Shown: positions 1-64,000 of the stretch, in pieces
Layout: every line of letters begins with the position of its first letter
Position numbering within the stretch: position 1 is the stretch's first letter
Assembly (NCBI RefSeq): GCF_022690685.1
Contig: NZ_JALCYY010000005.1
Coordinates: forward strand, 62,001-126,000
Direction of reading: 5' to 3'
Length of the DNA stretch: 64,000 nucleotides
DNA from: Anaeromyxobacter terrae
Lineage (GTDB): Bacteria; Myxococcota; Myxococcia; Myxococcales; Anaeromyxobacteraceae
The notes under the pieces: generated by a model
The model's database searches: none
The model's input: the letters and a program-made list of their open reading frames with translations, nothing else
What the model was told of the DNA's origin: nothing
Position numbers and translations under genes: made by a program

Positions 1-1
1 C

Positions 2-586
2 TTCAACGACAAGATCGTCACGCGCGACCCGGTCACCGGCGAGCCGCTCGCCCCGATGCCGTTCCTCGCCACGACGCAGGGGTTCTCGAGCACGCCTGGC
101 GCGGCCCTGCCCGCCCTCGGGCTCGGCCGCGTCTACGTGCTCACGGGGTCGGGAACTTGCTCGGCGAGCGAGTCCATCATCAACGGCCTGCGCGGCGTGG
201 GGGTGCAGGTGATCCAGATCGGGGCGACGACCTGCGGCAAGCCCTACAGCTTCTACCCGCGCGACAACTGCGGCACGACCTACTTCGCCATCCAGATGCA
301 GGGCGTGAACGAGCAGGGCTTCGGGAGCTACGGCGACGGCTTCGTGCCAGGCGGGAGCGGCGCCGCCGGCGTGCCCGGCTGCGCCGTCCCGGACGATTTC
401 GGCCACGCTCTCGGCGACCCCGCCGAGGCGCGGCTCGCTGCGGCGCTGTCGTATCGTGCGACCGGGAGCTGCCCGGCGACGGCGACGGCGACCGCGACAC
501 GCGCGCTCGCTGCGCAGGCGGCGCTCGCGGGCGAGGGCGAGGTGATCAAGTCACCGTGGCGCCAGAACCGGATCGTGAGGAGGTGA
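2..586 (+). CDS. S41-family peptidase, C-terminal part (5' end outside window)
   Basis: The frame is open from base 2, so the gene enters from the left; 194 residues are visible. The stretch VLTGSGTCSASESIINGL matches the active-site region of S41 (C-terminal-processing, Tsp/Ctp-type) proteases, where a serine of the SASE motif is the nucleophile. The following segment with GKPYSFYPRDNCGTTYF fits the substrate-facing strand of the fold. The presence of paired cysteines suggests an exported protein. A lipoprotein gene follows after 5 bases and is probably co-transcribed. PDZ and catalytic lysine regions cannot be judged because the N-terminus is missing. Confidence 0.75.
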   Translation, partial: FNDKIVTRDPVTGEPLAPMPFLATTQGFSSTPGAALPALGLGRVYVLTGSGTCSASESIINGLRGVGVQVIQIGATTCGKPYSFYPRDNCGTTYFAIQMQGVNEQGFGSYGDGFVPGGSGAAGVPGCAVPDDFGHALGDPAEARLAAALSYRATGSCPATATATATRALAAQAALAGEGEVIKSPWRQNRIVRR

Positions 587-591
587 GCGCG

Positions 592-978
592 ATGCGCGCC
601 GCGCCGGGTGCCTTCTTCGTCGCCTTCGCGCTCCTCGCGGCCGGCTGCCGGACGGCCCGCTCGGAGCCGCGCGAGGTACGTGCGGTGATCGTCTCGCCGA
701 CCGACGCGAGCCGCGCCGCGCTCGCCGCCGCCGTGTCCGCGGCGCTGCACGGCGCTCAGGTCACGCTCGCCGGCGACGCGCTCACGCGATCGAGCACCCT
801 CACCGTCGAGCGGACGCAGGTCCGCGACGCCTCCGGCGTGCCGGTCCAGGGGCGGGAGCTCGGAACCCCCGAGCGGTTCAGGCTCCTGAAGCGGGGCGGC
901 GCGTGCGTGCTCGTGCACGAGCGCACCGGGCGGACTGTGGTGCTCGAGTCGACGACCTGCACGGCACGCGACGGCTGA
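592..978 (+). CDS. Small predicted lipoprotein
   Basis: This 128-residue protein starts at ATG, five bases after the stop of the S41 protease gene and behind GAGGAGG at the end of that gene, which serves as ribosome binding site. The N-terminus has a signal peptide ending in LLAAGC, a lipobox with the acylated Cys at about residue 20. The mature part is a small beta-rich domain with two further cysteines near the end that could form a disulphide. No family is recognised. The operon position suggests an envelope role alongside the protease; this is inference. Confidence 0.7.
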   Translation: MRAAPGAFFVAFALLAAGCRTARSEPREVRAVIVSPTDASRAALAAAVSAALHGAQVTLAGDALTRSSTLTVERTQVRDASGVPVQGRELGTPERFRLLKRGGACVLVHERTGRTVVLESTTCTARDG

Positions 979-1019
979 GCGTCCCCGCGCCGGAAGCCGC
1001 GCGCGAGCCTCGCCGCGCC

Positions 1020-2090
1020 TCACGAGCGCGGGAGCCGGACCTCGAAGCGGGTCCCGTCCGCGGTGGACTCGGCGGTGAGCGTTCCGCGGTGCGCCTCGAC
1101 GATCGACCGCGCGATGAACAGGCCGAGCCCGAGGCCGGTGCGGCGCTCGCGATCCGGGTGGTGGAAGGGCTCGAACAGACGCGCGAGCGTCTCGGGCGCG
1201 ATGGGCGGCCCCCGGTTCTGGTTCGCGACCTGGAGCACCGCGTCCCCGGCCTCCGCGCGGAGCGACAAGCGCACCGGCGGCGCGCCGTGCTGGATCGCGT
1301 TCGCCACGAGGTTGTGGACCACCTGCTCGAGGCGGTCACGATCCCAGAAGCCCTCGCACGCGGGCCCGAGGGCGAGCTCGAGCCCCGCCGGAGTATCGGA
1401 GAACGCGGCGTCGGTGGCGACCTCCTCGCACACCTCGCGGAGATCGAACCAGCTGGGCTGGAGCCCGATCGTGCCCGAGCGGCTCCGCGCGAAGTCCAGG
1501 AGCTGCGAGATGAGGCGCGACATCCGGCTCACGCTCCGCACGGTCCGCGCGGCGATCCGCTGGACGTCGGGCTGCAGCGCCGCGGAGGAGCGGAGCAGGA
1601 GATCGGCGCCCGTCCGGATGACGCCGAGCGGGCCCCGGAGGTCGTGGCCCAGCGCGGCGAGGAAGAGATCGCGGTCCTGCTCGGCGCGCTGGAGCGCGGC
1701 GAGCGCGCGCTCGGCGTTCACCTGATCCGTCACCTTCAGCGTGAACGCGACCGCGCCGAACACCCTGCCGTCCTCCGCGACCACCGGGCTGAGCCCCCAG
1801 CGATAGTGGACGGTCTCCTCTCCCTCGAGGTGCGTGTAGTCCTGCCACTCGAGCGGGCGGGCGGAGCGAATGCGCTCGCGCTGCTCTCGCTCGGCCGCCG
1901 CGCTCTCGGGCGTCCCCCAGACCTCGCTCGACGTCTTCCCGATCGCGGCCGCTGGCGTGAGGCCCGTCTGCCGGCACCACTCCGCGTTCACCGCGACGTG
2001 ACGTGCGTCGTGGTCGAGGATGACGATTCCCACGGGGGCATGCTGCAGGAGGGCGCGAACGAGCGGAGTGTCGAGGTCCAGGGGTTCCAC
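1020..2090 (-). CDS. PAS-domain sensor histidine kinase
   Basis: A 356-residue soluble hybrid of one PAS domain (about residues 10-140, starting LVRALLQHAPVGIVILD) and a HisKA/HATPase_c kinase. The phosphorylated histidine lies in the H-box LGHDLRGPLG, the N-box is NLVANAIQH and the G2 box is GLGLGL; the G1 box is weak (NQNRGPPI in place of DxGxG). The GTG start at 2090 is chosen because AGGA lies 9 bases upstream and the PAS domain begins soon after; an ATG at 2240 would add a low-complexity Arg-rich stretch. No response regulator is adjacent, so it is an orphan kinase. It is divergent from the substrate-binding protein gene. Confidence 0.85.
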   Translation of the reverse strand: MEPLDLDTPLVRALLQHAPVGIVILDHDARHVAVNAEWCRQTGLTPAAAIGKTSSEVWGTPESAAAEREQRERIRSARPLEWQDYTHLEGEETVHYRWGLSPVVAEDGRVFGAVAFTLKVTDQVNAERALAALQRAEQDRDLFLAALGHDLRGPLGVIRTGADLLLRSSAALQPDVQRIAARTVRSVSRMSRLISQLLDFARSRSGTIGLQPSWFDLREVCEEVATDAAFSDTPAGLELALGPACEGFWDRDRLEQVVHNLVANAIQHGAPPVRLSLRAEAGDAVLQVANQNRGPPIAPETLARLFEPFHHPDRERRTGLGLGLFIARSIVEAHRGTLTAESTADGTRFEVRLPRS

Positions 2091-2275
2091 CGGACGAGTC
2101 CTAAGCTCGAACGATCCCGTCCGCAGCGCCCGCGGGCGCTCGCGCGCCCGGCTGGCCGGCGGTGGCTCGCGGAGCCTGCGAAGGTCCCGTGCGGGGCGCT
2201 CCTTGCGAGTGGTGGGGCGCGCGCGCACGGATCGTCGCATGCTTCCGGGCGTCTCTCTCCCTGGAGGTCTCCGTG

Positions 2276-3430
2276 ATGATGAAGCGTGTCGCCCCGCTGC
2301 TCGCAGCGCTCGCCGCCGCCACGCCCGCGGCCGGCGCGAGCCCGGTGAAGCTCGGGTTCGTCAACTCCGTGACCGGCCCCGAGGCGCCCATCGGCGAGGC
2401 GCTCACGAACGGCGCCGACCTCGCCATCGCCGACCTCAAGGCGAAGGGCATCGAGGTGAACGCCATCCGCCAGGACGACACCGGCAAGCCGCAGGTCGCG
2501 ATGAGCGCGACCGAGCAGCTCGTGTCCGGCGACGAGGTCCCGGCGATCGTCGGCCCCTACTCGTCGGCGCCCGCGAACGCGATGGCGAAGCTCGCGCAAC
2601 AGTACAAGGTGCCGCTCCTCATCCCGGTGGCCTCCAAGGAGGACATCACGAGGCAGGGGTACGACTGGGTCTTCCGGCTCTGCGCCCCGGCGCACGAGTA
2701 CGCGGAGACGCTCCTCGACGCGGCGCTCGCGGCGGGGAAGCCGAAGACCATTGCGTTCATCTACGAGGCGACCGACTTCGGCACCTCCGTGAGCACGCTC
2801 GGCAAGGACCTGGCGCAGAAGAAGGGGCTCAAGATCGTCGGGGACGAGGCCTACCAGAAGGGCGCGCCCGACTACCGCTCGACCCTCACGAAGATCAAGG
2901 CGCAGAACCCGGACCTCGTCTTCATGGTGTCCTACGTCGCGGACGCCGTCCTGCTCATGCGCCAGTCGCGCGAGGTGGGATTGAAGCCACAGGCGTTCCT
3001 CGGCGGGGGTGCGGGCTTCGACACCGCCCAGTTCGAGAGCGAGAAGGACATCTCCGCGAACGTGTTCTCGGTGACGCAGTGGACGCCGGACACGGGCTGG
3101 CCAGGCGCCGCCGACTTCGCGAAGCGCTACGAGGCGAGGTTCAAGAAGCGCCCCACGTACCACGCGGCGACCGCGTACGCGGCGATGACCATCATGGCCG
3201 AGACCGTCGCGAAGGTGGGACCCGACCGGAAGAAGATCCGCGACGCGCTCGCGACGGGCACCTGGACCACCATCATGGGCGACGTGAAGTTCGAGACGTA
3301 CGAGGGCTTCACGAACCAGAACCGTCACAAGATGCCGGTCATCCAGTACCAGGGCGGCAAGGCGGTGACGGTCTACCCACCGCAGATCGCGAAGGCGAAG
3401 CCGGTGTACCCGTTCCCCGCGTGGAGGTGA
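2276..3430 (+). CDS. ABC-transporter substrate-binding protein, branched-chain amino acid (LivJ-like) type
   Basis: A 384-residue periplasmic binding protein. Residues 1-22 form a signal peptide (MMKRVAPLLAALAAATPAAG) and the mature part is a type 1 periplasmic-binding (Peripla_BP_6) fold beginning VKLGFVNSVTGPEAPIG. GGAGG at 2262-2266 supports the ATG at 2276. No permease or ATPase genes are next to it, so it either uses a transporter encoded elsewhere or acts as a stand-alone sensor. Ligand cannot be read from sequence; the downstream ornithine/carbamate operon makes an amino acid or amide ligand plausible. Confidence 0.88.
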   Translation: MMKRVAPLLAALAAATPAAGASPVKLGFVNSVTGPEAPIGEALTNGADLAIADLKAKGIEVNAIRQDDTGKPQVAMSATEQLVSGDEVPAIVGPYSSAPANAMAKLAQQYKVPLLIPVASKEDITRQGYDWVFRLCAPAHEYAETLLDAALAAGKPKTIAFIYEATDFGTSVSTLGKDLAQKKGLKIVGDEAYQKGAPDYRSTLTKIKAQNPDLVFMVSYVADAVLLMRQSREVGLKPQAFLGGGAGFDTAQFESEKDISANVFSVTQWTPDTGWPGAADFAKRYEARFKKRPTYHAATAYAAMTIMAETVAKVGPDRKKIRDALATGTWTTIMGDVKFETYEGFTNQNRHKMPVIQYQGGKAVTVYPPQIAKAKPVYPFPAWR

Positions 3431-3552
3431 ACGCGGCGCCTGCCGGGCGCCCGTCCCGAGGACCTTCCGGCGCGCCGACCGTTCGGGGCAGAGGCCTCGA
3501 CCTCGATGGAGGCGTGCCCGCCCGCGCAGCGGGCGCGCGGTAGCATCCGTGC

Positions 3553-4491
3553 ATGCGCGTCGTCGCGGCACTCGGAGGCAACGCCTTCGTCAAGGCCGGC
3601 GAGGCGCTGTCGGTCGAGGGCGAGCACCGCTTCGCCCGCGAGGCGCTCGCCGCGCTCGGCCCGTTCCTCGATCCAGGGGTGGAGCTGCTCGTGGCCCACG
3701 GGAACGGGCCGCAGGTCGGGCACCAGCTCGAGCGCGCCGAGCGCGCCCGCGGCACGGCCTACGCGCTCTCGCTCGACGTCTGCGTCGCGCAGACGCAGGG
3801 CGAGCTGGGCTACGTCCTCGCCCAGGCGCTCGAGGCGCTGCTCGCGGAGCGCGGCCTCTCGCGCGCCGTGGTCGCGGTCGTCACGCAGGTCGAGGTCGCT
3901 CCCGGCGACGACGCGTTTCGCCGGCCGATGAAGCCGGTGGGACCCGTCCTCGACCCCGCGGCGGCGGCGGCGCTCCTGGCGCGCGGCGCCGCCGTCCGGG
4001 ACGACGCCGGACGCGGCGTCCGCCGCGTCGTCCCCTCCCCCGAGCCCACGCGCGTCCTGGAGGAGGAGGCGGTGCGCCGGCTCCTCGCGTCGGGCGCGAT
4101 CGTCGTCGCCGGGGGCGGCGGCGGGATCCCGGTCGTCCCCGCCGAGGAGGACGCGCACCGCGGGGTCGAGGCGGTCGTGGACAAGGACCTCACGGCGGCG
4201 CTGCTCGCCGACGTCCTCGACGCGGACCTGCTGCTCCTGCTCACCGACGTGCCGTGCGCCTACACCGATCACCTCGGGCCGAGGCAGACGCCGATCGGAC
4301 GCATCGCCTGCTCCCGCGCGCGCTCTCTCCACGCGCAGGGGCACTTCGCGCCGGGCAGCATGGGCCCCAAGATCGAGGCCGCCCTCCGGTTCGTGTCGGG
4401 GGGCGCCGGTCGCCGGGCGATCGTCTGCGATCCACCGTCGCTCGCCCGCGCGCTCCGCGGCGAGGCCGGCACCGTCGTGGTGCCAGGGTGA
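3553..4491 (+). CDS. arcC: Carbamate kinase
   Basis: A 312-residue amino-acid-kinase family protein of the normal length for carbamate kinase, which interconverts carbamoyl phosphate plus ADP and carbamate plus ATP. Visible landmarks are VVAALGGNAF at the N-terminus, HGNGPQVG (about residues 49-56), the glycine-rich GGGGGIPV, and VDKDLTAALLA. The gene heads a compact three-gene operon with a cPGS-like protein and ornithine aminotransferase; only 6 bases separate it from the next gene. Arginine deiminase and ornithine carbamoyltransferase, the usual partners, are not in this window. Confidence 0.93.
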   Translation: MRVVAALGGNAFVKAGEALSVEGEHRFAREALAALGPFLDPGVELLVAHGNGPQVGHQLERAERARGTAYALSLDVCVAQTQGELGYVLAQALEALLAERGLSRAVVAVVTQVEVAPGDDAFRRPMKPVGPVLDPAAAAALLARGAAVRDDAGRGVRRVVPSPEPTRVLEEEAVRRLLASGAIVVAGGGGGIPVVPAEEDAHRGVEAVVDKDLTAALLADVLDADLLLLLTDVPCAYTDHLGPRQTPIGRIACSRARSLHAQGHFAPGSMGPKIEAALRFVSGGAGRRAIVCDPPSLARALRGEAGTVVVPG

Positions 4492-4497
4492 GGAACC

Positions 4498-5829
4498 ATG
4501 GGGCTGCGGTGCATCATCATGGGCGCGGCGGGGCGGGACTTCCACGACTTCCAGACCTTCTTCCGCGCGCGGCCAGAGTTCCGCGTGGTCGCCTTCACCG
4601 CCGCACAGATCCCGTTCATCGAGCGGCGCGCGTTCCCGCGCGAGCTCGCGGGGCCCGGCTACGACGCGGACGTGCCGATCCACCCCGAGGCGGACCTCCC
4701 CCGCCTGATCCGCGAGCTCGACGTCGATCTCGTCTTCCTCTCCTACAGCGACCTCTCGCACGAGGAGGTGATGCACCGCGCCTCGATGGTCCAGGCGGCG
4801 GGAGCGGGCTTCGCGCTCCTCGGGCCGAAGCTCACGCAGCTCCGGAGCGGGAGGCCGGTGGTCGCCGTCACCGCCGTCCGCACCGGCGCCGGGAAGAGCC
4901 CGGTCACCTTCGCCATCGCCGCGCACCTGCGGGCCATCGGGCTCCGCCCGGTGATCCTCCGGCACCCCATGCCGTATGGCGATCTGCGCGCCCAGCGCGT
5001 GCAGCGGTTCGCGACCGAGGCCGACCTCGACGCCGGGCGGTGCACCATCGAGGAGCGCGAGGAGTACGAGCCCTACCTCGAGGCGGGGCTCGTCGTGTTC
5101 GCGGGGGTGGACTACCGGGCGATCCTCGAGGCGGCCGAGCGGGACGCCGACGTGGTGCTCTGGGACGGCGGCAACAACGACTACCCTTTCCTCCGCCCGG
5201 ACCTGTCGATCGTCGTCGCCGACGCGCTCCGGCCCGGGCACGAGGTCGCGTACTTCCCGGGCGAGACGAACCTGCGCGCCGCGGACGTGGTGATCGTGAA
5301 CAAGGTCTCCGGCGCCGCGCCGCACGCGCTCGAGACGGTGAGGCGCAACGTCGCCGCGCTCGCGCCGGGCGCCGCGGTGATCGAGGGTGACCTCGCGATC
5401 TCCGTCGAGCGGCCCGGGGCGATCGCCGGGCGCCGCGCCCTCGTGGTCGAGGACGGCCCCACCCTCACGCACGGAGGCATGGCGTACGGAGCGGGCACCG
5501 TCGCCGCCCGCGCGCACGGCGCGCGCGAGCTCGTGGATCCGCGCCCGTTCGCGGTGGGGACCATCGCCGAGGCGTTCGCGCGCTACCCCCACCTCGGCGC
5601 CGTCCTGCCGGCGCTCGGCTACTCCGAGGCGCAGCGCCGCGAGCTCGCGGAGACCATCGCCGCGAGCGGCGCCGAGGTGGTGGTGGACGGCAGCCCGTCG
5701 CGCCTCGACCGGTTCCTCACCCTCGACGTCCCGGTCGTCCGCGTTCGCTACCGGTTCGAGCAGCGCGCCGGGCCGCCGCTCCTGGACCTCGTCGCGGACG
5801 CGGTGCGCCGCGCTCGGAGGACGCCATGA
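4498..5829 (+). CDS. Cyclic 2,3-diphosphoglycerate synthetase-like P-loop protein
   Basis: A 443-residue protein that resembles the cPGS family, known from the archaeal synthetase that makes cyclic 2,3-diphosphoglycerate; bacterial members have no settled role. The N-terminal third (from GLRCIIMGAAGRDFHDF) looks like a Rossmann-type domain, and a P-loop follows at about residues 123-135 (VTAVRTGAGKSPVT). Further conserved-looking patches are WDGGNNDYPF and PGETNLRAADVVIVNKV, typical of P-loop ligases and GTPases. It sits between carbamate kinase and ornithine aminotransferase, with its stop overlapping the next start by 4 bases, which argues for a role in nitrogen or carbamoyl metabolism rather than thermoprotectant synthesis. 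Confidence 0.8.
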   Translation: MGLRCIIMGAAGRDFHDFQTFFRARPEFRVVAFTAAQIPFIERRAFPRELAGPGYDADVPIHPEADLPRLIRELDVDLVFLSYSDLSHEEVMHRASMVQAAGAGFALLGPKLTQLRSGRPVVAVTAVRTGAGKSPVTFAIAAHLRAIGLRPVILRHPMPYGDLRAQRVQRFATEADLDAGRCTIEEREEYEPYLEAGLVVFAGVDYRAILEAAERDADVVLWDGGNNDYPFLRPDLSIVVADALRPGHEVAYFPGETNLRAADVVIVNKVSGAAPHALETVRRNVAALAPGAAVIEGDLAISVERPGAIAGRRALVVEDGPTLTHGGMAYGAGTVAARAHGARELVDPRPFAVGTIAEAFARYPHLGAVLPALGYSEAQRRELAETIAASGAEVVVDGSPSRLDRFLTLDVPVVRVRYRFEQRAGPPLLDLVADAVRRARRTP

Positions 5830-7052
5830 CCACCCACCAGGGCCCCCGCACGACGGACGAGCTCATCGCGCAGGCGGAGCGGTTCGGCGCCCGCAACTAC
5901 GCGCCGCTCCCGGTGGTGCTCGCGCGCGGCGAGGGCGCGTTCGTGTGGGACGTGGAGGGGCGGCGCTACCTCGACGGGCTCTCGGCGTACTCGGCGCTCA
6001 ACCAGGGCCACCGCCACCCCCGCATCGTCGCGGCCCTCGTCGCCCAGGCCGGCCGCCTCACCCTCACCTCGCGCGCGTTCCACAACGATCGGATGGGCGA
6101 GCTCCTCGAGAAGCTCTGCGCGGTCACCGGCTTCCCGCGCGCGCTCCCCATGAACACCGGCGTCGAGGCGGTCGAGACGGCCGTGAAGGCGATGCGGCGC
6201 TTCGCCTACGAGCGGCGGGGCGTCCCCGACGGCGAGGGCGAGCTCGTCGTCGCGGACGACAACTTCCACGGCCGCACCCTCCTCGCCGTGAGCCTCTCGA
6301 CCGATCCGTCGTCGTACGCGCGCTTCGGCCCGTTCGTGCCGGGGATCGTGAAGGTGCCCTTCGGCGACGCGGCCGCGCTGGCCCGCGCGGTGGGCCCGCG
6401 CACGACCGGCGTGCTCCTCGAGCCGATCCAGGGCGAGGCGGGCGTGATCGTCCCGCCGGACGACTACCTCCCGCGCGTCCGCGCGCTCTGCTCCGCGCGG
6501 CGCGTCCCGCTGTGCCTCGACGAGGTGCAGACGGGGCTCGGGCGGACCGGGCGCATGTTCGCGTGGGAGCACTGGGGCGCGCGGCCCGACCTCCTGTGCG
6601 TCGGCAAGGCGCTCTCCGGTGGCGTCTACCCCGTCTCCGCCGTCTGCGGCACCGAGGAGCTGCTCGGCGTCTTCACGCCCGGCTCCCACGGCTCCACCTA
6701 CGGTGGAAACCCGCTCGCGGCCGCGGTCGGCGTCGCCGCGCTCGACGTGGTCCTCGACGAGGAGCTGCCCGCGCGCGCGGCGCGGCTCGGGGCGAGGGTC
6801 CTCACGCGACTCCGCGCGGGGCTCGCCGGTTCGCCCACCGTGAAGGAGGTCCGCGGGAAGGGGCTCATGATCGCGGTCGAGTTCCACAGCGAGATCGCGC
6901 GCCGGGTGACGGAGGCGCTGGCGCGCGAGGCGGCCGTCCTCTGCAAGGACACCCACGGCCGCACGCTCCGCTTCCTGCCCCCGCTCGTCACCCCCGAGGA
7001 CGTGCTCGAGGATGCGGTCGAGCGGATGCTCCCGATCCTGGCGCGGGGATGA
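5826..7052 (+). CDS. rocD: Ornithine aminotransferase (class III PLP transaminase)
   Basis: A 408-residue class III aminotransferase. The stretch MNTGVEAVETAVKAMR and ADDNFHGRT are hallmarks of ornithine-oxo-acid transaminase, which converts ornithine and 2-oxoglutarate to glutamate semialdehyde and glutamate. The PLP lysine is K261 in VGKALSGG and the PLP-ring aspartate lies in LDEVQTGLG (about 232). The ATG overlaps the upstream stop by four bases, so translation is probably coupled. Acetylornithine aminotransferase is the main alternative, less likely given the NTGVEAVE signature and the carbamate kinase neighbour. Confidence 0.9.
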   Translation: MTTHQGPRTTDELIAQAERFGARNYAPLPVVLARGEGAFVWDVEGRRYLDGLSAYSALNQGHRHPRIVAALVAQAGRLTLTSRAFHNDRMGELLEKLCAVTGFPRALPMNTGVEAVETAVKAMRRFAYERRGVPDGEGELVVADDNFHGRTLLAVSLSTDPSSYARFGPFVPGIVKVPFGDAAALARAVGPRTTGVLLEPIQGEAGVIVPPDDYLPRVRALCSARRVPLCLDEVQTGLGRTGRMFAWEHWGARPDLLCVGKALSGGVYPVSAVCGTEELLGVFTPGSHGSTYGGNPLAAAVGVAALDVVLDEELPARAARLGARVLTRLRAGLAGSPTVKEVRGKGLMIAVEFHSEIARRVTEALAREAAVLCKDTHGRTLRFLPPLVTPEDVLEDAVERMLPILARG

Positions 7053-7207
7053 CGGGGCCGGGCGGGTGTCGTCCGGACCGCGAGGGACGCCCGACACGTG
7101 CCGCCTTTCGCCCTCCTGGGTCCCGGGCGAGCGCCGCGACGCGCGCGTCGATCCCGCGGCCCGTCGTTCGTCGAGACGATAGGGATCGATGAACCGAGGG
7201 AGGGCTC

Positions 7208-7633
7208 GTGAGCGAATCCGGTCAGGTGTCGCGCTGGCGATCGTGGGGGCCGTCGCTGCGGAGCGTCCTCAGGATCGTCACCGCCTTCCTCTTCATGCAG
7301 GTCGGGACCGCCAAGCTGTTCGCGTTCCCGGCCGCCATCATGCCGGGCGGCGGCACCGCGCCCGTCGCCTCGCTGGCGGGGATCGCCGGGGTCCTGGAGA
7401 CGTTCGGAGGCGCGCTGCTGCTCGTCGGGCTCTTCACGCGGCCCGTCGCGTTCCTGCTCTCTGGCGAGATGGCGGTCGCGTACTTCTACGCGCACGCCCC
7501 GCAGGGCTTCTGGCCGGTGCTCAACCAGGGCGCCCCCGCGGCCCTGTACGCGTTCCTGTTCCTGTACTTCTCCGCTGCGGGGCCCGGGCCCTTCAGCGTC
7601 GACGCGCTCCGCCGCCGAGGCGAAGGAGCGTGA
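7208..7633 (+). CDS. DoxX-family membrane protein
   Basis: A 141-residue protein with four predicted membrane segments, starting at GTG (7208) after the purine-rich GAGGGAGGG. The first helix with FLFMQVGTAKLFAFP and the central GGALLLVGLFTRP are typical of the DoxX family, small inner-membrane proteins linked in other bacteria to redox or oxidative-stress functions. It stands alone between the rocD operon and the tRNA gene. Substrate or partner cannot be predicted. Confidence 0.85.
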   Translation: MSESGQVSRWRSWGPSLRSVLRIVTAFLFMQVGTAKLFAFPAAIMPGGGTAPVASLAGIAGVLETFGGALLLVGLFTRPVAFLLSGEMAVAYFYAHAPQGFWPVLNQGAPAALYAFLFLYFSAAGPGPFSVDALRRRGEGA

Positions 7634-7659
7634 GCGCCGGAGCGGGCGCTCGAAAAACC

Positions 7660-7688
7660 TTGACCCCACCTCGGTTCGCCAGTAGAAA
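7660..7688 (+). promoter_or_regulatory. Sigma70-like promoter of the initiator tRNA gene
   Basis: TTGACC at 7660-7665 and TAGAAA at 7683-7688 are separated by 17 bases. Transcription would begin at about 7695, some 20 bases before the mature tRNA. Confidence 0.55.
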
Positions 7689-7713
7689 CGCGCCTCACTT
7701 CGACCTTCCCAAC

Positions 7714-7793
<80 letters not shown>

Positions 7794-7803
7794 GTAAAAC
7801 CGC

Positions 7804-7835
7804 AGGCCCCGCCAGCCCTTAGCTGCGCGGGGCCT
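7804..7835. terminator. Hairpin after tRNA-fMet, overlapping the integrase 3' end
   Basis: A 9-bp perfect stem AGGCCCCGC / GCGGGGCCT (7804-7812 and 7827-7835) follows the tRNA by ten bases. It can end tRNA transcription and, from the other side, overlaps the last codons of the integrase remnant. Confidence 0.6.
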
Positions 7836-8187
7836 TCGTGCTTTCGGCGCCTCCCCCGCCGATCTCATCCAGATTTCGTCCATGCCTCTCGGCGGCTGCC
7901 TGGAGGCACCTCGCGGCCTCGCGCACGTCGTCGTCGGCGACGACGTTGTAGCGGTCGAACACGGCCCTGGTCTTCCAGCCGCCCATCCGCATCACCACCG
8001 ACTCCTGGACGCCCGCCCTGCGAGCGCGCGTCGCGAACGAGCGCCGCAGGTCGTGGATCCAGATCCCGTCGAGACCAGCCGCCGCGCAGGCGCGCTGCCA
8101 CATCTTGCGGATGTCCTGCCACGGGCGGCCGGTCTCGGGGTTCACGAAAACGAACGGGCAGCCGAGCCGCCGGGGGCACTTCTTCAA
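7819..8187 (-). pseudogene. Tyrosine recombinase (integrase), C-terminal fragment
   Basis: Only about 122 codons of a phage-type tyrosine integrase are left. The box II residues H45 and R48 (WIHDLRRSFATRARR), W71 (GGW) and the nucleophile Y80 (FDRYNVV) are present. The N-terminal arm- and core-binding domains and the first catalytic Arg and Lys are absent: homology stops at about 8187, where a different small gene begins on the other strand. The fragment abuts tRNA-fMet, as expected for the integrase of a tRNA-targeted island, but cannot be active on its own. Confidence 0.88.
7859..7882 (+). repeat. Left copy of 24-bp near-repeat inside the island ends
   Basis: CCGATCTCATC and GATTTCGTCCA surround two variable bases; the same 24 bases with two differences occur at 16137-16160 in the same orientation. 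Each copy lies inside the island about 80-120 bases from its att repeat. It may be an arm-type integrase site or a leftover of a second integrase gene end. Confidence 0.6.
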
Positions 8188-8341
8188 GATCGACCGGGAG
8201 TGGGTCGAGCGCCGCGAAGCGCTTCTCCGTGCCGAGGGGGATGCCGCGATCCGCGCGTCCCGGGAACAGGCGACGGCCGAGGAGCGCGAGTGTCTCGACG
8301 CGCTCCTCGATCTTCGCGAACGGAACGCGCGCGACCGTTAG
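8188..8341 (+). pseudogene. Small charged protein, 5'-truncated at the integrase junction
   Basis: The frame reads IDREWVERREALLRAEGDAA and continues to a stop at 8339-8341, about 50 residues of a highly charged helical protein. A paralog with the same IxREWVERRExxLRAExDAA core is found at 14133-14291. Similarity between the copies begins exactly where integrase homology ends, so the 5' end of this gene appears to have been lost in the same rearrangement. Function unknown. Confidence 0.5.
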
Positions 8342-8353
8342 CGGTGCGCGTAG

Positions 8354-8581
8354 CTAGCCCTCAAACACGACGTGTCCGCGTCCGGCAGCGCCGATCTGGC
8401 ATGAGACCGCTGTCGTGCGCGCGGTCATCCCCTCGAAGACGACGGCGGCGCCGCCCCTGGCCGCAGCCGCAGCGATCTGCATGAGGTCGTGCGTTGAACG
8501 TGGTGTTGCCGTCAGCCGAACGCCGCCACCCGAGGCGACGCCACGAGGTGGATATGGGGTCAGCCTCTTCGGCAGCGCCAT
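8354..8581 (-). CDS. Small repeat-containing hypothetical protein
   Basis: A 75-residue frame starting at ATG 8581. It contains two copies of a roughly 25-residue unit ending AVVFEG and HVVFEG, with IAAAAARGG and IGAAGRG in matching places, which resembles short alpha/beta repeat proteins of unknown function. Composition is natural and third positions are G/C rich. There is no clear ribosome binding site, so it may be the tail of a larger broken gene. Not recognised further. Confidence 0.4.
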   Translation of the reverse strand: MALPKRLTPYPPRGVASGGGVRLTATPRSTHDLMQIAAAAARGGAAVVFEGMTARTTAVSCQIGAAGRGHVVFEG

Positions 8582-8737
8582 CGCGGCCGAGCACGACGCG
8601 CCGGCTACGCGAACGCGGCCCGCCACGGTGACTCGTGGTGCCGGTACCCCCTAGTCGAGACGATCGGGCTGGACGCCTCGGTTCCGAGGATCTTGAATGA
8701 TGGTCGCGCCGACTCGGACGGTGCAGGGGGGGGCCGA

Positions 8738-9547
8738 GTGAACGTCTACGTCGTGTGGGGGATCACGTTCGCAGTGACGGGGAGTGCGATGCTCGTGGCC
8801 GGGATCGCGGCCTACGTGAAGCAGCCGCCCACGACGAGGAACGTCGGCTTCGACATCGCGAAGGGCCTCGGGTTCCACGCGCTTGCGTTCGTGGGGGTGA
8901 TTCTCTTCTCCAACGCGATCATCGGGCTGCCCTTCGGGCTCGTGGCGGACGTGCTTGGCTACGACCGCGCAACCGAGATAGCGCGCTTCAAGCACGAGAT
9001 CCGCGAGCGAACGCAGGAGATCGACCGGCTGCTGGAGGCGCCGGTCCCGGAAGGCGACCGGTACGCCGCCGCGCGGGCATACGAGGAGAAGGCCGCACTT
9101 TCCGAAGAGAAGGGCCGCCTGGAGGAGCGGCGCACGAAGCTGGACGAGGTTCGTCCGATTGCGGGCTGGATCGAAGCATCCGTGGATTACGCTCTGGCGT
9201 TCGCTCCCGCGCTGGTGTTCGCTGCTGCGTTCATCCAGTCCGAACGTGAACGCCGGAGGCAGCCCCCGCCGCGCGAGCCGACGACGGCAGCGCGTGCTGA
9301 GGAGTTCATGACGCGGCGCATGGTTGAGCAACGGATCATGATTCCGTCGGACTTGCGTTGTCCCTTATGCTTCGCCGGTGGGCAGGAACTCACCCCTGCG
9401 TTCGCGATCACCACCGTTATGCCCGTCTCGTGGAAGTGCACGAACAACCACGGGCTCGTCTCCGAGTGGAACCCCAAGACGCGTCGGTACGAAACGCGAC
9501 CCTGGGGGTCGTCTCCGCGTACGTCTTCAGATTTCGATGATGAATGA
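8738..9547 (+). CDS. Membrane protein with coiled coil and zinc-ribbon-like C-terminus
   Basis: A 269-residue protein from a GTG start at 8738. Two membrane segments lie near residues 4-25 and 42-65, followed by a charged coiled-coil segment (about 70-145, rich in Glu, Arg and Lys), a third hydrophobic segment (about 160-178), and a C-terminal soluble part with RCPLC and WKCTNNHG, a possible CxxC...C/H zinc site. No family is recognised. It is the first gene of a two-gene run with the HEPN-like membrane protein 77 bases downstream, so the two may form one complex; this is inference. Confidence 0.65.
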   Translation: MNVYVVWGITFAVTGSAMLVAGIAAYVKQPPTTRNVGFDIAKGLGFHALAFVGVILFSNAIIGLPFGLVADVLGYDRATEIARFKHEIRERTQEIDRLLEAPVPEGDRYAAARAYEEKAALSEEKGRLEERRTKLDEVRPIAGWIEASVDYALAFAPALVFAAAFIQSERERRRQPPPREPTTAARAEEFMTRRMVEQRIMIPSDLRCPLCFAGGQELTPAFAITTVMPVSWKCTNNHGLVSEWNPKTRRYETRPWGSSPRTSSDFDDE

Positions 9548-9624
9548 GAGTACGCGCGGGGACGCGCCCATCAGCCAACCGCGGCCGCATGTGCGAAACT
9601 TCGCCAGAACTACGCGGAGGTGAC

Positions 9625-10317
9625 GTGAAGACCGCTCGACTTCACAGGTGGCCGCTGTTCGTGATCGCTCTGGGCGCCGTGGGCCTCGTCGGTGCGCGGA
9701 TGGTGTGGCCGTCGCTGCACTTCGACAGCACGTCACTGATTCTGTTTGGCGTGGCGGGGCTGGCTCTTCTCGTGGCGTACCTGCCGCTGAAGCGCATCAA
9801 GTGGGGCGAGTTCGAAGCCGAACTCGACCGCTACGTAGACGCCCTTGAACAGAAGGTGGTCGCATCGGAGAACGCCGCGGCCGCTGAGGAGTCCAAGAGA
9901 CCTGCTCAGGCCGGCGTAGCTGGGAGGTCGGGCACGGCGACGCCCTTCTCCCCCGCAACCGCAGCATCACGGAGTCAGGAATCTGTTCCTCGGTCCGCGT
10001 CCGATGAGTGGTTCTCACTCGTAAACTCCAAAGCGTCGAACGTAGAAAAGATCCTGTCGGCCAGCATTCTCTTGGACAAAGTGGTTCAAATGACGGCAAC
10101 CCAGCTCGGGTTGACGACTCCGGGCTCGGTCAAGGGGCCCCGCGCGCTGATCGACCGTTTCGTTTCGGAGGGGCTCATTGGGCGAGACGAGTCCGCCGCG
10201 TTCATGGATTTCTGGAACATCCGAAACAAGGTGGTCCACCACGGACTACAACCTAGCGACGAGCAGACTGCGAGAGTCCTCGATCTCGTGTGGCGGCTCG
10301 TTAGGACGTTCGGATGA
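9625..10317 (+). CDS. Membrane-anchored HEPN-like protein
   Basis: A 230-residue protein starting at GTG 9625 with GCGGAGG ideally spaced before it. Two membrane helices (about residues 8-26 and 36-55) are followed by a Ser/Ala-rich linker (about 85-125) and a helical C-terminal domain. That domain contains IRNKVVHHG, with R200 and H205 in the RNxxxH arrangement of HEPN domains, a superfamily that includes many RNases of toxin and phage-defence systems and also non-catalytic binders such as DUF4145. The link to HEPN rests on this motif and helical context only. Gene lies in the lower-GC island. Confidence 0.6.
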   Translation: MKTARLHRWPLFVIALGAVGLVGARMVWPSLHFDSTSLILFGVAGLALLVAYLPLKRIKWGEFEAELDRYVDALEQKVVASENAAAAEESKRPAQAGVAGRSGTATPFSPATAASRSQESVPRSASDEWFSLVNSKASNVEKILSASILLDKVVQMTATQLGLTTPGSVKGPRALIDRFVSEGLIGRDESAAFMDFWNIRNKVVHHGLQPSDEQTARVLDLVWRLVRTFG

Positions 10318-10423
10318 GACGGCATAGTGGTCACCGGCTCGGCCACGCTGATAGCGTGACCAGCACGCGAGGCGGGCCGCTTGCCGCGGGCCACCGCTGA
10401 ACGCGGAACAGTTAGTACTTGCC

Positions 10424-10711
10424 GTGGCGCGCGACGTACAGAATCGCCAGCGGATCTTACAACGTGCCTCGCACGACCTGGACCGTGAGGTGGTCGCCGC
10501 GCTGGCGTCACGTTCGCGTGAGGAATTCACCGTGGGGCCCGAATCAGATCACTTCTCCGATTTCATCGGGCTTGTCGAGGACCACTTCGGCAGCGGAGGA
10601 CAGGCCAATAGGCGTGTGCTTATGTCGCAGGAGGTCGTGCGTTCTCTGGTTGCCGAGAATGTGCGCGGCGCCTCCCTCAGGCCAGTGCAGTCGGGCAACG
10701 GCAAACCGTAA
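10424..10711 (+). CDS. Small hypothetical protein of the island
   Basis: A 95-residue helical acidic protein, not recognised. The GTG at 10424 is used here; the frame stays open upstream and a CTG at 10397 would give a natural amphipathic start (LNAEQLVLAVARD). It lies 106 bases after the HEPN-like gene in the same direction and ends 124 bases before a convergent DUF6615 gene. No domain or motif is seen. Confidence 0.45.
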   Translation: MARDVQNRQRILQRASHDLDREVVAALASRSREEFTVGPESDHFSDFIGLVEDHFGSGGQANRRVLMSQEVVRSLVAENVRGASLRPVQSGNGKP

Positions 10712-10835
10712 CCCACCGTTTACGGTCGTGTTCGTACACCACTCGGCGCGACACTAACTGATACGCACAGTGACCGAAAACAGCCGCTGTACGAACTTGC
10801 CTCAAGGCAGTACAGGAGGAGGAAACCGCGGCGTC

Positions 10836-11816
10836 CTAGTCGAGCGGGGCTCGGTTCAGGCGACGAGTCAGGTAGTCCAGCCGCTGGCGACGATCTGGGA
10901 GGTGATCGAAGTCTCGCAGTGCTTCGGCGATAGGCTCGCTGGAAATGACGGACACGCCCGCGACTGGCAGGCGCTCACGCGTCGATCCCCACACCCGTCG
11001 AGCGCCGTATCCCGCAAGAAGGTGGGCCGCAATGCGCGGAAACTCAAGAGTTAGAGCTGCTCGAGGGTCGGGGTCATCCCACCGCACTCTGCGCGACAGC
11101 TTCTTGCCCGGATCCTTTGCTAGAGCGGCGCGGTCACTAGGCGTCAGTAACATCGGCATCTGACTGGCGATAGAGGTCGCCAGCGACTCGTCGAGAGGGC
11201 TTGCAGCCGATGAACTTTCGTTGCGCGGCGGCGTACTCGATGACGAGGACGATCCTGCGAAGGGGACCGCCCACGGGATCCCTTCGTTCAGTATGTCCTC
11301 CTGGAGCGACATCTTGCGTTGAATGAGCGTAGAAACCGCTCTCGGTGCCACTAGCGTGCAGGCCCATTGGTCAAGCGGCAGCCTCAATCCGGGCATGAGT
11401 CTGCTTTTCGGTGCAAACGAACCATCGAGAGTGCTGTAGACGCAGTATCGAGGCAGGAAGCGGTACGTCCGCGCGAATCGGACCAGAGTACCGAGTTGCT
11501 GTCCACCCTTGTAATTCAAGAGCCGACACTTGCCATTGGCAGGGTTGATGATCTTCGCCTGGATCGCAACGGGGAACCAGGATCCTGGCTCGCCAATGAT
11601 CCACAGCCAGTCGGCGCCACTCAGCGAAGCTTCCTCCTTGCGCGTGAACTTCCTGGTCCACACGTGCGCTCGGTGACGCTGGTGGATCTCGAGCAGATGC
11701 ATGTCCGTGATCGTCTCTTCGAGAATGCCGAGCCGCGACGTGAAGCCGTCCCGGATGATGTTGTTGGTCCAAGTGGCGCGGCTTTCCAGCGTTTCACGGA
11801 GGTCCGAAGCCCGCAT
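10836..11816 (-). CDS. DUF6615-family protein, possible PD-(D/E)XK-type nuclease
   Basis: The 326-residue frame starts at ATG 11816, preceded by GAGGTGCACCT; an ATG 120 bases further up adds unlike sequence. The N-terminal 150 residues match the DUF6615 pattern: TWTNNIIRDGFTSRLGILEE, then SGADWLWIIG, AIQAK and a C-terminal YCVYS. The ordered acidic residues E33/E34, D69 and the Q86-x-K88 resemble the E...D...(E/Q)xK core of PD-(D/E)XK nucleases; this is inference and catalytic activity is unproven. A Ser-rich linker (about 195-215) joins a second domain with no recognised match. DUF6615 genes are often found in mobile or defence regions. Confidence 0.65.
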   Translation of the reverse strand: MRASDLRETLESRATWTNNIIRDGFTSRLGILEETITDMHLLEIHQRHRAHVWTRKFTRKEEASLSGADWLWIIGEPGSWFPVAIQAKIINPANGKCRLLNYKGGQQLGTLVRFARTYRFLPRYCVYSTLDGSFAPKSRLMPGLRLPLDQWACTLVAPRAVSTLIQRKMSLQEDILNEGIPWAVPFAGSSSSSSTPPRNESSSAASPLDESLATSIASQMPMLLTPSDRAALAKDPGKKLSRRVRWDDPDPRAALTLEFPRIAAHLLAGYGARRVWGSTRERLPVAGVSVISSEPIAEALRDFDHLPDRRQRLDYLTRRLNRAPLD

Positions 11817-11987
11817 AGGTGCACCTCGTTGTCCCGGTGGCAGCAGGCCGAGCGTTGCGGTCGCGGGTTGACCGCACGAACGCGCTGCATGCACCGGCCC
11901 TGCCGCGGAAGGATGTTCTCCTATAGTGAGCACCAAGAGTAGCTGCTCCGCGATGACCCGCCGCTGTTCCGGTGCTCAGCTACCGCC

Positions 11988-12543
11988 CTACTTCATCTCG
12001 AACGAGCCCCACGAGTACCGACCGATGACTTTGCCGGTCTGCCAATGGAGGATGTCGAAGTTGATGTGGTTCGTGCTGCCCGCCATCAGGAAGCAGTTCA
12101 CCGTCTCCGCGAAGCCCTCCTTCGCGTCGATCGGCATCGACATGAACGTCGGCCCCTGCGACGACCTTTGGTGGACTTGGAGGCTGCCAGTCGAAGTCGT
12201 AGAGGACCTCCAGCTTCTGGGCCTGGATCAACTTCTTCTTGCAGGCGTTGAACCGCTTGTCGGCGGCCGCCTTCTCCTTCGCCGTCTGCTCAGGCTTTGC
12301 CGCAGCAGGAACAGTCCGCTGGCTCGTGACAGCGGTCGCAGGAGCAGTCACCGTAGCCGAGGGGGCGTCGGTCCCGCTCATGCTGCTCACGCATATCGCG
12401 AATAGCAGCACTGCACCGATGGCGACGAGAACGGGACGGGCGGAGGCGGGCCTATTTCCCGGCTTCGACGCTCCGAAGTGCGGGCACGCTGGAGCGTCCT
12501 TCGACACTTGTCCGTTGCACTCGCGGCAGGTCGTCAGCGCCAT
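11988..12543 (-). pseudogene. Zinc-ribbon/transmembrane protein, frameshifted
   Basis: The N-terminus MALTTCRECNGQVSKDAPAC carries CxxC...CPHF, a zinc-ribbon-like site, followed by one membrane helix (about 37-55) and a basic, Lys-rich domain with NACKKKLI. After VVAG the frame becomes unlike protein. Dropping one G from the GGGG run (C4 on the plus strand at 12153-12156) restores a natural C-terminus of about 50 residues (PTFMSMPIDAKEGF... to SWGSFEMK, stop at 11988). The change is either a real single-base insertion or a homopolymer error. Function unknown. Confidence 0.7.
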
Positions 12544-12824
12544 GCACTCCCCCTTGTCGGCAGGACGCTACCATCCCACGCACTCGACTCCGTGAGCCAC
12601 GTCCCCGTGACGCCGCCCCGCCCCGCGGCGGAAGGCCGCGGCCGATAGCCCCCGGTGCATTCGCCAGCCTTGAGGTGGCGCGGCACCCTCGACGCTCTCT
12701 CCTACTGGAGTGCGTTCCTCCCATGGTCCGAGCGTCGTAACACCGATATCCGCGCAGATAAGATCTCGACCCAGCAAAGCAGTGCGGTCTTGACCAGTGT
12801 CACTCCGCGTCGCACTCTGGTTCT

Positions 12825-13096
12825 ATGGACGAGCTGACTCTCAGGTTCTCGACGAAGGTGCGCGCGCTAAGGTTCGCGCAGGGGCTGCCGCAGAAGACGC
12901 TCGCCAAGCGAACGAAGCTGTCCGTCTCGTACATCTCCATGCTTGAGCCGGCGACCGCGTGCCGACTCTCCCGACGATCTGCCTCATCGCGAAGGCTCTC
13001 AAGGTGGCGCCTGTCGATCTCCTTCAGGACCTCGACGTACCGAAGGCTCCTGGGAACGGCCGCACGGCCCGCGTGCGAAACGGAACACGTCGTTAG
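12825..13096 (+). pseudogene. XRE-family helix-turn-helix regulator, frameshifted
   Basis: Residues 1-41 (from MDELTLRFSTKVRALRFAQG through LSVSYISMLE) are a normal XRE/Cro helix-turn-helix. One base is missing at about 12947-12950: inserting a G would read ERGDRVPTLPTICLIAKAL and continue to the usual helix 4-5 end VAPVDLLQDL, with a stop at 13094-13096. The full gene would be about 90 codons. Such regulators often control restriction-modification or defence genes; the PD-(D/E)XK nuclease gene lies next to it on the other strand. As written the DNA-binding part survives but the dimer end is lost. Confidence 0.8.
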
Positions 13097-13184
13097 CGGC
13101 TCGCGGCGACCCAGACAGTTTGTATTCAGGGGGCTCGCAGAACCGGTTGTAATCCCGCGGACTTACCAAGGCCCTGCTGTGAAT

Positions 13185-14051
13185 TCATTTCGAATTCACA
13201 CTGCCGCCCAACTGAGAACGCCACCTCAGGTGCCACCTCACGAACCGGTCGATATCCCCTTCGGGCACGGCTCGCGGCGCATGAACGGGCAGCCCAAGTT
13301 CCTTCACCACGTCTGCGACGAAGCCATCGTACCCGTACGGATAGATCTGCTTCCCGAACAGCAACGCGAACCCTCGATGCACCCCCTCCACCGGCCGTAC
13401 GATCTCCTCGAAGATGTAACTCTTGGGTGCCGACCGCATGATCATCAACGGCACGATCCCGAACCCTTCGCACATGCGGACCTTCAACCTGAGTTCATCC
13501 CTTGGGATGTACGGGAGCGTGTTCTTCACCTCGACGCCGTACGCCACCCCGTCTCTCGCGACGACGAAGTCGAGGTCATGTTTCGTCGCGATCCACTTCT
13601 TTCCTCCGTACTCCTTGACATCGCGCCCATTCACGGCGAACCCGCGCTGCGCGAGGCCCGTTAAGAACAGGTTTTCGCCTTGCAGTCCGATGGCTCTGGT
13701 GAAGTCTGAGTTCGAGTACCGGCGCACGAGTGCTGCCATACCGGAGATGATCCGCTTGTAGTACCGGACCCCTTTCGGCACGAGAAACCGGACCTCCGTC
13801 TTCTCGCCGAGTTTCACGGGCTCGACAGCGAACACACGCTCCGAGATCAGTTCCCGGATCGCGCGGCTCGTGACCCAATGGAAGAACTTGCGTTCGAGCA
13901 AGACCTCCAACTGCCGCGAGTAGAACACCCTCCCTACGTTCGCGGCCAAGTGCTCGAGGATCTCACCCTTCGCCACGTCCGTCATCGGATCCCGCGGCAA
14001 CTCCGCGAGATCCTCCGGCCCCGGCTCGAAGTCGTCGTGCTCCTCGCTCAC
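13185..14051 (-). CDS. Winged-helix plus PD-(D/E)XK nuclease-like protein
   Basis: A 288-residue protein. Residues about 25-95 look like a winged helix (KGEILEHLAANVGRVFYSRQ, then RAIRELISERVF). The C-terminal half carries the ordered residues of a PD-(D/E)XK nuclease: E126 in LQGENLFLTGLAQRGF, D159/D161 in KHDLDFVV and EVK at 174-176 in YGVEVKNTL. This arrangement resembles restriction endonucleases and archaeal Holliday-junction-resolvase-like enzymes. The target is unknown. It lies beside a broken XRE regulator and a methyltransferase-like TcmP gene, so a restriction or defence role is plausible, though TcmP is not a classical DNA methylase. Confidence 0.65.
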   Translation of the reverse strand: MSEEHDDFEPGPEDLAELPRDPMTDVAKGEILEHLAANVGRVFYSRQLEVLLERKFFHWVTSRAIRELISERVFAVEPVKLGEKTEVRFLVPKGVRYYKRIISGMAALVRRYSNSDFTRAIGLQGENLFLTGLAQRGFAVNGRDVKEYGGKKWIATKHDLDFVVARDGVAYGVEVKNTLPYIPRDELRLKVRMCEGFGIVPLMIMRSAPKSYIFEEIVRPVEGVHRGFALLFGKQIYPYGYDGFVADVVKELGLPVHAPRAVPEGDIDRFVRWHLRWRSQLGGSVNSK

Positions 14052-14074
14052 TCCTCAAGACTCCCCGCGTGTCA

Positions 14075-14125
14075 GTCGCACGCGGCGCTATACCCTCTGT
14101 TCCACTGAGCTATGCTACGCTCGCA
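14075..14125 (-). other. tRNA-like 5' fragment (D-arm and a hairpin)
   Basis: Read on the minus strand, TAGCTCAGTGGAACAGAGG is the classic tRNA position 8-25 signature. It is followed by a perfect 7-bp stem CCGCGTG/CACGCGG with a 7-base loop, too far from the D-arm for a normal tRNA. No T arm or CCA follows. It may be a degenerate phage-type tRNA or a relic of another attachment site. Confidence 0.35.
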
Positions 14126-14132
14126 CGCACGG

Positions 14133-14291
14133 TGACGCCGCGCAACTCATTGCATATCAACCGGGAGTGGGTCGAGCGCCGCGAATCGTTCCTCCGCGCC
14201 GAGGAGGACGCTGCGACCGGGCTGCTAGGGACCGCGCGACGGGCGAGGACCGCGCGTTTTTGGAGGCGCTCGTGAAACTGCGGCGTGTAAC
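14133..14291 (+). pseudogene. Second copy of the small charged protein gene, frameshifted
   Basis: GTG (14133) or TTG (14151) opens a frame reading INREWVERRESFLRAEEDAA, paralogous to the copy at 8188. After EEDAA the match moves to another frame, where DRAARDRATGEDRAFLEALV aligns with the C-terminus of the first copy, so one indel lies at about 14208-14215. Two decayed copies in one island suggest an internal duplication or two successive insertions. Function unknown. Confidence 0.55.
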
Positions 14292-14314
14292 GCGCGCGGG
14301 GAGAATCTCGCTTC

Positions 14315-15265
14315 CTAGCCGTCAGCACGGCGCGCGGTGGCGGGTTTCTTTGCGCGCGCTGTCCCGAGCACATGGCTCGCGATCTTCGCGCCGGTGCGAT
14401 TCGGCCCCGCGAACACGAGGTAGTACAGGTGCCCGCCCTTCGAGTTCTTGATCAGGCGCGCGGCCGAAACGTGCCCGAACGCCACCTGTAGCCGATCCCT
14501 GTACCACGCGAGCAGGCGGTCTCCAGCGTCCTCCCACTTGCGGGGAACCTTGTCGCCGAAGAGGTCCGTCTCGGTAGAGTAGACCACGTCGTACCAGCCC
14601 GAGTCCCCGAAGTACGCGTCGAGCTTCGCCCGCCTGTGCTCGGTGAGCCGTCCACTCCGCTCAAGGAGACGCTGGATCGCCATCCCGAGCGGGAAGTTGA
14701 TGAACACCTCGATGCGCTTCGTCGCCGCGAGCTTCTCTATCGTGGACCAGGGGACCTGCATGCCGAACGGGTCGAGGAACACCACCCCGCGCCAGCATCT
14801 GTCACGCCTAAACCCGTCGAGCAGACGTGTCGCCAGGTACTCGTTGCAGTCGCCCTCCCGAACGGAGATCGCACGAGAGTCGCCGTACTCGATCTTCAAG
14901 CTCTCGAGCTGGGCCAGGCGATCGGGGTCCGCCTCGACGAAGACGTAGTGCGTGAACGGCGGCTCCACGTTCAACGCCACGCGGGGAGAGCCGTCGATTA
15001 CCTGGCGAGTCTCGGTGTCCGCCCTCGGCAGACCAAGGTCGAGGGCCACCGTCACGTCGTCGTCGGCCACCTTCCGTCGGATAACCGCGCGCCCCGCGGC
15101 CGCGAACGCGTCCACGTACACGTACTTCAGCGCCTGCTGGCGGCTGAGGATCTTGGTGTACGCCGCGACGTACTTACCGAGCCCTTCGAGCTTCTGGCTC
15201 GCCCACGGGCCGACCTCCGGTATATCGACCATCGGTACAGTTTCGCTCTGCGTAGATGCCAGCAC
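14315..15265 (-). CDS. tcmP: Three-Cys-motif partner protein TcmP (methyltransferase-like)
   Basis: A 316-residue protein matching the TcmP family, named for its pairing with three-cysteine-motif proteins such as the divergent gene next door. It looks like a SAM-type Rossmann fold: motif I-like YVDAFAAAG (about 50-58), the acidic strand end FVEADPDR (109-116) and a motif IV-like VVFLDPFG (161-168) that resembles the DPPY/DPFG catalytic loop of nucleic-acid methyltransferases. Catalysis is inference. The first ATG is used; a second at 15232 is possible. It shares a 78-base intergenic region with the DUF5131 gene. Confidence 0.8.
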   Translation of the reverse strand: MLASTQSETVPMVDIPEVGPWASQKLEGLGKYVAAYTKILSRQQALKYVYVDAFAAAGRAVIRRKVADDDVTVALDLGLPRADTETRQVIDGSPRVALNVEPPFTHYVFVEADPDRLAQLESLKIEYGDSRAISVREGDCNEYLATRLLDGFRRDRCWRGVVFLDPFGMQVPWSTIEKLAATKRIEVFINFPLGMAIQRLLERSGRLTEHRRAKLDAYFGDSGWYDVVYSTETDLFGDKVPRKWEDAGDRLLAWYRDRLQVAFGHVSAARLIKNSKGGHLYYLVFAGPNRTGAKIASHVLGTARAKKPATARRADG

Positions 15266-15305
15266 AAGGGTCCTGGGGCCTCGTGCTTCGCGGCGCAGCC
15301 CGGAC

Positions 15306-15311
15306 TATACT
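15306..15311 (+). promoter_or_regulatory. -10-like element before the DUF5131 gene
   Basis: TATACT lies 32 bases before the ATG within the 78-base divergent intergenic region. No clear -35 is seen, so activation by a regulator such as the nearby XRE protein is possible but unproven. Confidence 0.35.
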
Positions 15312-15343
15312 CGCGTTCAGCGGCCTGGAACGGACGGGATGGA

Positions 15344-16063
15344 ATGAGCGATCGCAGCACGATCGAGTGGACGAACGCGACGTGGAACCCGGTCCGGGGA
15401 TGCACGAAGGTTTCGCCCGGCTGCACGCACTGCTACGCGGAAACGTTCGCCGAGCGCTTCCGGGGGGTCCCCGGTCACCCGTTCGAGCAGGGCTTCGACC
15501 TACGCCTCGTGTCGAAGGCTTTGGACCTCCCGTTGCGGTGGAAGGCTAGCCGGCTGATCTTCGTGAACAGCATGAGCGATCTGTTCCACCAGCGCGTCCC
15601 CGACTCGTACGTCGAGAAGGTCTTCGAGGTGATGCGGGCCGCGACTCAGCACCGCTTTCAGGTCCTAACGAAGCGCGCCGAGCGCATGGAGCACTTCGCG
15701 AAGCGCCACAGCGTCCCTCCGAACGTCTGGCTCGGCGTCAGTGTGGAGAACGCGAAGTACGCATGGCGGATAGACCACCTCCGCCGTGTGCCAGCCGGCG
15801 TCCGCTTCCTCTCGCTCGAACCGCTCCTCGGGCCGATCACGGAGCTGGACCTCCGCGGTATCGACTGGGTGATCGTCGGGGGGGAGAGCGGCGGTAAGTG
15901 CCGCCCGATGGAGGCAGACTGGGCGCGAGAGATCCGCGATCGGTGTCGGCGAAGCAGGGTCCCGTTCTTCTTCAAGCAGTGGGGCGGGTTCCAGAAGAAG
16001 AAGAACGGCCGCACGCTCGACGGGCGAACCTGGGATGAGATGCCCAAGGCATTCTCGCGCTAG
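15344..16063 (+). CDS. DUF5131 / phage Gp37-Gp68 family three-cysteine protein
   Basis: A 239-residue protein of the family found in phages and islands next to TcmP. The N-terminus reads IEWTNATWNPVRGC and then CTHCYAE: cysteines C20, C27 and C30 form CX6CX2C, a spacing unlike classical radical-SAM CX3CX2C but able to hold an iron-sulphur cluster. A TIM-barrel-like body follows, with FVNSMSDLFH, VLTKRAERM, WLGVSVEN and WVIVGGESGGKCRPM, and a FFKQWGG near the end. The family is thought to be radical-SAM-like, but its reaction is unknown. No clear Shine-Dalgarno is present. It is divergent from tcmP. Confidence 0.82.
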   Translation: MSDRSTIEWTNATWNPVRGCTKVSPGCTHCYAETFAERFRGVPGHPFEQGFDLRLVSKALDLPLRWKASRLIFVNSMSDLFHQRVPDSYVEKVFEVMRAATQHRFQVLTKRAERMEHFAKRHSVPPNVWLGVSVENAKYAWRIDHLRRVPAGVRFLSLEPLLGPITELDLRGIDWVIVGGESGGKCRPMEADWAREIRDRCRRSRVPFFFKQWGGFQKKKNGRTLDGRTWDEMPKAFSR

Positions 16064-16136
16064 GCGCAGCCGTCGCATGCGTGGAGAGTCATCCGCTACG
16101 GCGGCGCGCCCGGCGCGCTGAACCGGGTTCCTCTAC

Positions 16137-16160
16137 CCGATCTCATCGGGATTTCGTCCA
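16137..16160 (+). repeat. Right copy of 24-bp near-repeat inside the island ends
   Basis: Matches 7859-7882 at 22 of 24 bases, same orientation, 118 bases inside the right att repeat. Confidence 0.6.
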
Positions 16161-16278
16161 GACTCGCGGGGACTCGGGAGCCCCCGAGGGCTCTCAGGGA
16201 CACGCGCGAGTCGCTCTGAAACGCCTGCGGCTGCGGAAAAGGGCAGGGGGAACGCCCGTCTGCCGATCTACCTCGACC

Positions 16279-16312
16279 CGGGCTCATAACCCGAAGGTCG
16301 CAGGTTCAAATC
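16279..16312 (+). repeat. attR: right copy of 34-bp tRNA-fMet repeat
   Basis: Perfect copy of 7745-7778. The sequence to its right is not the rest of a tRNA, unlike a simple integration product where the displaced tRNA 3' end would continue. This suggests a second event at the right side or a crossover inside the repeat followed by loss. Confidence 0.88.
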
Positions 16313-16703
16313 ACTCTTATTGAGTACTTCGTAGAAGGGCCCTCAGCGTCATTGGCGGGCGTGAGCTTCGCCGGAGGACGGCGCGGGCCGCCTCCAGGCC
16401 GTCCTTCGGTCGCCGGCCGGGCGGCGGACCTGGGCGGCGTCACGACGCGACGGCGGTCACGCAGACAGGAGGGCGCCTCTCAGGCCGCGGCACGATGGAT
16501 TTCGGGTGAATCCGGCCGCGAATCGGAACGACCCGCCCCGTTCCCGCGGTACTCGATCCGGCCCAAGAGATTAATGCTTTGGCCTGCCCCCGCCCTCCTG
16601 CCTGACACTCGGCACGGGAAACTCAAGACTGAGCGTGCCGCCGTTGCCCGTTCGCCCCGAAGCCAGGCGGCGCGATACGCGAAAGCGGCCGGAAGAGGCG
16701 GGC
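16313..16703. other. Intergenic, no gene seen
   Basis: About 390 bases between attR and the SRPBCC-DUF998 gene. Open frames here are short or Arg-rich antisense types without a start site or family resemblance. GC returns to the chromosomal level. Confidence 0.5.
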
Positions 16704-18059
16704 ATGCGTCTGACGACCATTGCGGCGACGGCCGAGGAGCGGCGTCGCGCACTCCCTGGCGACGACGTCCTGAGCGAAGCGACCCGGACGTGGACGCACG
16801 CGGTGACGATCGATGCGCCGCCGCTCGCGGTCTGGCCGTGGATCGCGCAGATGGGCGCCGGGCGCGCCGGTTGGTACAGCTGGGACGCGCTCGACAACGA
16901 CGGCCAACCCAGCGCCGGCGAGCTCGTACCCGGGTGGCAGCGCATCAGCGTGGGCGACGTGCTGCCTGCCGCGCCGGGCGTCACTGACGCGTTCGTCGTG
17001 CAGCGGCTGGAGGAAGGGCGCGACCTCGTTCTCGTCGTGCCGAACGATGGGGCAGGAGTCCGCGTCACCTGGGAGTTCCTCCTCGATCCCCTGTCCGGCG
17101 ACCGGAGCCGTCTCGTCGTTCGCGCGCGCGTCGGCCCGGCCACGTGGAGCAGTGCGCGGAACGAGGTCAGGCGTCCTATCGACCTTGTCTACTGGCTCCT
17201 CGCGAGGATGCCGCACCGGCTGATGCTCGCCGTGGCGGGCGCCAGGCACCGCGTGATGCAGGCGCGCCAGCTGCGTGGGATCCGGCGGAGGGTGGAGCGC
17301 CACTGCACGGGACGACCCGTCGACGGGATCACGCAAGAGCGCGCTCCGACGCGAACGACGACGCGCAAGCTCTTGCTCGGCTGCGGCATCGCTTCTTCGG
17401 TGCTCTATCTCCTCATGAACGTCATTACGCCGATGCGTTATGCCGGCTACAGCGCCTTCTCGCAGACCATCAGCGAGCTCTCGGCCATCGACGCCCCGAG
17501 CAGACCGCTATGGATGTCGCTCGGCGCCGTATACGTCGCCCTCCTGATCGCCTTCGGCGCCGGCGTCTGGCTTTCCGCCAACGGGAAGCGCCCCCTGCGC
17601 GTCGTCGGAACCCTGCTCATGGGGCTCGGCGTCACCGGGTATATCTGGCCGTTGCTGCCCGGCGGTGCGTCCATGCACCGGCGCGAGGTCCTGGCCGCGG
17701 GCGGCGCCACGCTGACCGATACGTTGCATCTGATCTCGGGCGGTGTGGGTACGGTCTTCTGCCTGCTGATCATCGGGTTCGGCGCGGCGGCATTCGGCAG
17801 GTGGTTCCGCATCTACTCGATCGCGACGATCATCGTGCTCCTGGGCTTCGGCTTCTGGACCGGCGTGGAGGCCCCCATGGTGTCGGCGAACGAGCCCACG
17901 CCGTGGCTGGGCGTGATCGAGCGGATCATGTTCGCGAGTTTTGTGCTCTGGTTCGCGGTGCTGGCGATCGTGCTCCTGCGCGCAGTACGGCCCGAGAAGC
18001 ACCGCGGTGCGCCGACCGCGCGCTCGCTCACCCGCAGCGTGCATGACACAGCGCCGTGA
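16704..18059 (+). CDS. SRPBCC-domain / DUF998 membrane fusion protein
   Basis: A 451-residue protein. ATG 16704 is chosen because GGAAGAGG precedes it; an upstream ATG adds an Arg-rich stretch. Residues 1-190 look like an SRPBCC (START-like) ligand-binding domain, with TIDAPPLAVWPWIAQMGAGR and a beta-strand series. Residues about 220-440 contain six hydrophobic segments with FSQTISELSAIDAPSRPLW, the signature of DUF998 integral membrane proteins. The two families usually occur separately. Role unknown; a lipid or small hydrophobic ligand handled at the membrane is a guess. Confidence 0.75.
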   Translation: MRLTTIAATAEERRRALPGDDVLSEATRTWTHAVTIDAPPLAVWPWIAQMGAGRAGWYSWDALDNDGQPSAGELVPGWQRISVGDVLPAAPGVTDAFVVQRLEEGRDLVLVVPNDGAGVRVTWEFLLDPLSGDRSRLVVRARVGPATWSSARNEVRRPIDLVYWLLARMPHRLMLAVAGARHRVMQARQLRGIRRRVERHCTGRPVDGITQERAPTRTTTRKLLLGCGIASSVLYLLMNVITPMRYAGYSAFSQTISELSAIDAPSRPLWMSLGAVYVALLIAFGAGVWLSANGKRPLRVVGTLLMGLGVTGYIWPLLPGGASMHRREVLAAGGATLTDTLHLISGGVGTVFCLLIIGFGAAAFGRWFRIYSIATIIVLLGFGFWTGVEAPMVSANEPTPWLGVIERIMFASFVLWFAVLAIVLLRAVRPEKHRGAPTARSLTRSVHDTAP

Positions 18060-18520
18060 GGCGCTGGAAGGCGCCGGCAGCCGGTGGGAGCGGCACAGCG
18101 GCAAGTTGATCATCGCGCCCCCGCAACTTCCAGACCTGCGCGTTCCGCGTCTGGCCGGGTGCCGGTCCGCGCGCCGTGACTCATCCGCAGAGATGTCGAG
18201 CTGGGCGCGCCCGTCGCCTCCCTCGAGCTCGAGGTGAGCCGCGGCGGTGACGCATCCGCGCGCAGGCGCTCCCGCCAGCGCGACGATCGCCGAGTCGTCG
18301 CGTCGCACGTGTCGTCGAAGAGCCGCGCCTGTGGGAGGAGCCCGTGCATCGCCGGTCACCCGCCGACGCTACACGTTTCGAGCCGATCCAGCGCCGCCGC
18401 GTTCATCTGCGTGGCGCCGGGAATGGTTGGTCGCACTCGGCGTTCCCGGCTAGCAGCAGAAAGTCGCGACGAGCCAGAGAAGAGACGCGACGTCCAACCC
18501 ACATCTCGAGGAGTAAGCGC
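18060..18520. other. Intergenic, no gene seen
   Basis: About 460 bases. Both strands have short frames only; none shows a start site, a signal peptide or a family motif. Confidence 0.45.
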
Positions 18521-18793
18521 GTGACCAAGCTCATGAGTGCGACGGCCCTTCTGACGATGTTCTCCCTCGGATCCCCGGCCCTTGCCCAGGACGCGGCCAA
18601 GACGGAGGCCCCGGCGGCCGCGCCCGCTCCTGCGACCCCGGAGCCCAGTGCCGACGCCGCAGCGGACGCCAAGCCTGCGGAGGCAGCCCCCGCGGCCTCG
18701 CCTGCGAAGGCGGCGAAGCCGGCGAAGGCGACGAAGCCGGCCGCGAAGAAGGCCGCGGCCAAGCCGGCCGAGGCGGCTCCGGGGGTGAAGTAG
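18521..18793 (+). CDS. Secreted Ala/Pro/Lys-rich low-complexity protein
   Basis: A 90-residue protein from GTG 18521 with GAGGAG well placed before it. A signal peptide (MTKLMSATALLTMFSLGSPALA) is followed by a tail made almost only of Ala, Pro, Lys, Glu and Thr, with repeated AKPAKA-type units. The composition recalls histone H1-like or envelope-spanning linker tails. It is likely periplasmic; no function is recognised. A strong terminator follows at 18853. Confidence 0.65.
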   Translation: MTKLMSATALLTMFSLGSPALAQDAAKTEAPAAAPAPATPEPSADAAADAKPAEAAPAASPAKAAKPAKATKPAAKKAAAKPAEAAPGVK

Positions 18794-18852
18794 TCGCGAG
18801 CACACCTCGCGCCGCGCGCGTACGCGGTGCTGCCGCCTTCAGGACCGTCTCG

Positions 18853-18887
18853 GGGCCCCGGTGACGCAGGTCGCCGGGGCCCTTCTG
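18853..18887 (+). terminator. Rho-independent-type terminator
   Basis: Perfect 9-bp stem GGGCCCCGG / CCGGGGCCC (18853-18861 and 18874-18882) with a 12-base loop, followed by TTCTG. It ends the Ala-rich protein transcript. Confidence 0.6.
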
Positions 18888-19137
18888 ATCCGTTTCCGGC
18901 GGACGACGACCAGTTACTCGAGGCGCGCGCTGCGGCAAGACGCGCCTCATCACGAGACGCCCGGCGCGCAGCGCGTTTCCGGGGGTGCGCCCGGCGGCGG
19001 TGGCGTATCCTCGCACGTAGTGTGAACGCGCGGGCCGCGCCCAAGGGCCGCGCCCGTTCACGGCGGGGGGACACGGCATGAACGGGATGAGGGTCGCTCG
19101 CGCTCTCCGCGCTCGCTTGCACCGGCCAGAATTCAGG

Positions 19138-19800
19138 ATGAGCCGCGCCCGGTCACTGTCGATCCTGCTCGCGCTCGTGCTCGGCTGCGCGGAGCCCCCT
19201 CGCAGCGAGGCGACGGTCCCGGCCGTGTGCGCTCCGCAGGCGAGCCTGAGCTGCGTCGACCACCACCTCTACGACGTCGATTCCTGCGGGAACGTGGATG
19301 CCGCGCCGGCGTCGACGTGCATCTGCCCCTGCGCTCAAGGCGGGACCGGGTGCCCGCGATGGACCGAGCCGGCACTCCTCACGCCCTGGGCGTCGTGCAA
19401 CGTCGCCACGTCGTGCCTGCACGTGGAGGACGTGCACTGCGGCGAGCTCTCCGGCGAGTGGGTGCACGGGTATCGTTTCGTGAACGTCTGCGACTTTCCG
19501 ATCCGGTGTTACACGTACCAGCGGACCGACACGACGATGAGGATGCGCGACGGCGGGCTCCTGGAACAGGTCTGGAGGAACTACTCCGGTCCGCCGTGGG
19601 TGCCGGAGCTCGTTCCCGGGCAGCAGGAGTTCGGGCTGCGGTTCAGCTTCGCCACCGAGGAAGCGTGCCGAACGGTGTGGGACGCTCCGACGGTGACGGA
19701 GCTCAGCTACCACGCGTGCGTGCGGGCCGACGATCCGGTCGCGACGTGCCTGCCGGACCTCAGCGATCCCCTCGTCGACCTTTCGCCGGTCTGCCCGTAG
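19138..19800 (+). CDS. Cys-rich predicted lipoprotein
   Basis: A 220-residue protein from ATG 19138, chosen because a signal peptide (MSRARSLSILLALVLGC) begins there and ends in a lipobox; an in-frame ATG at 19078 adds a 20-residue basic extension and has a better upstream G-rich patch. The mature part holds about 17 cysteines, including SCVDHHLYDVDSCGN and CICPC, so several disulphides are expected outside the cytoplasm. The style is that of myxobacterial Cys-rich surface proteins. No family recognised. Confidence 0.65.
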   Translation: MSRARSLSILLALVLGCAEPPRSEATVPAVCAPQASLSCVDHHLYDVDSCGNVDAAPASTCICPCAQGGTGCPRWTEPALLTPWASCNVATSCLHVEDVHCGELSGEWVHGYRFVNVCDFPIRCYTYQRTDTTMRMRDGGLLEQVWRNYSGPPWVPELVPGQQEFGLRFSFATEEACRTVWDAPTVTELSYHACVRADDPVATCLPDLSDPLVDLSPVCP

Positions 19801-19934
19801 GCCCAAACGCGAACGGCGCGGCGACGATGAAGCAGGACGGGAAGGTGACTCTCACGTACTTCGCCGAGGGCGCCGCGAAGCGGTGCGGGTCGGGGCCGGG
19901 GCTCTGAGAGCGTTTCGTCGAGGGAGGTATCAGA

Positions 19935-19946
19935 CCCCCGCAACCA
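19935..19946 (+). repeat. Possible displaced 3' end of tRNA-fMet
   Basis: CCCCCGCAACCA is identical to the last 12 bases of the tRNA at 7782-7793 and, as there, is followed within a few bases by an AGGCCCC-type hairpin and CTTCGTG. It could be the original host tRNA end pushed aside by insertion. Twelve bases alone can match by chance in GC-rich DNA. Confidence 0.35.
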
Positions 19947-19952
19947 CTCGAG

Positions 19953-19990
19953 GCCCCCGATCGCAGACCGCGATCGGGGGCTTCGTGTTT
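19953..19990 (+). terminator. Strong intrinsic terminator
   Basis: Perfect 12-bp stem GCCCCCGATCGC / GCGATCGGGGGC (19953-19964 and 19970-19981), 5-base loop, followed by TTCGTGTTT. It follows the lipoprotein gene by 150 bases and the tRNA-end-like sequence by six. Confidence 0.7.
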
Positions 19991-20279
19991 CGGGCAGCCT
20001 GCGGGAGGTCGAGGCCGCGTCAGGCCCTGCGCCGGGCCAGAGTTCGAAGGCGGCCGCCGAACATGGGCAGCAGGAAGCGCGGCGGCAGCCGCGCGAGGGG
20101 TGAGGGTCGAGCGCGAACAGCCGGCCGCCCTAAAGGGGGCCGGGTCGATGAATTTTGAGCCCCCAGCGACGTAGCGCCAGATTCCAGCTCGGTCACCGGC
20201 TTCAGGACGATGGGCGTGACCACCGCCGCCACTGCCCGTGACCGGCGCGCGACGTGATCTTCGACGCTATAGGCGCGCA
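19991..20279. other. Intergenic, no gene seen
   Basis: A minus-strand frame ending at 20020 has a natural-looking last 25 residues (PRFLLPMFGGRLRTLARRR) but no credible start; it may be a gene relic. Confidence 0.35.
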
Positions 20280-20885
20280 TCACGCGCCCGCGTGCTTCCG
20301 CGCGTCGATCGTCTGGCCCTGCTCCTTGCCCTCGACCGCGGCGACGTACGCCTTGGCGCACGCTGCCGCCGGTATGCCGCCCTTCGGATCCATCTTCAGG
20401 GCGACCAGCGTCTCCGTGATCCACGGCGGCGACACGACGTTCACTCGCAGGCCGCGGGGCAACTCGATGGCGGCTCCGGTCACGAACCCTTCGAGTGCTG
20501 CGTTCACCAGGGAGATGGCGGCGCCGCCCGGCATCGGCTCGTGGGCGAGGACGCCCGAGGTGAGCGTGATGGAGCCCCCATCGCGCAGGTGCTGCGCCGC
20601 GGCCCGGACCAGGTTCACCTGCCCCATGAGCTTGCTCCGCAGGCCGATCTGGAAGTCGCTGTCGGTGAGCTGCAGCAGTGGCTTGAAGGCGGCGCTGCCT
20701 GCGCAGCAGACCACGGCGTCCACGTCCTTCACCGTCTCGAAGAGTCGCGCGAGCGACCCGGCGTCCTCGAGGTCGACCTTCAGCGGCCCGCTCCGCGACA
20801 CGCGAACGACCTCGTGTCTCGCGGTGAGCGCCTCCGCGACCGCCTTGCCGATGGTACCCGTGGCTCCAATCACGATGATCTTCAT
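20280..20885 (-). CDS. Short-chain dehydrogenase with altered active site
   Basis: A 201-residue SDR from ATG 20885, where the Rossmann motif begins at once (MKIIVIGATGTIGKAV, GxxGxxG). VCCAGSAAF corresponds to the NNAG element and LTSGVLAHEP to the catalytic-serine strand. The usual Tyr-x3-Lys is replaced: AISLVNAALEGF has Ile and Asn at those places. Members of this short SDR subgroup are common but uncharacterised. It probably binds a nicotinamide cofactor; classical reductase activity is doubtful. Monocistronic. Confidence 0.8.
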   Translation of the reverse strand: MKIIVIGATGTIGKAVAEALTARHEVVRVSRSGPLKVDLEDAGSLARLFETVKDVDAVVCCAGSAAFKPLLQLTDSDFQIGLRSKLMGQVNLVRAAAQHLRDGGSITLTSGVLAHEPMPGGAAISLVNAALEGFVTGAAIELPRGLRVNVVSPPWITETLVALKMDPKGGIPAAACAKAYVAAVEGKEQGQTIDARKHAGA

Positions 20886-21113
20886 GTCGAATGACCCCCA
20901 GAAGGGCGCCGCGATCGTTCGCGGCTGCCATCTCATGTCCGGGAGCGCGGGTGCTCGCAACCGCCCGCGACGCGCCCGCGGTGCCTGGTTCTTCGGCACG
21001 CCTGTCGCGGACGCGCCCGCGCTGCGCGCGCCCGCGCTCCGGATCGGGCAGACGTGACGGGCCCTTGCACCTTTCGTGCGTGCGCATGAAGCGCGCCGTG
21101 CGATGCTCGCCGC

Positions 21114-21569
21114 ATGGCTCGGTGTACCGTCGGCGCAGTTGCCGCGATCCTGTGCGCGTGCTCCGGGGCACGACTCGCGCGCCCGCTCGCACCCTGCTCT
21201 CCGGTGGTCCGAGGAGACGAAATCCTATGTGGCGGCGATCGCGTCGCAACAGTCACGTGCGAAGGGGGAACGGGCGGCAGGGCATGTCGCGCGCTGGCGG
21301 TCGTCTACGCGAGTGGCCAACGCGTTTACCTCCACAAGGCGCCAGAGTTCGAGGAGTGGCCAAGGCGGCCTCGGCCGGGCAGCAAGTCCGACCACGTCCT
21401 GGGAACCACCCGCTACGCAATCGCTCCAGATGGCCGCGCGATCCGGTTCCTGCACCGCGCGCTTCTGGGCTCGTCGTGGCGCGAATACGACGTGTTCACC
21501 GGAGAGACTCGGGATGCGGTTGCTCCAGACTGGATCCACGCGGACGCGCCTTCGTCGGATTCTCCGTGA
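21114..21569 (+). CDS. Hypothetical secreted protein, possible lipoprotein
   Basis: A 151-residue protein with a short hydrophobic N-terminus MARCTVGAVAAILCACSGA, where C14 or C16 could be a lipobox cysteine. The remainder is a small beta-rich domain with two more cysteines (ILCGG, VTCEGG). It is not recognised. It converges with the thioesterase gene, 15 bases apart. Confidence 0.5.
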   Translation: MARCTVGAVAAILCACSGARLARPLAPCSPVVRGDEILCGGDRVATVTCEGGTGGRACRALAVVYASGQRVYLHKAPEFEEWPRRPRPGSKSDHVLGTTRYAIAPDGRAIRFLHRALLGSSWREYDVFTGETRDAVAPDWIHADAPSSDSP

Positions 21570-21584
21570 GGCTGCGCCTCGACC

Positions 21585-22040
21585 CTAGTCCGCGAGTCCG
21601 GGCCGGCCCTGCACCGTCATCATCGTCGCGAGCATGGTGAGGACGTGCTTCTCCTCCCCGCCCGCGATGGCGAACACGTCGCCGGCGCAGGTGGTCAACG
21701 TTCGCCCGGCCTTGAGCACGCGCCCCCGCGCCACGATGCTCTCGCCGGCCCCGGGCGCCATCAGGTTCACCTTGAACTCGACCGTGAGCACCGCTGCTCC
21801 CGCCGGCATCAGCGTGAGCGCCGCGTACCCGCAGGCGCTGTCCACGACCGTCGTCATCGCGCCAGCGTGGAGGAACCCGTGCTGTTGCGTCAGGTCGGCG
21901 CGGAACGGCAGCCGGATGTCCACCTCGCCGGTCGCCACGCGCTCCAGGGTCGCCCCGAGCGTCGTCATCATCGCTTGGCGCGCGAAGCTGGCTCGGACGC
22001 GAGCTCCGAACTCCGGATCGGCAGGCTTGAAGGTACCCAT
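21585..22040 (-). CDS. PaaI-type hotdog thioesterase
   Basis: A 151-residue single hotdog domain. QHGFLHAGAMTTVVDSACGYAA is the central helix and its lead-in with the HGG/HAG active-site region of the PaaI/YiiD-type acyl-CoA thioesterases; the flanking strands VDIRLPF and LTVEFKVNLM complete the fold. Such enzymes hydrolyse acyl-CoA or phenylacetyl-CoA esters in the cytoplasm. Substrate is not evident from the context. Confidence 0.88.
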   Translation of the reverse strand: MGTFKPADPEFGARVRASFARQAMMTTLGATLERVATGEVDIRLPFRADLTQQHGFLHAGAMTTVVDSACGYAALTLMPAGAAVLTVEFKVNLMAPGAGESIVARGRVLKAGRTLTTCAGDVFAIAGGEEKHVLTMLATMMTVQGRPGLAD

Positions 22041-22208
22041 GGGCTCACACTACCAGCGGCCAGGAGGAGGCGCTTCGGCACGACCGCTTCGCCGGCTCGG
22101 GCCCCGGGCGCGCCGAGGTGGCGGCCGAGGGCTGGCCGTCGAACCTCCGGCCTCGTCGAGTCTTGTCGCGGAGATCGTCCAGCCATACCTCGTGGACGGG
22201 GGTGGCCG

Positions 22209-22583
22209 ATGAAACGCGTTCTGCTGGTCGGCTTCGATCCGGCCGCGGTGGACTTCTCGGATCCGGCGCTGCCGCCGGGCATGACCGCGGAGAAGATCCA
22301 CGCTGGCATCGAGCTCGCGCTCGCCGATATGGCCGGGCGGGGGTGGCAGGCCGAGACCTGCCTCATCAACCCTGACGAGACCGCGGTCCCGACCGTCGAG
22401 CGCCGCCTGGCCGGTGGCCGCTACGACTGCGTCGTGGTCGGTGCGGGCGTCCGCCTGCCGCCGAGCCGGCTCGTGGTGTTCGAGGCGGTGGTCAACGCCA
22501 TCCACCGCGCCGCTCCGCAGACGGTCATCGCCTTCAACACCCGCCCCGAGGACACCGGCGCAGCGGCCGCGCGCTGGCTCTGA
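22209..22583 (+). CDS. Conserved hypothetical alpha/beta protein
   Basis: A 124-residue protein starting MKRVLLVGFDPAAVDFSDP with a flavodoxin-like or Rossmann-like alternation of strands and helices (KRVLLVGFD, YDCVVVGAGVR, TVIAFNTRP). It is not recognised by name. The start ATG has only a weak GGGGG upstream. It stands between the divergent thioesterase and the convergent PPOX-type gene. A small regulatory or response-type domain is possible. Confidence 0.6.
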   Translation: MKRVLLVGFDPAAVDFSDPALPPGMTAEKIHAGIELALADMAGRGWQAETCLINPDETAVPTVERRLAGGRYDCVVVGAGVRLPPSRLVVFEAVVNAIHRAAPQTVIAFNTRPEDTGAAAARWL

Positions 22584-22663
22584 CGGCGCCGGCCGCTCGA
22601 GCAGGGCCACTCCTCCACCGTGAGAGGCGAGGTGGCGGCGCCACCCGGGTGCGCGCCGCCTGG

Positions 22664-23035
22664 CTAGATCGTCTGGGTGGCAGACTCGACCGTGACTGCC
22701 AGCGTCGCGCGCGCCCAGCGGAAGCGCGCCTTCATGACCTCGAAGTCCGGACCGGAGGTCACGAACGACGCCCTGCCCTTCAGGAGGAACCCCGTACCGG
22801 CACCCTGCAGGCCCCGGACCTTCACGCTGCCCGCCGTGACCAGGACGCGATCGTCGAAGGCGACGTTCGCCTCGGTCTTGTTCATGTAGCCGGCGGGGAT
22901 GAGGAGCCGCTCGTCATCGGAGACGATGACGTAGGAGTTCCAGGTGTTCACCATGTGCGGTCCGTCCTTGCCGACCGTCGCGATCGCGACCACACCCTCG
23001 TGCTTCAGCACCTCTCGCAGCGTCTCGGGAATCAT
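22664..23035 (-). CDS. Pyridoxamine-5'-phosphate-oxidase-like FMN-binding protein
   Basis: A 123-residue split-barrel protein from ATG 23035 with AAAGGAAGAG just upstream. IATVGKDGPHMVNTWNSYVI and LLIPAGYMNKTEANV are the FMN-binding strands of PPOX-like flavin proteins. It is the second gene behind an Rrf2 regulator (20-base gap), so its expression is probably controlled by redox, nitrosative or iron-sulphur signals. The exact reaction is unknown. Confidence 0.82.
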   Translation of the reverse strand: MIPETLREVLKHEGVVAIATVGKDGPHMVNTWNSYVIVSDDERLLIPAGYMNKTEANVAFDDRVLVTAGSVKVRGLQGAGTGFLLKGRASFVTSGPDFEVMKARFRWARATLAVTVESATQTI

Positions 23036-23055
23036 CTCTTCCTTTCTCACTTCTC

Positions 23056-23637
23056 TCACTTCTTCGAGTTGAGCTTCACGCCCGGCCCGCGCTTCGCGCT
23101 CCGCGCCCCTGCCGTCCTGCGCTTCCCCGCCGCTCGCTCGCTCCTGCGGAGCTGGAACCAGCTCTCGGCGTCCCGGAGGAACTGCTCCGGGGCCTTCCTC
23201 TCGAACTCGCGGCCCAGGTCGGCCAGGGTCTTCGACGCGAGGAACTGCTGCAGGGCGCGCTCCGCCTCCTGCATGAAGAGGTGGATCCGGCAAATGCCGG
23301 TGACGCTCCACCCCGGCGGCGCCGCGCCGAAGAGCGCGCAATGCCGCCGGATCTCGGCGCACTCGAACAGCGTGCGATCGGGATCGACGGCCGCGAGGAC
23401 GTCGTGGACGGCGATCCGCTCCGGAGGCCGCGCCAGGACGAACCCGCCGCGGACGCCCTCGCTGGCCCGCACGAGGCCCGCCTTCTCGAGCCGCGTGAGG
23501 ATCTTCGCGAGGAACCGCTCAGGCAGCGCCTGGAACGTCGCGAGATCCTTCACGCTGACCGGCTCCGCCCTCGCCGAGAGGACGAGGAGAGAGTGCAGCG
23601 CGTACTCGGCACCTGCTCCGTACAGGGATGACTTCAA
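23056..23637 (-). CDS. Rrf2-family iron-sulphur-type regulator
   Basis: A 193-residue Rrf2 protein. The winged helix runs from YGAGAEYALHSLLVLSA through LPERFLAKILTRLEKAGLV and RGGFVLARPPE. Three cysteines in FECAEIRRHC and GICRIH (CX6C plus a third further on) resemble the [2Fe-2S]/[4Fe-4S] ligands of IscR/NsrR-type proteins. The C-terminal 40 residues are a basic tail unusual for the family. It likely autoregulates the two-gene operon with the PPOX-like gene. Confidence 0.88.
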   Translation of the reverse strand: MKSSLYGAGAEYALHSLLVLSARAEPVSVKDLATFQALPERFLAKILTRLEKAGLVRASEGVRGGFVLARPPERIAVHDVLAAVDPDRTLFECAEIRRHCALFGAAPPGWSVTGICRIHLFMQEAERALQQFLASKTLADLGREFERKAPEQFLRDAESWFQLRRSERAAGKRRTAGARSAKRGPGVKLNSKK

Positions 23638-23881
23638 CTAGCACCTCACCGGTCGCAGATAACGCGAAGCCGAAGTCGCTGTCAATGGACCTGCGTTTCC
23701 GGAGCCGTGATGGCCTCGCCGCTCTGCTAGTACACGCAGCAGCGAGCAACGGGCGCCCCGCCGGGCTCGAGCGGCGGGTGGTAGCTCGGATACAACCATG
23801 GCCCGTGGCGGTGGACGGCAGCGGGGGCACTCCGTTGCACTCCCGCTTCTCGTGCTTATCCCGGGAAGGCCGCACCGTGCG

Positions 23882-24031
23882 TCAGGCTCCGATCGGTAGC
23901 TTCCGCTCCACACCGGGGCGCAGCGCGGCGCTCGCCAGGAACGTGCGCCACCTGAATCGCGTGAGGACGTAATTCCCACCTACCAGCCACGACCACGCGA
24001 AGAGCACTGGCGTCCACGGAGCGGCGCTCAC
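23882..24031 (-). CDS. Possible 49-residue membrane peptide
   Basis: From GTG 24031 the frame reads one hydrophobic segment with FAWSWLVGGNYVLTRFRW, then LASAALRPGVERKLPIGA and a stop at 23882. It follows the four-helix membrane protein by 19 bases on the same strand, so it may be its operon mate or a split-off end. Ribosome binding site is poor (GGA only). Confidence 0.35.
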   Translation of the reverse strand: MSAAPWTPVLFAWSWLVGGNYVLTRFRWRTFLASAALRPGVERKLPIGA

Positions 24032-24050
24032 TCCGGACGGGGCGACGCCG

Positions 24051-24434
24051 TCACCCCGGCAGCTGCCAGCTTGCTGCCCGCGGATCCCTTCGCAGCGCCG
24101 CGGCGGTCCAGAGCGCGCCGGCGAAGTCGATCGCGCCGACCAGGATCACGATCGGCTTCACGAGCCCGGCGAGCACGAACGCGACGAGGAAGACCAGGAC
24201 CGACACACGCGCGTGAACGGTGAGCCGGGCGTATGGCAGGAAGTCCGCGCGCCCGAGCCGGACGTTGTAGTACCCGATGATCGACACGAGCACGCCGACG
24301 ACGCGGATCCAGACCTCGTCGGTCGGCGGCAGGCCGAAGACCGCGAGCACGGGGTTGGGCACCAGGGCGAGAAGGACCCCGAAGACCACGAGGTACCAGC
24401 CGAAGACCACGAGGGAACGCGCGACGGCGGACAT
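24051..24434 (-). CDS. Four-helix membrane protein
   Basis: A 127-residue protein with four predicted membrane helices, starting at ATG 24434 with GGAGG six bases upstream. The loop FGLPPTDEVWIRVVGVLVSIIGYYN is a pattern seen in small conserved hypothetical membrane proteins of proteobacteria. No catalytic residues are evident. Function unknown. Confidence 0.7.
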   Translation of the reverse strand: MSAVARSLVVFGWYLVVFGVLLALVPNPVLAVFGLPPTDEVWIRVVGVLVSIIGYYNVRLGRADFLPYARLTVHARVSVLVFLVAFVLAGLVKPIVILVGAIDFAGALWTAAALRRDPRAASWQLPG

Positions 24435-24827
24435 GATCCTCCCTTGGACGGACAGTTCACGCGTGGGAGCGCGAGTGAGGGAGAGCGGTTCGGCGTCTGA
24501 CCGAGATCAGTCGTCCAAAAGAAGGAGAAGCGTGAAGCGCAGCACCTGCGGGCCCGCCGGTGAATGGTGACGGAAGGCGCACTCACGGAGAGGGGCTGAG
24601 GCGCGGCGTCACGCGCTTCGGCGTGAGGGTGGGCGTCTGCGCGAGCGAGTACACCCCGTTGCCGAGCCTCGCAGTCGTGAGACGCAGAGCCGCATTCGCA
24701 CGGGTCGGCCCAGAACACCTATCGCCTTCGCACGGACCGTGAGCCGAAATGGACGCGCAGCATCGTCTCGGCGCATCGGATCGTCGTTCGCCGAGGCCCA
24801 CCAGCTCGCCACAGAGGGAGGGCGCGA
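24435..24827. other. Intergenic, no gene seen
   Basis: About 390 bases between divergent genes. No frame here has a credible start, and no hairpin or promoter of consensus quality was found. Confidence 0.45.
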
Positions 24828-25322
24828 ATGAAGAAGCTGATCGTTGCCGCGGTTCTTGCGTTGACTTGGCTTGCACCTGCGGTCGCACAGGCGCGCGAGG
24901 GGGGTTGCAGCCCGCTCGGGAGTTGGTCGACGCAGAAGCCGGGCGAAAAGATCGCCGACTTGCCGTGGATTGGCACTACGACCGGCCAGTCCAACTCGTC
25001 CGGAACGGTCGTCACCGACATCCCGATGTGGCCCAAGGACGAGGTCATCACCTGGGTCGCGAAAGTGACGATGAGGGGCGCCTGGAAACGGACCGGGGGC
25101 AACACGTTCACGTTCGTCCAGGAGGGCTGGGTCCCGGGCCCGGATGGAACGCCAATTCTGTTCGCCAGGAATGTCGGCAGCGAGACGCTCTCGGAAGACT
25201 GCAACACGGTTACGGTCGTGAGCACGATGCAGATATTCGACGCGGTGACGGGGGCATTCATCGCTGAGGCTCCCATCGAGCCTCCGATGGTCGGGTACAG
25301 GATCGTGGTGGAGGGCCAGTAG
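24828..25322 (+). CDS. Secreted hypothetical protein
   Basis: A 164-residue protein with a clear signal peptide (MKKLIVAAVLALTWLAPAVA, cleavage after AQA) and GGAGGG before the ATG. The mature part is beta-rich with two cysteines (GGCSPLG, SEDCNTV), probably a small beta-barrel or lipocalin-like domain; the name is a guess from strand pattern. Its codon use is less GC-biased than the neighbours, so it may be a recent acquisition. It is monocistronic with its own terminator. Confidence 0.65.
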   Translation: MKKLIVAAVLALTWLAPAVAQAREGGCSPLGSWSTQKPGEKIADLPWIGTTTGQSNSSGTVVTDIPMWPKDEVITWVAKVTMRGAWKRTGGNTFTFVQEGWVPGPDGTPILFARNVGSETLSEDCNTVTVVSTMQIFDAVTGAFIAEAPIEPPMVGYRIVVEGQ

Positions 25323-25349
25323 AAGCCCGCAACTCCCCACGGAGTCACC

Positions 25350-25385
25350 AGCCCCGCTGCCCTCGACGGCAGCGGGGCTGATGCT
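25350..25385 (+). terminator. Intrinsic terminator
   Basis: Perfect 12-bp stem AGCCCCGCTGCC / GGCAGCGGGGCT (25350-25361 and 25368-25379), 6-base loop, followed by GATGCTTTT. Confidence 0.85.
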
Positions 25386-25393
25386 TTTCAGGG

Positions 25394-25803
25394 TCACGCG
25401 CACAGCGCCCCTCCCCTGACGGCCGGCTGCATCAGGATGCTCTCCACGGTCCCCAGGAGGAGCGCCTTCGCGTTCAGCGGCATCTTCATCGCCGCCGCGT
25501 CGAGGTTCTCGATGACCACCAGGACGGCTTCGCGGCGGTAGGCCCGGCGGGTCGCAGGATCCAGCCGCCCGAGCGCTCGTGCGCTGCTCGCGCGCGTCAA
25601 TGCTGCGAGCCCTCTAACCGCGTCCCGGTTCACGCAGGCGACGGGATCTCGTCGCGGCGAGCGACGAACGCCGAGATCTCGCGAGCTCGCTCCGGGAGCG
25701 CCACCGCACGGAAGTCGCTGCAGGACACGTGGATCGTCGCCGCGACCGGACTGGTACGCGCCGTGCGAAGGAGCTCGCCGTCGGCCTTCTCGAAGGAGTG
25801 AAG
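25394..25803 (-). pseudogene. Unrecognised gene relic, two frames
   Basis: Two minus-strand frames with natural composition abut: one reads HSFEKADGELLRTARTS... to a stop at 25630, the other continues VNRDAVRGLAALTRASS... with REAVLVVIENLDAAAMKMPL to a stop at 25394. A single frameshift near 25630 would join them to a protein of about 130 residues, divergent from the efflux operon as its regulator would be. No helix-turn-helix is seen, so the family stays open. Confidence 0.35.
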
Positions 25804-25805
25804 CC

Positions 25806-26800
25806 ATGACGCGCAACCTGGCAGTGGTCCTGACGCTGGCGGTGCCCGCGGCGCTCGCCGAACGCGCTCCCGCCGCGGCATCGCCGCCCGCGCGCGTGCG
25901 CGTCGTGACGACCGCGCCCGCCCAGGGCGCGCGGTGGGTGGCGGGGAGCCTGGCGGCAGTGCGCCGCGCCGTCGTCTCGACGCGGACGGCGGCCTCGGTC
26001 CGTTCCGTGGAGGTGGAGGAGGGCTCCCGCGTCCGCCAGGGCGCGCTGCTCGTGCGGCTGTCGGACGACGAGGTGCGGGCGCAGCTCGCCGCGGCAGAGA
26101 CCGCGCGAGTGACCGCCGCCGCGCAAGCGCGCCGCATGGAGACGCTCGCGGCGCAGGGGGCCGCCACTCAGGTCGAGCGGGATCAGGCGCGGGCGCAGCG
26201 GGCCCAGGCCGAGGCTGCCGTGTCGGCCGCGCGGGCGGCCCTCGCCTACACCGAGATCCGCGCCCCGTTCGACGGCACGGTGCAGGCTCGCCGCGCCAGC
26301 GCCGGGGATCTGGTCGGCCCGGGCCAGCCCCTGCTCGAGCTGGAAGGGAGCGAGCTCGAGGTGGTGGCGAGCCTCTCCGACGAGGAGGCGCGCGGGATCG
26401 CGATCGGCCAGACCATCCGGTTCGAGGCCGGCACCGAGGCCGGGGCGTCGGAGGTCTCGGCCCTGGCCGTCGGCGGCGATCCGCTGTCCCACCGCCGGAC
26501 GCTGCGGGCCAGGGTGCACGAGGGCGGCGCAGCGCTGCGCAGCGGAACCTTCGCCCGCCTCGTGCTCCCGGCCGCCGAGGCGCCGGCTGGGGCCGTGTGG
26601 GTCCCGCGCAGCGCGCTCGTCGAGCGGGGCGATCTCACGGGCGTCTTCGTCGCGGCCGGAGGGCAGGCGCAGCTCCGCTGGCTCGCGCTCGGCGAGGGCG
26701 TTGGCGACCGCGTCCCGGTGCGCGCCGGTCTGGCTGCCGGTGAGGCGGTGATCGACTCTCCGGGCGCGCTGCGGGACGGCCAGCAGATCGAGGTGGAGCG

Positions 26801-26804
<4 letters not shown>
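25806..26804 (+). CDS. RND efflux periplasmic adaptor (membrane fusion protein)
   Basis: A 332-residue adaptor with a signal peptide (MTRNLAVVLTLAVPAALA). The lipoyl half-motif VRSVEVEEGSRVRQGALLVRL, an alpha-hairpin of heptads rich in Ala, Arg and Glu (about 95-145), the second half-motif YTEIRAPFDGTVQARRASAG and a beta-barrel domain follow in the usual order. It bridges the inner-membrane pump to an outer-membrane channel. The stop overlaps the pump start by four bases. No TolC-type gene is adjacent. Confidence 0.9.
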
Positions 26805-30145
<3,341 letters not shown>

Positions 30146-30340
30146 ACCTCGCGCGCGGCGGCGTGGGCCCGGGGGCGCGACGGAGCGCGACGGACTAGCT
30201 TTGACACGGAGTCGCGCGGTCCTGCGGCGAGGCGAGCAACGGCTCGGCGTGCCAGCGCAGCTCGATGCGCCCGCATACCTGCGAGGCTGTCCACGCGCGC
30301 AGGCGAGCGCTGGAAGAATGACGGGCACAGGGAGGATGCC

Positions 30341-30610
30341 ATGATGCGGAGGGTCGTCACGGTGCCAGACATGATCCTGATCGCCGGAACGCGCGTCGCG
30401 CTGGGCGCCGGGATCGGGTTGCTCCTTTCCAGGAGGCTCGGCGAAGGCGTGCGCGAGGGCGCGGGCTGGGCGCTCCTCGCGGTGGGAGCCCTGACGACCA
30501 TACCGCTGGTGATGAAGCTCCGGACCGCGACCCTCGACGAGGAGCGGGGGCGAATCGGCCCGGCGCCGGGCGAGCCGTCCGCCGCGACCGCTGTACACTC
30601 ACCGTCTTAG
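30341..30610 (+). CDS. Small two-helix membrane protein
   Basis: An 89-residue protein starting at ATG 30341 with GGGAGGATGCC upstream. Two hydrophobic segments (about 9-29 and 42-58) are separated by SRRLGEGVREGAG, and the tail is polar. Not recognised. It lies about 200 bases after the RND pump and may be its accessory, although the gap argues for its own promoter. Confidence 0.6.
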   Translation: MMRRVVTVPDMILIAGTRVALGAGIGLLLSRRLGEGVREGAGWALLAVGALTTIPLVMKLRTATLDEERGRIGPAPGEPSAATAVHSPS

Positions 30611-30681
30611 GGAGCTTCGCAACCTCGACCTGCTCGCGGATGTACGCGCAGACGCTGCGCTATCACTGCGCGGGAGGACCT

Positions 30682-31461
30682 CTAGAACGTCCCCGGATAC
30701 GCGCCGCCGTCGATGAGCAGGTTCTGGCCGGTGATGTAGCCCGCCTGCACGCTGCAGAGATAGGCGCAGGCGTCGCCGAACTCGGCGATCGTGCCGAACC
30801 GCCCGGCGGGGTTCGTCGCGGCGCGCGCGGCGCGCACCTCCTCGATCGGCTTCCCGGTCGTCCGGGCGCCGTGCTCGACGATCGAGCGGAGCCGGTCGGT
30901 GTCGAACGGGCCGGGGAGCAGGTTGTTGACCGTGACGCCGTGCCGGACGGTCTTGCGCGCGAGGCCTGCGACGAAGCCGGTGAGGCCCGTCCGCGCGCCG
31001 TTGGAGAGCCCGAGCTCGGGGATGGGCGCCTTCACCGCGCTCGAGGTCACGTTGACGATGCGGCCGAACCCCCGCGCGATCATCCCGTCGACGACGGCCC
31101 GGATCATGAGGATCGGCGCGATCATGTTGGCGTCGAGCGCTCGCATCCAGGCGTCGCGATCCCATTCCCGGAAGTCGCCCGGCGGGGGCCCCGCGGCGTT
31201 GTTGACCAGGATGTCCGGCGAGGGGCAGGCGGCGAGGGCGGCGCGCCGGCCCTCCTCGGTGGTGATGTCGCCGGCCACGGCCACGACCGTGACGCCGTAC
31301 GCGCCGCGGAGCTCCTGCGCCGTCGCCTCGAGCGCCTCCCTTCCCCGCGCGGTGAGGACGACGTTCACGCCCTCGCGCGCGAGCGAGGTCGCGCAGCCCT
31401 TGCCGAGCCCCTTCGACGCGGCGCACACGAGCGCCGTCCTGCCGCGGATGCCGAGGTCCAT
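30682..31461 (-). CDS. FabG-like short-chain dehydrogenase, active-site Tyr replaced
   Basis: A 259-residue SDR of classical length. The Rossmann motif is CAASKGLGKG, the NNAG motif is LVNNAAGPPP and the catalytic serine strand IVNVTSSAVKAP. Where YxxxK is expected the sequence is GLSNGARTGL, so Tyr and Lys are missing; a subgroup annotated as 3-oxoacyl-ACP reductase-like shares this LGLSN pattern. It may have a different catalysis or a non-catalytic role. It is divergent from fhs. Confidence 0.83.
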   Translation of the reverse strand: MDLGIRGRTALVCAASKGLGKGCATSLAREGVNVVLTARGREALEATAQELRGAYGVTVVAVAGDITTEEGRRAALAACPSPDILVNNAAGPPPGDFREWDRDAWMRALDANMIAPILMIRAVVDGMIARGFGRIVNVTSSAVKAPIPELGLSNGARTGLTGFVAGLARKTVRHGVTVNNLLPGPFDTDRLRSIVEHGARTTGKPIEEVRAARAATNPAGRFGTIAEFGDACAYLCSVQAGYITGQNLLIDGGAYPGTF

Positions 31462-31558
31462 GCCGCATATGTAGCGCACGCGCCGGGGCGATGGGCCGGA
31501 TCCGCGATCGGCGGTACGGTCGGGCCAGGTGGTTCGCGTGCGGGGCGGGGGGGGACGC

Positions 31559-33232
31559 ATGGCCGAGGAGGCGAGCGCGAGGATGGCGACGCCGCGACTC
31601 CGGCCGATCGTGGAGCTCGGTGCCGAGCTCGGGCTCGCGCCGGCCGACCTCGAGCCGTACGGACGCGACGTCGCGAAGATCGGCTGGGAGGCGATCGCCC
31701 GCGCGCGGGCCCGGCCCCGCGGCTCGCTCGTGCTCGTCACCGCCGTCACGCCGACCGCCGAGGGCGAGGGGAAGACCACGATCGCGATCGGCCTCGTGGA
31801 CGCGCTGCGCCGCCTCGGGGTCCGCGCGGTGGCGACGCTGCGACAGCCGTCGCTTGGGCCGGTCTTCGGGCGGAAGGGCTGCGGCAGCGGTGGCGGGCGC
31901 GCGCAGGTAGTGCCCGCGGAGCGCATGAACCTGCACCTCACCGGCGACTTCCACGCCGTGACCGCGGCGCACGACCTCCTCGCCGCGCTCGTGGACAACC
32001 ACCTCAACCACGGCAACGCGCTCGGGCTCGAGCCCGGCTCGATCGTCTGGCCGCGGGCGCTCGACGTGAACGACCGGGCGCTGCGCGACGTCGTGGTCGG
32101 GCTCGGCGGCCGGGCGAACGGTCCCGTGCGGGAGACCGCCTTCGTGATCACGGCGGCGTCGGAGGTGATGGCGGTGCTCGCGCTGGCCGGGGACGTCGGC
32201 GACCTGCGGGGCCGGCTCGGGCGGATCGTGGTCGGCCGCAGGAAGGACGGGAGCCCGGCCACGGCAGAGGATCTCCACGCCACGGGCGCGATGGCCGCCC
32301 TCCTCGTCGACGCCATGAAGCCGAACGTGCTGCAGACGCTCGAGGGCACGCCCGTGCTCGTGCACGCCGGTCCCTACGGCAACGTCTCGCAGGGCGCGAG
32401 CTCGGTCGTCGCCGATCGTGTCGCGCTGGGCCTCGCCGAGGTCGTGGTGACGGAGGCGGGCTTCGGGGCCGACCTGGGGGCCGAGAAGTTCTTCGACCTG
32501 AAGTGCCGGCAGAGCGGGCTCTGGCCCGCGGCGGCGGTGCTGGTGGCCACCGTCCGGGCGCTGAAGCGCCACGGGACCTCGACGCGCGCGCCGGACGAGG
32601 AGGACGTCGCGGCGGTGCGCCGAGGCGCCGAGAACCTCGCGCGCCATCTCGACATCCTGCGCGCGTTCGAGGTGCCCGTCGTGGTGGCGGTGAACGTTCA
32701 CGCGACCGACACCGCGGCGGAGCTCGACGCCGTGTGCGAGGCCGCCAAGGCGGAGGGGGCGGCCGCCGCGGTGGCGGCTCGGCCGTACGCGGAGGGCGGC
32801 GCGGGGGCCGTCGATCTCGCGCGGGCGGTGACCGTGACCGTCGCCGCCCGCGAGCGCGAGCAGCCCGTGCTGCTCTACCCGGACGCGTTGCCGCTCGCGG
32901 CCAAGATCGAGGCCATCGCGACGCGCGTCTACGGCGCGGCCGCGGTCGAGTACTCACACGCCGCGATGACGCAGATGGACGACGCGGAGCGGCTCGGCTT
33001 CGGGCGCCTGCCGGTGTGCGTGGCGAAGACGCACCTGTCGCTGTCGCACGATCCGCTGCTCGGGCCGAGCCCCCGCGGCTTCCGCTTCCCGGTGCGCGAG
33101 CTGCGGACCAACGCCGGCGCGGGGTTCGTCACGGCGGTCGCGGGCGACACGCAGCTCATGCCAGGCCTGCCGGCGCGGACGCGCGCGGAGTCGATCGACG
33201 TCGACGCGGACGGGCGCATCGTGGGGTTGTGA
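31559..33232 (+). CDS. fhs: Formate-tetrahydrofolate ligase
   Basis: A 557-residue enzyme of the normal length that makes 10-formyl-THF from formate, THF and ATP. ATG 31559 has a GGGGCGGGGGGGG stretch upstream; an earlier GTG is less likely. The ATP-binding TPTAEGEGKTTIAIGL, RQPSLGPVFG, HLTGDFHAVTAAHDLLAA and GFGADLGAEKFFDLKC are canonical. It feeds one-carbon units to purine synthesis (guaA/guaB are also in this window) or formate assimilation. Monocistronic. Confidence 0.97.
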   Translation: MAEEASARMATPRLRPIVELGAELGLAPADLEPYGRDVAKIGWEAIARARARPRGSLVLVTAVTPTAEGEGKTTIAIGLVDALRRLGVRAVATLRQPSLGPVFGRKGCGSGGGRAQVVPAERMNLHLTGDFHAVTAAHDLLAALVDNHLNHGNALGLEPGSIVWPRALDVNDRALRDVVVGLGGRANGPVRETAFVITAASEVMAVLALAGDVGDLRGRLGRIVVGRRKDGSPATAEDLHATGAMAALLVDAMKPNVLQTLEGTPVLVHAGPYGNVSQGASSVVADRVALGLAEVVVTEAGFGADLGAEKFFDLKCRQSGLWPAAAVLVATVRALKRHGTSTRAPDEEDVAAVRRGAENLARHLDILRAFEVPVVVAVNVHATDTAAELDAVCEAAKAEGAAAAVAARPYAEGGAGAVDLARAVTVTVAAREREQPVLLYPDALPLAAKIEAIATRVYGAAAVEYSHAAMTQMDDAERLGFGRLPVCVAKTHLSLSHDPLLGPSPRGFRFPVRELRTNAGAGFVTAVAGDTQLMPGLPARTRAESIDVDADGRIVGL

Positions 33233-33290
33233 GCGGCGCCCCGCTCACGAGACCGAGGCCGCGTCGCCGCGCGCTCCCCGCCCGCGCAGC

Positions 33291-33755
33291 CTAAGGCGTG
33301 CCGGCCGCTCCGGGGCCGGTCCGCCTGCGGAGCATTGTCGTCCCGGCCGCCCGGAACCCCAGCCGCTCGTAAAGCCGCCGCGCCCGGGCGTTCTCGGGCG
33401 AGACCCCCAGCGCGGTGGCGGCGAACGAGCCGAAGCGCCCGGCGTCGATCGCCCCGAAGAGCGCCGAGCCGAGCCCCTCGCCCCGCCCGTCGGGCCGCAC
33501 GTACAGCTCGTCCACCTCGCAGACCTCGCCTCCCATCCCGTTCGACCAGAACGGGACGAGGAATGCATAGCCGGCGACGTGGCCGCCCACCTCGGCGACG
33601 ACCGCTCGCCCCCGGCCCGGCTGGCGCTCGAACGCGGCGAGGGTCTCCCGGACCTGTCCGGCCTCGACCGACGCGAACCCGGGGTCCTCGCGGTACAGGG
33701 CGAGGCACATCGACACGATCTCCTCGCCGTCCTCGGGTCTCGCCTGGCGCCACAT
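33291..33755 (-). CDS. GNAT-family N-acetyltransferase
   Basis: A 154-residue acetyltransferase from ATG 33755 with AGGAGG nine bases upstream. VDELYVRPDGRGEGLGSALF contains the acetyl-CoA pyrophosphate-binding motif A (R/QxxGxG/A), and NARARRLYERLGFRAAG is motif B. It lies 22 bases short of convergent neighbours and 55 bases upstream of the aldo/keto reductase stop. Substrate unknown. Confidence 0.88.
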   Translation of the reverse strand: MWRQARPEDGEEIVSMCLALYREDPGFASVEAGQVRETLAAFERQPGRGRAVVAEVGGHVAGYAFLVPFWSNGMGGEVCEVDELYVRPDGRGEGLGSALFGAIDAGRFGSFAATALGVSPENARARRLYERLGFRAAGTTMLRRRTGPGAAGTP

Positions 33756-33809
33756 CGAGGGGCACCTCCTCGCCTCCTGTCTCGGCAACCGCTGGAACGT
33801 TACGCGCGA

Positions 33810-34988
33810 TTACTCTGGGTCGGGGTCCGCGACGAGTGCGGGTCGAGCGGGCGCCGGGCGGCGATACCTGGACTGAGCCTCCTCGAGCCGATCGGGGATG
33901 GCGATGGACTGAGGGCACATGGCCTCGCAGGCGGCGCAGCGGCTGCACCGATCGGCGCCCCCGCCCGACCTCACGACGAACGTGGAGTAGTGCCAGGCAC
34001 CCAGCGTCTTCGAGTCGAACATCCGCGCCGCGTTGTACGCGGAGAACGTCCCGGGGATGTCGACTCCGCTCGGGCAGGGCAGGCAGTAACCACAGGCGGT
34101 GCAGGGAACGGCCATGCGCGCCCGGTAGAACGCCTTCGCCTCGTCCACCCGGACGAGGTCGTCCGGGCCGAGCGGCGTGGCCGCGCGCGCGGAGGCCACG
34201 TTCTCACGGACCTGCTCGACGGAGCCCATCCCCGAGAGGACCGTGACGACGCCCGGGAGGCTCCAGACCCACCGCAGCGCCCAGCTCGCGGCGGACCATC
34301 CGCGTCCCGAGCGATCCCAGATCGCCTGGACGGCGGGCGGCACCCTGGCCAGCGAGCCGCCCCGGAGCGGCTCCATCACCACCACGCCGATCTTGCGCTC
34401 CGCCGCGTGGTGCAACCCGGCGAGCCCCGCCTGGAAGCGCTCGTCGAGGTAGTTGAGCTGGATCTGGCAGAACGTCCAGTCGTACGCACCCGCGATCTTC
34501 TGGAAGTCGTCCAGCGCGCCGTGGAAGGAGAACCCCAGGTGGCCGATGCGCCCGTCGGCGAGCGCGCGCTCGAGGTTCCGGGTCGCGCCGAGCCGCCGCA
34601 TCGCTGCCCACCGCTCCCCGTTCAGCGCGTGCAGCAGGTAGAAGTCGATCCGATCCGTCTGGAGCCGCTCGAGCTGTGCGTCGAGCAGCCTGTCGAAGTC
34701 CCCCTCGACCTCGACCTCCCAGACCGGGCACTTGGTGGCGAGCTGAACCTGCTGACGCCACCCGCCGCGGAGCGCCCTGCCCAGGAAAGGCTCGCTCTGG
34801 CCGGCGTGGTAGACCCACGCGGTGTCGAGGTAGTTCACGCCCGCGCGGATGGCCTCGTGGACCATGGCGGTGGCGGTCTCCTCGTCGATGGCAGCGGACT
34901 CGCCGCCAATGACCGGCAGGCGCATCGCGCCGAAGCCGAGGCTGGAGATGCGCAGGTCCGGGGACCTTGGAAAGGACCGGTATTGCAT
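33810..34988 (-). CDS. Aldo/keto reductase fused to a bacterial ferredoxin-type domain
   Basis: A 392-residue protein. Residues 1-300 are an aldo/keto reductase barrel with LGFGAMRLP, the catalytic set D/Y in YLDTAWVYHAGQSE, K in LATKCPVW and H in FYLLHALNG. The C-terminus has two cysteine clusters for [4Fe-4S]: CTACGYCLPCP and CSRCAACEAMCP. Such 4Fe-4S AKRs (family annotated as predicted oxidoreductase of the aldo/keto reductase type) probably pass electrons to or from ferredoxins. GGAG precedes ATG 34988. Confidence 0.92.
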   Translation of the reverse strand: MQYRSFPRSPDLRISSLGFGAMRLPVIGGESAAIDEETATAMVHEAIRAGVNYLDTAWVYHAGQSEPFLGRALRGGWRQQVQLATKCPVWEVEVEGDFDRLLDAQLERLQTDRIDFYLLHALNGERWAAMRRLGATRNLERALADGRIGHLGFSFHGALDDFQKIAGAYDWTFCQIQLNYLDERFQAGLAGLHHAAERKIGVVVMEPLRGGSLARVPPAVQAIWDRSGRGWSAASWALRWVWSLPGVVTVLSGMGSVEQVRENVASARAATPLGPDDLVRVDEAKAFYRARMAVPCTACGYCLPCPSGVDIPGTFSAYNAARMFDSKTLGAWHYSTFVVRSGGGADRCSRCAACEAMCPQSIAIPDRLEEAQSRYRRPAPARPALVADPDPE

Positions 34989-35358
34989 GGTGAGCTCCTG
35001 CGTGCGCGGCACCGTCCCTCGGGAAGCCGCGAAGGGCAAGCAGCATTCGATCAGCCCGGCGTCCGCCTCGACGTTCCGGTGCAGTCGTGCCTGAACAGCA
35101 CCGCCCAGCGCCTGGGCGGCGGGCGGCCCACCGCCTCGCGGCCCGAGGCCGGGGAGCATGGACACGCAGCCCGCGAGCGGCTAGAAGCTGACGCCCGCGC
35201 CGCCGGGGTGAGTCGAGCGAGCTCGGCCCAGGAGCGCGTCGCGCTCTCGGGCCCGTCGCAGGCCCCGCCGCCCACCACGCGCGGCCGGTCACCCGGTGTG
35301 GCCGGCCGCCCATTTCTGGCGACTCCGTCCGCTGACGCGGGGGATCGCAGGGTCTTGC
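34989..35358. other. Intergenic, no gene seen
   Basis: About 370 bases between divergent aldo/keto reductase and Hsp70-like genes. No good frame or promoter consensus found. Confidence 0.45.
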
Positions 35359-36648
35359 ATGTCCGAGCTGCCGACCGTCTACGCGATCGACTTCGGCACG
35401 AGCAACTCGCTCCTCGCCGCGGCGAGCCCGGAGCGGGTGTTCGACCCGGTGCCGCTCGATCTCGATGCGTCCGACCCGACGATCCTGCGGAGCATCCTCT
35501 GCTTCCCCGACGCGGGCGGCGTGTTCGTGGGCGCCGAGGCCCTTCGCCAGTTCATCGAGCACGGGGCGGAAGCCCGCCTGCTGCGCTCCATCAAGCACCA
35601 CCTCGGCTCGCGGTCCTTCCGCGGGACGATCATCCGCGGGCGTCTGGTCTCCGCGGAGGAGCTGGTCGCCTCTCTGCTGCGCCACATGCGCCTCCGCGCC
35701 GACGCGCACTTCGGGACGGAGGTCCGGCGCGCGCTCCTGGGCCGGCCGGTCCACTTCGACGGGGAGGACGACGCCTTCGCCGAGGGCCGGCTCCGCAAGG
35801 CGGCGGAGCTCGCGGGGTTCGAGGAGGTCCACTTCCTCCCCGAGCCGGTCGCGGCCGCGCGCGCGTTCGGCGCCGCGGCCGAGCGCGAGGAGCTGGCGCT
35901 GATCGGCGACTTCGGCGGTGGCACCTCCGACTTCACGGTGCTCCGCATCGGCGCCGCCAGGGCGCTCGAGCGCGGCGACGTGCTCGCCGTGGGCGGCGTG
36001 GCGGTCGCCGGCGACGCGCTCGACGCCTCGCTCATGCGCTCGCAGGTGAGCCGGCACTTCGGCGCCGAGGTCCAGTACCGGGCGCCCTTCGGGGCCAACG
36101 TCCTGCGGATGCCCCAGGGGATCGTGCAGCACCTCTGCTCGCCCGCGCACCTGTCGATCCTTCAGCGGCGCGACATCGCGAGCTTCCTCGCCGACGTGCG
36201 GCGGTGGGCGCTCTCCGAGGAGGATCGCCGCCGGATGGATCAGCTCAAGACCCTCGTGGAGGACACGCAGGGCTTTCAGCTTTTCGAGGCCATCGAGCGC
36301 GCGAAGCGCGTGCTCTCGACGAGGAAGGGCTCGGAGATCGTCTTCTCCTATCCCGGCATCGAGGTGCACGAGCCCGTCACGCGTGCGGGCTTCGAGGACG
36401 CGAGCCGCCGCGAGGTGGACGCCATCCTGGGCTGCCTCGACGAGACCGTGCGCGCGGCCGGCGTGGAGCCCGCCGACATCGGCGTCGTCTGCTGCACCGG
36501 AGGCACCGCGAAGGTCCCGCGGATCGCGGCCGAGATCCGGCGCCGGCTGCCGGCGGCGCGCATGGAGCAGTTCAAGGGGTTCCACTCGGTCGTGGAGGGG
36601 CTCGCGCGGGAGGCGCGGGAGGTCGCGCGCGGCCGGTCACTCCGTTGA
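35359..36648 (+). CDS. YegD-like Hsp70-family ATPase
   Basis: A 429-residue actin-fold ATPase without the Hsp70 substrate-binding domain. The phosphate 1 motif is YAIDFGTSNSLLA, the phosphate 2 motif LIGDFGGGTSDFTVL, and the adenosine motif VVCCTGGTAKVP. FLPEPVAAARAFGAAA is the connect region. It resembles E. coli YegD, whose role is unknown. It is one of two Hsp70-related genes in this window. Confidence 0.9.
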   Translation: MSELPTVYAIDFGTSNSLLAAASPERVFDPVPLDLDASDPTILRSILCFPDAGGVFVGAEALRQFIEHGAEARLLRSIKHHLGSRSFRGTIIRGRLVSAEELVASLLRHMRLRADAHFGTEVRRALLGRPVHFDGEDDAFAEGRLRKAAELAGFEEVHFLPEPVAAARAFGAAAEREELALIGDFGGGTSDFTVLRIGAARALERGDVLAVGGVAVAGDALDASLMRSQVSRHFGAEVQYRAPFGANVLRMPQGIVQHLCSPAHLSILQRRDIASFLADVRRWALSEEDRRRMDQLKTLVEDTQGFQLFEAIERAKRVLSTRKGSEIVFSYPGIEVHEPVTRAGFEDASRREVDAILGCLDETVRAAGVEPADIGVVCCTGGTAKVPRIAAEIRRRLPAARMEQFKGFHSVVEGLAREAREVARGRSLR

Positions 36649-36660
36649 CTCGAAGCGCGC

Positions 36661-37467
36661 TCAGGGTCCGGGCGCGTGCACCGTCGCCGCCGCGAACCGC
36701 GCGGCGATGCCGCGAAGCTCCTCCTCGTTCACGTCGGAGACGAGCGCATACGCGAGGCCCCCGTCGCGCCAGAGCACCACGTTGAAGCCCCGCGCCGACA
36801 CCTCACGGCCGCGCGCCGGCCCGAGCTGCCGAGCGCCCGTGTCCGGCCAGGGGAGCCCCTCGGGGCGGAAGACGAGCAGCGTCACGGCGTGGAGGCGCAG
36901 CGCATAGACGATCACCGCCGCCTTCCGATCGAAGACGTAGCCGACCGACCCACCTCGCAGCCGGAGCTCGCTCCCCTCCGGCGCCGGGACGACCGGCGCG
37001 AAGTCGAGCTTCCCCTCGAACCAAGGCTTCACCTGGTGCGTCCCACCGCTCTCGATCTCGACCGGGTGCTCGCTCGCGAGCACGCGCAGGTGATCGTTCA
37101 CGACCTCCGAGGTCAGGGTGGCGAGCTCGCTGCGCTGGCTCGAGCTCCGAGACAGGAGCACGCCGCCTGCGAGGAGCAGGAGTCCCGCCGCCATCGCCGG
37201 GGCGATGACGCGCGTCCATCGCCCCGGCTCGACGCGCGCCGACGCCGGTCGTCCCACGAGCAACCCGAGGCGTCGCTTGAAGGCGTTCGGCGCCGCGTAG
37301 CGCGGCAGCCGCTGCTCGAGCAGCTCGTCCAGGACGTGCTCCGCCCGCTCGGCGCTGCTGCAGGCCGCGCAGCCCTCGAGGTGAGCGCCGACGTCCCCGT
37401 TGAGCGCTGGATCGAGCCGGCGCTTGACGAAGTCGTGCAGGTGGATCTGGACGTCTTCGCAGTTCAT
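36661..37467 (-). CDS. Anti-sigma factor with zinc-finger domain
   Basis: A 268-residue protein. The N-terminal domain has HLEGCAAC, the HxxxCxxC zinc site of ZAS-type anti-sigma factors (about 29-36). One membrane helix (about 88-106, VIAPAMAAGLLLLAGGVLL) leads to a periplasmic domain. The ATG overlaps the stop of the ECF sigma gene by four bases, so it is co-translated and should hold that sigma factor inactive until an envelope signal arrives. Confidence 0.88.
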   Translation of the reverse strand: MNCEDVQIHLHDFVKRRLDPALNGDVGAHLEGCAACSSAERAEHVLDELLEQRLPRYAAPNAFKRRLGLLVGRPASARVEPGRWTRVIAPAMAAGLLLLAGGVLLSRSSSQRSELATLTSEVVNDHLRVLASEHPVEIESGGTHQVKPWFEGKLDFAPVVPAPEGSELRLRGGSVGYVFDRKAAVIVYALRLHAVTLLVFRPEGLPWPDTGARQLGPARGREVSARGFNVVLWRDGGLAYALVSDVNEEELRGIAARFAAATVHAPGP

Positions 37468-38060
37468 GAAGGGTCCCGTGCTGCGTAGTCGGCGAGCTTC
37501 AGCCTGAGCGCCGCGCGCGCTCTGTTCAGCCGGGACTTGACCGTCCCGACTGCGCAGCCGACCACCATGGCCGTCTCGCTCTCCGTGAGGCCCTCGGCGT
37601 CGAGGAGGATCACCGTGCGCGCGTCGTCCGAGAGCGTTCGGAGCGCCGCCTCCAGCTCGCTGGAGAGGACGCGGCGCAACTGCTCCGCCTCGAGCTCACC
37701 GCGCGACGAGCCTTCGACGGCCGCCTCCTCCGGCGACTGCTCGGTCGTGTCGTAGGGCGCGGGTGCGGGGTGACGCAGCGCGTGGCGGTAACGGCTGATG
37801 AAGGCGTTGCGGAGGATCCGGAAGAGCCACGCCTTGACGTTCGTCCCCGGCGCGAGCTCGCTCCAGGCGCGCAGCGCGCGCACGTAGGTCTCCTGGACCA
37901 GGTCCTCGGCCTCGCCCGCGTCGTGGGTGAGATAGCGGGCGAGGTTGTACAAGGCGTCGGCGTGAGCCAGCGTGTCCTCGGCGCGCTGCGGCGCGTGCGC
38001 GCGGCTCCACCGCTCGAGCGGCATCGGCGTCATGTCTAGCGAGGAGACCTCTCCGCTCAT
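37464..38060 (-). CDS. ECF sigma-70 factor
   Basis: A 198-residue extracytoplasmic-function sigma factor. Region 2 reads LYNLARYLTHDAGEAEDLVQETYVRALRAW and region 4 ends ETAMVVGCAVGTVKSRLNRARAALRLKL (helix-turn-helix). The two regions are linked by a short acidic spacer. It is followed by its anti-sigma gene and preceded by a promoter of the ECF type that it probably recognises itself. Confidence 0.94.
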   Translation of the reverse strand: MSGEVSSLDMTPMPLERWSRAHAPQRAEDTLAHADALYNLARYLTHDAGEAEDLVQETYVRALRAWSELAPGTNVKAWLFRILRNAFISRYRHALRHPAPAPYDTTEQSPEEAAVEGSSRGELEAEQLRRVLSSELEAALRTLSDDARTVILLDAEGLTESETAMVVGCAVGTVKSRLNRARAALRLKLADYAARDPS

Positions 38061-38119
38061 CCTCGAACCGGCAGTGCGCCCCGCCAGGGAATTTCGTGGC
38101 GGCGCCTCACACTCCGCTC

Positions 38120-38145
38120 AACGTCGCTCCCACCAGGACCGTTCC
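38120..38145 (-). promoter_or_regulatory. ECF-type promoter of the sigma/anti-sigma operon
   Basis: On the minus strand GGAAC (38145-38141) and CGTT (38123-38120) are 17 bases apart, the arrangement typical of group ECF promoters (GGAAC...CGTT). It lies 60 bases before the sigma factor ATG, implying autoregulation. Confidence 0.6.
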
Positions 38146-38178
38146 CCCGGGACGGCGACGGGACCGAGCCCGCGAAGT

Positions 38179-38205
38179 GGAACGGTCCCCCGGTCACCTG
38201 GCGTT
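38179..38205 (+). promoter_or_regulatory. ECF-type promoter facing the MetOD1/kinase genes
   Basis: GGAAC (38179-38183) and CGTT (38202-38205) are 18 bases apart; its GGAACGGTCC is identical to the first ten bases of the opposing site. It lies about 190 bases upstream of the MetOD1 gene. Confidence 0.45.
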
Positions 38206-38396
38206 TGCCGCGGTGAACGCTGGCCACTCGCCACGAGGACGTCCCCGCCTGGGCCCCGGCGCTGCGCTCCTTCGGCGCCAGAGCGCGGCCAGACGGGTCG
38301 CCCCGACCGGTCGGCCCACTGCCCGTCCGATCCTCCACCGGGGGCAGACCTCTCAAGGGATCGGCCTGGGCCCCCGCCGGTGCGCATGGGAGCCCG

Positions 38397-38927
38397 GTGG
38401 CCGCACCCGATCACCGTGACCCGCGCGAAGCGGACGTCCACCTCGAGCGCGACGTCTTCCTGCGAACGCTCCTCCACCACCTCGCCGGCGCGCTCGAGGA
38501 GGTGGTCGGCGTGCGCGACGCGTCGGGGTTCGTCTCCATCGTCGGCCAGCGCATGGGCGACGAGCTGGGAGCGGAGTACAGGCGAGCGCTCGGGGTCGAG
38601 CAGCTCCCGCCCGAGCAGCTCGGCGCGGTCCTCGTCGATCTGAAGCGCCGCATCGGCGGCGAGTTCCGGGTCATCGAGCAGACGGAGGACCGGATCGTCT
38701 TCGCCGCCCGCTCCTGCCCGTTCGGCGACAAGGTCGTGGGCCGCCCCTCGCTCTGCATGATGACCTCCAACGTCTTCGGCTCCATCGCCGCCGACTCGAC
38801 CGGGTTCGCCAAGGTGGGCCTCGAGCAGGCGATCGCTCGGGGAGACGCCGGCTGCCGAGTGGTCGTGTATCTCCGTCCCTCCGAGCGCGCGGCTGCCGCC
38901 ACCGGACGCGAGTATGTGAGGGGGTGA
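38397..38927 (+). CDS. MetOD1 (methanogen output domain 1) protein
   Basis: A 176-residue protein from GTG 38397. The C-terminal half with [17 protein letters not shown] and later [17 protein letters not shown] matches the MetOD1 domain, a ligand- or metal-responsive output domain with conserved Cys found in archaeal and bacterial signalling proteins; the N-terminal half is helical. It is the first gene before a histidine kinase (4-base gap), so the two are likely a signalling unit. Confidence 0.75.
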
Positions 38928-38931
38928 CCGC

Positions 38932-40110
38932 TTGCTGGCTGCGTTCCGCGCCATCGCCCAGCTCCTGCCCGACGCGCTCCTGCTCGTCTCGCGCTCCGGA
39001 GCGGTCGTGGTCGCGAACGACGCGGCGGGCGAGCGGCTCGGAGTACCGGTGACGGCGGTCGAGGGGCGCGCGCTCGTGGAGCTCACCGGCGACCCGGCGC
39101 TCGCCGAGTTCGTCTCTCGCTGCCTCCGCTCGACCGGACCGCTCCCTGGCGCGTTCACGCTCGCCGGGCGCGGCGAGCGGGTGCGCTGCGAGGGGGCGCG
39201 CCTGTCGGGCCCGGACGCGCTCCTCGTGCTCCGCCTGGTCGCGCCGGAGCAGCACGGACACTTCGCCCTCCTCTCGGAGAAGGTCGACGCGCTGAACCGC
39301 GAGGCGCTCCACCGCCGCACGGCCGAGGCGCAGCGCGAGCGGCTCATCGCCGAGCTGAACCGCGCGGTCCGGCTCTCGGAGACGTTCGTCGCCGTGCTCG
39401 GCCACGATCTGCGCAACCCCCTCGGCGCGGTCGTCGCCGGGGCGACCCTCGCGCTCCGGCGGACCGAGGACCCGAAGGTGCGCGGCCACCTCGAGCGCGT
39501 GCTCCGCAGCGCCCGCCGCATGGCGCGCATGGTCGAGCAGCTCCTCGACGTCTCGCGCGTCCGGCTCGGCCGGGGAATCCCGCTCACGCGCGCCGAGATC
39601 GATCTCTCCGAGCTCGTCCGGCAGGCCGCGGCCGAGACCGAGCCCTCGCACCGGCAGCACCGCTTCGATCTCCGGCTCCCCGCGCGCTGCGAGGGGGAGT
39701 GGGATCGCGATCGGCTCGCTCAGGTCCTCTCGAACCTGCTCGCCAACGCGTGCGAGCACTCGGAGGCGGGCTCGGTCGTGACGGTCACGCTGCGCGACGC
39801 CCCGGCGCAGGCGTCGGTCTCGGTCCACAACCCGGGACCCGCGATCCCGCCCGAGCTCCTCCCCTCCGTCTTCGACGCGTTCGCGAGCGGCGCGGAGGGC
39901 CGCGGCCTCGGCCTCGGACTCCACATCGCGCGCGAGATCGCGCAGGCGCACGGCGGCGACGTCGCGGTCGAGTCCGCGCCGGAGCGCGGCACGACCTTCA
40001 CGGTCACCCTGCCCCGCCGCGCCGCCGGCGCGGCGGCGCGCACGATGACGCCGCTGCCCCAGCTCCTCGACGCCGCGCCCACGCCTGGACGCGCCGGCGG
40101 GACCCGCTGA
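38932..40110 (+). CDS. PAS-domain histidine kinase
   Basis: A 392-residue soluble kinase. A PAS domain (about 8-110) is followed by a coiled coil, the H-box LGHDLRNPLG, N-box NLLANACEH and G2 box GLGLGLHI; the G1 box VSVHNPGPAI is intact in outline. The TTG at 38932 is the first usable start after an in-frame stop at 38917-38919, and the gene overlaps no neighbour. Its stop at 40110 touches the stop of the convergent permease gene. No receiver is adjacent. Likely works with the MetOD1 protein. Confidence 0.86.
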   Translation: MLAAFRAIAQLLPDALLLVSRSGAVVVANDAAGERLGVPVTAVEGRALVELTGDPALAEFVSRCLRSTGPLPGAFTLAGRGERVRCEGARLSGPDALLVLRLVAPEQHGHFALLSEKVDALNREALHRRTAEAQRERLIAELNRAVRLSETFVAVLGHDLRNPLGAVVAGATLALRRTEDPKVRGHLERVLRSARRMARMVEQLLDVSRVRLGRGIPLTRAEIDLSELVRQAAAETEPSHRQHRFDLRLPARCEGEWDRDRLAQVLSNLLANACEHSEAGSVVTVTLRDAPAQASVSVHNPGPAIPPELLPSVFDAFASGAEGRGLGLGLHIAREIAQAHGGDVAVESAPERGTTFTVTLPRRAAGAAARTMTPLPQLLDAAPTPGRAGGTR

Positions 40111-40950
40111 TCAACCCGCGAGCCGTCGCAGCGCCGCCGGCGCCGCGAGGAGCGCGGCGAGCGCGACCATCGTCGCGCCGGTGGGGATCTCCCAGAGCCA
40201 CGAGAGCACGTACCCGCCCGCCGCCGCGACGACGCCGAGCGCCGCCGCGAGCGGGAACGCGAGCCGGAAGCGCACGCCGAGGAGCAGCGCCCCCGCGGCG
40301 GGCAGCGTGAGGAACGCGAAGACCGGCAGCGCCCCGAGCGCCCGGGCGGTGACGGGGATGGCGAGGCCGATGGTGAGGAACAGCACCGAGTCCCACAGCT
40401 GCACCCGCATCCCGACCGCCTGGGCCGTCTCCGCGTCGAACGACGTGAACGCGAGCTCCTTCGCGAAGAGCCCGTGGACCACCGCGCAGAGCACGGCCAC
40501 CGCCGCGATGACCGCGAGATCGCTCGCCGGCACCGCCACCGCGTTGCCGAAGACCATGCCGCCGAGGTCGTGCGCGGCATGCACGAGGCGGCTCGCGCCC
40601 AGGACCACGAGCGCGGACGAGACCACCCACGCCGTGCCGACGGTCGCCTCGGCGGGGAGCCGCCGCGGCCGCAGGGCCCCCAGGATGAGCGCGCCCACCA
40701 CCGAGAACGCGATCGCCACGAGGAGCTGCTCGGAGGCGTGCTCGGTCTCGATGTGGAGCCGCTCCTCTGCGAGGAGCGTCGCGACGAGCCCCAGCGTGGA
40801 GAGCTGGGTGAGCGCCGCGGACACGAACACCGTGCGCCGGAGCACCACGAAGACGCCGAGCGCACCGAGGAGCGCGCCGGCGATGACGGACGCCGCGAGG
40901 GGGACCTGCCAGATCTCGCGCGCGGCGAGGAAGTCCTGGAGCGCGCTCAC
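40111..40950 (-). CDS. Zinc/manganese-type ABC transporter permease
   Basis: A 279-residue protein with about eight membrane helices of the ABC-3 (ZnuB/MntB/TroCD) family; TLPAAGALLLGVRFRL and VQLWDSVLFLTIGLAIPVTARALG are typical. GTG 40950 overlaps the ATPase stop by four bases (GTGA). It is the last gene of the uptake operon that starts with the beta-barrel protein gene. Confidence 0.9.
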   Translation of the reverse strand: MSALQDFLAAREIWQVPLAASVIAGALLGALGVFVVLRRTVFVSAALTQLSTLGLVATLLAEERLHIETEHASEQLLVAIAFSVVGALILGALRPRRLPAEATVGTAWVVSSALVVLGASRLVHAAHDLGGMVFGNAVAVPASDLAVIAAVAVLCAVVHGLFAKELAFTSFDAETAQAVGMRVQLWDSVLFLTIGLAIPVTARALGALPVFAFLTLPAAGALLLGVRFRLAFPLAAALGVVAAAGGYVLSWLWEIPTGATMVALAALLAAPAALRRLAG

Positions 40951-41726
40951 CGGAGCTCCTCTCCGTTCCCGTTCGAGGGCAGCGGGTACACGAGCCGCCG
41001 CCCCGCCTCCTCGCGCACCGCCACCGCGCGGCCGTAGAGCGCGCCGAGCGCGTCGGGGCGGAGCATCGCGTCGAGGCTCCCCACCCGGAAGAGCGCGCGG
41101 TCCTTGTCCACGAAGGCGAGCGCACGGGCGTAGTTCGCCACCGCCTCGAGGCGGTGCGACACCATCACGATCGCGAGATCGCCGTTCCGCTGCAGGTCGC
41201 GGAGCAGGTCCATGAGCCCGAGCTCGGCGGCGGGGTCCATGCCGCTCGTCGGCTCGTCGAGCGCGAGGAGCTCCGGATCGGCGACGAGCGCGCGCGCGAT
41301 GAGCGTGCGCTGGCGCTGTCCGCCGGAGAGCTCGCCGAAGCGCTTCTCCGCGAGGTGCTCCACGCCCACCCGGGCGAGCGCGCGCCCCGCCTCGGCGCGA
41401 TCGGCGCGGCCCGGCCGGCGCCACGGTCCGAGGCCGGGCACGCGGCCCATGAGCGTCACCTCGCCGGCGGTGAACGGCCAGATGGTGTCCACGTGCTCGC
41501 GCTGCGGCACGTAGCCGACGCGCAGCCCCTCGCGCCGCACGACGCGCCCCGCCACCGGGGCGTGGGCGCCGAGCAGGGTCCGGAGGAGCGTCGTCTTGCC
41601 GCCGCCGTTCGGGCCGACCACCGCGAGGAACTCGCCCGGCGCGACGGCGAGGTCGAGCCCCTCGAGGAGCGGCCGGCGACCGTACCCGATCGCCGCGCCC
41701 TCGAGCCGCACGAGCGCGCCGCTCAT
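40947..41726 (-). CDS. Zinc/manganese-type ABC transporter ATPase
   Basis: A 259-residue ATPase. Walker A VGPNGGGKTTLL, Q-loop YVPQREHVD, signature LSGGQRQRTLIARAL, Walker B LLALDEPTSGMD and the switch His in VMVSHRLE are all present. The YVPQRxxxD sequence is common in ZnuC/MntA-type proteins. Overlaps of 4 bases on both sides bind the three transporter genes into one translation unit. Confidence 0.93.
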   Translation of the reverse strand: MSGALVRLEGAAIGYGRRPLLEGLDLAVAPGEFLAVVGPNGGGKTTLLRTLLGAHAPVAGRVVRREGLRVGYVPQREHVDTIWPFTAGEVTLMGRVPGLGPWRRPGRADRAEAGRALARVGVEHLAEKRFGELSGGQRQRTLIARALVADPELLALDEPTSGMDPAAELGLMDLLRDLQRNGDLAIVMVSHRLEAVANYARALAFVDKDRALFRVGSLDAMLRPDALGALYGRAVAVREEAGRRLVYPLPSNGNGEELR

Positions 41727-42622
41727 CGCGCCGCCCCGGCGACGCGCGCGACGAGCACGTCCACGTACCGCTCGTAGCCGTCGACGCCGGGCTCACCGCC
41801 GACGTCGCCGGGGATCTGCACCACCTGGGCGCCGGAGTGCTTCGCCACGACGTCCGCCGACCTGCGGTCGTAGTAGTTCTCGAGCACGATCGCCTTCACG
41901 CCCTCGCGCTTCGCGAGGACGACGAGCTCGGCGAGGTGCGCGGGCGGCGGCGGCACGCCGGGCCGCGGCTCGAGCTCGCCCGCGCTCTCGAGTCCGGTCC
42001 ACTCGAGGAAGTACGGCAACGTCCGGTGCTGGGTGATGATCTTCCTCCCCTTCGCGGGCGCGAGCGCCGCCTGCCAGCGCGGGATCGCCGCCTCGATCCG
42101 GCCGCGGAAGGCGGCGAGGTTCTTCTGGTAGCGATCGGCGCCGCCGGGATCGATCGCGGCGAGCCGCCCGGCGATCGCCTCGGCGACCTTCAGCGCGCGG
42201 CGCGGATCGGTGAGGAAGTGGGGGTTGCCGCCGGGGTGGAGGTCGCCGCGGCTGCGGTCCACGACCCCGGTCGGCACGTCCAGCACCTGGATGACGCTCG
42301 CGGCCGTCAGGCGCCGCGGCCCGCCGGGCTGGATCTGGGCGTTCCTGGACTGGGTGACGAGCGGCGGCAGCCAGCCGATCTCGAGGTCGAGCCCGACGTC
42401 CACGAGGAGATCGGCGTTCCGGAGCTTCACCGCGAGGATCGGGTTCGCGTCCACGAAGTGTGGGTCCTGCACGCCGCGCGAGAGGCTCTCGACGCGGACG
42501 CGATCACCGCCGACCTCGCGCGCGAGCGCGGCGAGCCCCTCGGTGGTGGTGACGACCTTGGGCTCGGCGGCGGCGAGCGCGGGGAGGAGCAGGGCGAGCG
42601 AGGCGAGCAGCGAGGTGCGCAT
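41723..42622 (-). CDS. Zinc/manganese-type ABC substrate-binding protein (ZnuA-like)
   Basis: A 299-residue periplasmic cluster A-I binding protein with a signal peptide (MRTSLLASLALLLPALAAAE). Metal-ligand candidates appear in order: His in QDPHFVDANP, His in NPHFLTDPRRA, His in TQHRTLPYF and Glu/Asp in LENYYDRRSAD. The His-rich loop typical of many ZnuA proteins is missing, so manganese or iron is an alternative. TAGGAGATCC precedes the ATG. Confidence 0.9.
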   Translation of the reverse strand: MRTSLLASLALLLPALAAAEPKVVTTTEGLAALAREVGGDRVRVESLSRGVQDPHFVDANPILAVKLRNADLLVDVGLDLEIGWLPPLVTQSRNAQIQPGGPRRLTAASVIQVLDVPTGVVDRSRGDLHPGGNPHFLTDPRRALKVAEAIAGRLAAIDPGGADRYQKNLAAFRGRIEAAIPRWQAALAPAKGRKIITQHRTLPYFLEWTGLESAGELEPRPGVPPPPAHLAELVVLAKREGVKAIVLENYYDRRSADVVAKHSGAQVVQIPGDVGGEPGVDGYERYVDVLVARVAGAAR

Positions 42623-42632
42623 GGTGGATCTC

Positions 42633-43949
42633 CTAGAAGGGGTGCGCGCCATGCGCGCCGATGCCGAACTCGAGCTGGAGCAGCGTCTCGAGGCCGTCCT
42701 GTCCGCCGGGCCGCCGGTCGTACGCGACCTGCAGCCGGATCCGCTGGAACTCCGAGGGGAGCCAGGCGGCGAGCGCCGCGACGCGCTGCTCGGTACCAGC
42801 CTCCGCCTCACCGGCCGACGGCGCCCACTCGTAGCGCGCGCCGTAGCCGAAGTAGCTCCCCTGTCGCCAGAACGCCTGCGCCCAGCCGCCGGTGTCGGTG
42901 CCGCGCGGCGCGTCCGGCACGCCGCGGAAGCGCCGCGCGTAGAGCTCGCCGGAGAGCGCGAGGTAGGAGCGGCTCTCGAGCGGGCGGAAGCGCAGGTACA
43001 GGTCCACGCCGCCGAGGTCGCGGAACGCGCCGCCGCCCGGCTCGTCGCGGCGCGCCGCGGAGAGCCCCACGCCGAGCGTCGTCGTCCCGGTGAACGGGAA
43101 GAACTGCTCGAGGCGTGCGACGCCGGTGAGCGCCGCGACGTCCCCCTCGCCGGGCGCGGTGCTCTGGGCGGCGAGGTGGAGCGTCGCGAACCACGGCAGG
43201 GGCGCGAGCCAGCTCGCGTCCACGCCCGGGCCCGAGAGGACCTCGTCGGCGAGGAGCCGCCCGCGTGCCAGGGGCGCGTCCACGAACTCCCAGACGTGCG
43301 GGTGCTGCGCGTTCTGGCGGCCGAAGGGGCTGAAGAGCTTGCCCGCGCGGAGCTGCAGGCCCGCAGGGAGCGAGAGCGTCGTGAGGTACGCCTCCTCGAC
43401 GTCGGCGCCGCTCGGCGTGAACGAGATGAAGGCGTCCGCGCGCGCGTAGGGATCGACGACGGCCTGGAGCCCGAGCTCGAGCTCCTCGAACAGGAACGCC
43501 GGCTTGTCCGCCGGGCCGAAGGGGCCCGTGCGCGGCGAGAGCTTGCCGATGTCGTAGGTCCCGAACGCGGCCGCGCCGCTGCCGATGGCGCTCACGTCCG
43601 GAAGGAGCAGCACGCGCGCGTAGCGGGCCGCGTCGGACGGCGCGGCGCCGCCCGTGGCCGGGACGGCCGCCCCGCCCTGGCCGGCGGCCTCCCCGGCGCC
43701 GGCCGCCGGCCGCGCGCCCTTCGCAGGCGCAGCGCCCAGCTCGCGCGCGATGTCCTCCTCGAGCTTCTTCTTCTCGGCGTCGGACTGTCCCGCGGGCGCT
43801 GCCGTATCGGCGCCCTTCGGCGGGGGCTCCTGCTGCCGCGCCTCGTCGCTCGCTGCGCCGGGCGGAGCCGCCGGCGCCTCCTGCGCGCCGCCGAACGCCG
43901 GCAGCGCGAGGACAGCGGCGAGCACGCTCGCCGCGATCGTCGTTCTCAT
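42633..43949 (-). CDS. Outer-membrane beta-barrel protein of the metal-uptake operon
   Basis: A 438-residue protein with a signal peptide (MRTTIAASVLAAVLALPAFGGA), an Ala/Glu/Lys-rich linker of about 90 residues and a C-terminal half of alternating beta strands that ends in Phe, as outer-membrane barrels do. SLPAGLQLRAGKLFSPFGRQN is a porin-like strand pair. It lies 11 bases before the binding-protein gene, so it probably lets the metal or a metal complex through the outer membrane. No TonB box or plug domain is seen. Confidence 0.75.
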   Translation of the reverse strand: MRTTIAASVLAAVLALPAFGGAQEAPAAPPGAASDEARQQEPPPKGADTAAPAGQSDAEKKKLEEDIARELGAAPAKGARPAAGAGEAAGQGGAAVPATGGAAPSDAARYARVLLLPDVSAIGSGAAAFGTYDIGKLSPRTGPFGPADKPAFLFEELELGLQAVVDPYARADAFISFTPSGADVEEAYLTTLSLPAGLQLRAGKLFSPFGRQNAQHPHVWEFVDAPLARGRLLADEVLSGPGVDASWLAPLPWFATLHLAAQSTAPGEGDVAALTGVARLEQFFPFTGTTTLGVGLSAARRDEPGGGAFRDLGGVDLYLRFRPLESRSYLALSGELYARRFRGVPDAPRGTDTGGWAQAFWRQGSYFGYGARYEWAPSAGEAEAGTEQRVAALAAWLPSEFQRIRLQVAYDRRPGGQDGLETLLQLEFGIGAHGAHPF

Positions 43950-44052
43950 GTCGTCCTGCTCCCGGGCGCGCACGAGGCGCTCCCTGGCTCGTCGTCACGG
44001 CGTGCGTCGCACCCCTGGTGAATGAGAGCGACGCGGCTCGAAAGGCAAGCGG

Positions 44053-44319
44053 CTACGCGGGGACGGGAGGGGACTGACCGGGGACCGCGCCGAGCGGAGC
44101 GCCCGCCACGGGAGGGAGCCCCGGCGAGAGGACCACCTCGCCCGTGACGAGGGGCGAGGGCGTGAGCTCGGGGGTGGCGCGGGTCGCGACCTCGCCGATG
44201 CGCGAGACGCACACCGCGCACGGGTGCCCGCTGCTGCCGGGGTCCTCGAGGTGCACGTGCGGCGCCACGGCCGTGAGCGCCAGGTACGCGGCGAGGGCGG
44301 TGGCGACGAGCGCGCGCAT
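44053..44319 (-). CDS. Small secreted His/Cys protein, possible metal handling
   Basis: An 88-residue protein with a signal-like N-terminus MRALVATALAAYLALTAVA followed at once by PHVHLEDPGSSGHPCAVC: two His in HVH and a CxxC in one short stretch could bind Zn or Cu. The tail is Pro/Val rich. It resembles the DUF2946 style of small proteins next to metal transporters. It lies 103 bases upstream of the beta-barrel gene. Confidence 0.55.
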   Translation of the reverse strand: MRALVATALAAYLALTAVAPHVHLEDPGSSGHPCAVCVSRIGEVATRATPELTPSPLVTGEVVLSPGLPPVAGAPLGAVPGQSPPVPA

Positions 44320-44329
44320 CGGCGGGGGA

Positions 44330-44358
44330 GGATTGTCGGGCGGCAGGGGTGCTGTCAA
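44330..44358 (-). promoter_or_regulatory. Sigma70-like promoter of the small His/Cys gene
   Basis: TTGACA (44358-44353) and CAATCC (44335-44330) on the minus strand are 17 bases apart. The ATG at 44319 is 10 bases after the -10, so the leader would be only about 3-4 bases. Confidence 0.45.
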
Positions 44359-44398
44359 GCCAATCGCCCGGACGCCCGGACGGGCCGCGCGCGCGACT

Positions 44399-45571
44399 TC
44401 ACGAACCGAGAATGCCCGCACCCCGCAGGGCCGCGACGTCCACGTCGGAGAAGCCGGCCTCGCGCAGCACCGCCTCGCCGTGCTCGCCCAGGCGCGGCGC
44501 GGGCCGGCGCGGGGCCTCCTCGCCGCGGAGCCGCACGGGGGTCGCGATCCCGGGGATCCCCCTGCCCTCCCACGGCGTCGCCACCTCGATGAACGCGCCG
44601 CGCGCCGCGAGGTGCGGATCCGAGCGCGGCTCGTCGCCCTCGAGCACCGGCGCGAGGCACACGTCATGCGCGGCCGCGAAGTCGGCCCACTCGTCGCGCG
44701 TCCGCGCCGCGAAGATCGCCTCGAGCTCCGCGCGCGGCCCCGCGCCGCCGTGCTCGAGCTGCCGCGGCGCGAGCTCCGGCCGCCCGACCGCCTCGCACAG
44801 CGCGGAGAAGAACTTGGGCTCGAGCGCGCCGAGCGCGACGAAGCGCCCGTCCTTCGTGCGGTACACGCCGTACGAGGCCGCCCCGCCGGAGAGCAGCTCC
44901 CGCCCGCGAACGCTCGGCGCGCCGCGCGCCCAGGCCATCGCGAACGGGAGCGTCATGAGCGCGAGCGCGCCCTCCACCATCGACACGTCGACGTGGGCGC
45001 CCTCCCCGGTCGTCGCGCGCCGCACGAGCGCCGCGAGGACACCGGCCACAGCGGGCCAGGCGCCGCCCGCCAGATCCGCAACCTGCACGCCCGGGACGGC
45101 GGGCCGCTCGGGCTCGCCGTTGAGGCCGAGCACCCCCGCGATCGCGCAGTAATCCACGTCGTGCCCGGCGCGCGAGGCGTAGGGACCGTCCTGGCCGTAG
45201 CCGGTGATCGAGCAGAGCACGAGGCGCGGGCTCGCGGCGTGGAGCGCGGCCCAGCCGAGTCCCATCCGGTCGAGGACGCCGGGGCGGTACGACTCGACGA
45301 CGACGTCGGCGCGGGCTGCGAGCCGCAGGAACGCGGCCACGCCCTCCGGGCGGCGCAGGTCGAGCGCGAGCGAGCGCTTGTTGCGGTTGAGCGCGTGGAA
45401 CGCGCCGGACGCCTCGCCGGCGAGCGGCGGGAGCGAGCGCAGCGCGTCCCCGCCCTGCGGCTCCTCGATCTTCACCACGTCGGCGCCGAGATCCGCGAGG
45501 ACGAGCGTCGCGAACGGCCCCGGGAGCAGCCGGGACAGATCGAGAACGCGGAGTCCCTCGAGTGGCAGCAC
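44399..45571 (-). CDS. CaiB/BaiF CoA-transferase family, alpha-methylacyl-CoA racemase-like
   Basis: A 390-residue protein from GTG 45571, two bases after the stop of the SCP2 gene. DLSRLLPGPFATLVLADLGADVVKIEEP is the family N-terminus and RAGHDVDYCAIAGVLG matches the His/Asp active-site region of alpha-methylacyl-CoA racemases (GHDxxY). It would act on branched acyl-CoA. Its pairing with an SCP2 lipid carrier domain supports this over formyl- or carnitine-CoA transferase. Confidence 0.85.
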   Translation of the reverse strand: MLPLEGLRVLDLSRLLPGPFATLVLADLGADVVKIEEPQGGDALRSLPPLAGEASGAFHALNRNKRSLALDLRRPEGVAAFLRLAARADVVVESYRPGVLDRMGLGWAALHAASPRLVLCSITGYGQDGPYASRAGHDVDYCAIAGVLGLNGEPERPAVPGVQVADLAGGAWPAVAGVLAALVRRATTGEGAHVDVSMVEGALALMTLPFAMAWARGAPSVRGRELLSGGAASYGVYRTKDGRFVALGALEPKFFSALCEAVGRPELAPRQLEHGGAGPRAELEAIFAARTRDEWADFAAAHDVCLAPVLEGDEPRSDPHLAARGAFIEVATPWEGRGIPGIATPVRLRGEEAPRRPAPRLGEHGEAVLREAGFSDVDVAALRGAGILGS

Positions 45572-45573
45572 CG

Positions 45574-45909
45574 CTACAGGATCTGCTGGAGCTTCATGGC
45601 GAGGCCCATGTCGCCCTGGATCTTGAGCTTGCCGGACATGAAGGCCATCTGCGCGTTGAGCTTGCCGTTCACGATGTTCAGGAAGTCGGCGTCGGTCGCG
45701 GCCACCGTGCACTTCGCGTTCGGCGCGTGCCCCTCGGCGATCCGGCCGCCCGGCGTCGTGCAGTCCACGGTCCAGACGCCGCCGCCCGGGCCGGAGATGT
45801 TGAACTGGTAGACGGCGCTGATCTTCTGGACCACGTCCGGCTTCGCCTGGAAGCGCCCGGGGATGTGGCGCTCGAAGACGTCCTTCACGCTCGTCACTTG
45901 CTCGGCCAT
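45574..45909 (-). CDS. SCP2 sterol/lipid-carrier domain protein
   Basis: A 111-residue single SCP2 domain with DVFERHIPGRFQAKPDV, ISGPGGGVWTVDC and FMSGKLKIQGDMGLAMKLQQ. It binds fatty acyl-CoA or other hydrophobic ligands. AGGAGG sits 9 bases before the ATG and a strong promoter lies about 50 bases upstream. Co-transcribed with the racemase-like gene. Confidence 0.9.
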   Translation of the reverse strand: MAEQVTSVKDVFERHIPGRFQAKPDVVQKISAVYQFNISGPGGGVWTVDCTTPGGRIAEGHAPNAKCTVAATDADFLNIVNGKLNAQMAFMSGKLKIQGDMGLAMKLQQIL

Positions 45910-45962
45910 CGGGCGAAGCCTCCTGGGCGCGCACCGATTCGGAAATCGCGCGGCGTCGAAGA

Positions 45963-45991
45963 TACGTATTGGCCCGCAGAGGGGCTGTCAA
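45963..45991 (-). promoter_or_regulatory. Sigma70 promoter of the SCP2/racemase operon
   Basis: TTGACA (45991-45986) and TACGTA (45968-45963) on the minus strand are separated by 17 bases; predicted leader about 47 bases with AGGAGG near its end. Confidence 0.6.
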
Positions 45992-46007
45992 GCGAGCGCT
46001 GCGAGCA

Positions 46008-46385
46008 TCACGGGCGGGCGCGCAGCACCTCGGCGACCGCGGACGTGAGCGCGTCGGGATCGACGGGCTTGATGAGCACCGCGTCGACCTCGCGGCCGCG
46101 CGCCCTCGCGATGTCGTCGCGCTCCGCCCACCCTGTGACGATGACGACCGGCACCGTCGGGGCGATGGCCTTCGCGGCCTTCGCCATCTCGAGCCCGCCC
46201 ATGCCGGGCATGCCGACGTCCGTGACGACGACGTCGATCGAATGCTCGGAGAGCGTCTTCAGCCCCTCCTGCCCGCTCGCGGCCGACAGCACCGCGTAGC
46301 CGGACGCCTCGAGGACCTCGGCCATCAGCTCCCGGTTGTCGTCGTCGTCCTCGACGAGGAGGACTCGAAGGCCGCTCTGGTCCAC
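46008..46385 (-). CDS. Single-domain response regulator (CheY-like)
   Basis: A 125-residue receiver. GTG 46385 is chosen because AAGGGGG lies five bases upstream. The phospho-acceptor Asp is in VVVTDVGMPGMGG, the acidic pair in LLVEDDDDN, the switch Thr in VIVTGW and the Lys in VLIKPVDP. There is no output domain and no kinase next to it, so it probably shuttles in a phosphorelay with one of the orphan kinases. Confidence 0.92.
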   Translation of the reverse strand: MDQSGLRVLLVEDDDDNRELMAEVLEASGYAVLSAASGQEGLKTLSEHSIDVVVTDVGMPGMGGLEMAKAAKAIAPTVPVVIVTGWAERDDIARARGREVDAVLIKPVDPDALTSAVAEVLRARP

Positions 46386-46440
46386 CTGGCCCCCTTGGGT
46401 TGGCTCGGCCCCGACCTGGTGCCGGCGACAGTAGAGCAAT

Positions 46441-46474
46441 GCTCCCCCCGAGCGCGAGCGCCCGTGGGGGGAGC
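46441..46474. terminator. Terminator between acyl-CoA ligase and receiver genes
   Basis: Perfect 9-bp stem GCTCCCCCC / GGGGGGAGC (46441-46449 and 46466-46474), 8 bases after the ligase stop on the minus strand. No T-run, so it may be a hairpin for both directions. Confidence 0.45.
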
Positions 46475-46481
46475 CCCCCGG

Positions 46482-48296
46482 CTACTCCACGTAGAACGAG
46501 TCGAGGAGGTCCTTGTAGTTCTGGGTGACGACCTTGCGCTTGACCTTGAGCGTGGGCGTCAGCTCCCCCGACTCCTGCGTGAAGTCCCGCGGCACGATCG
46601 CGAACTTCTTGATGGTCGAGTAGCTCGCCTGCTTCGCGTTGAGCGCGTCGATGGCCTTCTGGACGTGGGCGCGCACGCGCGGGTCCTCGTGGAGCGCCGC
46701 GCCCGCGGGGACGCCCGCGTCCGCCGCCCACTTGCGCGCGTTCTCCTCGTTGAGCGTGACGAGCGCCGACAGGAACTTGCGCTTGTCGCCGTGCACCATC
46801 ACCTGCGAGACGAGCGGCTCGGTCTTGAGCTCGTTCTCGAGGTTCTGCGGCGCGACGTTCTTTCCGCCCGCGGTGACGATGATGTCCTTCTTGCGGTCGG
46901 TGATCCGGAGGTGCCCCGCCTCGTCGAGGTAGCCGATGTCGCCCGTGTACAGCCAGCCGTCCCGCAGCACCTCCGCGGTCGCCGCCGGGGCGTTGTAGTA
47001 CTCCTTCATCACGCCGCCGCCCCTCACGAGGACCTCGCCGTCGTCCGCGATCCGCACCTCGGTCCCCGGCACCGGCGGGCCGACCGTGCCGATCCGGTTC
47101 TGGCCCGGCCGGTTCACGAACGTCCCGGCGGAGGACTCGGTCAGGCCGTAGCCCTCGAGGATGCTGAACCCGAGCACGCCGAAGAAGTGGGCGATCTTCG
47201 GCGAGAGCGGCGCGCCGCCGGACACGAAGAGCCGCATGCGCCCGCCGAACCGCTCGGCGAGCGCGTGGGTGAGCTTCGGGAACACCAGCTTCTTGCCGAC
47301 GAGGAAGCCGAAGGACGAGTAGCTCTTCCCCTGATCGGCCGCGGTCGCGTACTGGTCGAAGCTCTCCATGGCGAGCTGGAAGAGCTTGCCCTTCAGGCCC
47401 GGCGTCGCGAGGCCCTTCGACACGACCGTGTTGTAGGCCTTCTCGAAGATGCGCGGCACGGACGGCATCACCGTCGGCCGCACCTCGGAGGCGTTGTCGA
47501 GGATCTTCTCGAGCGACTCGACGAACGCGCAGGTCGCGCCGGTGGCGAACCAGACCGCCTCGATGACCTTCGCGAACGAGTGGGCCATCGGCAGGAACAT
47601 GAGGACGAGGTCGTCCGGACCGATCAGCCGGATCTGCTCGACCGCGTACCCCTCGTAGACCCAGTTACCGTGGGTGAGGACGACGCCCTTGGGGTTGCCC
47701 GTCGTGCCGGAGGTGTAGATGAAGCTCGCCGGGGCGTCGGGGCCGATCGCGGCGAGGCGGGCCGCGTGCGCGTCGGGGTTCGCCCGCCGCCACTCCTCGC
47801 CCATCCGCTCCAGGTCCGCGAGCGTGCGCTCGAACGGCCCCGCCGCCGGCCCGGTCGCGCGGATGATCGCCTCGAGCGCGGGGAGCTTGTCCCGCACGTC
47901 GCGGATCTTCGCGACCTGCACGTCGGTGTCGCAGAAGACGAACCGCGCCCCGGAGTCGGCCAGGATGTACTGGCACTCGGCGGCCTTGTTCGACTGGTAG
48001 ATCGTGACCGTGATCCCCGCCGCGCCGAGGACGCCGAGGTCGGCGAGGATCCACTCGATGTTGGTCTCGCCGATGATCGCCACGCGATCGCCGGGCCGGA
48101 GCCCGATCGCCGCGAGCCCGTCGGCGACGTCGCGCGCGCGCCGGGCGAGGTCGGCCCAGGAGACGTCCTGCCAGCGCCCCTCGCGCTTCATCTTCACGGC
48201 GGTGCGCTCGGCGCGCGCCGTCGCCTGCCCCTCGAACAACGCGACCAGGTTCCGCGCGGCGGGCGATCTCGTGTTCAGCTCGGCCTCGGCGATCAT
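46482..48296 (-). CDS. Long-chain fatty-acid-CoA ligase
   Basis: A 604-residue AMP-forming ligase of FadD15/ACSL type. The P-loop SFIYTSGTTGNPKGVVLTH, EGYGLTES, GWLYTGDIG and the C-terminal catalytic Lys region TPTLKVKRKVV are present in order. GGAGAACGCG precedes ATG 48296. It activates fatty acids for beta-oxidation or lipid synthesis and fits the SCP2/racemase neighbours. A TPR protein gene is 10 bases upstream in the same operon. Confidence 0.95.
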   Translation of the reverse strand: MIAEAELNTRSPAARNLVALFEGQATARAERTAVKMKREGRWQDVSWADLARRARDVADGLAAIGLRPGDRVAIIGETNIEWILADLGVLGAAGITVTIYQSNKAAECQYILADSGARFVFCDTDVQVAKIRDVRDKLPALEAIIRATGPAAGPFERTLADLERMGEEWRRANPDAHAARLAAIGPDAPASFIYTSGTTGNPKGVVLTHGNWVYEGYAVEQIRLIGPDDLVLMFLPMAHSFAKVIEAVWFATGATCAFVESLEKILDNASEVRPTVMPSVPRIFEKAYNTVVSKGLATPGLKGKLFQLAMESFDQYATAADQGKSYSSFGFLVGKKLVFPKLTHALAERFGGRMRLFVSGGAPLSPKIAHFFGVLGFSILEGYGLTESSAGTFVNRPGQNRIGTVGPPVPGTEVRIADDGEVLVRGGGVMKEYYNAPAATAEVLRDGWLYTGDIGYLDEAGHLRITDRKKDIIVTAGGKNVAPQNLENELKTEPLVSQVMVHGDKRKFLSALVTLNEENARKWAADAGVPAGAALHEDPRVRAHVQKAIDALNAKQASYSTIKKFAIVPRDFTQESGELTPTLKVKRKVVTQNYKDLLDSFYVE

Positions 48297-48306
48297 CGCG
48301 TTCTCC

Positions 48307-49083
48307 TCAGTCGGCGAGCTTGCGGCGGGCGATCTCCTGCCAGCGCCGCTCCTCGGCCTCGTCATAGCGTCCGGGCGTGGCCGCGGCAGCCTTCTCGAGC
48401 TGCTCGCGCGCCTCCCGGTGCCGCCCCTGCTTGCGGTAGGTGTCGGCGAGGTAGACGCGCGCCCGCACGTTGTCCGGGTTCTTCCCGAGCGCGTCCTTGA
48501 GCGCCCGCTCCGACTTGCGCGCGTCGTACTTGGGCCAGGGCAGCTCGAACCAGAAGCGCCCCCAGGCGGTCTGGATCGCGCCGCTCTCGAAGTTCGGGTC
48601 GATCTTCTCTGCGTGCGAGAGCCGGTCCTTGAACTTCCCCTCGAGGCCCTCGCGCAGCGCGCGCAGGATCCCGAGCCCGAGGGCGTACTGGCCCATGCCC
48701 GCCGCCGCGTAGTCCCAGCCCTCGACCCGCGCCGCGTTCGCCTGGATCGCCCGCTCACCGTAGTCCCAGGCGCGCTTGCCGATCCGCGTCTGCTCGGCCT
48801 TGGGCAGCGCCGGGTCGTCCGCGAGCCAGACGTCGAGGCGCGCACGACGCCAGAGCACCTCGTAGTCGCCAGGCGCGAGCCGCTCGGCCTCGTCGAGGGC
48901 GGCGCCGACGGTCGCGAGCTGGGCGGGATCGGCCCGTCGGACGTAGGCGGCGTCGGCGCGCGCGATCAGCGACGCGAGGGAATGACGCGCCGCGTCAGGC
49001 GCCGATCCGGTCTGACCTGGCGAGGCGAGCGCGATCGCGAGCCCGAGCGCGAGGGCGGAGAGCATGAACGTGTTGTTGCACAC
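48307..49083 (-). CDS. Secreted TPR-repeat protein
   Basis: A 258-residue protein with a signal peptide (cleavage near SPGQTGSA) and at least five tetratricopeptide-like helical pairs, for example ALDEAERLAPGDYEVLWRRA and LKDALGKNPDNVRARVYLAD. ATG 49083 is the first start; MLSALALGL at 49065 is a good alternative. TPR proteins of this size often act as periplasmic scaffolds. It is co-transcribed with the acyl-CoA ligase. Confidence 0.75.
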   Translation of the reverse strand: MCNNTFMLSALALGLAIALASPGQTGSAPDAARHSLASLIARADAAYVRRADPAQLATVGAALDEAERLAPGDYEVLWRRARLDVWLADDPALPKAEQTRIGKRAWDYGERAIQANAARVEGWDYAAAGMGQYALGLGILRALREGLEGKFKDRLSHAEKIDPNFESGAIQTAWGRFWFELPWPKYDARKSERALKDALGKNPDNVRARVYLADTYRKQGRHREAREQLEKAAAATPGRYDEAEERRWQEIARRKLAD

Positions 49084-49157
49084 CCGCGCCCGCCCGCGCA
49101 GGCTCCGGACGGAGGTCGTTCACGATCCGTCACGCGAAACGGGGCCGGGGGGCCCGG

Positions 49158-50387
49158 TCAGCCGGCGCAGATGAGCTGGATCTGTACGCGATCGCCCTGC
49201 TGGAGCCGGCACGCGTTCTGGAACGTGACGGTCGCCGGGCGCCCCGCGAGGGGAGGTGTGTAGACCGCGCCGGCCGTGGCGGCTTCCGCGGTCCCGTCGA
49301 GCGCCACCGTGCAGGGGATGGCGGCGAGGCCTGCGCGATCCACCCCGACGGCCAGCATGCGCCAGTCGGCCGGGGTGCCCTCGAGCGGCACGGACTGCGC
49401 GACGAGCAGGCCGGCGATGTCCTCGAGGATGCTCTTGAAGCTTGCGTCGCAGATGGAGCCGGTGCGGGTCCGCACCGTCCCGAGCGCGCTCGCGAGCTCG
49501 GTGAAGCGCAGCCCGCCGTCGAGCGCCGTCCCGCACGCATTGTTCGCGCAGCCCTCGCACGACGGCTCTCCGCTCGCCGGATCGACGCCGACGATGGACG
49601 CGACCACGATCTCCCGGCTCTCCCCTGCGATGGGCGCGTGCAGGAAGTCGACGACGTCGCCGATGGGATCGAGGCTCGAGGCCTTGAAGGCCGGGTTGTG
49701 GCAGTCGATGTCGTCGATGGCGAACGGCTCCGCCGTGTCGGAGCAGTCGTCCTCGTCGGAGACGAAGACGACCGCGAGCCGGGCCCCGTCCCGCAGGAAC
49801 CCTTCGTTCGTGCCGTCGGCGATCCGCTCGGAGAGCGCGAGGCGCGCCGCCCGGAACGGCTGCTCCTTGAACGTGCCGTAGGTGCCTACCCGCACGTTTG
49901 CCTTGAAGTCGTCGACGAGCGTGGGCGACGAGGCGGCGAGGATGCGCGCCCCGCCGAAGCCCGTCCCGGCCGTCCAGACGATGTCGCCGGCCACGCCGAC
50001 GCCGGGTGAGCTCTGGTGGATCGCGATGAGCGCGCCGTCGGGGAAGGGCTTGCCGCTCGCCGGGCCGCCCGTGTACGTCTGTCCGAGCGTGGAGGTCGCG
50101 CCGTAGTCCTCGACCGACGTGGTGGTGACGCCGATCTGGAACTCGTTCGCGACGGGCGCGGCGACGAGCGCGTCGATGAACGCGTAGAGGTTGTCGCGCA
50201 GGTTCGCCTGCTCCGCGTCCATCGAGATCGAGTCGTCGATGACGAAGAGGATGTCCGTCTTCACCGCGGCGGGGACGACCTGCGTCGACTCGCAGCGGGT
50301 CACCGCGCCGGACGGCACCTGCTCGCAGGCGGCGAGCGCGAGCGCGCCCGCCGCGAGGAGTGATCCGGCGCGGACCGCGCGGCTCAC
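49158..50387 (-). CDS. VWA-domain Cys-rich lipoprotein
   Basis: A 409-residue lipoprotein from GTG 50387. Signal peptide and lipobox end in ALAACEQ. The von Willebrand A fold starts DILFVIDDSISM, whose DxSxS is the metal-binding MIDAS motif. CEGCANNACGTAL and other Cys pairs suggest disulphides. The GTG overlaps the stop of the upstream paralog (GTGA). This pair type is typical for myxobacteria; adhesion or cell-surface recognition is a plausible role. Confidence 0.8.
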   Translation of the reverse strand: MSRAVRAGSLLAAGALALAACEQVPSGAVTRCESTQVVPAAVKTDILFVIDDSISMDAEQANLRDNLYAFIDALVAAPVANEFQIGVTTTSVEDYGATSTLGQTYTGGPASGKPFPDGALIAIHQSSPGVGVAGDIVWTAGTGFGGARILAASSPTLVDDFKANVRVGTYGTFKEQPFRAARLALSERIADGTNEGFLRDGARLAVVFVSDEDDCSDTAEPFAIDDIDCHNPAFKASSLDPIGDVVDFLHAPIAGESREIVVASIVGVDPASGEPSCEGCANNACGTALDGGLRFTELASALGTVRTRTGSICDASFKSILEDIAGLLVAQSVPLEGTPADWRMLAVGVDRAGLAAIPCTVALDGTAEAATAGAVYTPPLAGRPATVTFQNACRLQQGDRVQIQLICAG

Positions 50388-52219
50388 GGCTGGCACTCCG
50401 GCGCCGTGGAGCCGGGCGCGCAGCACACGCAGGTGCCGCGGCCGGTGCCCGGAGGCGTGTAGCAGCCCCAGTCCTCCACCCGGCCCCCGAGCGCCTGCTG
50501 GCACTCGGTGCGCGTCGTGCAGCCGCCCGGCGGGTTCAGCGCGATGTAGTCGGCGGAGTACGTCTCGCCCGGATCCGCCTCGCAGTTGCCGGTGGCGTGG
50601 TTGATGTAGATGAACTTCGAGACCTCGACCGCGTCCCCCGGGTCGGCGGTCGCCGTGAACCACCAGTCGCAGCGCACGGCGGCGCCGGTCGCGTCCTTGC
50701 AGAGGGGCTGATCCACCGCCGCCGCGAAGGTCGTGCCGGCCGGGGCGGGGCCGTTGCAGGTCTTCCTCGGCTGGCCGTTCGTCTTGGCGATGCGGAGGAG
50801 CGAGATCTGGCCCTCCGCGGGCTCGGTCTGGAGCTGCAGCCCGACGGGCGGCTTCACGATGTCGGCGAGCTCGTCGAGGAGCGAGCCGAAGTCCGGATCG
50901 CAGACCGATCCCGTGATCACGTCGGCTCCCTTGGCGCGAAGCGCGTTGGCGGCCGCGAGGAGCCGGTTGCCGGGGGCCTGGCCGCCGCAGTTGTCCGTGC
51001 CCTGGATGCAGACGCCGGCGTGGTTGGGGCAGTCGGTCTGGCAGCAGAGCCCGGCGGTGCACGTGTCGCCCGAGCAGGAGGTCTGGGCGGCCGGGAAGAT
51101 GAACGCGGCGCCGAGCGGCCGGCCCAGGCCCGCGAAGTAGTCCACGATCTCGTTGACCGGGAACTGCTTCTTCTTCGTGGGATCCGTGGACTCGTAGTCG
51201 CGCACGCAGGCGTCCGCGCCGGTCGGATCCGCGCGCATGACGATGCCCGCGCTGGGGTCGTCCGGGGACGAGCAGTCGTCCTCGTCGCCGACGAACACGA
51301 GCACGAGCTTGGAGTCCTTGCGCGGCCACTCGGCCGTGGCCGAGGCGGTGCGGGTCGAGGGGGCCCACGACGCCTGGCCGGAGATCGTGTACGTGTCCTT
51401 CTGCCGTCCGGCGAGCGCCTTCTGCAGCGCGAGCCGCCCCGCCTGGAGCGCCTGCTCCTGGCCCGAGCCGCAGGTGCCGACGATGACGTTGCCGCCGACG
51501 GACGCGCTCCCGACGAACCAGTCGATGAGCTGCTGGCGGGTGAAGCCCTGGCGGTTCTTCTGCGTCGCCCCGTAGAGCTCCTTGTCGAAGTGCAGGACGC
51601 GCGGGTTGGCGGCCGAGGCCTTGTCGTCCCACGACACGAAGTCGCCCTGCGGGTACGCGGCGCCGTCCACGGCGAGGCCGACCGGGCTCCCCTGGCTCGT
51701 GCAGAACGCGAAGTCGTAGGTGTGCTCGATCTGCCCGCAGCCCGCCGCGCCGTTCCCGCCGAGCTGATCGGCGAGGACGTTCGTCTCGCGGCTGCACTTC
51801 ACCGCCTGGCCGTCCTTCCCGAGCATCGGGGCGCCCGCGGAGTTGACACACGTCCCCGACTGGCACGTGTACGTGAAGGAGCTCGCGTACTCGGGGTTCC
51901 AGTACACCGACGTCGTGGTGACGGCGATGTGGAAGTCGATCGGCGAGCGCCCGGCCGCCGCGCGCTCGGCGTTGAACCGGTCGAGGTTGTCGACGAACCG
52001 CGTGAAGTTCGCGGCGAGCTTCGCCTGCTCGGCCGCCATCGATCCCGAGTCGTCGACGACGAACAGGATGTCCGCGGACGAGAGGTCCGAGAGCGTGACC
52101 CGCTGGTTGCCCGGCTGGACCAGGCAGTGGCCGACGGGGTTGAAGTTGTAGTCCTGGCACCCGGCCGCCGCGAGCATTGCCAGCGGGGCGAGCGCGCGGA
52201 CCGCGGACGATCGCGCCAT
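50384..52219 (-). CDS. VWA-domain Cys-rich lipoprotein, larger paralog
   Basis: A 611-residue lipoprotein from ATG 52219, with lipobox AAAGCQD. DILFVVDDSGSM is the MIDAS motif of the VWA domain. A central block has CSGDTCTAGLCC and CPNHAGVC, and the C-terminus GRGTCVCC. It shares the order VWA, DEDDCS, Cys-rich tail with the downstream gene; both have FVGDEDDCS or FVSDEDDCS, so they arose by duplication. Surface location is expected. Confidence 0.85.
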   Translation of the reverse strand: MARSSAVRALAPLAMLAAAGCQDYNFNPVGHCLVQPGNQRVTLSDLSSADILFVVDDSGSMAAEQAKLAANFTRFVDNLDRFNAERAAAGRSPIDFHIAVTTTSVYWNPEYASSFTYTCQSGTCVNSAGAPMLGKDGQAVKCSRETNVLADQLGGNGAAGCGQIEHTYDFAFCTSQGSPVGLAVDGAAYPQGDFVSWDDKASAANPRVLHFDKELYGATQKNRQGFTRQQLIDWFVGSASVGGNVIVGTCGSGQEQALQAGRLALQKALAGRQKDTYTISGQASWAPSTRTASATAEWPRKDSKLVLVFVGDEDDCSSPDDPSAGIVMRADPTGADACVRDYESTDPTKKKQFPVNEIVDYFAGLGRPLGAAFIFPAAQTSCSGDTCTAGLCCQTDCPNHAGVCIQGTDNCGGQAPGNRLLAAANALRAKGADVITGSVCDPDFGSLLDELADIVKPPVGLQLQTEPAEGQISLLRIAKTNGQPRKTCNGPAPAGTTFAAAVDQPLCKDATGAAVRCDWWFTATADPGDAVEVSKFIYINHATGNCEADPGETYSADYIALNPPGGCTTRTECQQALGGRVEDWGCYTPPGTGRGTCVCCAPGSTAPECQP

Positions 52220-52243
52220 CGTTGAAGCCTCCGATCCGCCGGG

Positions 52244-52271
52244 ATGATAGCCCTCCGCCGCCAGCCGGCAA
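52244..52271 (-). promoter_or_regulatory. Promoter of the VWA lipoprotein operon
   Basis: TTGCCG (52271-52266) and TATCAT (52249-52244) on the minus strand with a 16-base spacer. Confidence 0.45.
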
Positions 52272-52378
52272 ACTAAGGAAGCGAGCGACGCGGGCCTACA
52301 CCGGCGACTTCGTGCGCGCACGGGGCCACCTCGCCGGCTCGAGCGCCCGGCCGCGTCACGCCGCGCCGCGGCGGCGCG

Positions 52379-53935
<1,557 letters not shown>

Positions 53936-53962
53936 CGCGGCCTCCGGCGCCGATGTACGAAG

Positions 53963-53997
53963 CGCTCGCCCGTCGAAGCCTGTCGAGTGGGCGAGCG
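53963..53997. repeat. REP-like hairpin 1 between guaA and guaB
   Basis: Perfect 9-bp stem CGCTCGCCC / GGGCGAGCG around GTCGAAGCCTGTCGAGT. The loop is related, in reverse orientation, to that of hairpin 2. Confidence 0.6.
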
Positions 53998-54016
53998 GAA
54001 CCGCCGCGCTGCGCCG

Positions 54017-54044
54017 GCTCGTGGTCGACAGGCTCGCCACGAGC
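54017..54044. repeat. REP-like hairpin 2 between guaA and guaB
   Basis: Perfect 8-bp stem GCTCGTGG / CCACGAGC around TCGACAGGCTCG. The TCGACAGGCT core is a common intergenic palindromic-repeat sequence. Confidence 0.6.
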
Positions 54045-54055
54045 GAGGGGGCGGA

Positions 54056-58058
<4,003 letters not shown>

Positions 58059-58080
58059 GCCTCGCGTCCGGTCGGGTCCG

Positions 58081-58761
58081 CTACTCCCGCTCCGCCTCGG
58101 ACGCCAGGGCGGGCGGGGCAGCGCGACGCCCTTGCGCCCACCGGAAGGCGAAGGCGAGGAGCACGACGGCGACGCCGAGCAGGATGTAGTTCGAGAACCG
58201 CCCGGCGACGCGGGTCGCCGCGTGGAGGTCGGAGCCGAACCAGAAGCCGACGCACACCCACAGCGGCGCGGAGACGAGGGCGGCGACGCCGTCGAAGAGC
58301 AGGAACTCCCAGTACGGCATGCGGGCGTGGCCGACGGTGAAGAAGGTCGGCGCGCGCAGGCCGGGCAGGAAGCGCGCGAACATCACCACCACGTTGCCGC
58401 GCGTCCGGACCTTCCGCTCGACGAGCTGGAGCTTCTCCGGCGTGATGATCCGGCGGAGCGGGCGGAAGTCGGCGATGTGCGTCCCGAACCTTCGCCCCGC
58501 GAAGAAGATCACCGAGTCGCCGGCCAGGATCCCGGCGAGGCCCATCGCGATCATCGTGAGGAGCCCCTCGTCGTGGAGCATCCCGGACAAGGTCGCGTGG
58601 GTCAGGTCGGACGCGAGCCAGGCGAGGGCGCCGGCGGACACGAGGACCACGTCCTCCGGCATCGGCAGGCCGAACCCGCAGAGGAGCAGCATGAGGAAGA
58701 CGACGCCGTAGCCGACGTGGAGGGAGTGGCCTCCCAGGATGGCGACCAGGCGTTCGAGCAT
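58081..58761 (-). CDS. DedA-family membrane protein
   Basis: A 226-residue protein with about five membrane helices. GLPMPEDVVLVSAGALAW and FFAGRRFGTHIADFRPLRRI, then RFLPGLRAPTFFTVGHARMP, are the DedA/VTT signature region (E/D and Arg residues in re-entrant loops). DedA proteins are undecaprenyl-phosphate or lipid flippases. The start is ATG 58761. It is convergent with the PilZ-Hsp70 gene. Confidence 0.92.
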   Translation of the reverse strand: MLERLVAILGGHSLHVGYGVVFLMLLLCGFGLPMPEDVVLVSAGALAWLASDLTHATLSGMLHDEGLLTMIAMGLAGILAGDSVIFFAGRRFGTHIADFRPLRRIITPEKLQLVERKVRTRGNVVVMFARFLPGLRAPTFFTVGHARMPYWEFLLFDGVAALVSAPLWVCVGFWFGSDLHAATRVAGRFSNYILLGVAVVLLAFAFRWAQGRRAAPPALASEAERE

Positions 58762-58866
58762 GCGGCCTTCGTTCTCCTCGAATTACCTCGAAACCGGGCG
58801 CGGCGTCACGCGCTCAGAGCGCCGTTCGTGTCTCGATGTCTCGACGCCCCCCCGGACGAGAACGAC

Positions 58867-58891
58867 GGGCGGGTCGCGCCGCTTCCCGCCC
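58867..58891 (-). terminator. Possible terminator after the cyclic-nucleotide-binding gene
   Basis: Seven-base stem GGGCGGG / CCCGCCC (58867-58873 and 58885-58891) 36 bases after the stop, no T-run. Confidence 0.35.
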
Positions 58892-58926
58892 GCCCGCACG
58901 GAGGGGGGGCAGGGAGGCGAGCGTCC

Positions 58927-59385
58927 CTAGATCGCGCGACGTGCGGCGAGCTCCCGGAGGGCGTCCCGGTTCTCGGCGACCTTCTCGGCGAGATCGCCGG
59001 CGATGGCGAGCGCGAGCTTGAGGCAGGCCTGCGGCTTCTGGGGCTGGAGGCGCACGAAGTCGCGCTGCGTGATCTCCACGACCTCGCAGGCGGTCGCGGC
59101 CACCGCCGAGACGAGGCGGACGCTCCGGCCGAGCAGCGCGAGCTCACCGAGGTGCTCGCCCGCGCCGACCACGGCGAGCTCCTTCTCCCCCTCGGTCGTG
59201 CGCCGCGAGATGCGGACGGTGCCCGACTTCACGATGAAGAGCGACTCGCCCACCATGTTCTCGGCGAACAGCGGCGTGCCCGCCGGGATGGCCTTCTCGA
59301 GCGCGATGCCGGCGAAGATCCTGAGCCCGGTCTCGGTGAACTCCCTGAAGAGCGCCGCGCGCTTCAGGGCATCGAAGGCGGTCAT
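58927..59385 (-). CDS. Cyclic-nucleotide-binding-domain protein
   Basis: A 152-residue stand-alone CRP-type cNMP-binding domain: LFAENMVGESLFIVKSGTVRI, then GEHLGELALLGRSVRLVSAVA with the phosphate-binding GE(L)xL. There is no DNA-binding helix-turn-helix, so it is likely a sensor or effector-type domain. Its ATG overlaps the stop of the gamma-carbonic-anhydrase-like gene by four bases. Confidence 0.88.
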   Translation of the reverse strand: MTAFDALKRAALFREFTETGLRIFAGIALEKAIPAGTPLFAENMVGESLFIVKSGTVRISRRTTEGEKELAVVGAGEHLGELALLGRSVRLVSAVAATACEVVEITQRDFVRLQPQKPQACLKLALAIAGDLAEKVAENRDALRELAARRAI

Positions 59386-59909
59386 CCCCCACCCCCCTCG
59401 CCGCGGTACCGCGCGGCGTATCCCGCGTACCGCTCCGCGGACGTCCGGAGGAATGCGCGCTCCTCGGGCGTGAGCTCGCGCCGGGGCTTCGCCGGGGAGC
59501 CCAGCACCAGGGTGCCGGGCGGCACGATCGTCCCGGGCGCCACGAGCGCTCCGGCGCCGACCATGGCGTCCGGCCCCACCACCGCCCCGTCCATGACGAT
59601 CGCGCCGATCCCGACGAGGCAGCGATCGCGGATGGTGCAGCCGTGCAGCACGGCACGGTGACCCACCGTCACGTCGTCGCCGATGACCGTGGGGTGCGTC
59701 CCGGAGGTGACGTGGACGACGGTGAGGTCCTGGAGGTTCGTGCGCGCGCCGACGCGGACGTGATTCACGTCGCCGCGCACGACGGTACCGAACCAGATCG
59801 ACGAGCCCTCGCCGATCTCGACGTCCCCCACCACGACCGCGTTCTCGGCCACGAACACGGATCCGTGCAGGCGGGGCGCCCGCCCGGCGTAGGGCGCGAT
59901 GAGGGGCAT
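59382..59909 (-). CDS. Gamma-carbonic-anhydrase-like / YrdA left-handed beta-helix protein
   Basis: A 175-residue protein of hexapeptide repeats, for example GEGSSIWFGTVVRGDVNHVRVG. Zn-ligand-like histidines lie in HVTSGTHPTVIGDDVTVGH and HGC, the usual gamma-CA/YrdA positions. Members bind metal, and most bacterial ones lack carbonic anhydrase activity. It overlaps the next gene and touches the VanZ-like gene stop (59909). Confidence 0.92.
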   Translation of the reverse strand: MPLIAPYAGRAPRLHGSVFVAENAVVVGDVEIGEGSSIWFGTVVRGDVNHVRVGARTNLQDLTVVHVTSGTHPTVIGDDVTVGHRAVLHGCTIRDRCLVGIGAIVMDGAVVGPDAMVGAGALVAPGTIVPPGTLVLGSPAKPRRELTPEERAFLRTSAERYAGYAARYRGEGGGG

Positions 59910-60301
59910 CAGCGGCGAATGCTAGCCCGCGCACCTACACGCCGCAAGATGAGCGCCATCGCCGCCGCGCCCGCGGCGGCGCCGAGCGCGTCGGAGGCGA
60001 GGTCGGCGGGATCCGACGAGCGGTTCGGCACGAACGACTGGTGCCACTCGTCGGTGGCCCCGTACGCGGTCCCCACCGCGATGGTGAGACCGAGCGCCCT
60101 CCAGGGCCGGAGCCGCCAGCCGCCGAGCGCCCCGCACACGAGCGCGCCGAGCACCGCGTACGCGCCGGCGTGCAGGAGCTTGTCGTGATCGAAGAGGCTG
60201 CGCGGCAGCGCGGGGAACGGGTTCGACTGGGAGGACGCCCAGAAGATGAGCGCGGCCCAGGCGACCGCCCCCGCGGCGAGGAGCGCCGTGCGCGCGGTCA
60301 C
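59909..60301 (-). CDS. VanZ-like membrane protein
   Basis: A 130-residue protein with about four membrane segments. Key residues HDKLLHAGAYAVLGAL and TDEWHQSFVPNRSSDPADLASDALGAAAG match the VanZ-like family (HxxxY...DExxQ). GTG 60301 overlaps the miaB stop by four bases. VanZ homologs can affect teicoplanin sensitivity or cell-wall lipids; here the role is unknown. Confidence 0.88.
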   Translation of the reverse strand: MTARTALLAAGAVAWAALIFWASSQSNPFPALPRSLFDHDKLLHAGAYAVLGALVCGALGGWRLRPWRALGLTIAVGTAYGATDEWHQSFVPNRSSDPADLASDALGAAAGAAAMALILRRVGARASIRR

Positions 60302-61680
60302 GCGAGCGTACCGGAGAGCGAGCTGCCGCCGGCGCGCGTGATGCGCGCGCGGACCAGCGCGCCGGTCGGCGCGGCCGCCTCGTCGGCGGCGAGGTGGACG
60401 ACGGAGTTCTCCGGCGTGCGCCCGAGCCGCTCGCCCGGCTCGTCGGAGGCCCCCTCGACGAGGACCTCGACCACCTTCCCGAGCGCGGCCGCGAGCGCCT
60501 CGCCGGCGATGCGCCGCTGCGCGGCCTGGAGCCGCTCGAGCCGCTCGACCGCCACCGCGCGCGGCACCTCCTGCCACTCGGGCCCCGAGCCGAGGCGCAG
60601 GTTCGCGACCGTCTTCGGGCGCGGGCTGAACAGGAAGCTGAAGCTCTGCTCGAAGCGCGCGCGCTCGAGAAGCGCGAGCGAGCCCTCGAAGTCCGCGTCG
60701 CTCTCGCCGGGGAAGCCGACGATGAAGTCGGTGGTGACGGCGATGCCGGGGCGGGCTGCGCGCAGGCGATCGAAGCGGTCGAGGTACTCCGCGACGGTGT
60801 AGTCGCGGCGCATGCGGGCGAGGACCGGATCCGAGCCGGACTGCACCGGCAGGTGGAAGTGCGGCATCACCTTGGGCTCGTCGCGGAACACCTCGACGAG
60901 CGCGTCGGAGAGGTCGTGCGGGTGGCTCGTGGTGAAGCGGATCCGCGCGATCCCCGGCAGGGCCGCGACGCGGCGGAGGAGCTCCGCGAACGTGCAGCCG
61001 CCCGCGTACGAGTTCACGTTCTGGCCGATGAGCGTCACCTCGCGCACGCCCACCTCGGCGAGCGCCGCGCACTCGGCGACGATCTCCGGGAACGCGCGCG
61101 ACACCTCGCGGCCCCGGGTGTGCGGGACGATGCAGAACGCGCAGACGTTGTCGCAGCCCTTCATCGCCGTGACGAACGCCGTCGGGCGGCCGCGCGCGGC
61201 CTCGGGGTCCGCCTGCGGAAAGACGTAGTCGTGCGAGTCCATCCAGCCGGTCTCGGCGAACCGCTCGCGCTCCGCCCGGGCGACCATCTCCGGCAGCTTG
61301 CCGATGTTGTCCGGCCCGAAGACGAAGTCCACGTACGGAACGCGCGCGAGGAGCCGGTCCTTCTCCTGCTGCGCGACGCAGCCGGACACCGCGATGAGCG
61401 CACCGCGCCGCGCCTTCACCTCGCGGTAGCGCCCGAGCGCGGAGAGGAGCTTCTGCTCCGCCTTCTCGCGCACCGCGCAGGTGTTGAGGAGGATGAGGTC
61501 GGCGTCCTCCGCGGTCTCGGCGCGCGCGAACGCGTGGCGGCCGAGGAGCTCGACCATCCGGTCCGAGTCCGACGCGTTCATCTGGCAGCCGAAGGTGTGG
61601 ACGTACACCTTGCGGGGGGCGGCCGGACGGTCGCCGGGCGCGGAGGGGGCCTTCCGGGAGAGCGAGACGAGGTCGGGCAC
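60298..61680 (-). CDS. miaB: tRNA-2-methylthio-N6-dimethylallyladenosine synthase
   Basis: A 460-residue methylthiotransferase. The UPF0004 domain has three cysteines (TFGCQMNASDSDR, LNTCAVREKAEQK, AVSGCVAQQ), the radical-SAM triad is GCDNVCAFCIVPHTRG (CX3CX2C) and a TRAM domain ends the protein. GTG 61680 is the start. It modifies A37 of tRNAs reading UNN codons. First gene of a chain with the VanZ-like, gamma-CA-like and cNMP-binding genes, each overlapping the next. Confidence 0.97.
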   Translation of the reverse strand: MPDLVSLSRKAPSAPGDRPAAPRKVYVHTFGCQMNASDSDRMVELLGRHAFARAETAEDADLILLNTCAVREKAEQKLLSALGRYREVKARRGALIAVSGCVAQQEKDRLLARVPYVDFVFGPDNIGKLPEMVARAERERFAETGWMDSHDYVFPQADPEAARGRPTAFVTAMKGCDNVCAFCIVPHTRGREVSRAFPEIVAECAALAEVGVREVTLIGQNVNSYAGGCTFAELLRRVAALPGIARIRFTTSHPHDLSDALVEVFRDEPKVMPHFHLPVQSGSDPVLARMRRDYTVAEYLDRFDRLRAARPGIAVTTDFIVGFPGESDADFEGSLALLERARFEQSFSFLFSPRPKTVANLRLGSGPEWQEVPRAVAVERLERLQAAQRRIAGEALAAALGKVVEVLVEGASDEPGERLGRTPENSVVHLAADEAAAPTGALVRARITRAGGSSLSGTLA

Positions 61681-61689
61681 GCGGGGCGG

Positions 61690-61719
61690 AAACTAAGGAA
61701 GACGGGGGCGCGGAGTCAA
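61690..61719 (-). promoter_or_regulatory. miaB promoter, near-leaderless
   Basis: TTGACT (61719-61714) and TAGTTT (61695-61690) with an 18-base spacer; the GTG starts nine bases after the -10. CTTCCTTAGTTT also occurs upstream of the VWA operon. Confidence 0.5.
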
Positions 61720-61741
61720 CCGCAGGCCAAGGCGGAGACCA

Positions 61742-61901
61742 GTTGATCTGGATCGCTACTGCGGCGCACGCTGGCTGGCTGCGCCGGGCAGACTCCTCCC
61801 TGCGCTGCTCGACGGGCCTTCCAGGCCCGCCTGCGCTGCTCGGCCTTCGTGTGCCCGGCTCGCCGACGCCATCGCGCGCCTCGTGACGCGCCCAGATCAA
61901 C
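61742..61901. repeat. Inverted repeat in the miaB/TonB-like intergenic region
   Basis: GTTGATCTGG (61742-61751) and CCAGATCAAC (61892-61901) are perfect inverse copies about 140 bases apart. The middle has GC-rich short repeats (CTGCGCTGCTCG twice). It could be a small non-autonomous element or a cruciform-forming spacer. Confidence 0.4.
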
Positions 61902-61912
61902 CGGGCTCCGCG

Positions 61913-63130
61913 CTACCCCGCGCCGCGCACCGCGACGAGCTCGATGCGGCTCTTCGCCGAGCGCTTCAGCGGGTAGACGAGCCCTTTCGGCTTGAAGTTC
62001 GCATCGAACGCCACGCCCGCGACCGGGAGCGGTGGGATGACCGAGAGCTCGGTCACGAACGCCCACTCCGTCGTCGTGCCCGCGAGCCGGCGCGAGAGGG
62101 TGCGGCCGAAGAGCCTCCGCGCCCGCTCGAGCGCGAGGCGGTCGTGGGCCGGGTTCCCGCTCGACGCCACGACGCGGGCATCCGTGACGACGCCGCCCTC
62201 GTCCTCGACCACGGCGACCACCGTGACGAGCCCCTTCGACCAGGCCTGCGCGAGCCCCTTGCCGCCGGTCGCGGCGAGCGCGTCGCTCCCGGCGGCGAGC
62301 GCCTCGCGGTCGCGGCTCCCCTCCGCGGCGGCGTGCACCGCGGCGTCCTTTCCCGGCGCGACGCGACCGGGGGCGTCCGGCGCGTTCGCGAAGGGTCGTC
62401 CGGTGCGGCCGTAGGCCTCCGCGGCGCCGAGGTAGGCGCTCGCGGTGTCCGCGAGGAGGTCGCCCACCCCCTGCCCGCCCCCGCGCAGCACGCCGAAGTC
62501 CGGGGCGAACCCGCCGGCGAGCGCGTCGCGGAGGTCCATCCACGAGGCGTCCGGGTAGCGCGCGAGGTCGCGCGCGCGCATCTCGGCGAGCATGCCGTCC
62601 ACGCGCCGCTTCGCGCGCGCCGCCGGCGCCTCCTCGGCTCCGTCGCCGCGGGAGAAGAGCGACGCGGGCGGCGAGACCGCGAGCGCGTCCCGCCCGCCCG
62701 ACCGGCGCTCCCCTCCGAGCCCCTGCGCGTCGAACCAGCCCTGCGCCGCCGACGCGGCCCCGGGCGGGAGCTCGCCCTGCGGCGCGATCCGGGCGCCCCG
62801 CTCGCGCGGCCCCGCCCCCCGGCTCGGCGCGATCGTCGCCGCCGGGGGCCGCGCGCGCTGCTCCGGACCCGGGCGGGCGCCCTCGCCTGCCCGCCGGGCG
62901 TCGCGCTCTGCCTGCCCGCGCCCGGGCGGTCCGGCGGTCTCTCCGCCGGGCTCGACCTCCACGAGCGAGACGGTGATGGGCCCGGGCGGTGGCGGTGCGG
63001 AGGGTCCGGGGCGAAGCGCGGCGAGGAGCGCAGCGTGGAGCGCCGCGGACAGGCCGACCGCGAGGAGGAGCCAGCGCCGCTCGCGCGCGCGCGCCTCGCG
63101 CGATCCCCGCTCCGGGCCGCCCACGCTCAC
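61913..63130 (-). CDS. TonB-like energy-transducer protein
   Basis: A 405-residue protein from GTG 63130, overlapping the VWA gene stop by four bases. One membrane helix (about 20-40, LLLAVGLSAALHAALLAAL), a Pro/Ala/Arg-rich spacer and a C-terminal domain TVVAVVEDEGGVVTDARVVASSGNP that matches the TonB_C fold (strands and helix, later RSAKSRIELVAVRGAG) are visible. The middle region (about 150-290) is unlike classical TonB. No ExbB/ExbD is adjacent. Confidence 0.7.
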   Translation of the reverse strand: MSVGGPERGSREARARERRWLLLAVGLSAALHAALLAALRPGPSAPPPPGPITVSLVEVEPGGETAGPPGRGQAERDARRAGEGARPGPEQRARPPAATIAPSRGAGPRERGARIAPQGELPPGAASAAQGWFDAQGLGGERRSGGRDALAVSPPASLFSRGDGAEEAPAARAKRRVDGMLAEMRARDLARYPDASWMDLRDALAGGFAPDFGVLRGGGQGVGDLLADTASAYLGAAEAYGRTGRPFANAPDAPGRVAPGKDAAVHAAAEGSRDREALAAGSDALAATGGKGLAQAWSKGLVTVVAVVEDEGGVVTDARVVASSGNPAHDRLALERARRLFGRTLSRRLAGTTTEWAFVTELSVIPPLPVAGVAFDANFKPKGLVYPLKRSAKSRIELVAVRGAG

Positions 63131-64000
63131 CCGCCGCCCCCCGGCACGAGCGCGTCGGCGATCTCCTCGAGCTCCTCGAGCGAGCCGAGGGTCGCGACGC
63201 GGCTGCAGCGGGGCGCGTAGAGCGGCATCTCGCTGTCCCCCATGCCCCACGCAAGGCGCGGCTCCGGGCAGATCCAGAGCAGGCGCCGCGCGCGCCGCCG
63301 GAGCTCGTCGAGGACCCACGCCTCGGGCGCGTTGTAGTTGTTCCGGCCGTCGCCGATGACGATCACGGTGGTGCGCCGGGTGACCGCCCCGCGGAAGTCC
63401 TCGTGGAACACCTTCAGCGCGCGGCCGTAGTTGGAGTTCGCCGAGAGGCTCACCGCGCGCGCGGCGACCGCGAGCTGCGCCGCGCGGGTCGGGTCCTTCT
63501 CGGCGCGCAGCCGGTCCGTCACCTCGGCGAGGTCGGACACGAACACGAACGTCCGCACGCGCGTGAAGAGGCTCTGGAGCGTGTAGAGGAAGAGCAGCAT
63601 GAGCCGGGTGACGTGCCGGACCGACTCGGAGACGTCGCAGAGCACGACGACGTCCGGCCGCTCCGGCCGCCGGTGGCGGAACACGAGCCGGGCGGGCACG
63701 CCGCCGAGCCCGAGGTTCCGCCGGAGCGTCCTGCGCACCGCGAGCGCACCGCGCCGCCGCGAGCGCTCGCGCCGCACGAGCCGCGCGCGCAGCCGCTCGG
63801 CGAGCCGCCGCACCGCGACCTCCATCCGCGCCGCCTCCGCGGGCGTGACCGGGGCGAGCCCGCCCTCCAGCGGGTCCCGGCGCAGCGTGCGCGCCCGCCC
63901 CTCGAGCTCCGCCCAGCGCCGGGCCGCCTCCTCCACCTTCCGGAGCGCTCCCTCGAGCGAGCCGGTCACGAGCTCGCGCGCACCGGCCTCGAGGCCACGC
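63127..64000 (-). CDS. CoxE-type VWA-domain protein, C-terminal part (5' end outside window)
   Basis: Frame open to the right edge. VVLCDVSESVRHVTRLML is the MIDAS DxSxS of VWA CoxE-like proteins, and FVFVSDLAEVTDRL and VIVIGDGRNNYNAPE follow as in that family (partner of MoxR-type AAA+ ATPases). A GTG at 63969 is possible, but GLEAGARELVTGSLEGAL reads on in frame past it, so the true start lies outside. Confidence 0.85.
   Translation of the reverse strand, partial: RGLEAGARELVTGSLEGALRKVEEAARRWAELEGRARTLRRDPLEGGLAPVTPAEAARMEVAVRRLAERLRARLVRRERSRRRGALAVRRTLRRNLGLGGVPARLVFRHRRPERPDVVVLCDVSESVRHVTRLMLLFLYTLQSLFTRVRTFVFVSDLAEVTDRLRAEKDPTRAAQLAVAARAVSLSANSNYGRALKVFHEDFRGAVTRRTTVIVIGDGRNNYNAPEAWVLDELRRRARRLLWICPEPRLAWGMGDSEMPLYAPRCSRVATLGSLEELEEIADALVPGGGG

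Follow-up and report, generated by a model that had tools for sequence, protein, structure and literature searches.

The window (the whole stretch of 64,000 nucleotides of Anaeromyxobacter terrae DNA that was analysed) contains a compact cassette of about 1.7 kb that pairs an ECF sigma gene with a zinc-type anti-sigma gene and has two like promoters predicted back to back before the sigma gene. The cassette now lies beside an unrelated MetOD1/kinase gene pair, and the preferred reading (probability about 0.68) is that it carries its own promoter pair and that the target of the outward promoter was acquired locally, outside any conserved circuit. The cassette, its left neighbour and the two promoters are as follows.

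35296..36648, plus strand: HSP70-like gene, left neighbour of the cassette (PF00012, 2.5e-20), conserved in G005, the closest relative
36636..38320, no strand assigned: cassette with the anti-sigma gene, the sigma gene and both promoters; gap at the matching place in G005, edges approximate
36661..37467, minus strand: anti-sigma factor, 268 aa (PF13490, 25.7 bits, cut-off 22.2)
37464..38060, minus strand: ECF sigma factor, 198 aa, sigma-70 regions 2 and 4 (Pfam PF04542, 1.5e-17; PF08281, 7.1e-13)
38120..38145, minus strand (read from 38145 to 38120): inward ECF-type promoter, GGAAC-N17-CGTT, GGAACGGTCCTGGTGGGAGCGACGTT
38179..38205, plus strand: outward ECF-type promoter, GGAAC-N18-CGTT, GGAACGGTCCCCCGGTCACCTGGCGTT

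The sigma factor was assigned to the ECF (group IV) family by the presence of sigma-70 regions 2 and 4 only, over 198 aa, and by an AAC/CGT promoter before its own gene that is conserved in the orthologues. The anti-sigma factor carries an H-x3-C-x2-C zinc motif and a C-terminal domain that is conserved in the alignment, with one hydrophobic stretch (by eye); the motif, the zf-HC2 match and the location of the gene downstream of that for sigma place it among the zinc anti-sigma (ZAS) factors, and its genetic position predicts that it is the partner of the sigma factor. The anti-sigma and HSP70-like genes converge, with 12 nt between their stops (36648-36661), right at the edge of the cassette.

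The sequence-only reading had described two opposing ECF-type sites (GGAAC-17-CGTT and GGAAC-18-CGTT) with 33 bases between the GGAAC elements and a common 10-mer, GGAACGGTCC, and on direct reading of the sequence this description was exact. The inward site lies 59 nt before the sigma ATG and faces the sigma/anti-sigma operon; the outward site lies 191 nt before the GTG of MetOD1 and faces the MetOD1/kinase genes. The 10-mer occurs exactly twice in the window, both times at the promoter pair; taken alone it is weak evidence, because two copies were also reached in 6 of 100 shuffles (mean 0.33). The intergenic region was searched for RNA families and yielded none, the sole Rfam match being far below the gathering score.

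Clade loci were collected by searching 99 relatives with the sigma factor, and 195 genomes of the phylum together with the 99 relatives with the anti-sigma profile. Nine sigma loci grouped together (support 98/93, tree of 45 rows), and all nine carry GGAAC-N16/17-CGT upstream of the sigma gene. Neither the 37 other loci with a sigma match nor five distant loci have the inward site; in three of the 37 the motif does occur on the opposite strand, within the coding region for sigma. Two loci (L136 and L148) had no sigma match and were left out before counting; G012 (L135), in which a contig end carries a fragment of the anti-sigma gene and the only sigma match is weak, was counted among the 37. 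An outward GGAAC-N16-18-CGT was found at most 70 nt from the inward site in six of the nine clade loci, with a chance in shuffled sequence of 0.2-2.3% per locus in those six. L065 is a seventh locus with an outward site, 97 nt from the inward one and 50 nt before the divergent gene, so that the layout recurs in 7/9 loci, the window included; because the clade members are related, the independent cases number fewer than seven. L062 has an outward GGAAC but no CGT; in L063, where the sigma gene is preceded by a second anti-sigma copy, an outward site was looked for and none was found. The gaps between paired GGAAC elements next to sigma are 7, 13, 13, 14, 16, 23 and 33 bases, whereas the -35 to -10 spacing stays at 16-18. 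This conservation within the clade is the strongest evidence for the reality of the predicted promoter pair, which on these comparisons is not due to chance. No description of the nine-locus clade was found in the accessible portions of the literature searched (including PMC8103513, PMC6180224, PMC5847659 and PMC3426412), which is no proof of its absence in print.

The gene faced by the outward site differs between relatives: in L066, L067 and L134 it encodes DoxX, in L064 a metallophosphoesterase, in L065 a small protein, and in L061 a cupredoxin-like protein, whose score of 22.8 bits falls short of the Pfam cut-off (27). The distance from the outward -10 element to the start codon is 23-54 nt in these six relatives versus 191 nt in the window, where no frame of 90 codons or more starts any closer. 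What is conserved, as far as can be predicted, is the promoter pair and not its target. A. oryzae (G006) has a cupredoxin-like paralogue in the vicinity of its second sigma copy; although this gene does not adjoin sigma, a site of its own (L062, 3803-3828) lies 58 nt upstream of it. The same genome has a second back-to-back GGAAC pair, with a gap of 13, between ABM monooxygenase and STAS-domain genes (L061, 2842-2906), 48 and 45 nt from their respective starts. Given these sites before the paralogue and before the ABM and STAS genes, the genes near the A. oryzae sigma copies seem to be targets of the sigma factor.

The right-hand neighbours of the cassette are as follows.

38321..38402, plus strand: MetOD1 leader and start region, common to G005 (and, from 38332, to G007), with AAGGGA conserved at 38355-38360
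38397..38927, plus strand: MetOD1-domain protein, 176 aa, GTG start (PF18546, 3e-20)
38932..40110, plus strand: PAS-HisKA-HATPase histidine kinase (PF02518, 7e-28; PF00512, 1.9e-13; PF00989, 7.7e-05), for which Pfam reported no membrane domain

The native MetOD1 ATG of G005 and G007 is TGG in the window (38367-38369), and the in-frame GTG ten codons further is the likely start of MetOD1 here.

Presence and absence were compared over nine genomes of the genus, one of them only 66% complete. Of these, the window genome and G007 (84%) yielded MetOD1, and the window genome and G006 the clade sigma; G011, from outside the genus, gave a weak MetOD1 match. G005 is about 91% identical to the window genome in DNA, and its alignment to the window has three parts: the HSP70-like gene as far as 36635, then 38321-38402, then the sequence from 38871 onward. 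G005 therefore has neither 36636-38320 (about 1.7 kb), which holds the anti-sigma gene, the sigma gene, both promoters and little else, nor 38403-38870, the body of MetOD1. At L313 (8083-8190) the G005 MetOD1 gene has an internal deletion of about 470 bases, and the kinase gene after it is intact. G007 aligns to the window from 38332 rightward; a glyoxalase-like gene (by eye) lies left of its MetOD1/kinase pair, and it has neither the sigma gene nor the site. These breakpoints in G005 and G007 argue that the sigma block and the MetOD1/kinase pair are inherited separately and that the predicted outward promoter belongs to the sigma cassette. The difference from G005 may be due either to an insertion in the window genome or to a deletion in G005. 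Since most of MetOD1 is missing from G005 as well, the region is judged unstable.

In five congeners (L314-L318) a tRNA-Met gene lies about 100-235 nt from a match to window positions 40115-40131, with no MetOD1/kinase genes between, and the only tRNA-Met gene of the window (7717-7793) lies 32 kb from that region in the other orientation; this placement suggests an insertion-prone site from around 40111 on. In G007 a recombinase-like gene (named by eye) stands beside tRNA-Met near the MetOD1/kinase pair (L177, 7592-8836).

In the proposed mechanism, a signal would inactivate the anti-sigma factor and so release the sigma factor, by analogy with ECF systems. The freed sigma factor would act leftward on its own operon, giving positive autoregulation, and at the second promoter on whatever gene adjoins the cassette. 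In most relatives the outward target would be a nearby gene whose product is exported or sits in the membrane (DoxX, cupredoxin-like protein, metallophosphoesterase). In the window the outward promoter would read into MetOD1/kinase across some 180 nt of hybrid leader; the transcript should enter these genes, because no terminator-like site was found between the outward promoter and MetOD1, and its usefulness to the cell is putative.

The sequence-only reading went further, and had one sigma factor drive both units, with MetOD1/kinase as its proper partner in a dedicated feedback circuit. Its first part held in so far as the inward site is of the autoregulatory type and the outward layout recurs within the clade; both sites would be sigma-dependent. 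A dedicated circuit is improbable. The geometry fits it, and there is a precedent at EcfG loci, where phyR lies divergent to the sigma operon and sigma-dependent promoters precede both units (PMC8103513, in the part available). Against it, no other locus examined has the MetOD1/kinase pair next to a clade sigma, the two occur apart in G006, G005 and G007, the sigma-promoter block is gone beside the same kinase in G005, and the pair of G007 stands without sigma or site. The long leader, the loss of the native ATG and the deletion of most of MetOD1 in G005 speak against it as well. The circuit is thus unsupported, and MetOD1/kinase was rejected as a conserved partner of the sigma factor; the aim of the outward promoter at the sensor pair looks like the product of a local rearrangement, with a probably secondary juxtaposition.

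Local acquisition of the target has itself to be weighed against other readings of the outward site. It is possible, on the doubtful side, that the site is the relic of a lost divergent gene and gives no useful transcript now: every one of the six relatives that carry an outward site has a gene starting at most 54 nt from it, and in the window no frame of 90 codons or more starts before 191 nt. Its -35 and -10 elements are intact, however, and the search for a terminator before MetOD1 was negative. That the two GGAACG elements are operator arms for a dimeric regulator, and not two -35 elements, is very improbable; the inverted repeat is seen in several loci and the gap is 13 or 14 bases in four pairs, but next to sigma the gaps vary from 7 to 33 while the -35 to -10 spacing keeps to 16-18, and in L063 and L065 no second arm lies near the inward promoter. 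A further reading, rather unlikely, is that sigma factors of the clade travel as a small cassette and that its outward promoter draws the gene beside the landing site into the sigma response, so that position rewires the regulon. On that reading the window would represent the occupied state of one such event and G005 the empty one.

The genome-wide motif search that had been proposed set the window pair apart and gave no coherent regulon. GGAAC-N16-18-CGTT has 85 matches in the window genome, and the 83 outside the locus all lack an outward partner at distances up to 100 nt. Seventy sites lie inside coding sequence, as placed by a codon-usage gene caller, and those outside it precede mixed genes with no common theme, so that a regulon drawn from this motif was rejected. 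The longer GGAACGRTYC-N10-13-CGT has four matches in 5.65 Mb, two of which are the window pair; a match at C84 was dismissed as chance in coding sequence, because it coincides with the start codon of a gene that by eye resembles secD. The longer motif was also rejected as a marker of the sigma factor: across 99 genomes it is not diagnostic, and it has nine matches in G007, a genome without the clade sigma. A similar promoter stands before a single-domain response-regulator gene in the window genome (G000), G005 and G007.

G000:C61:71440-71466 (L210, 1141-1167): ECF-type promoter before the single-domain response regulator, GGAACGATTC...CGTT

A regulon joining sigma, kinase and this receiver was rejected, since the promoter is kept in G005 and G007, which are without the clade sigma. 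Another sigma factor may use such sites, and the specificity of these predicted promoters for the clade sigma is not exclusive. The window genome and the sister genome without the cassette form a natural pair in which the effect of sigma gain or loss on the expression of an existing sensor gene pair can be compared.

There are known cases of one sigma factor reading divergent promoters. As described in the accessible part of PMC8103513, the EcfG/NepR/PhyR general stress response locus of Alphaproteobacteria likewise sets a sigma operon and a divergent signalling gene behind promoters of its own type (AAC / CGTT), with a kinase gene involved. Unlike EcfG, the window has an anti-sigma factor of the zinc-finger type, for which reason an EcfG system was rejected, and the divergent partner changes between relatives; among the genes scanned at the window locus there is no NepR or PhyR, the anti-sigma factor matching zf-HC2 only and the divergent genes being MetOD1 and a HisKA kinase. 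ECF41 sigma factors have as COE targets neighbouring genes, sometimes divergent, with the same motif before both, and the window resembles them in that the recognisable targets are the sigma factor's own neighbours; in ECF41 the regulatory domain is fused to the sigma factor and the -35 element is TGTCACA, whereas the window has a separate anti-sigma factor and a GGAAC -35 element (PMC3426412, in the part available). Operon order and the AAC/CGT promoter before the sigma gene are those of autoregulated ECF sigma/zinc anti-sigma operons generally, from which the clade differs in its recurrent second promoter facing away and in the changing target of that promoter. A promoter pair that is kept while its target changes, together with an empty site in a sister genome, is less usual.
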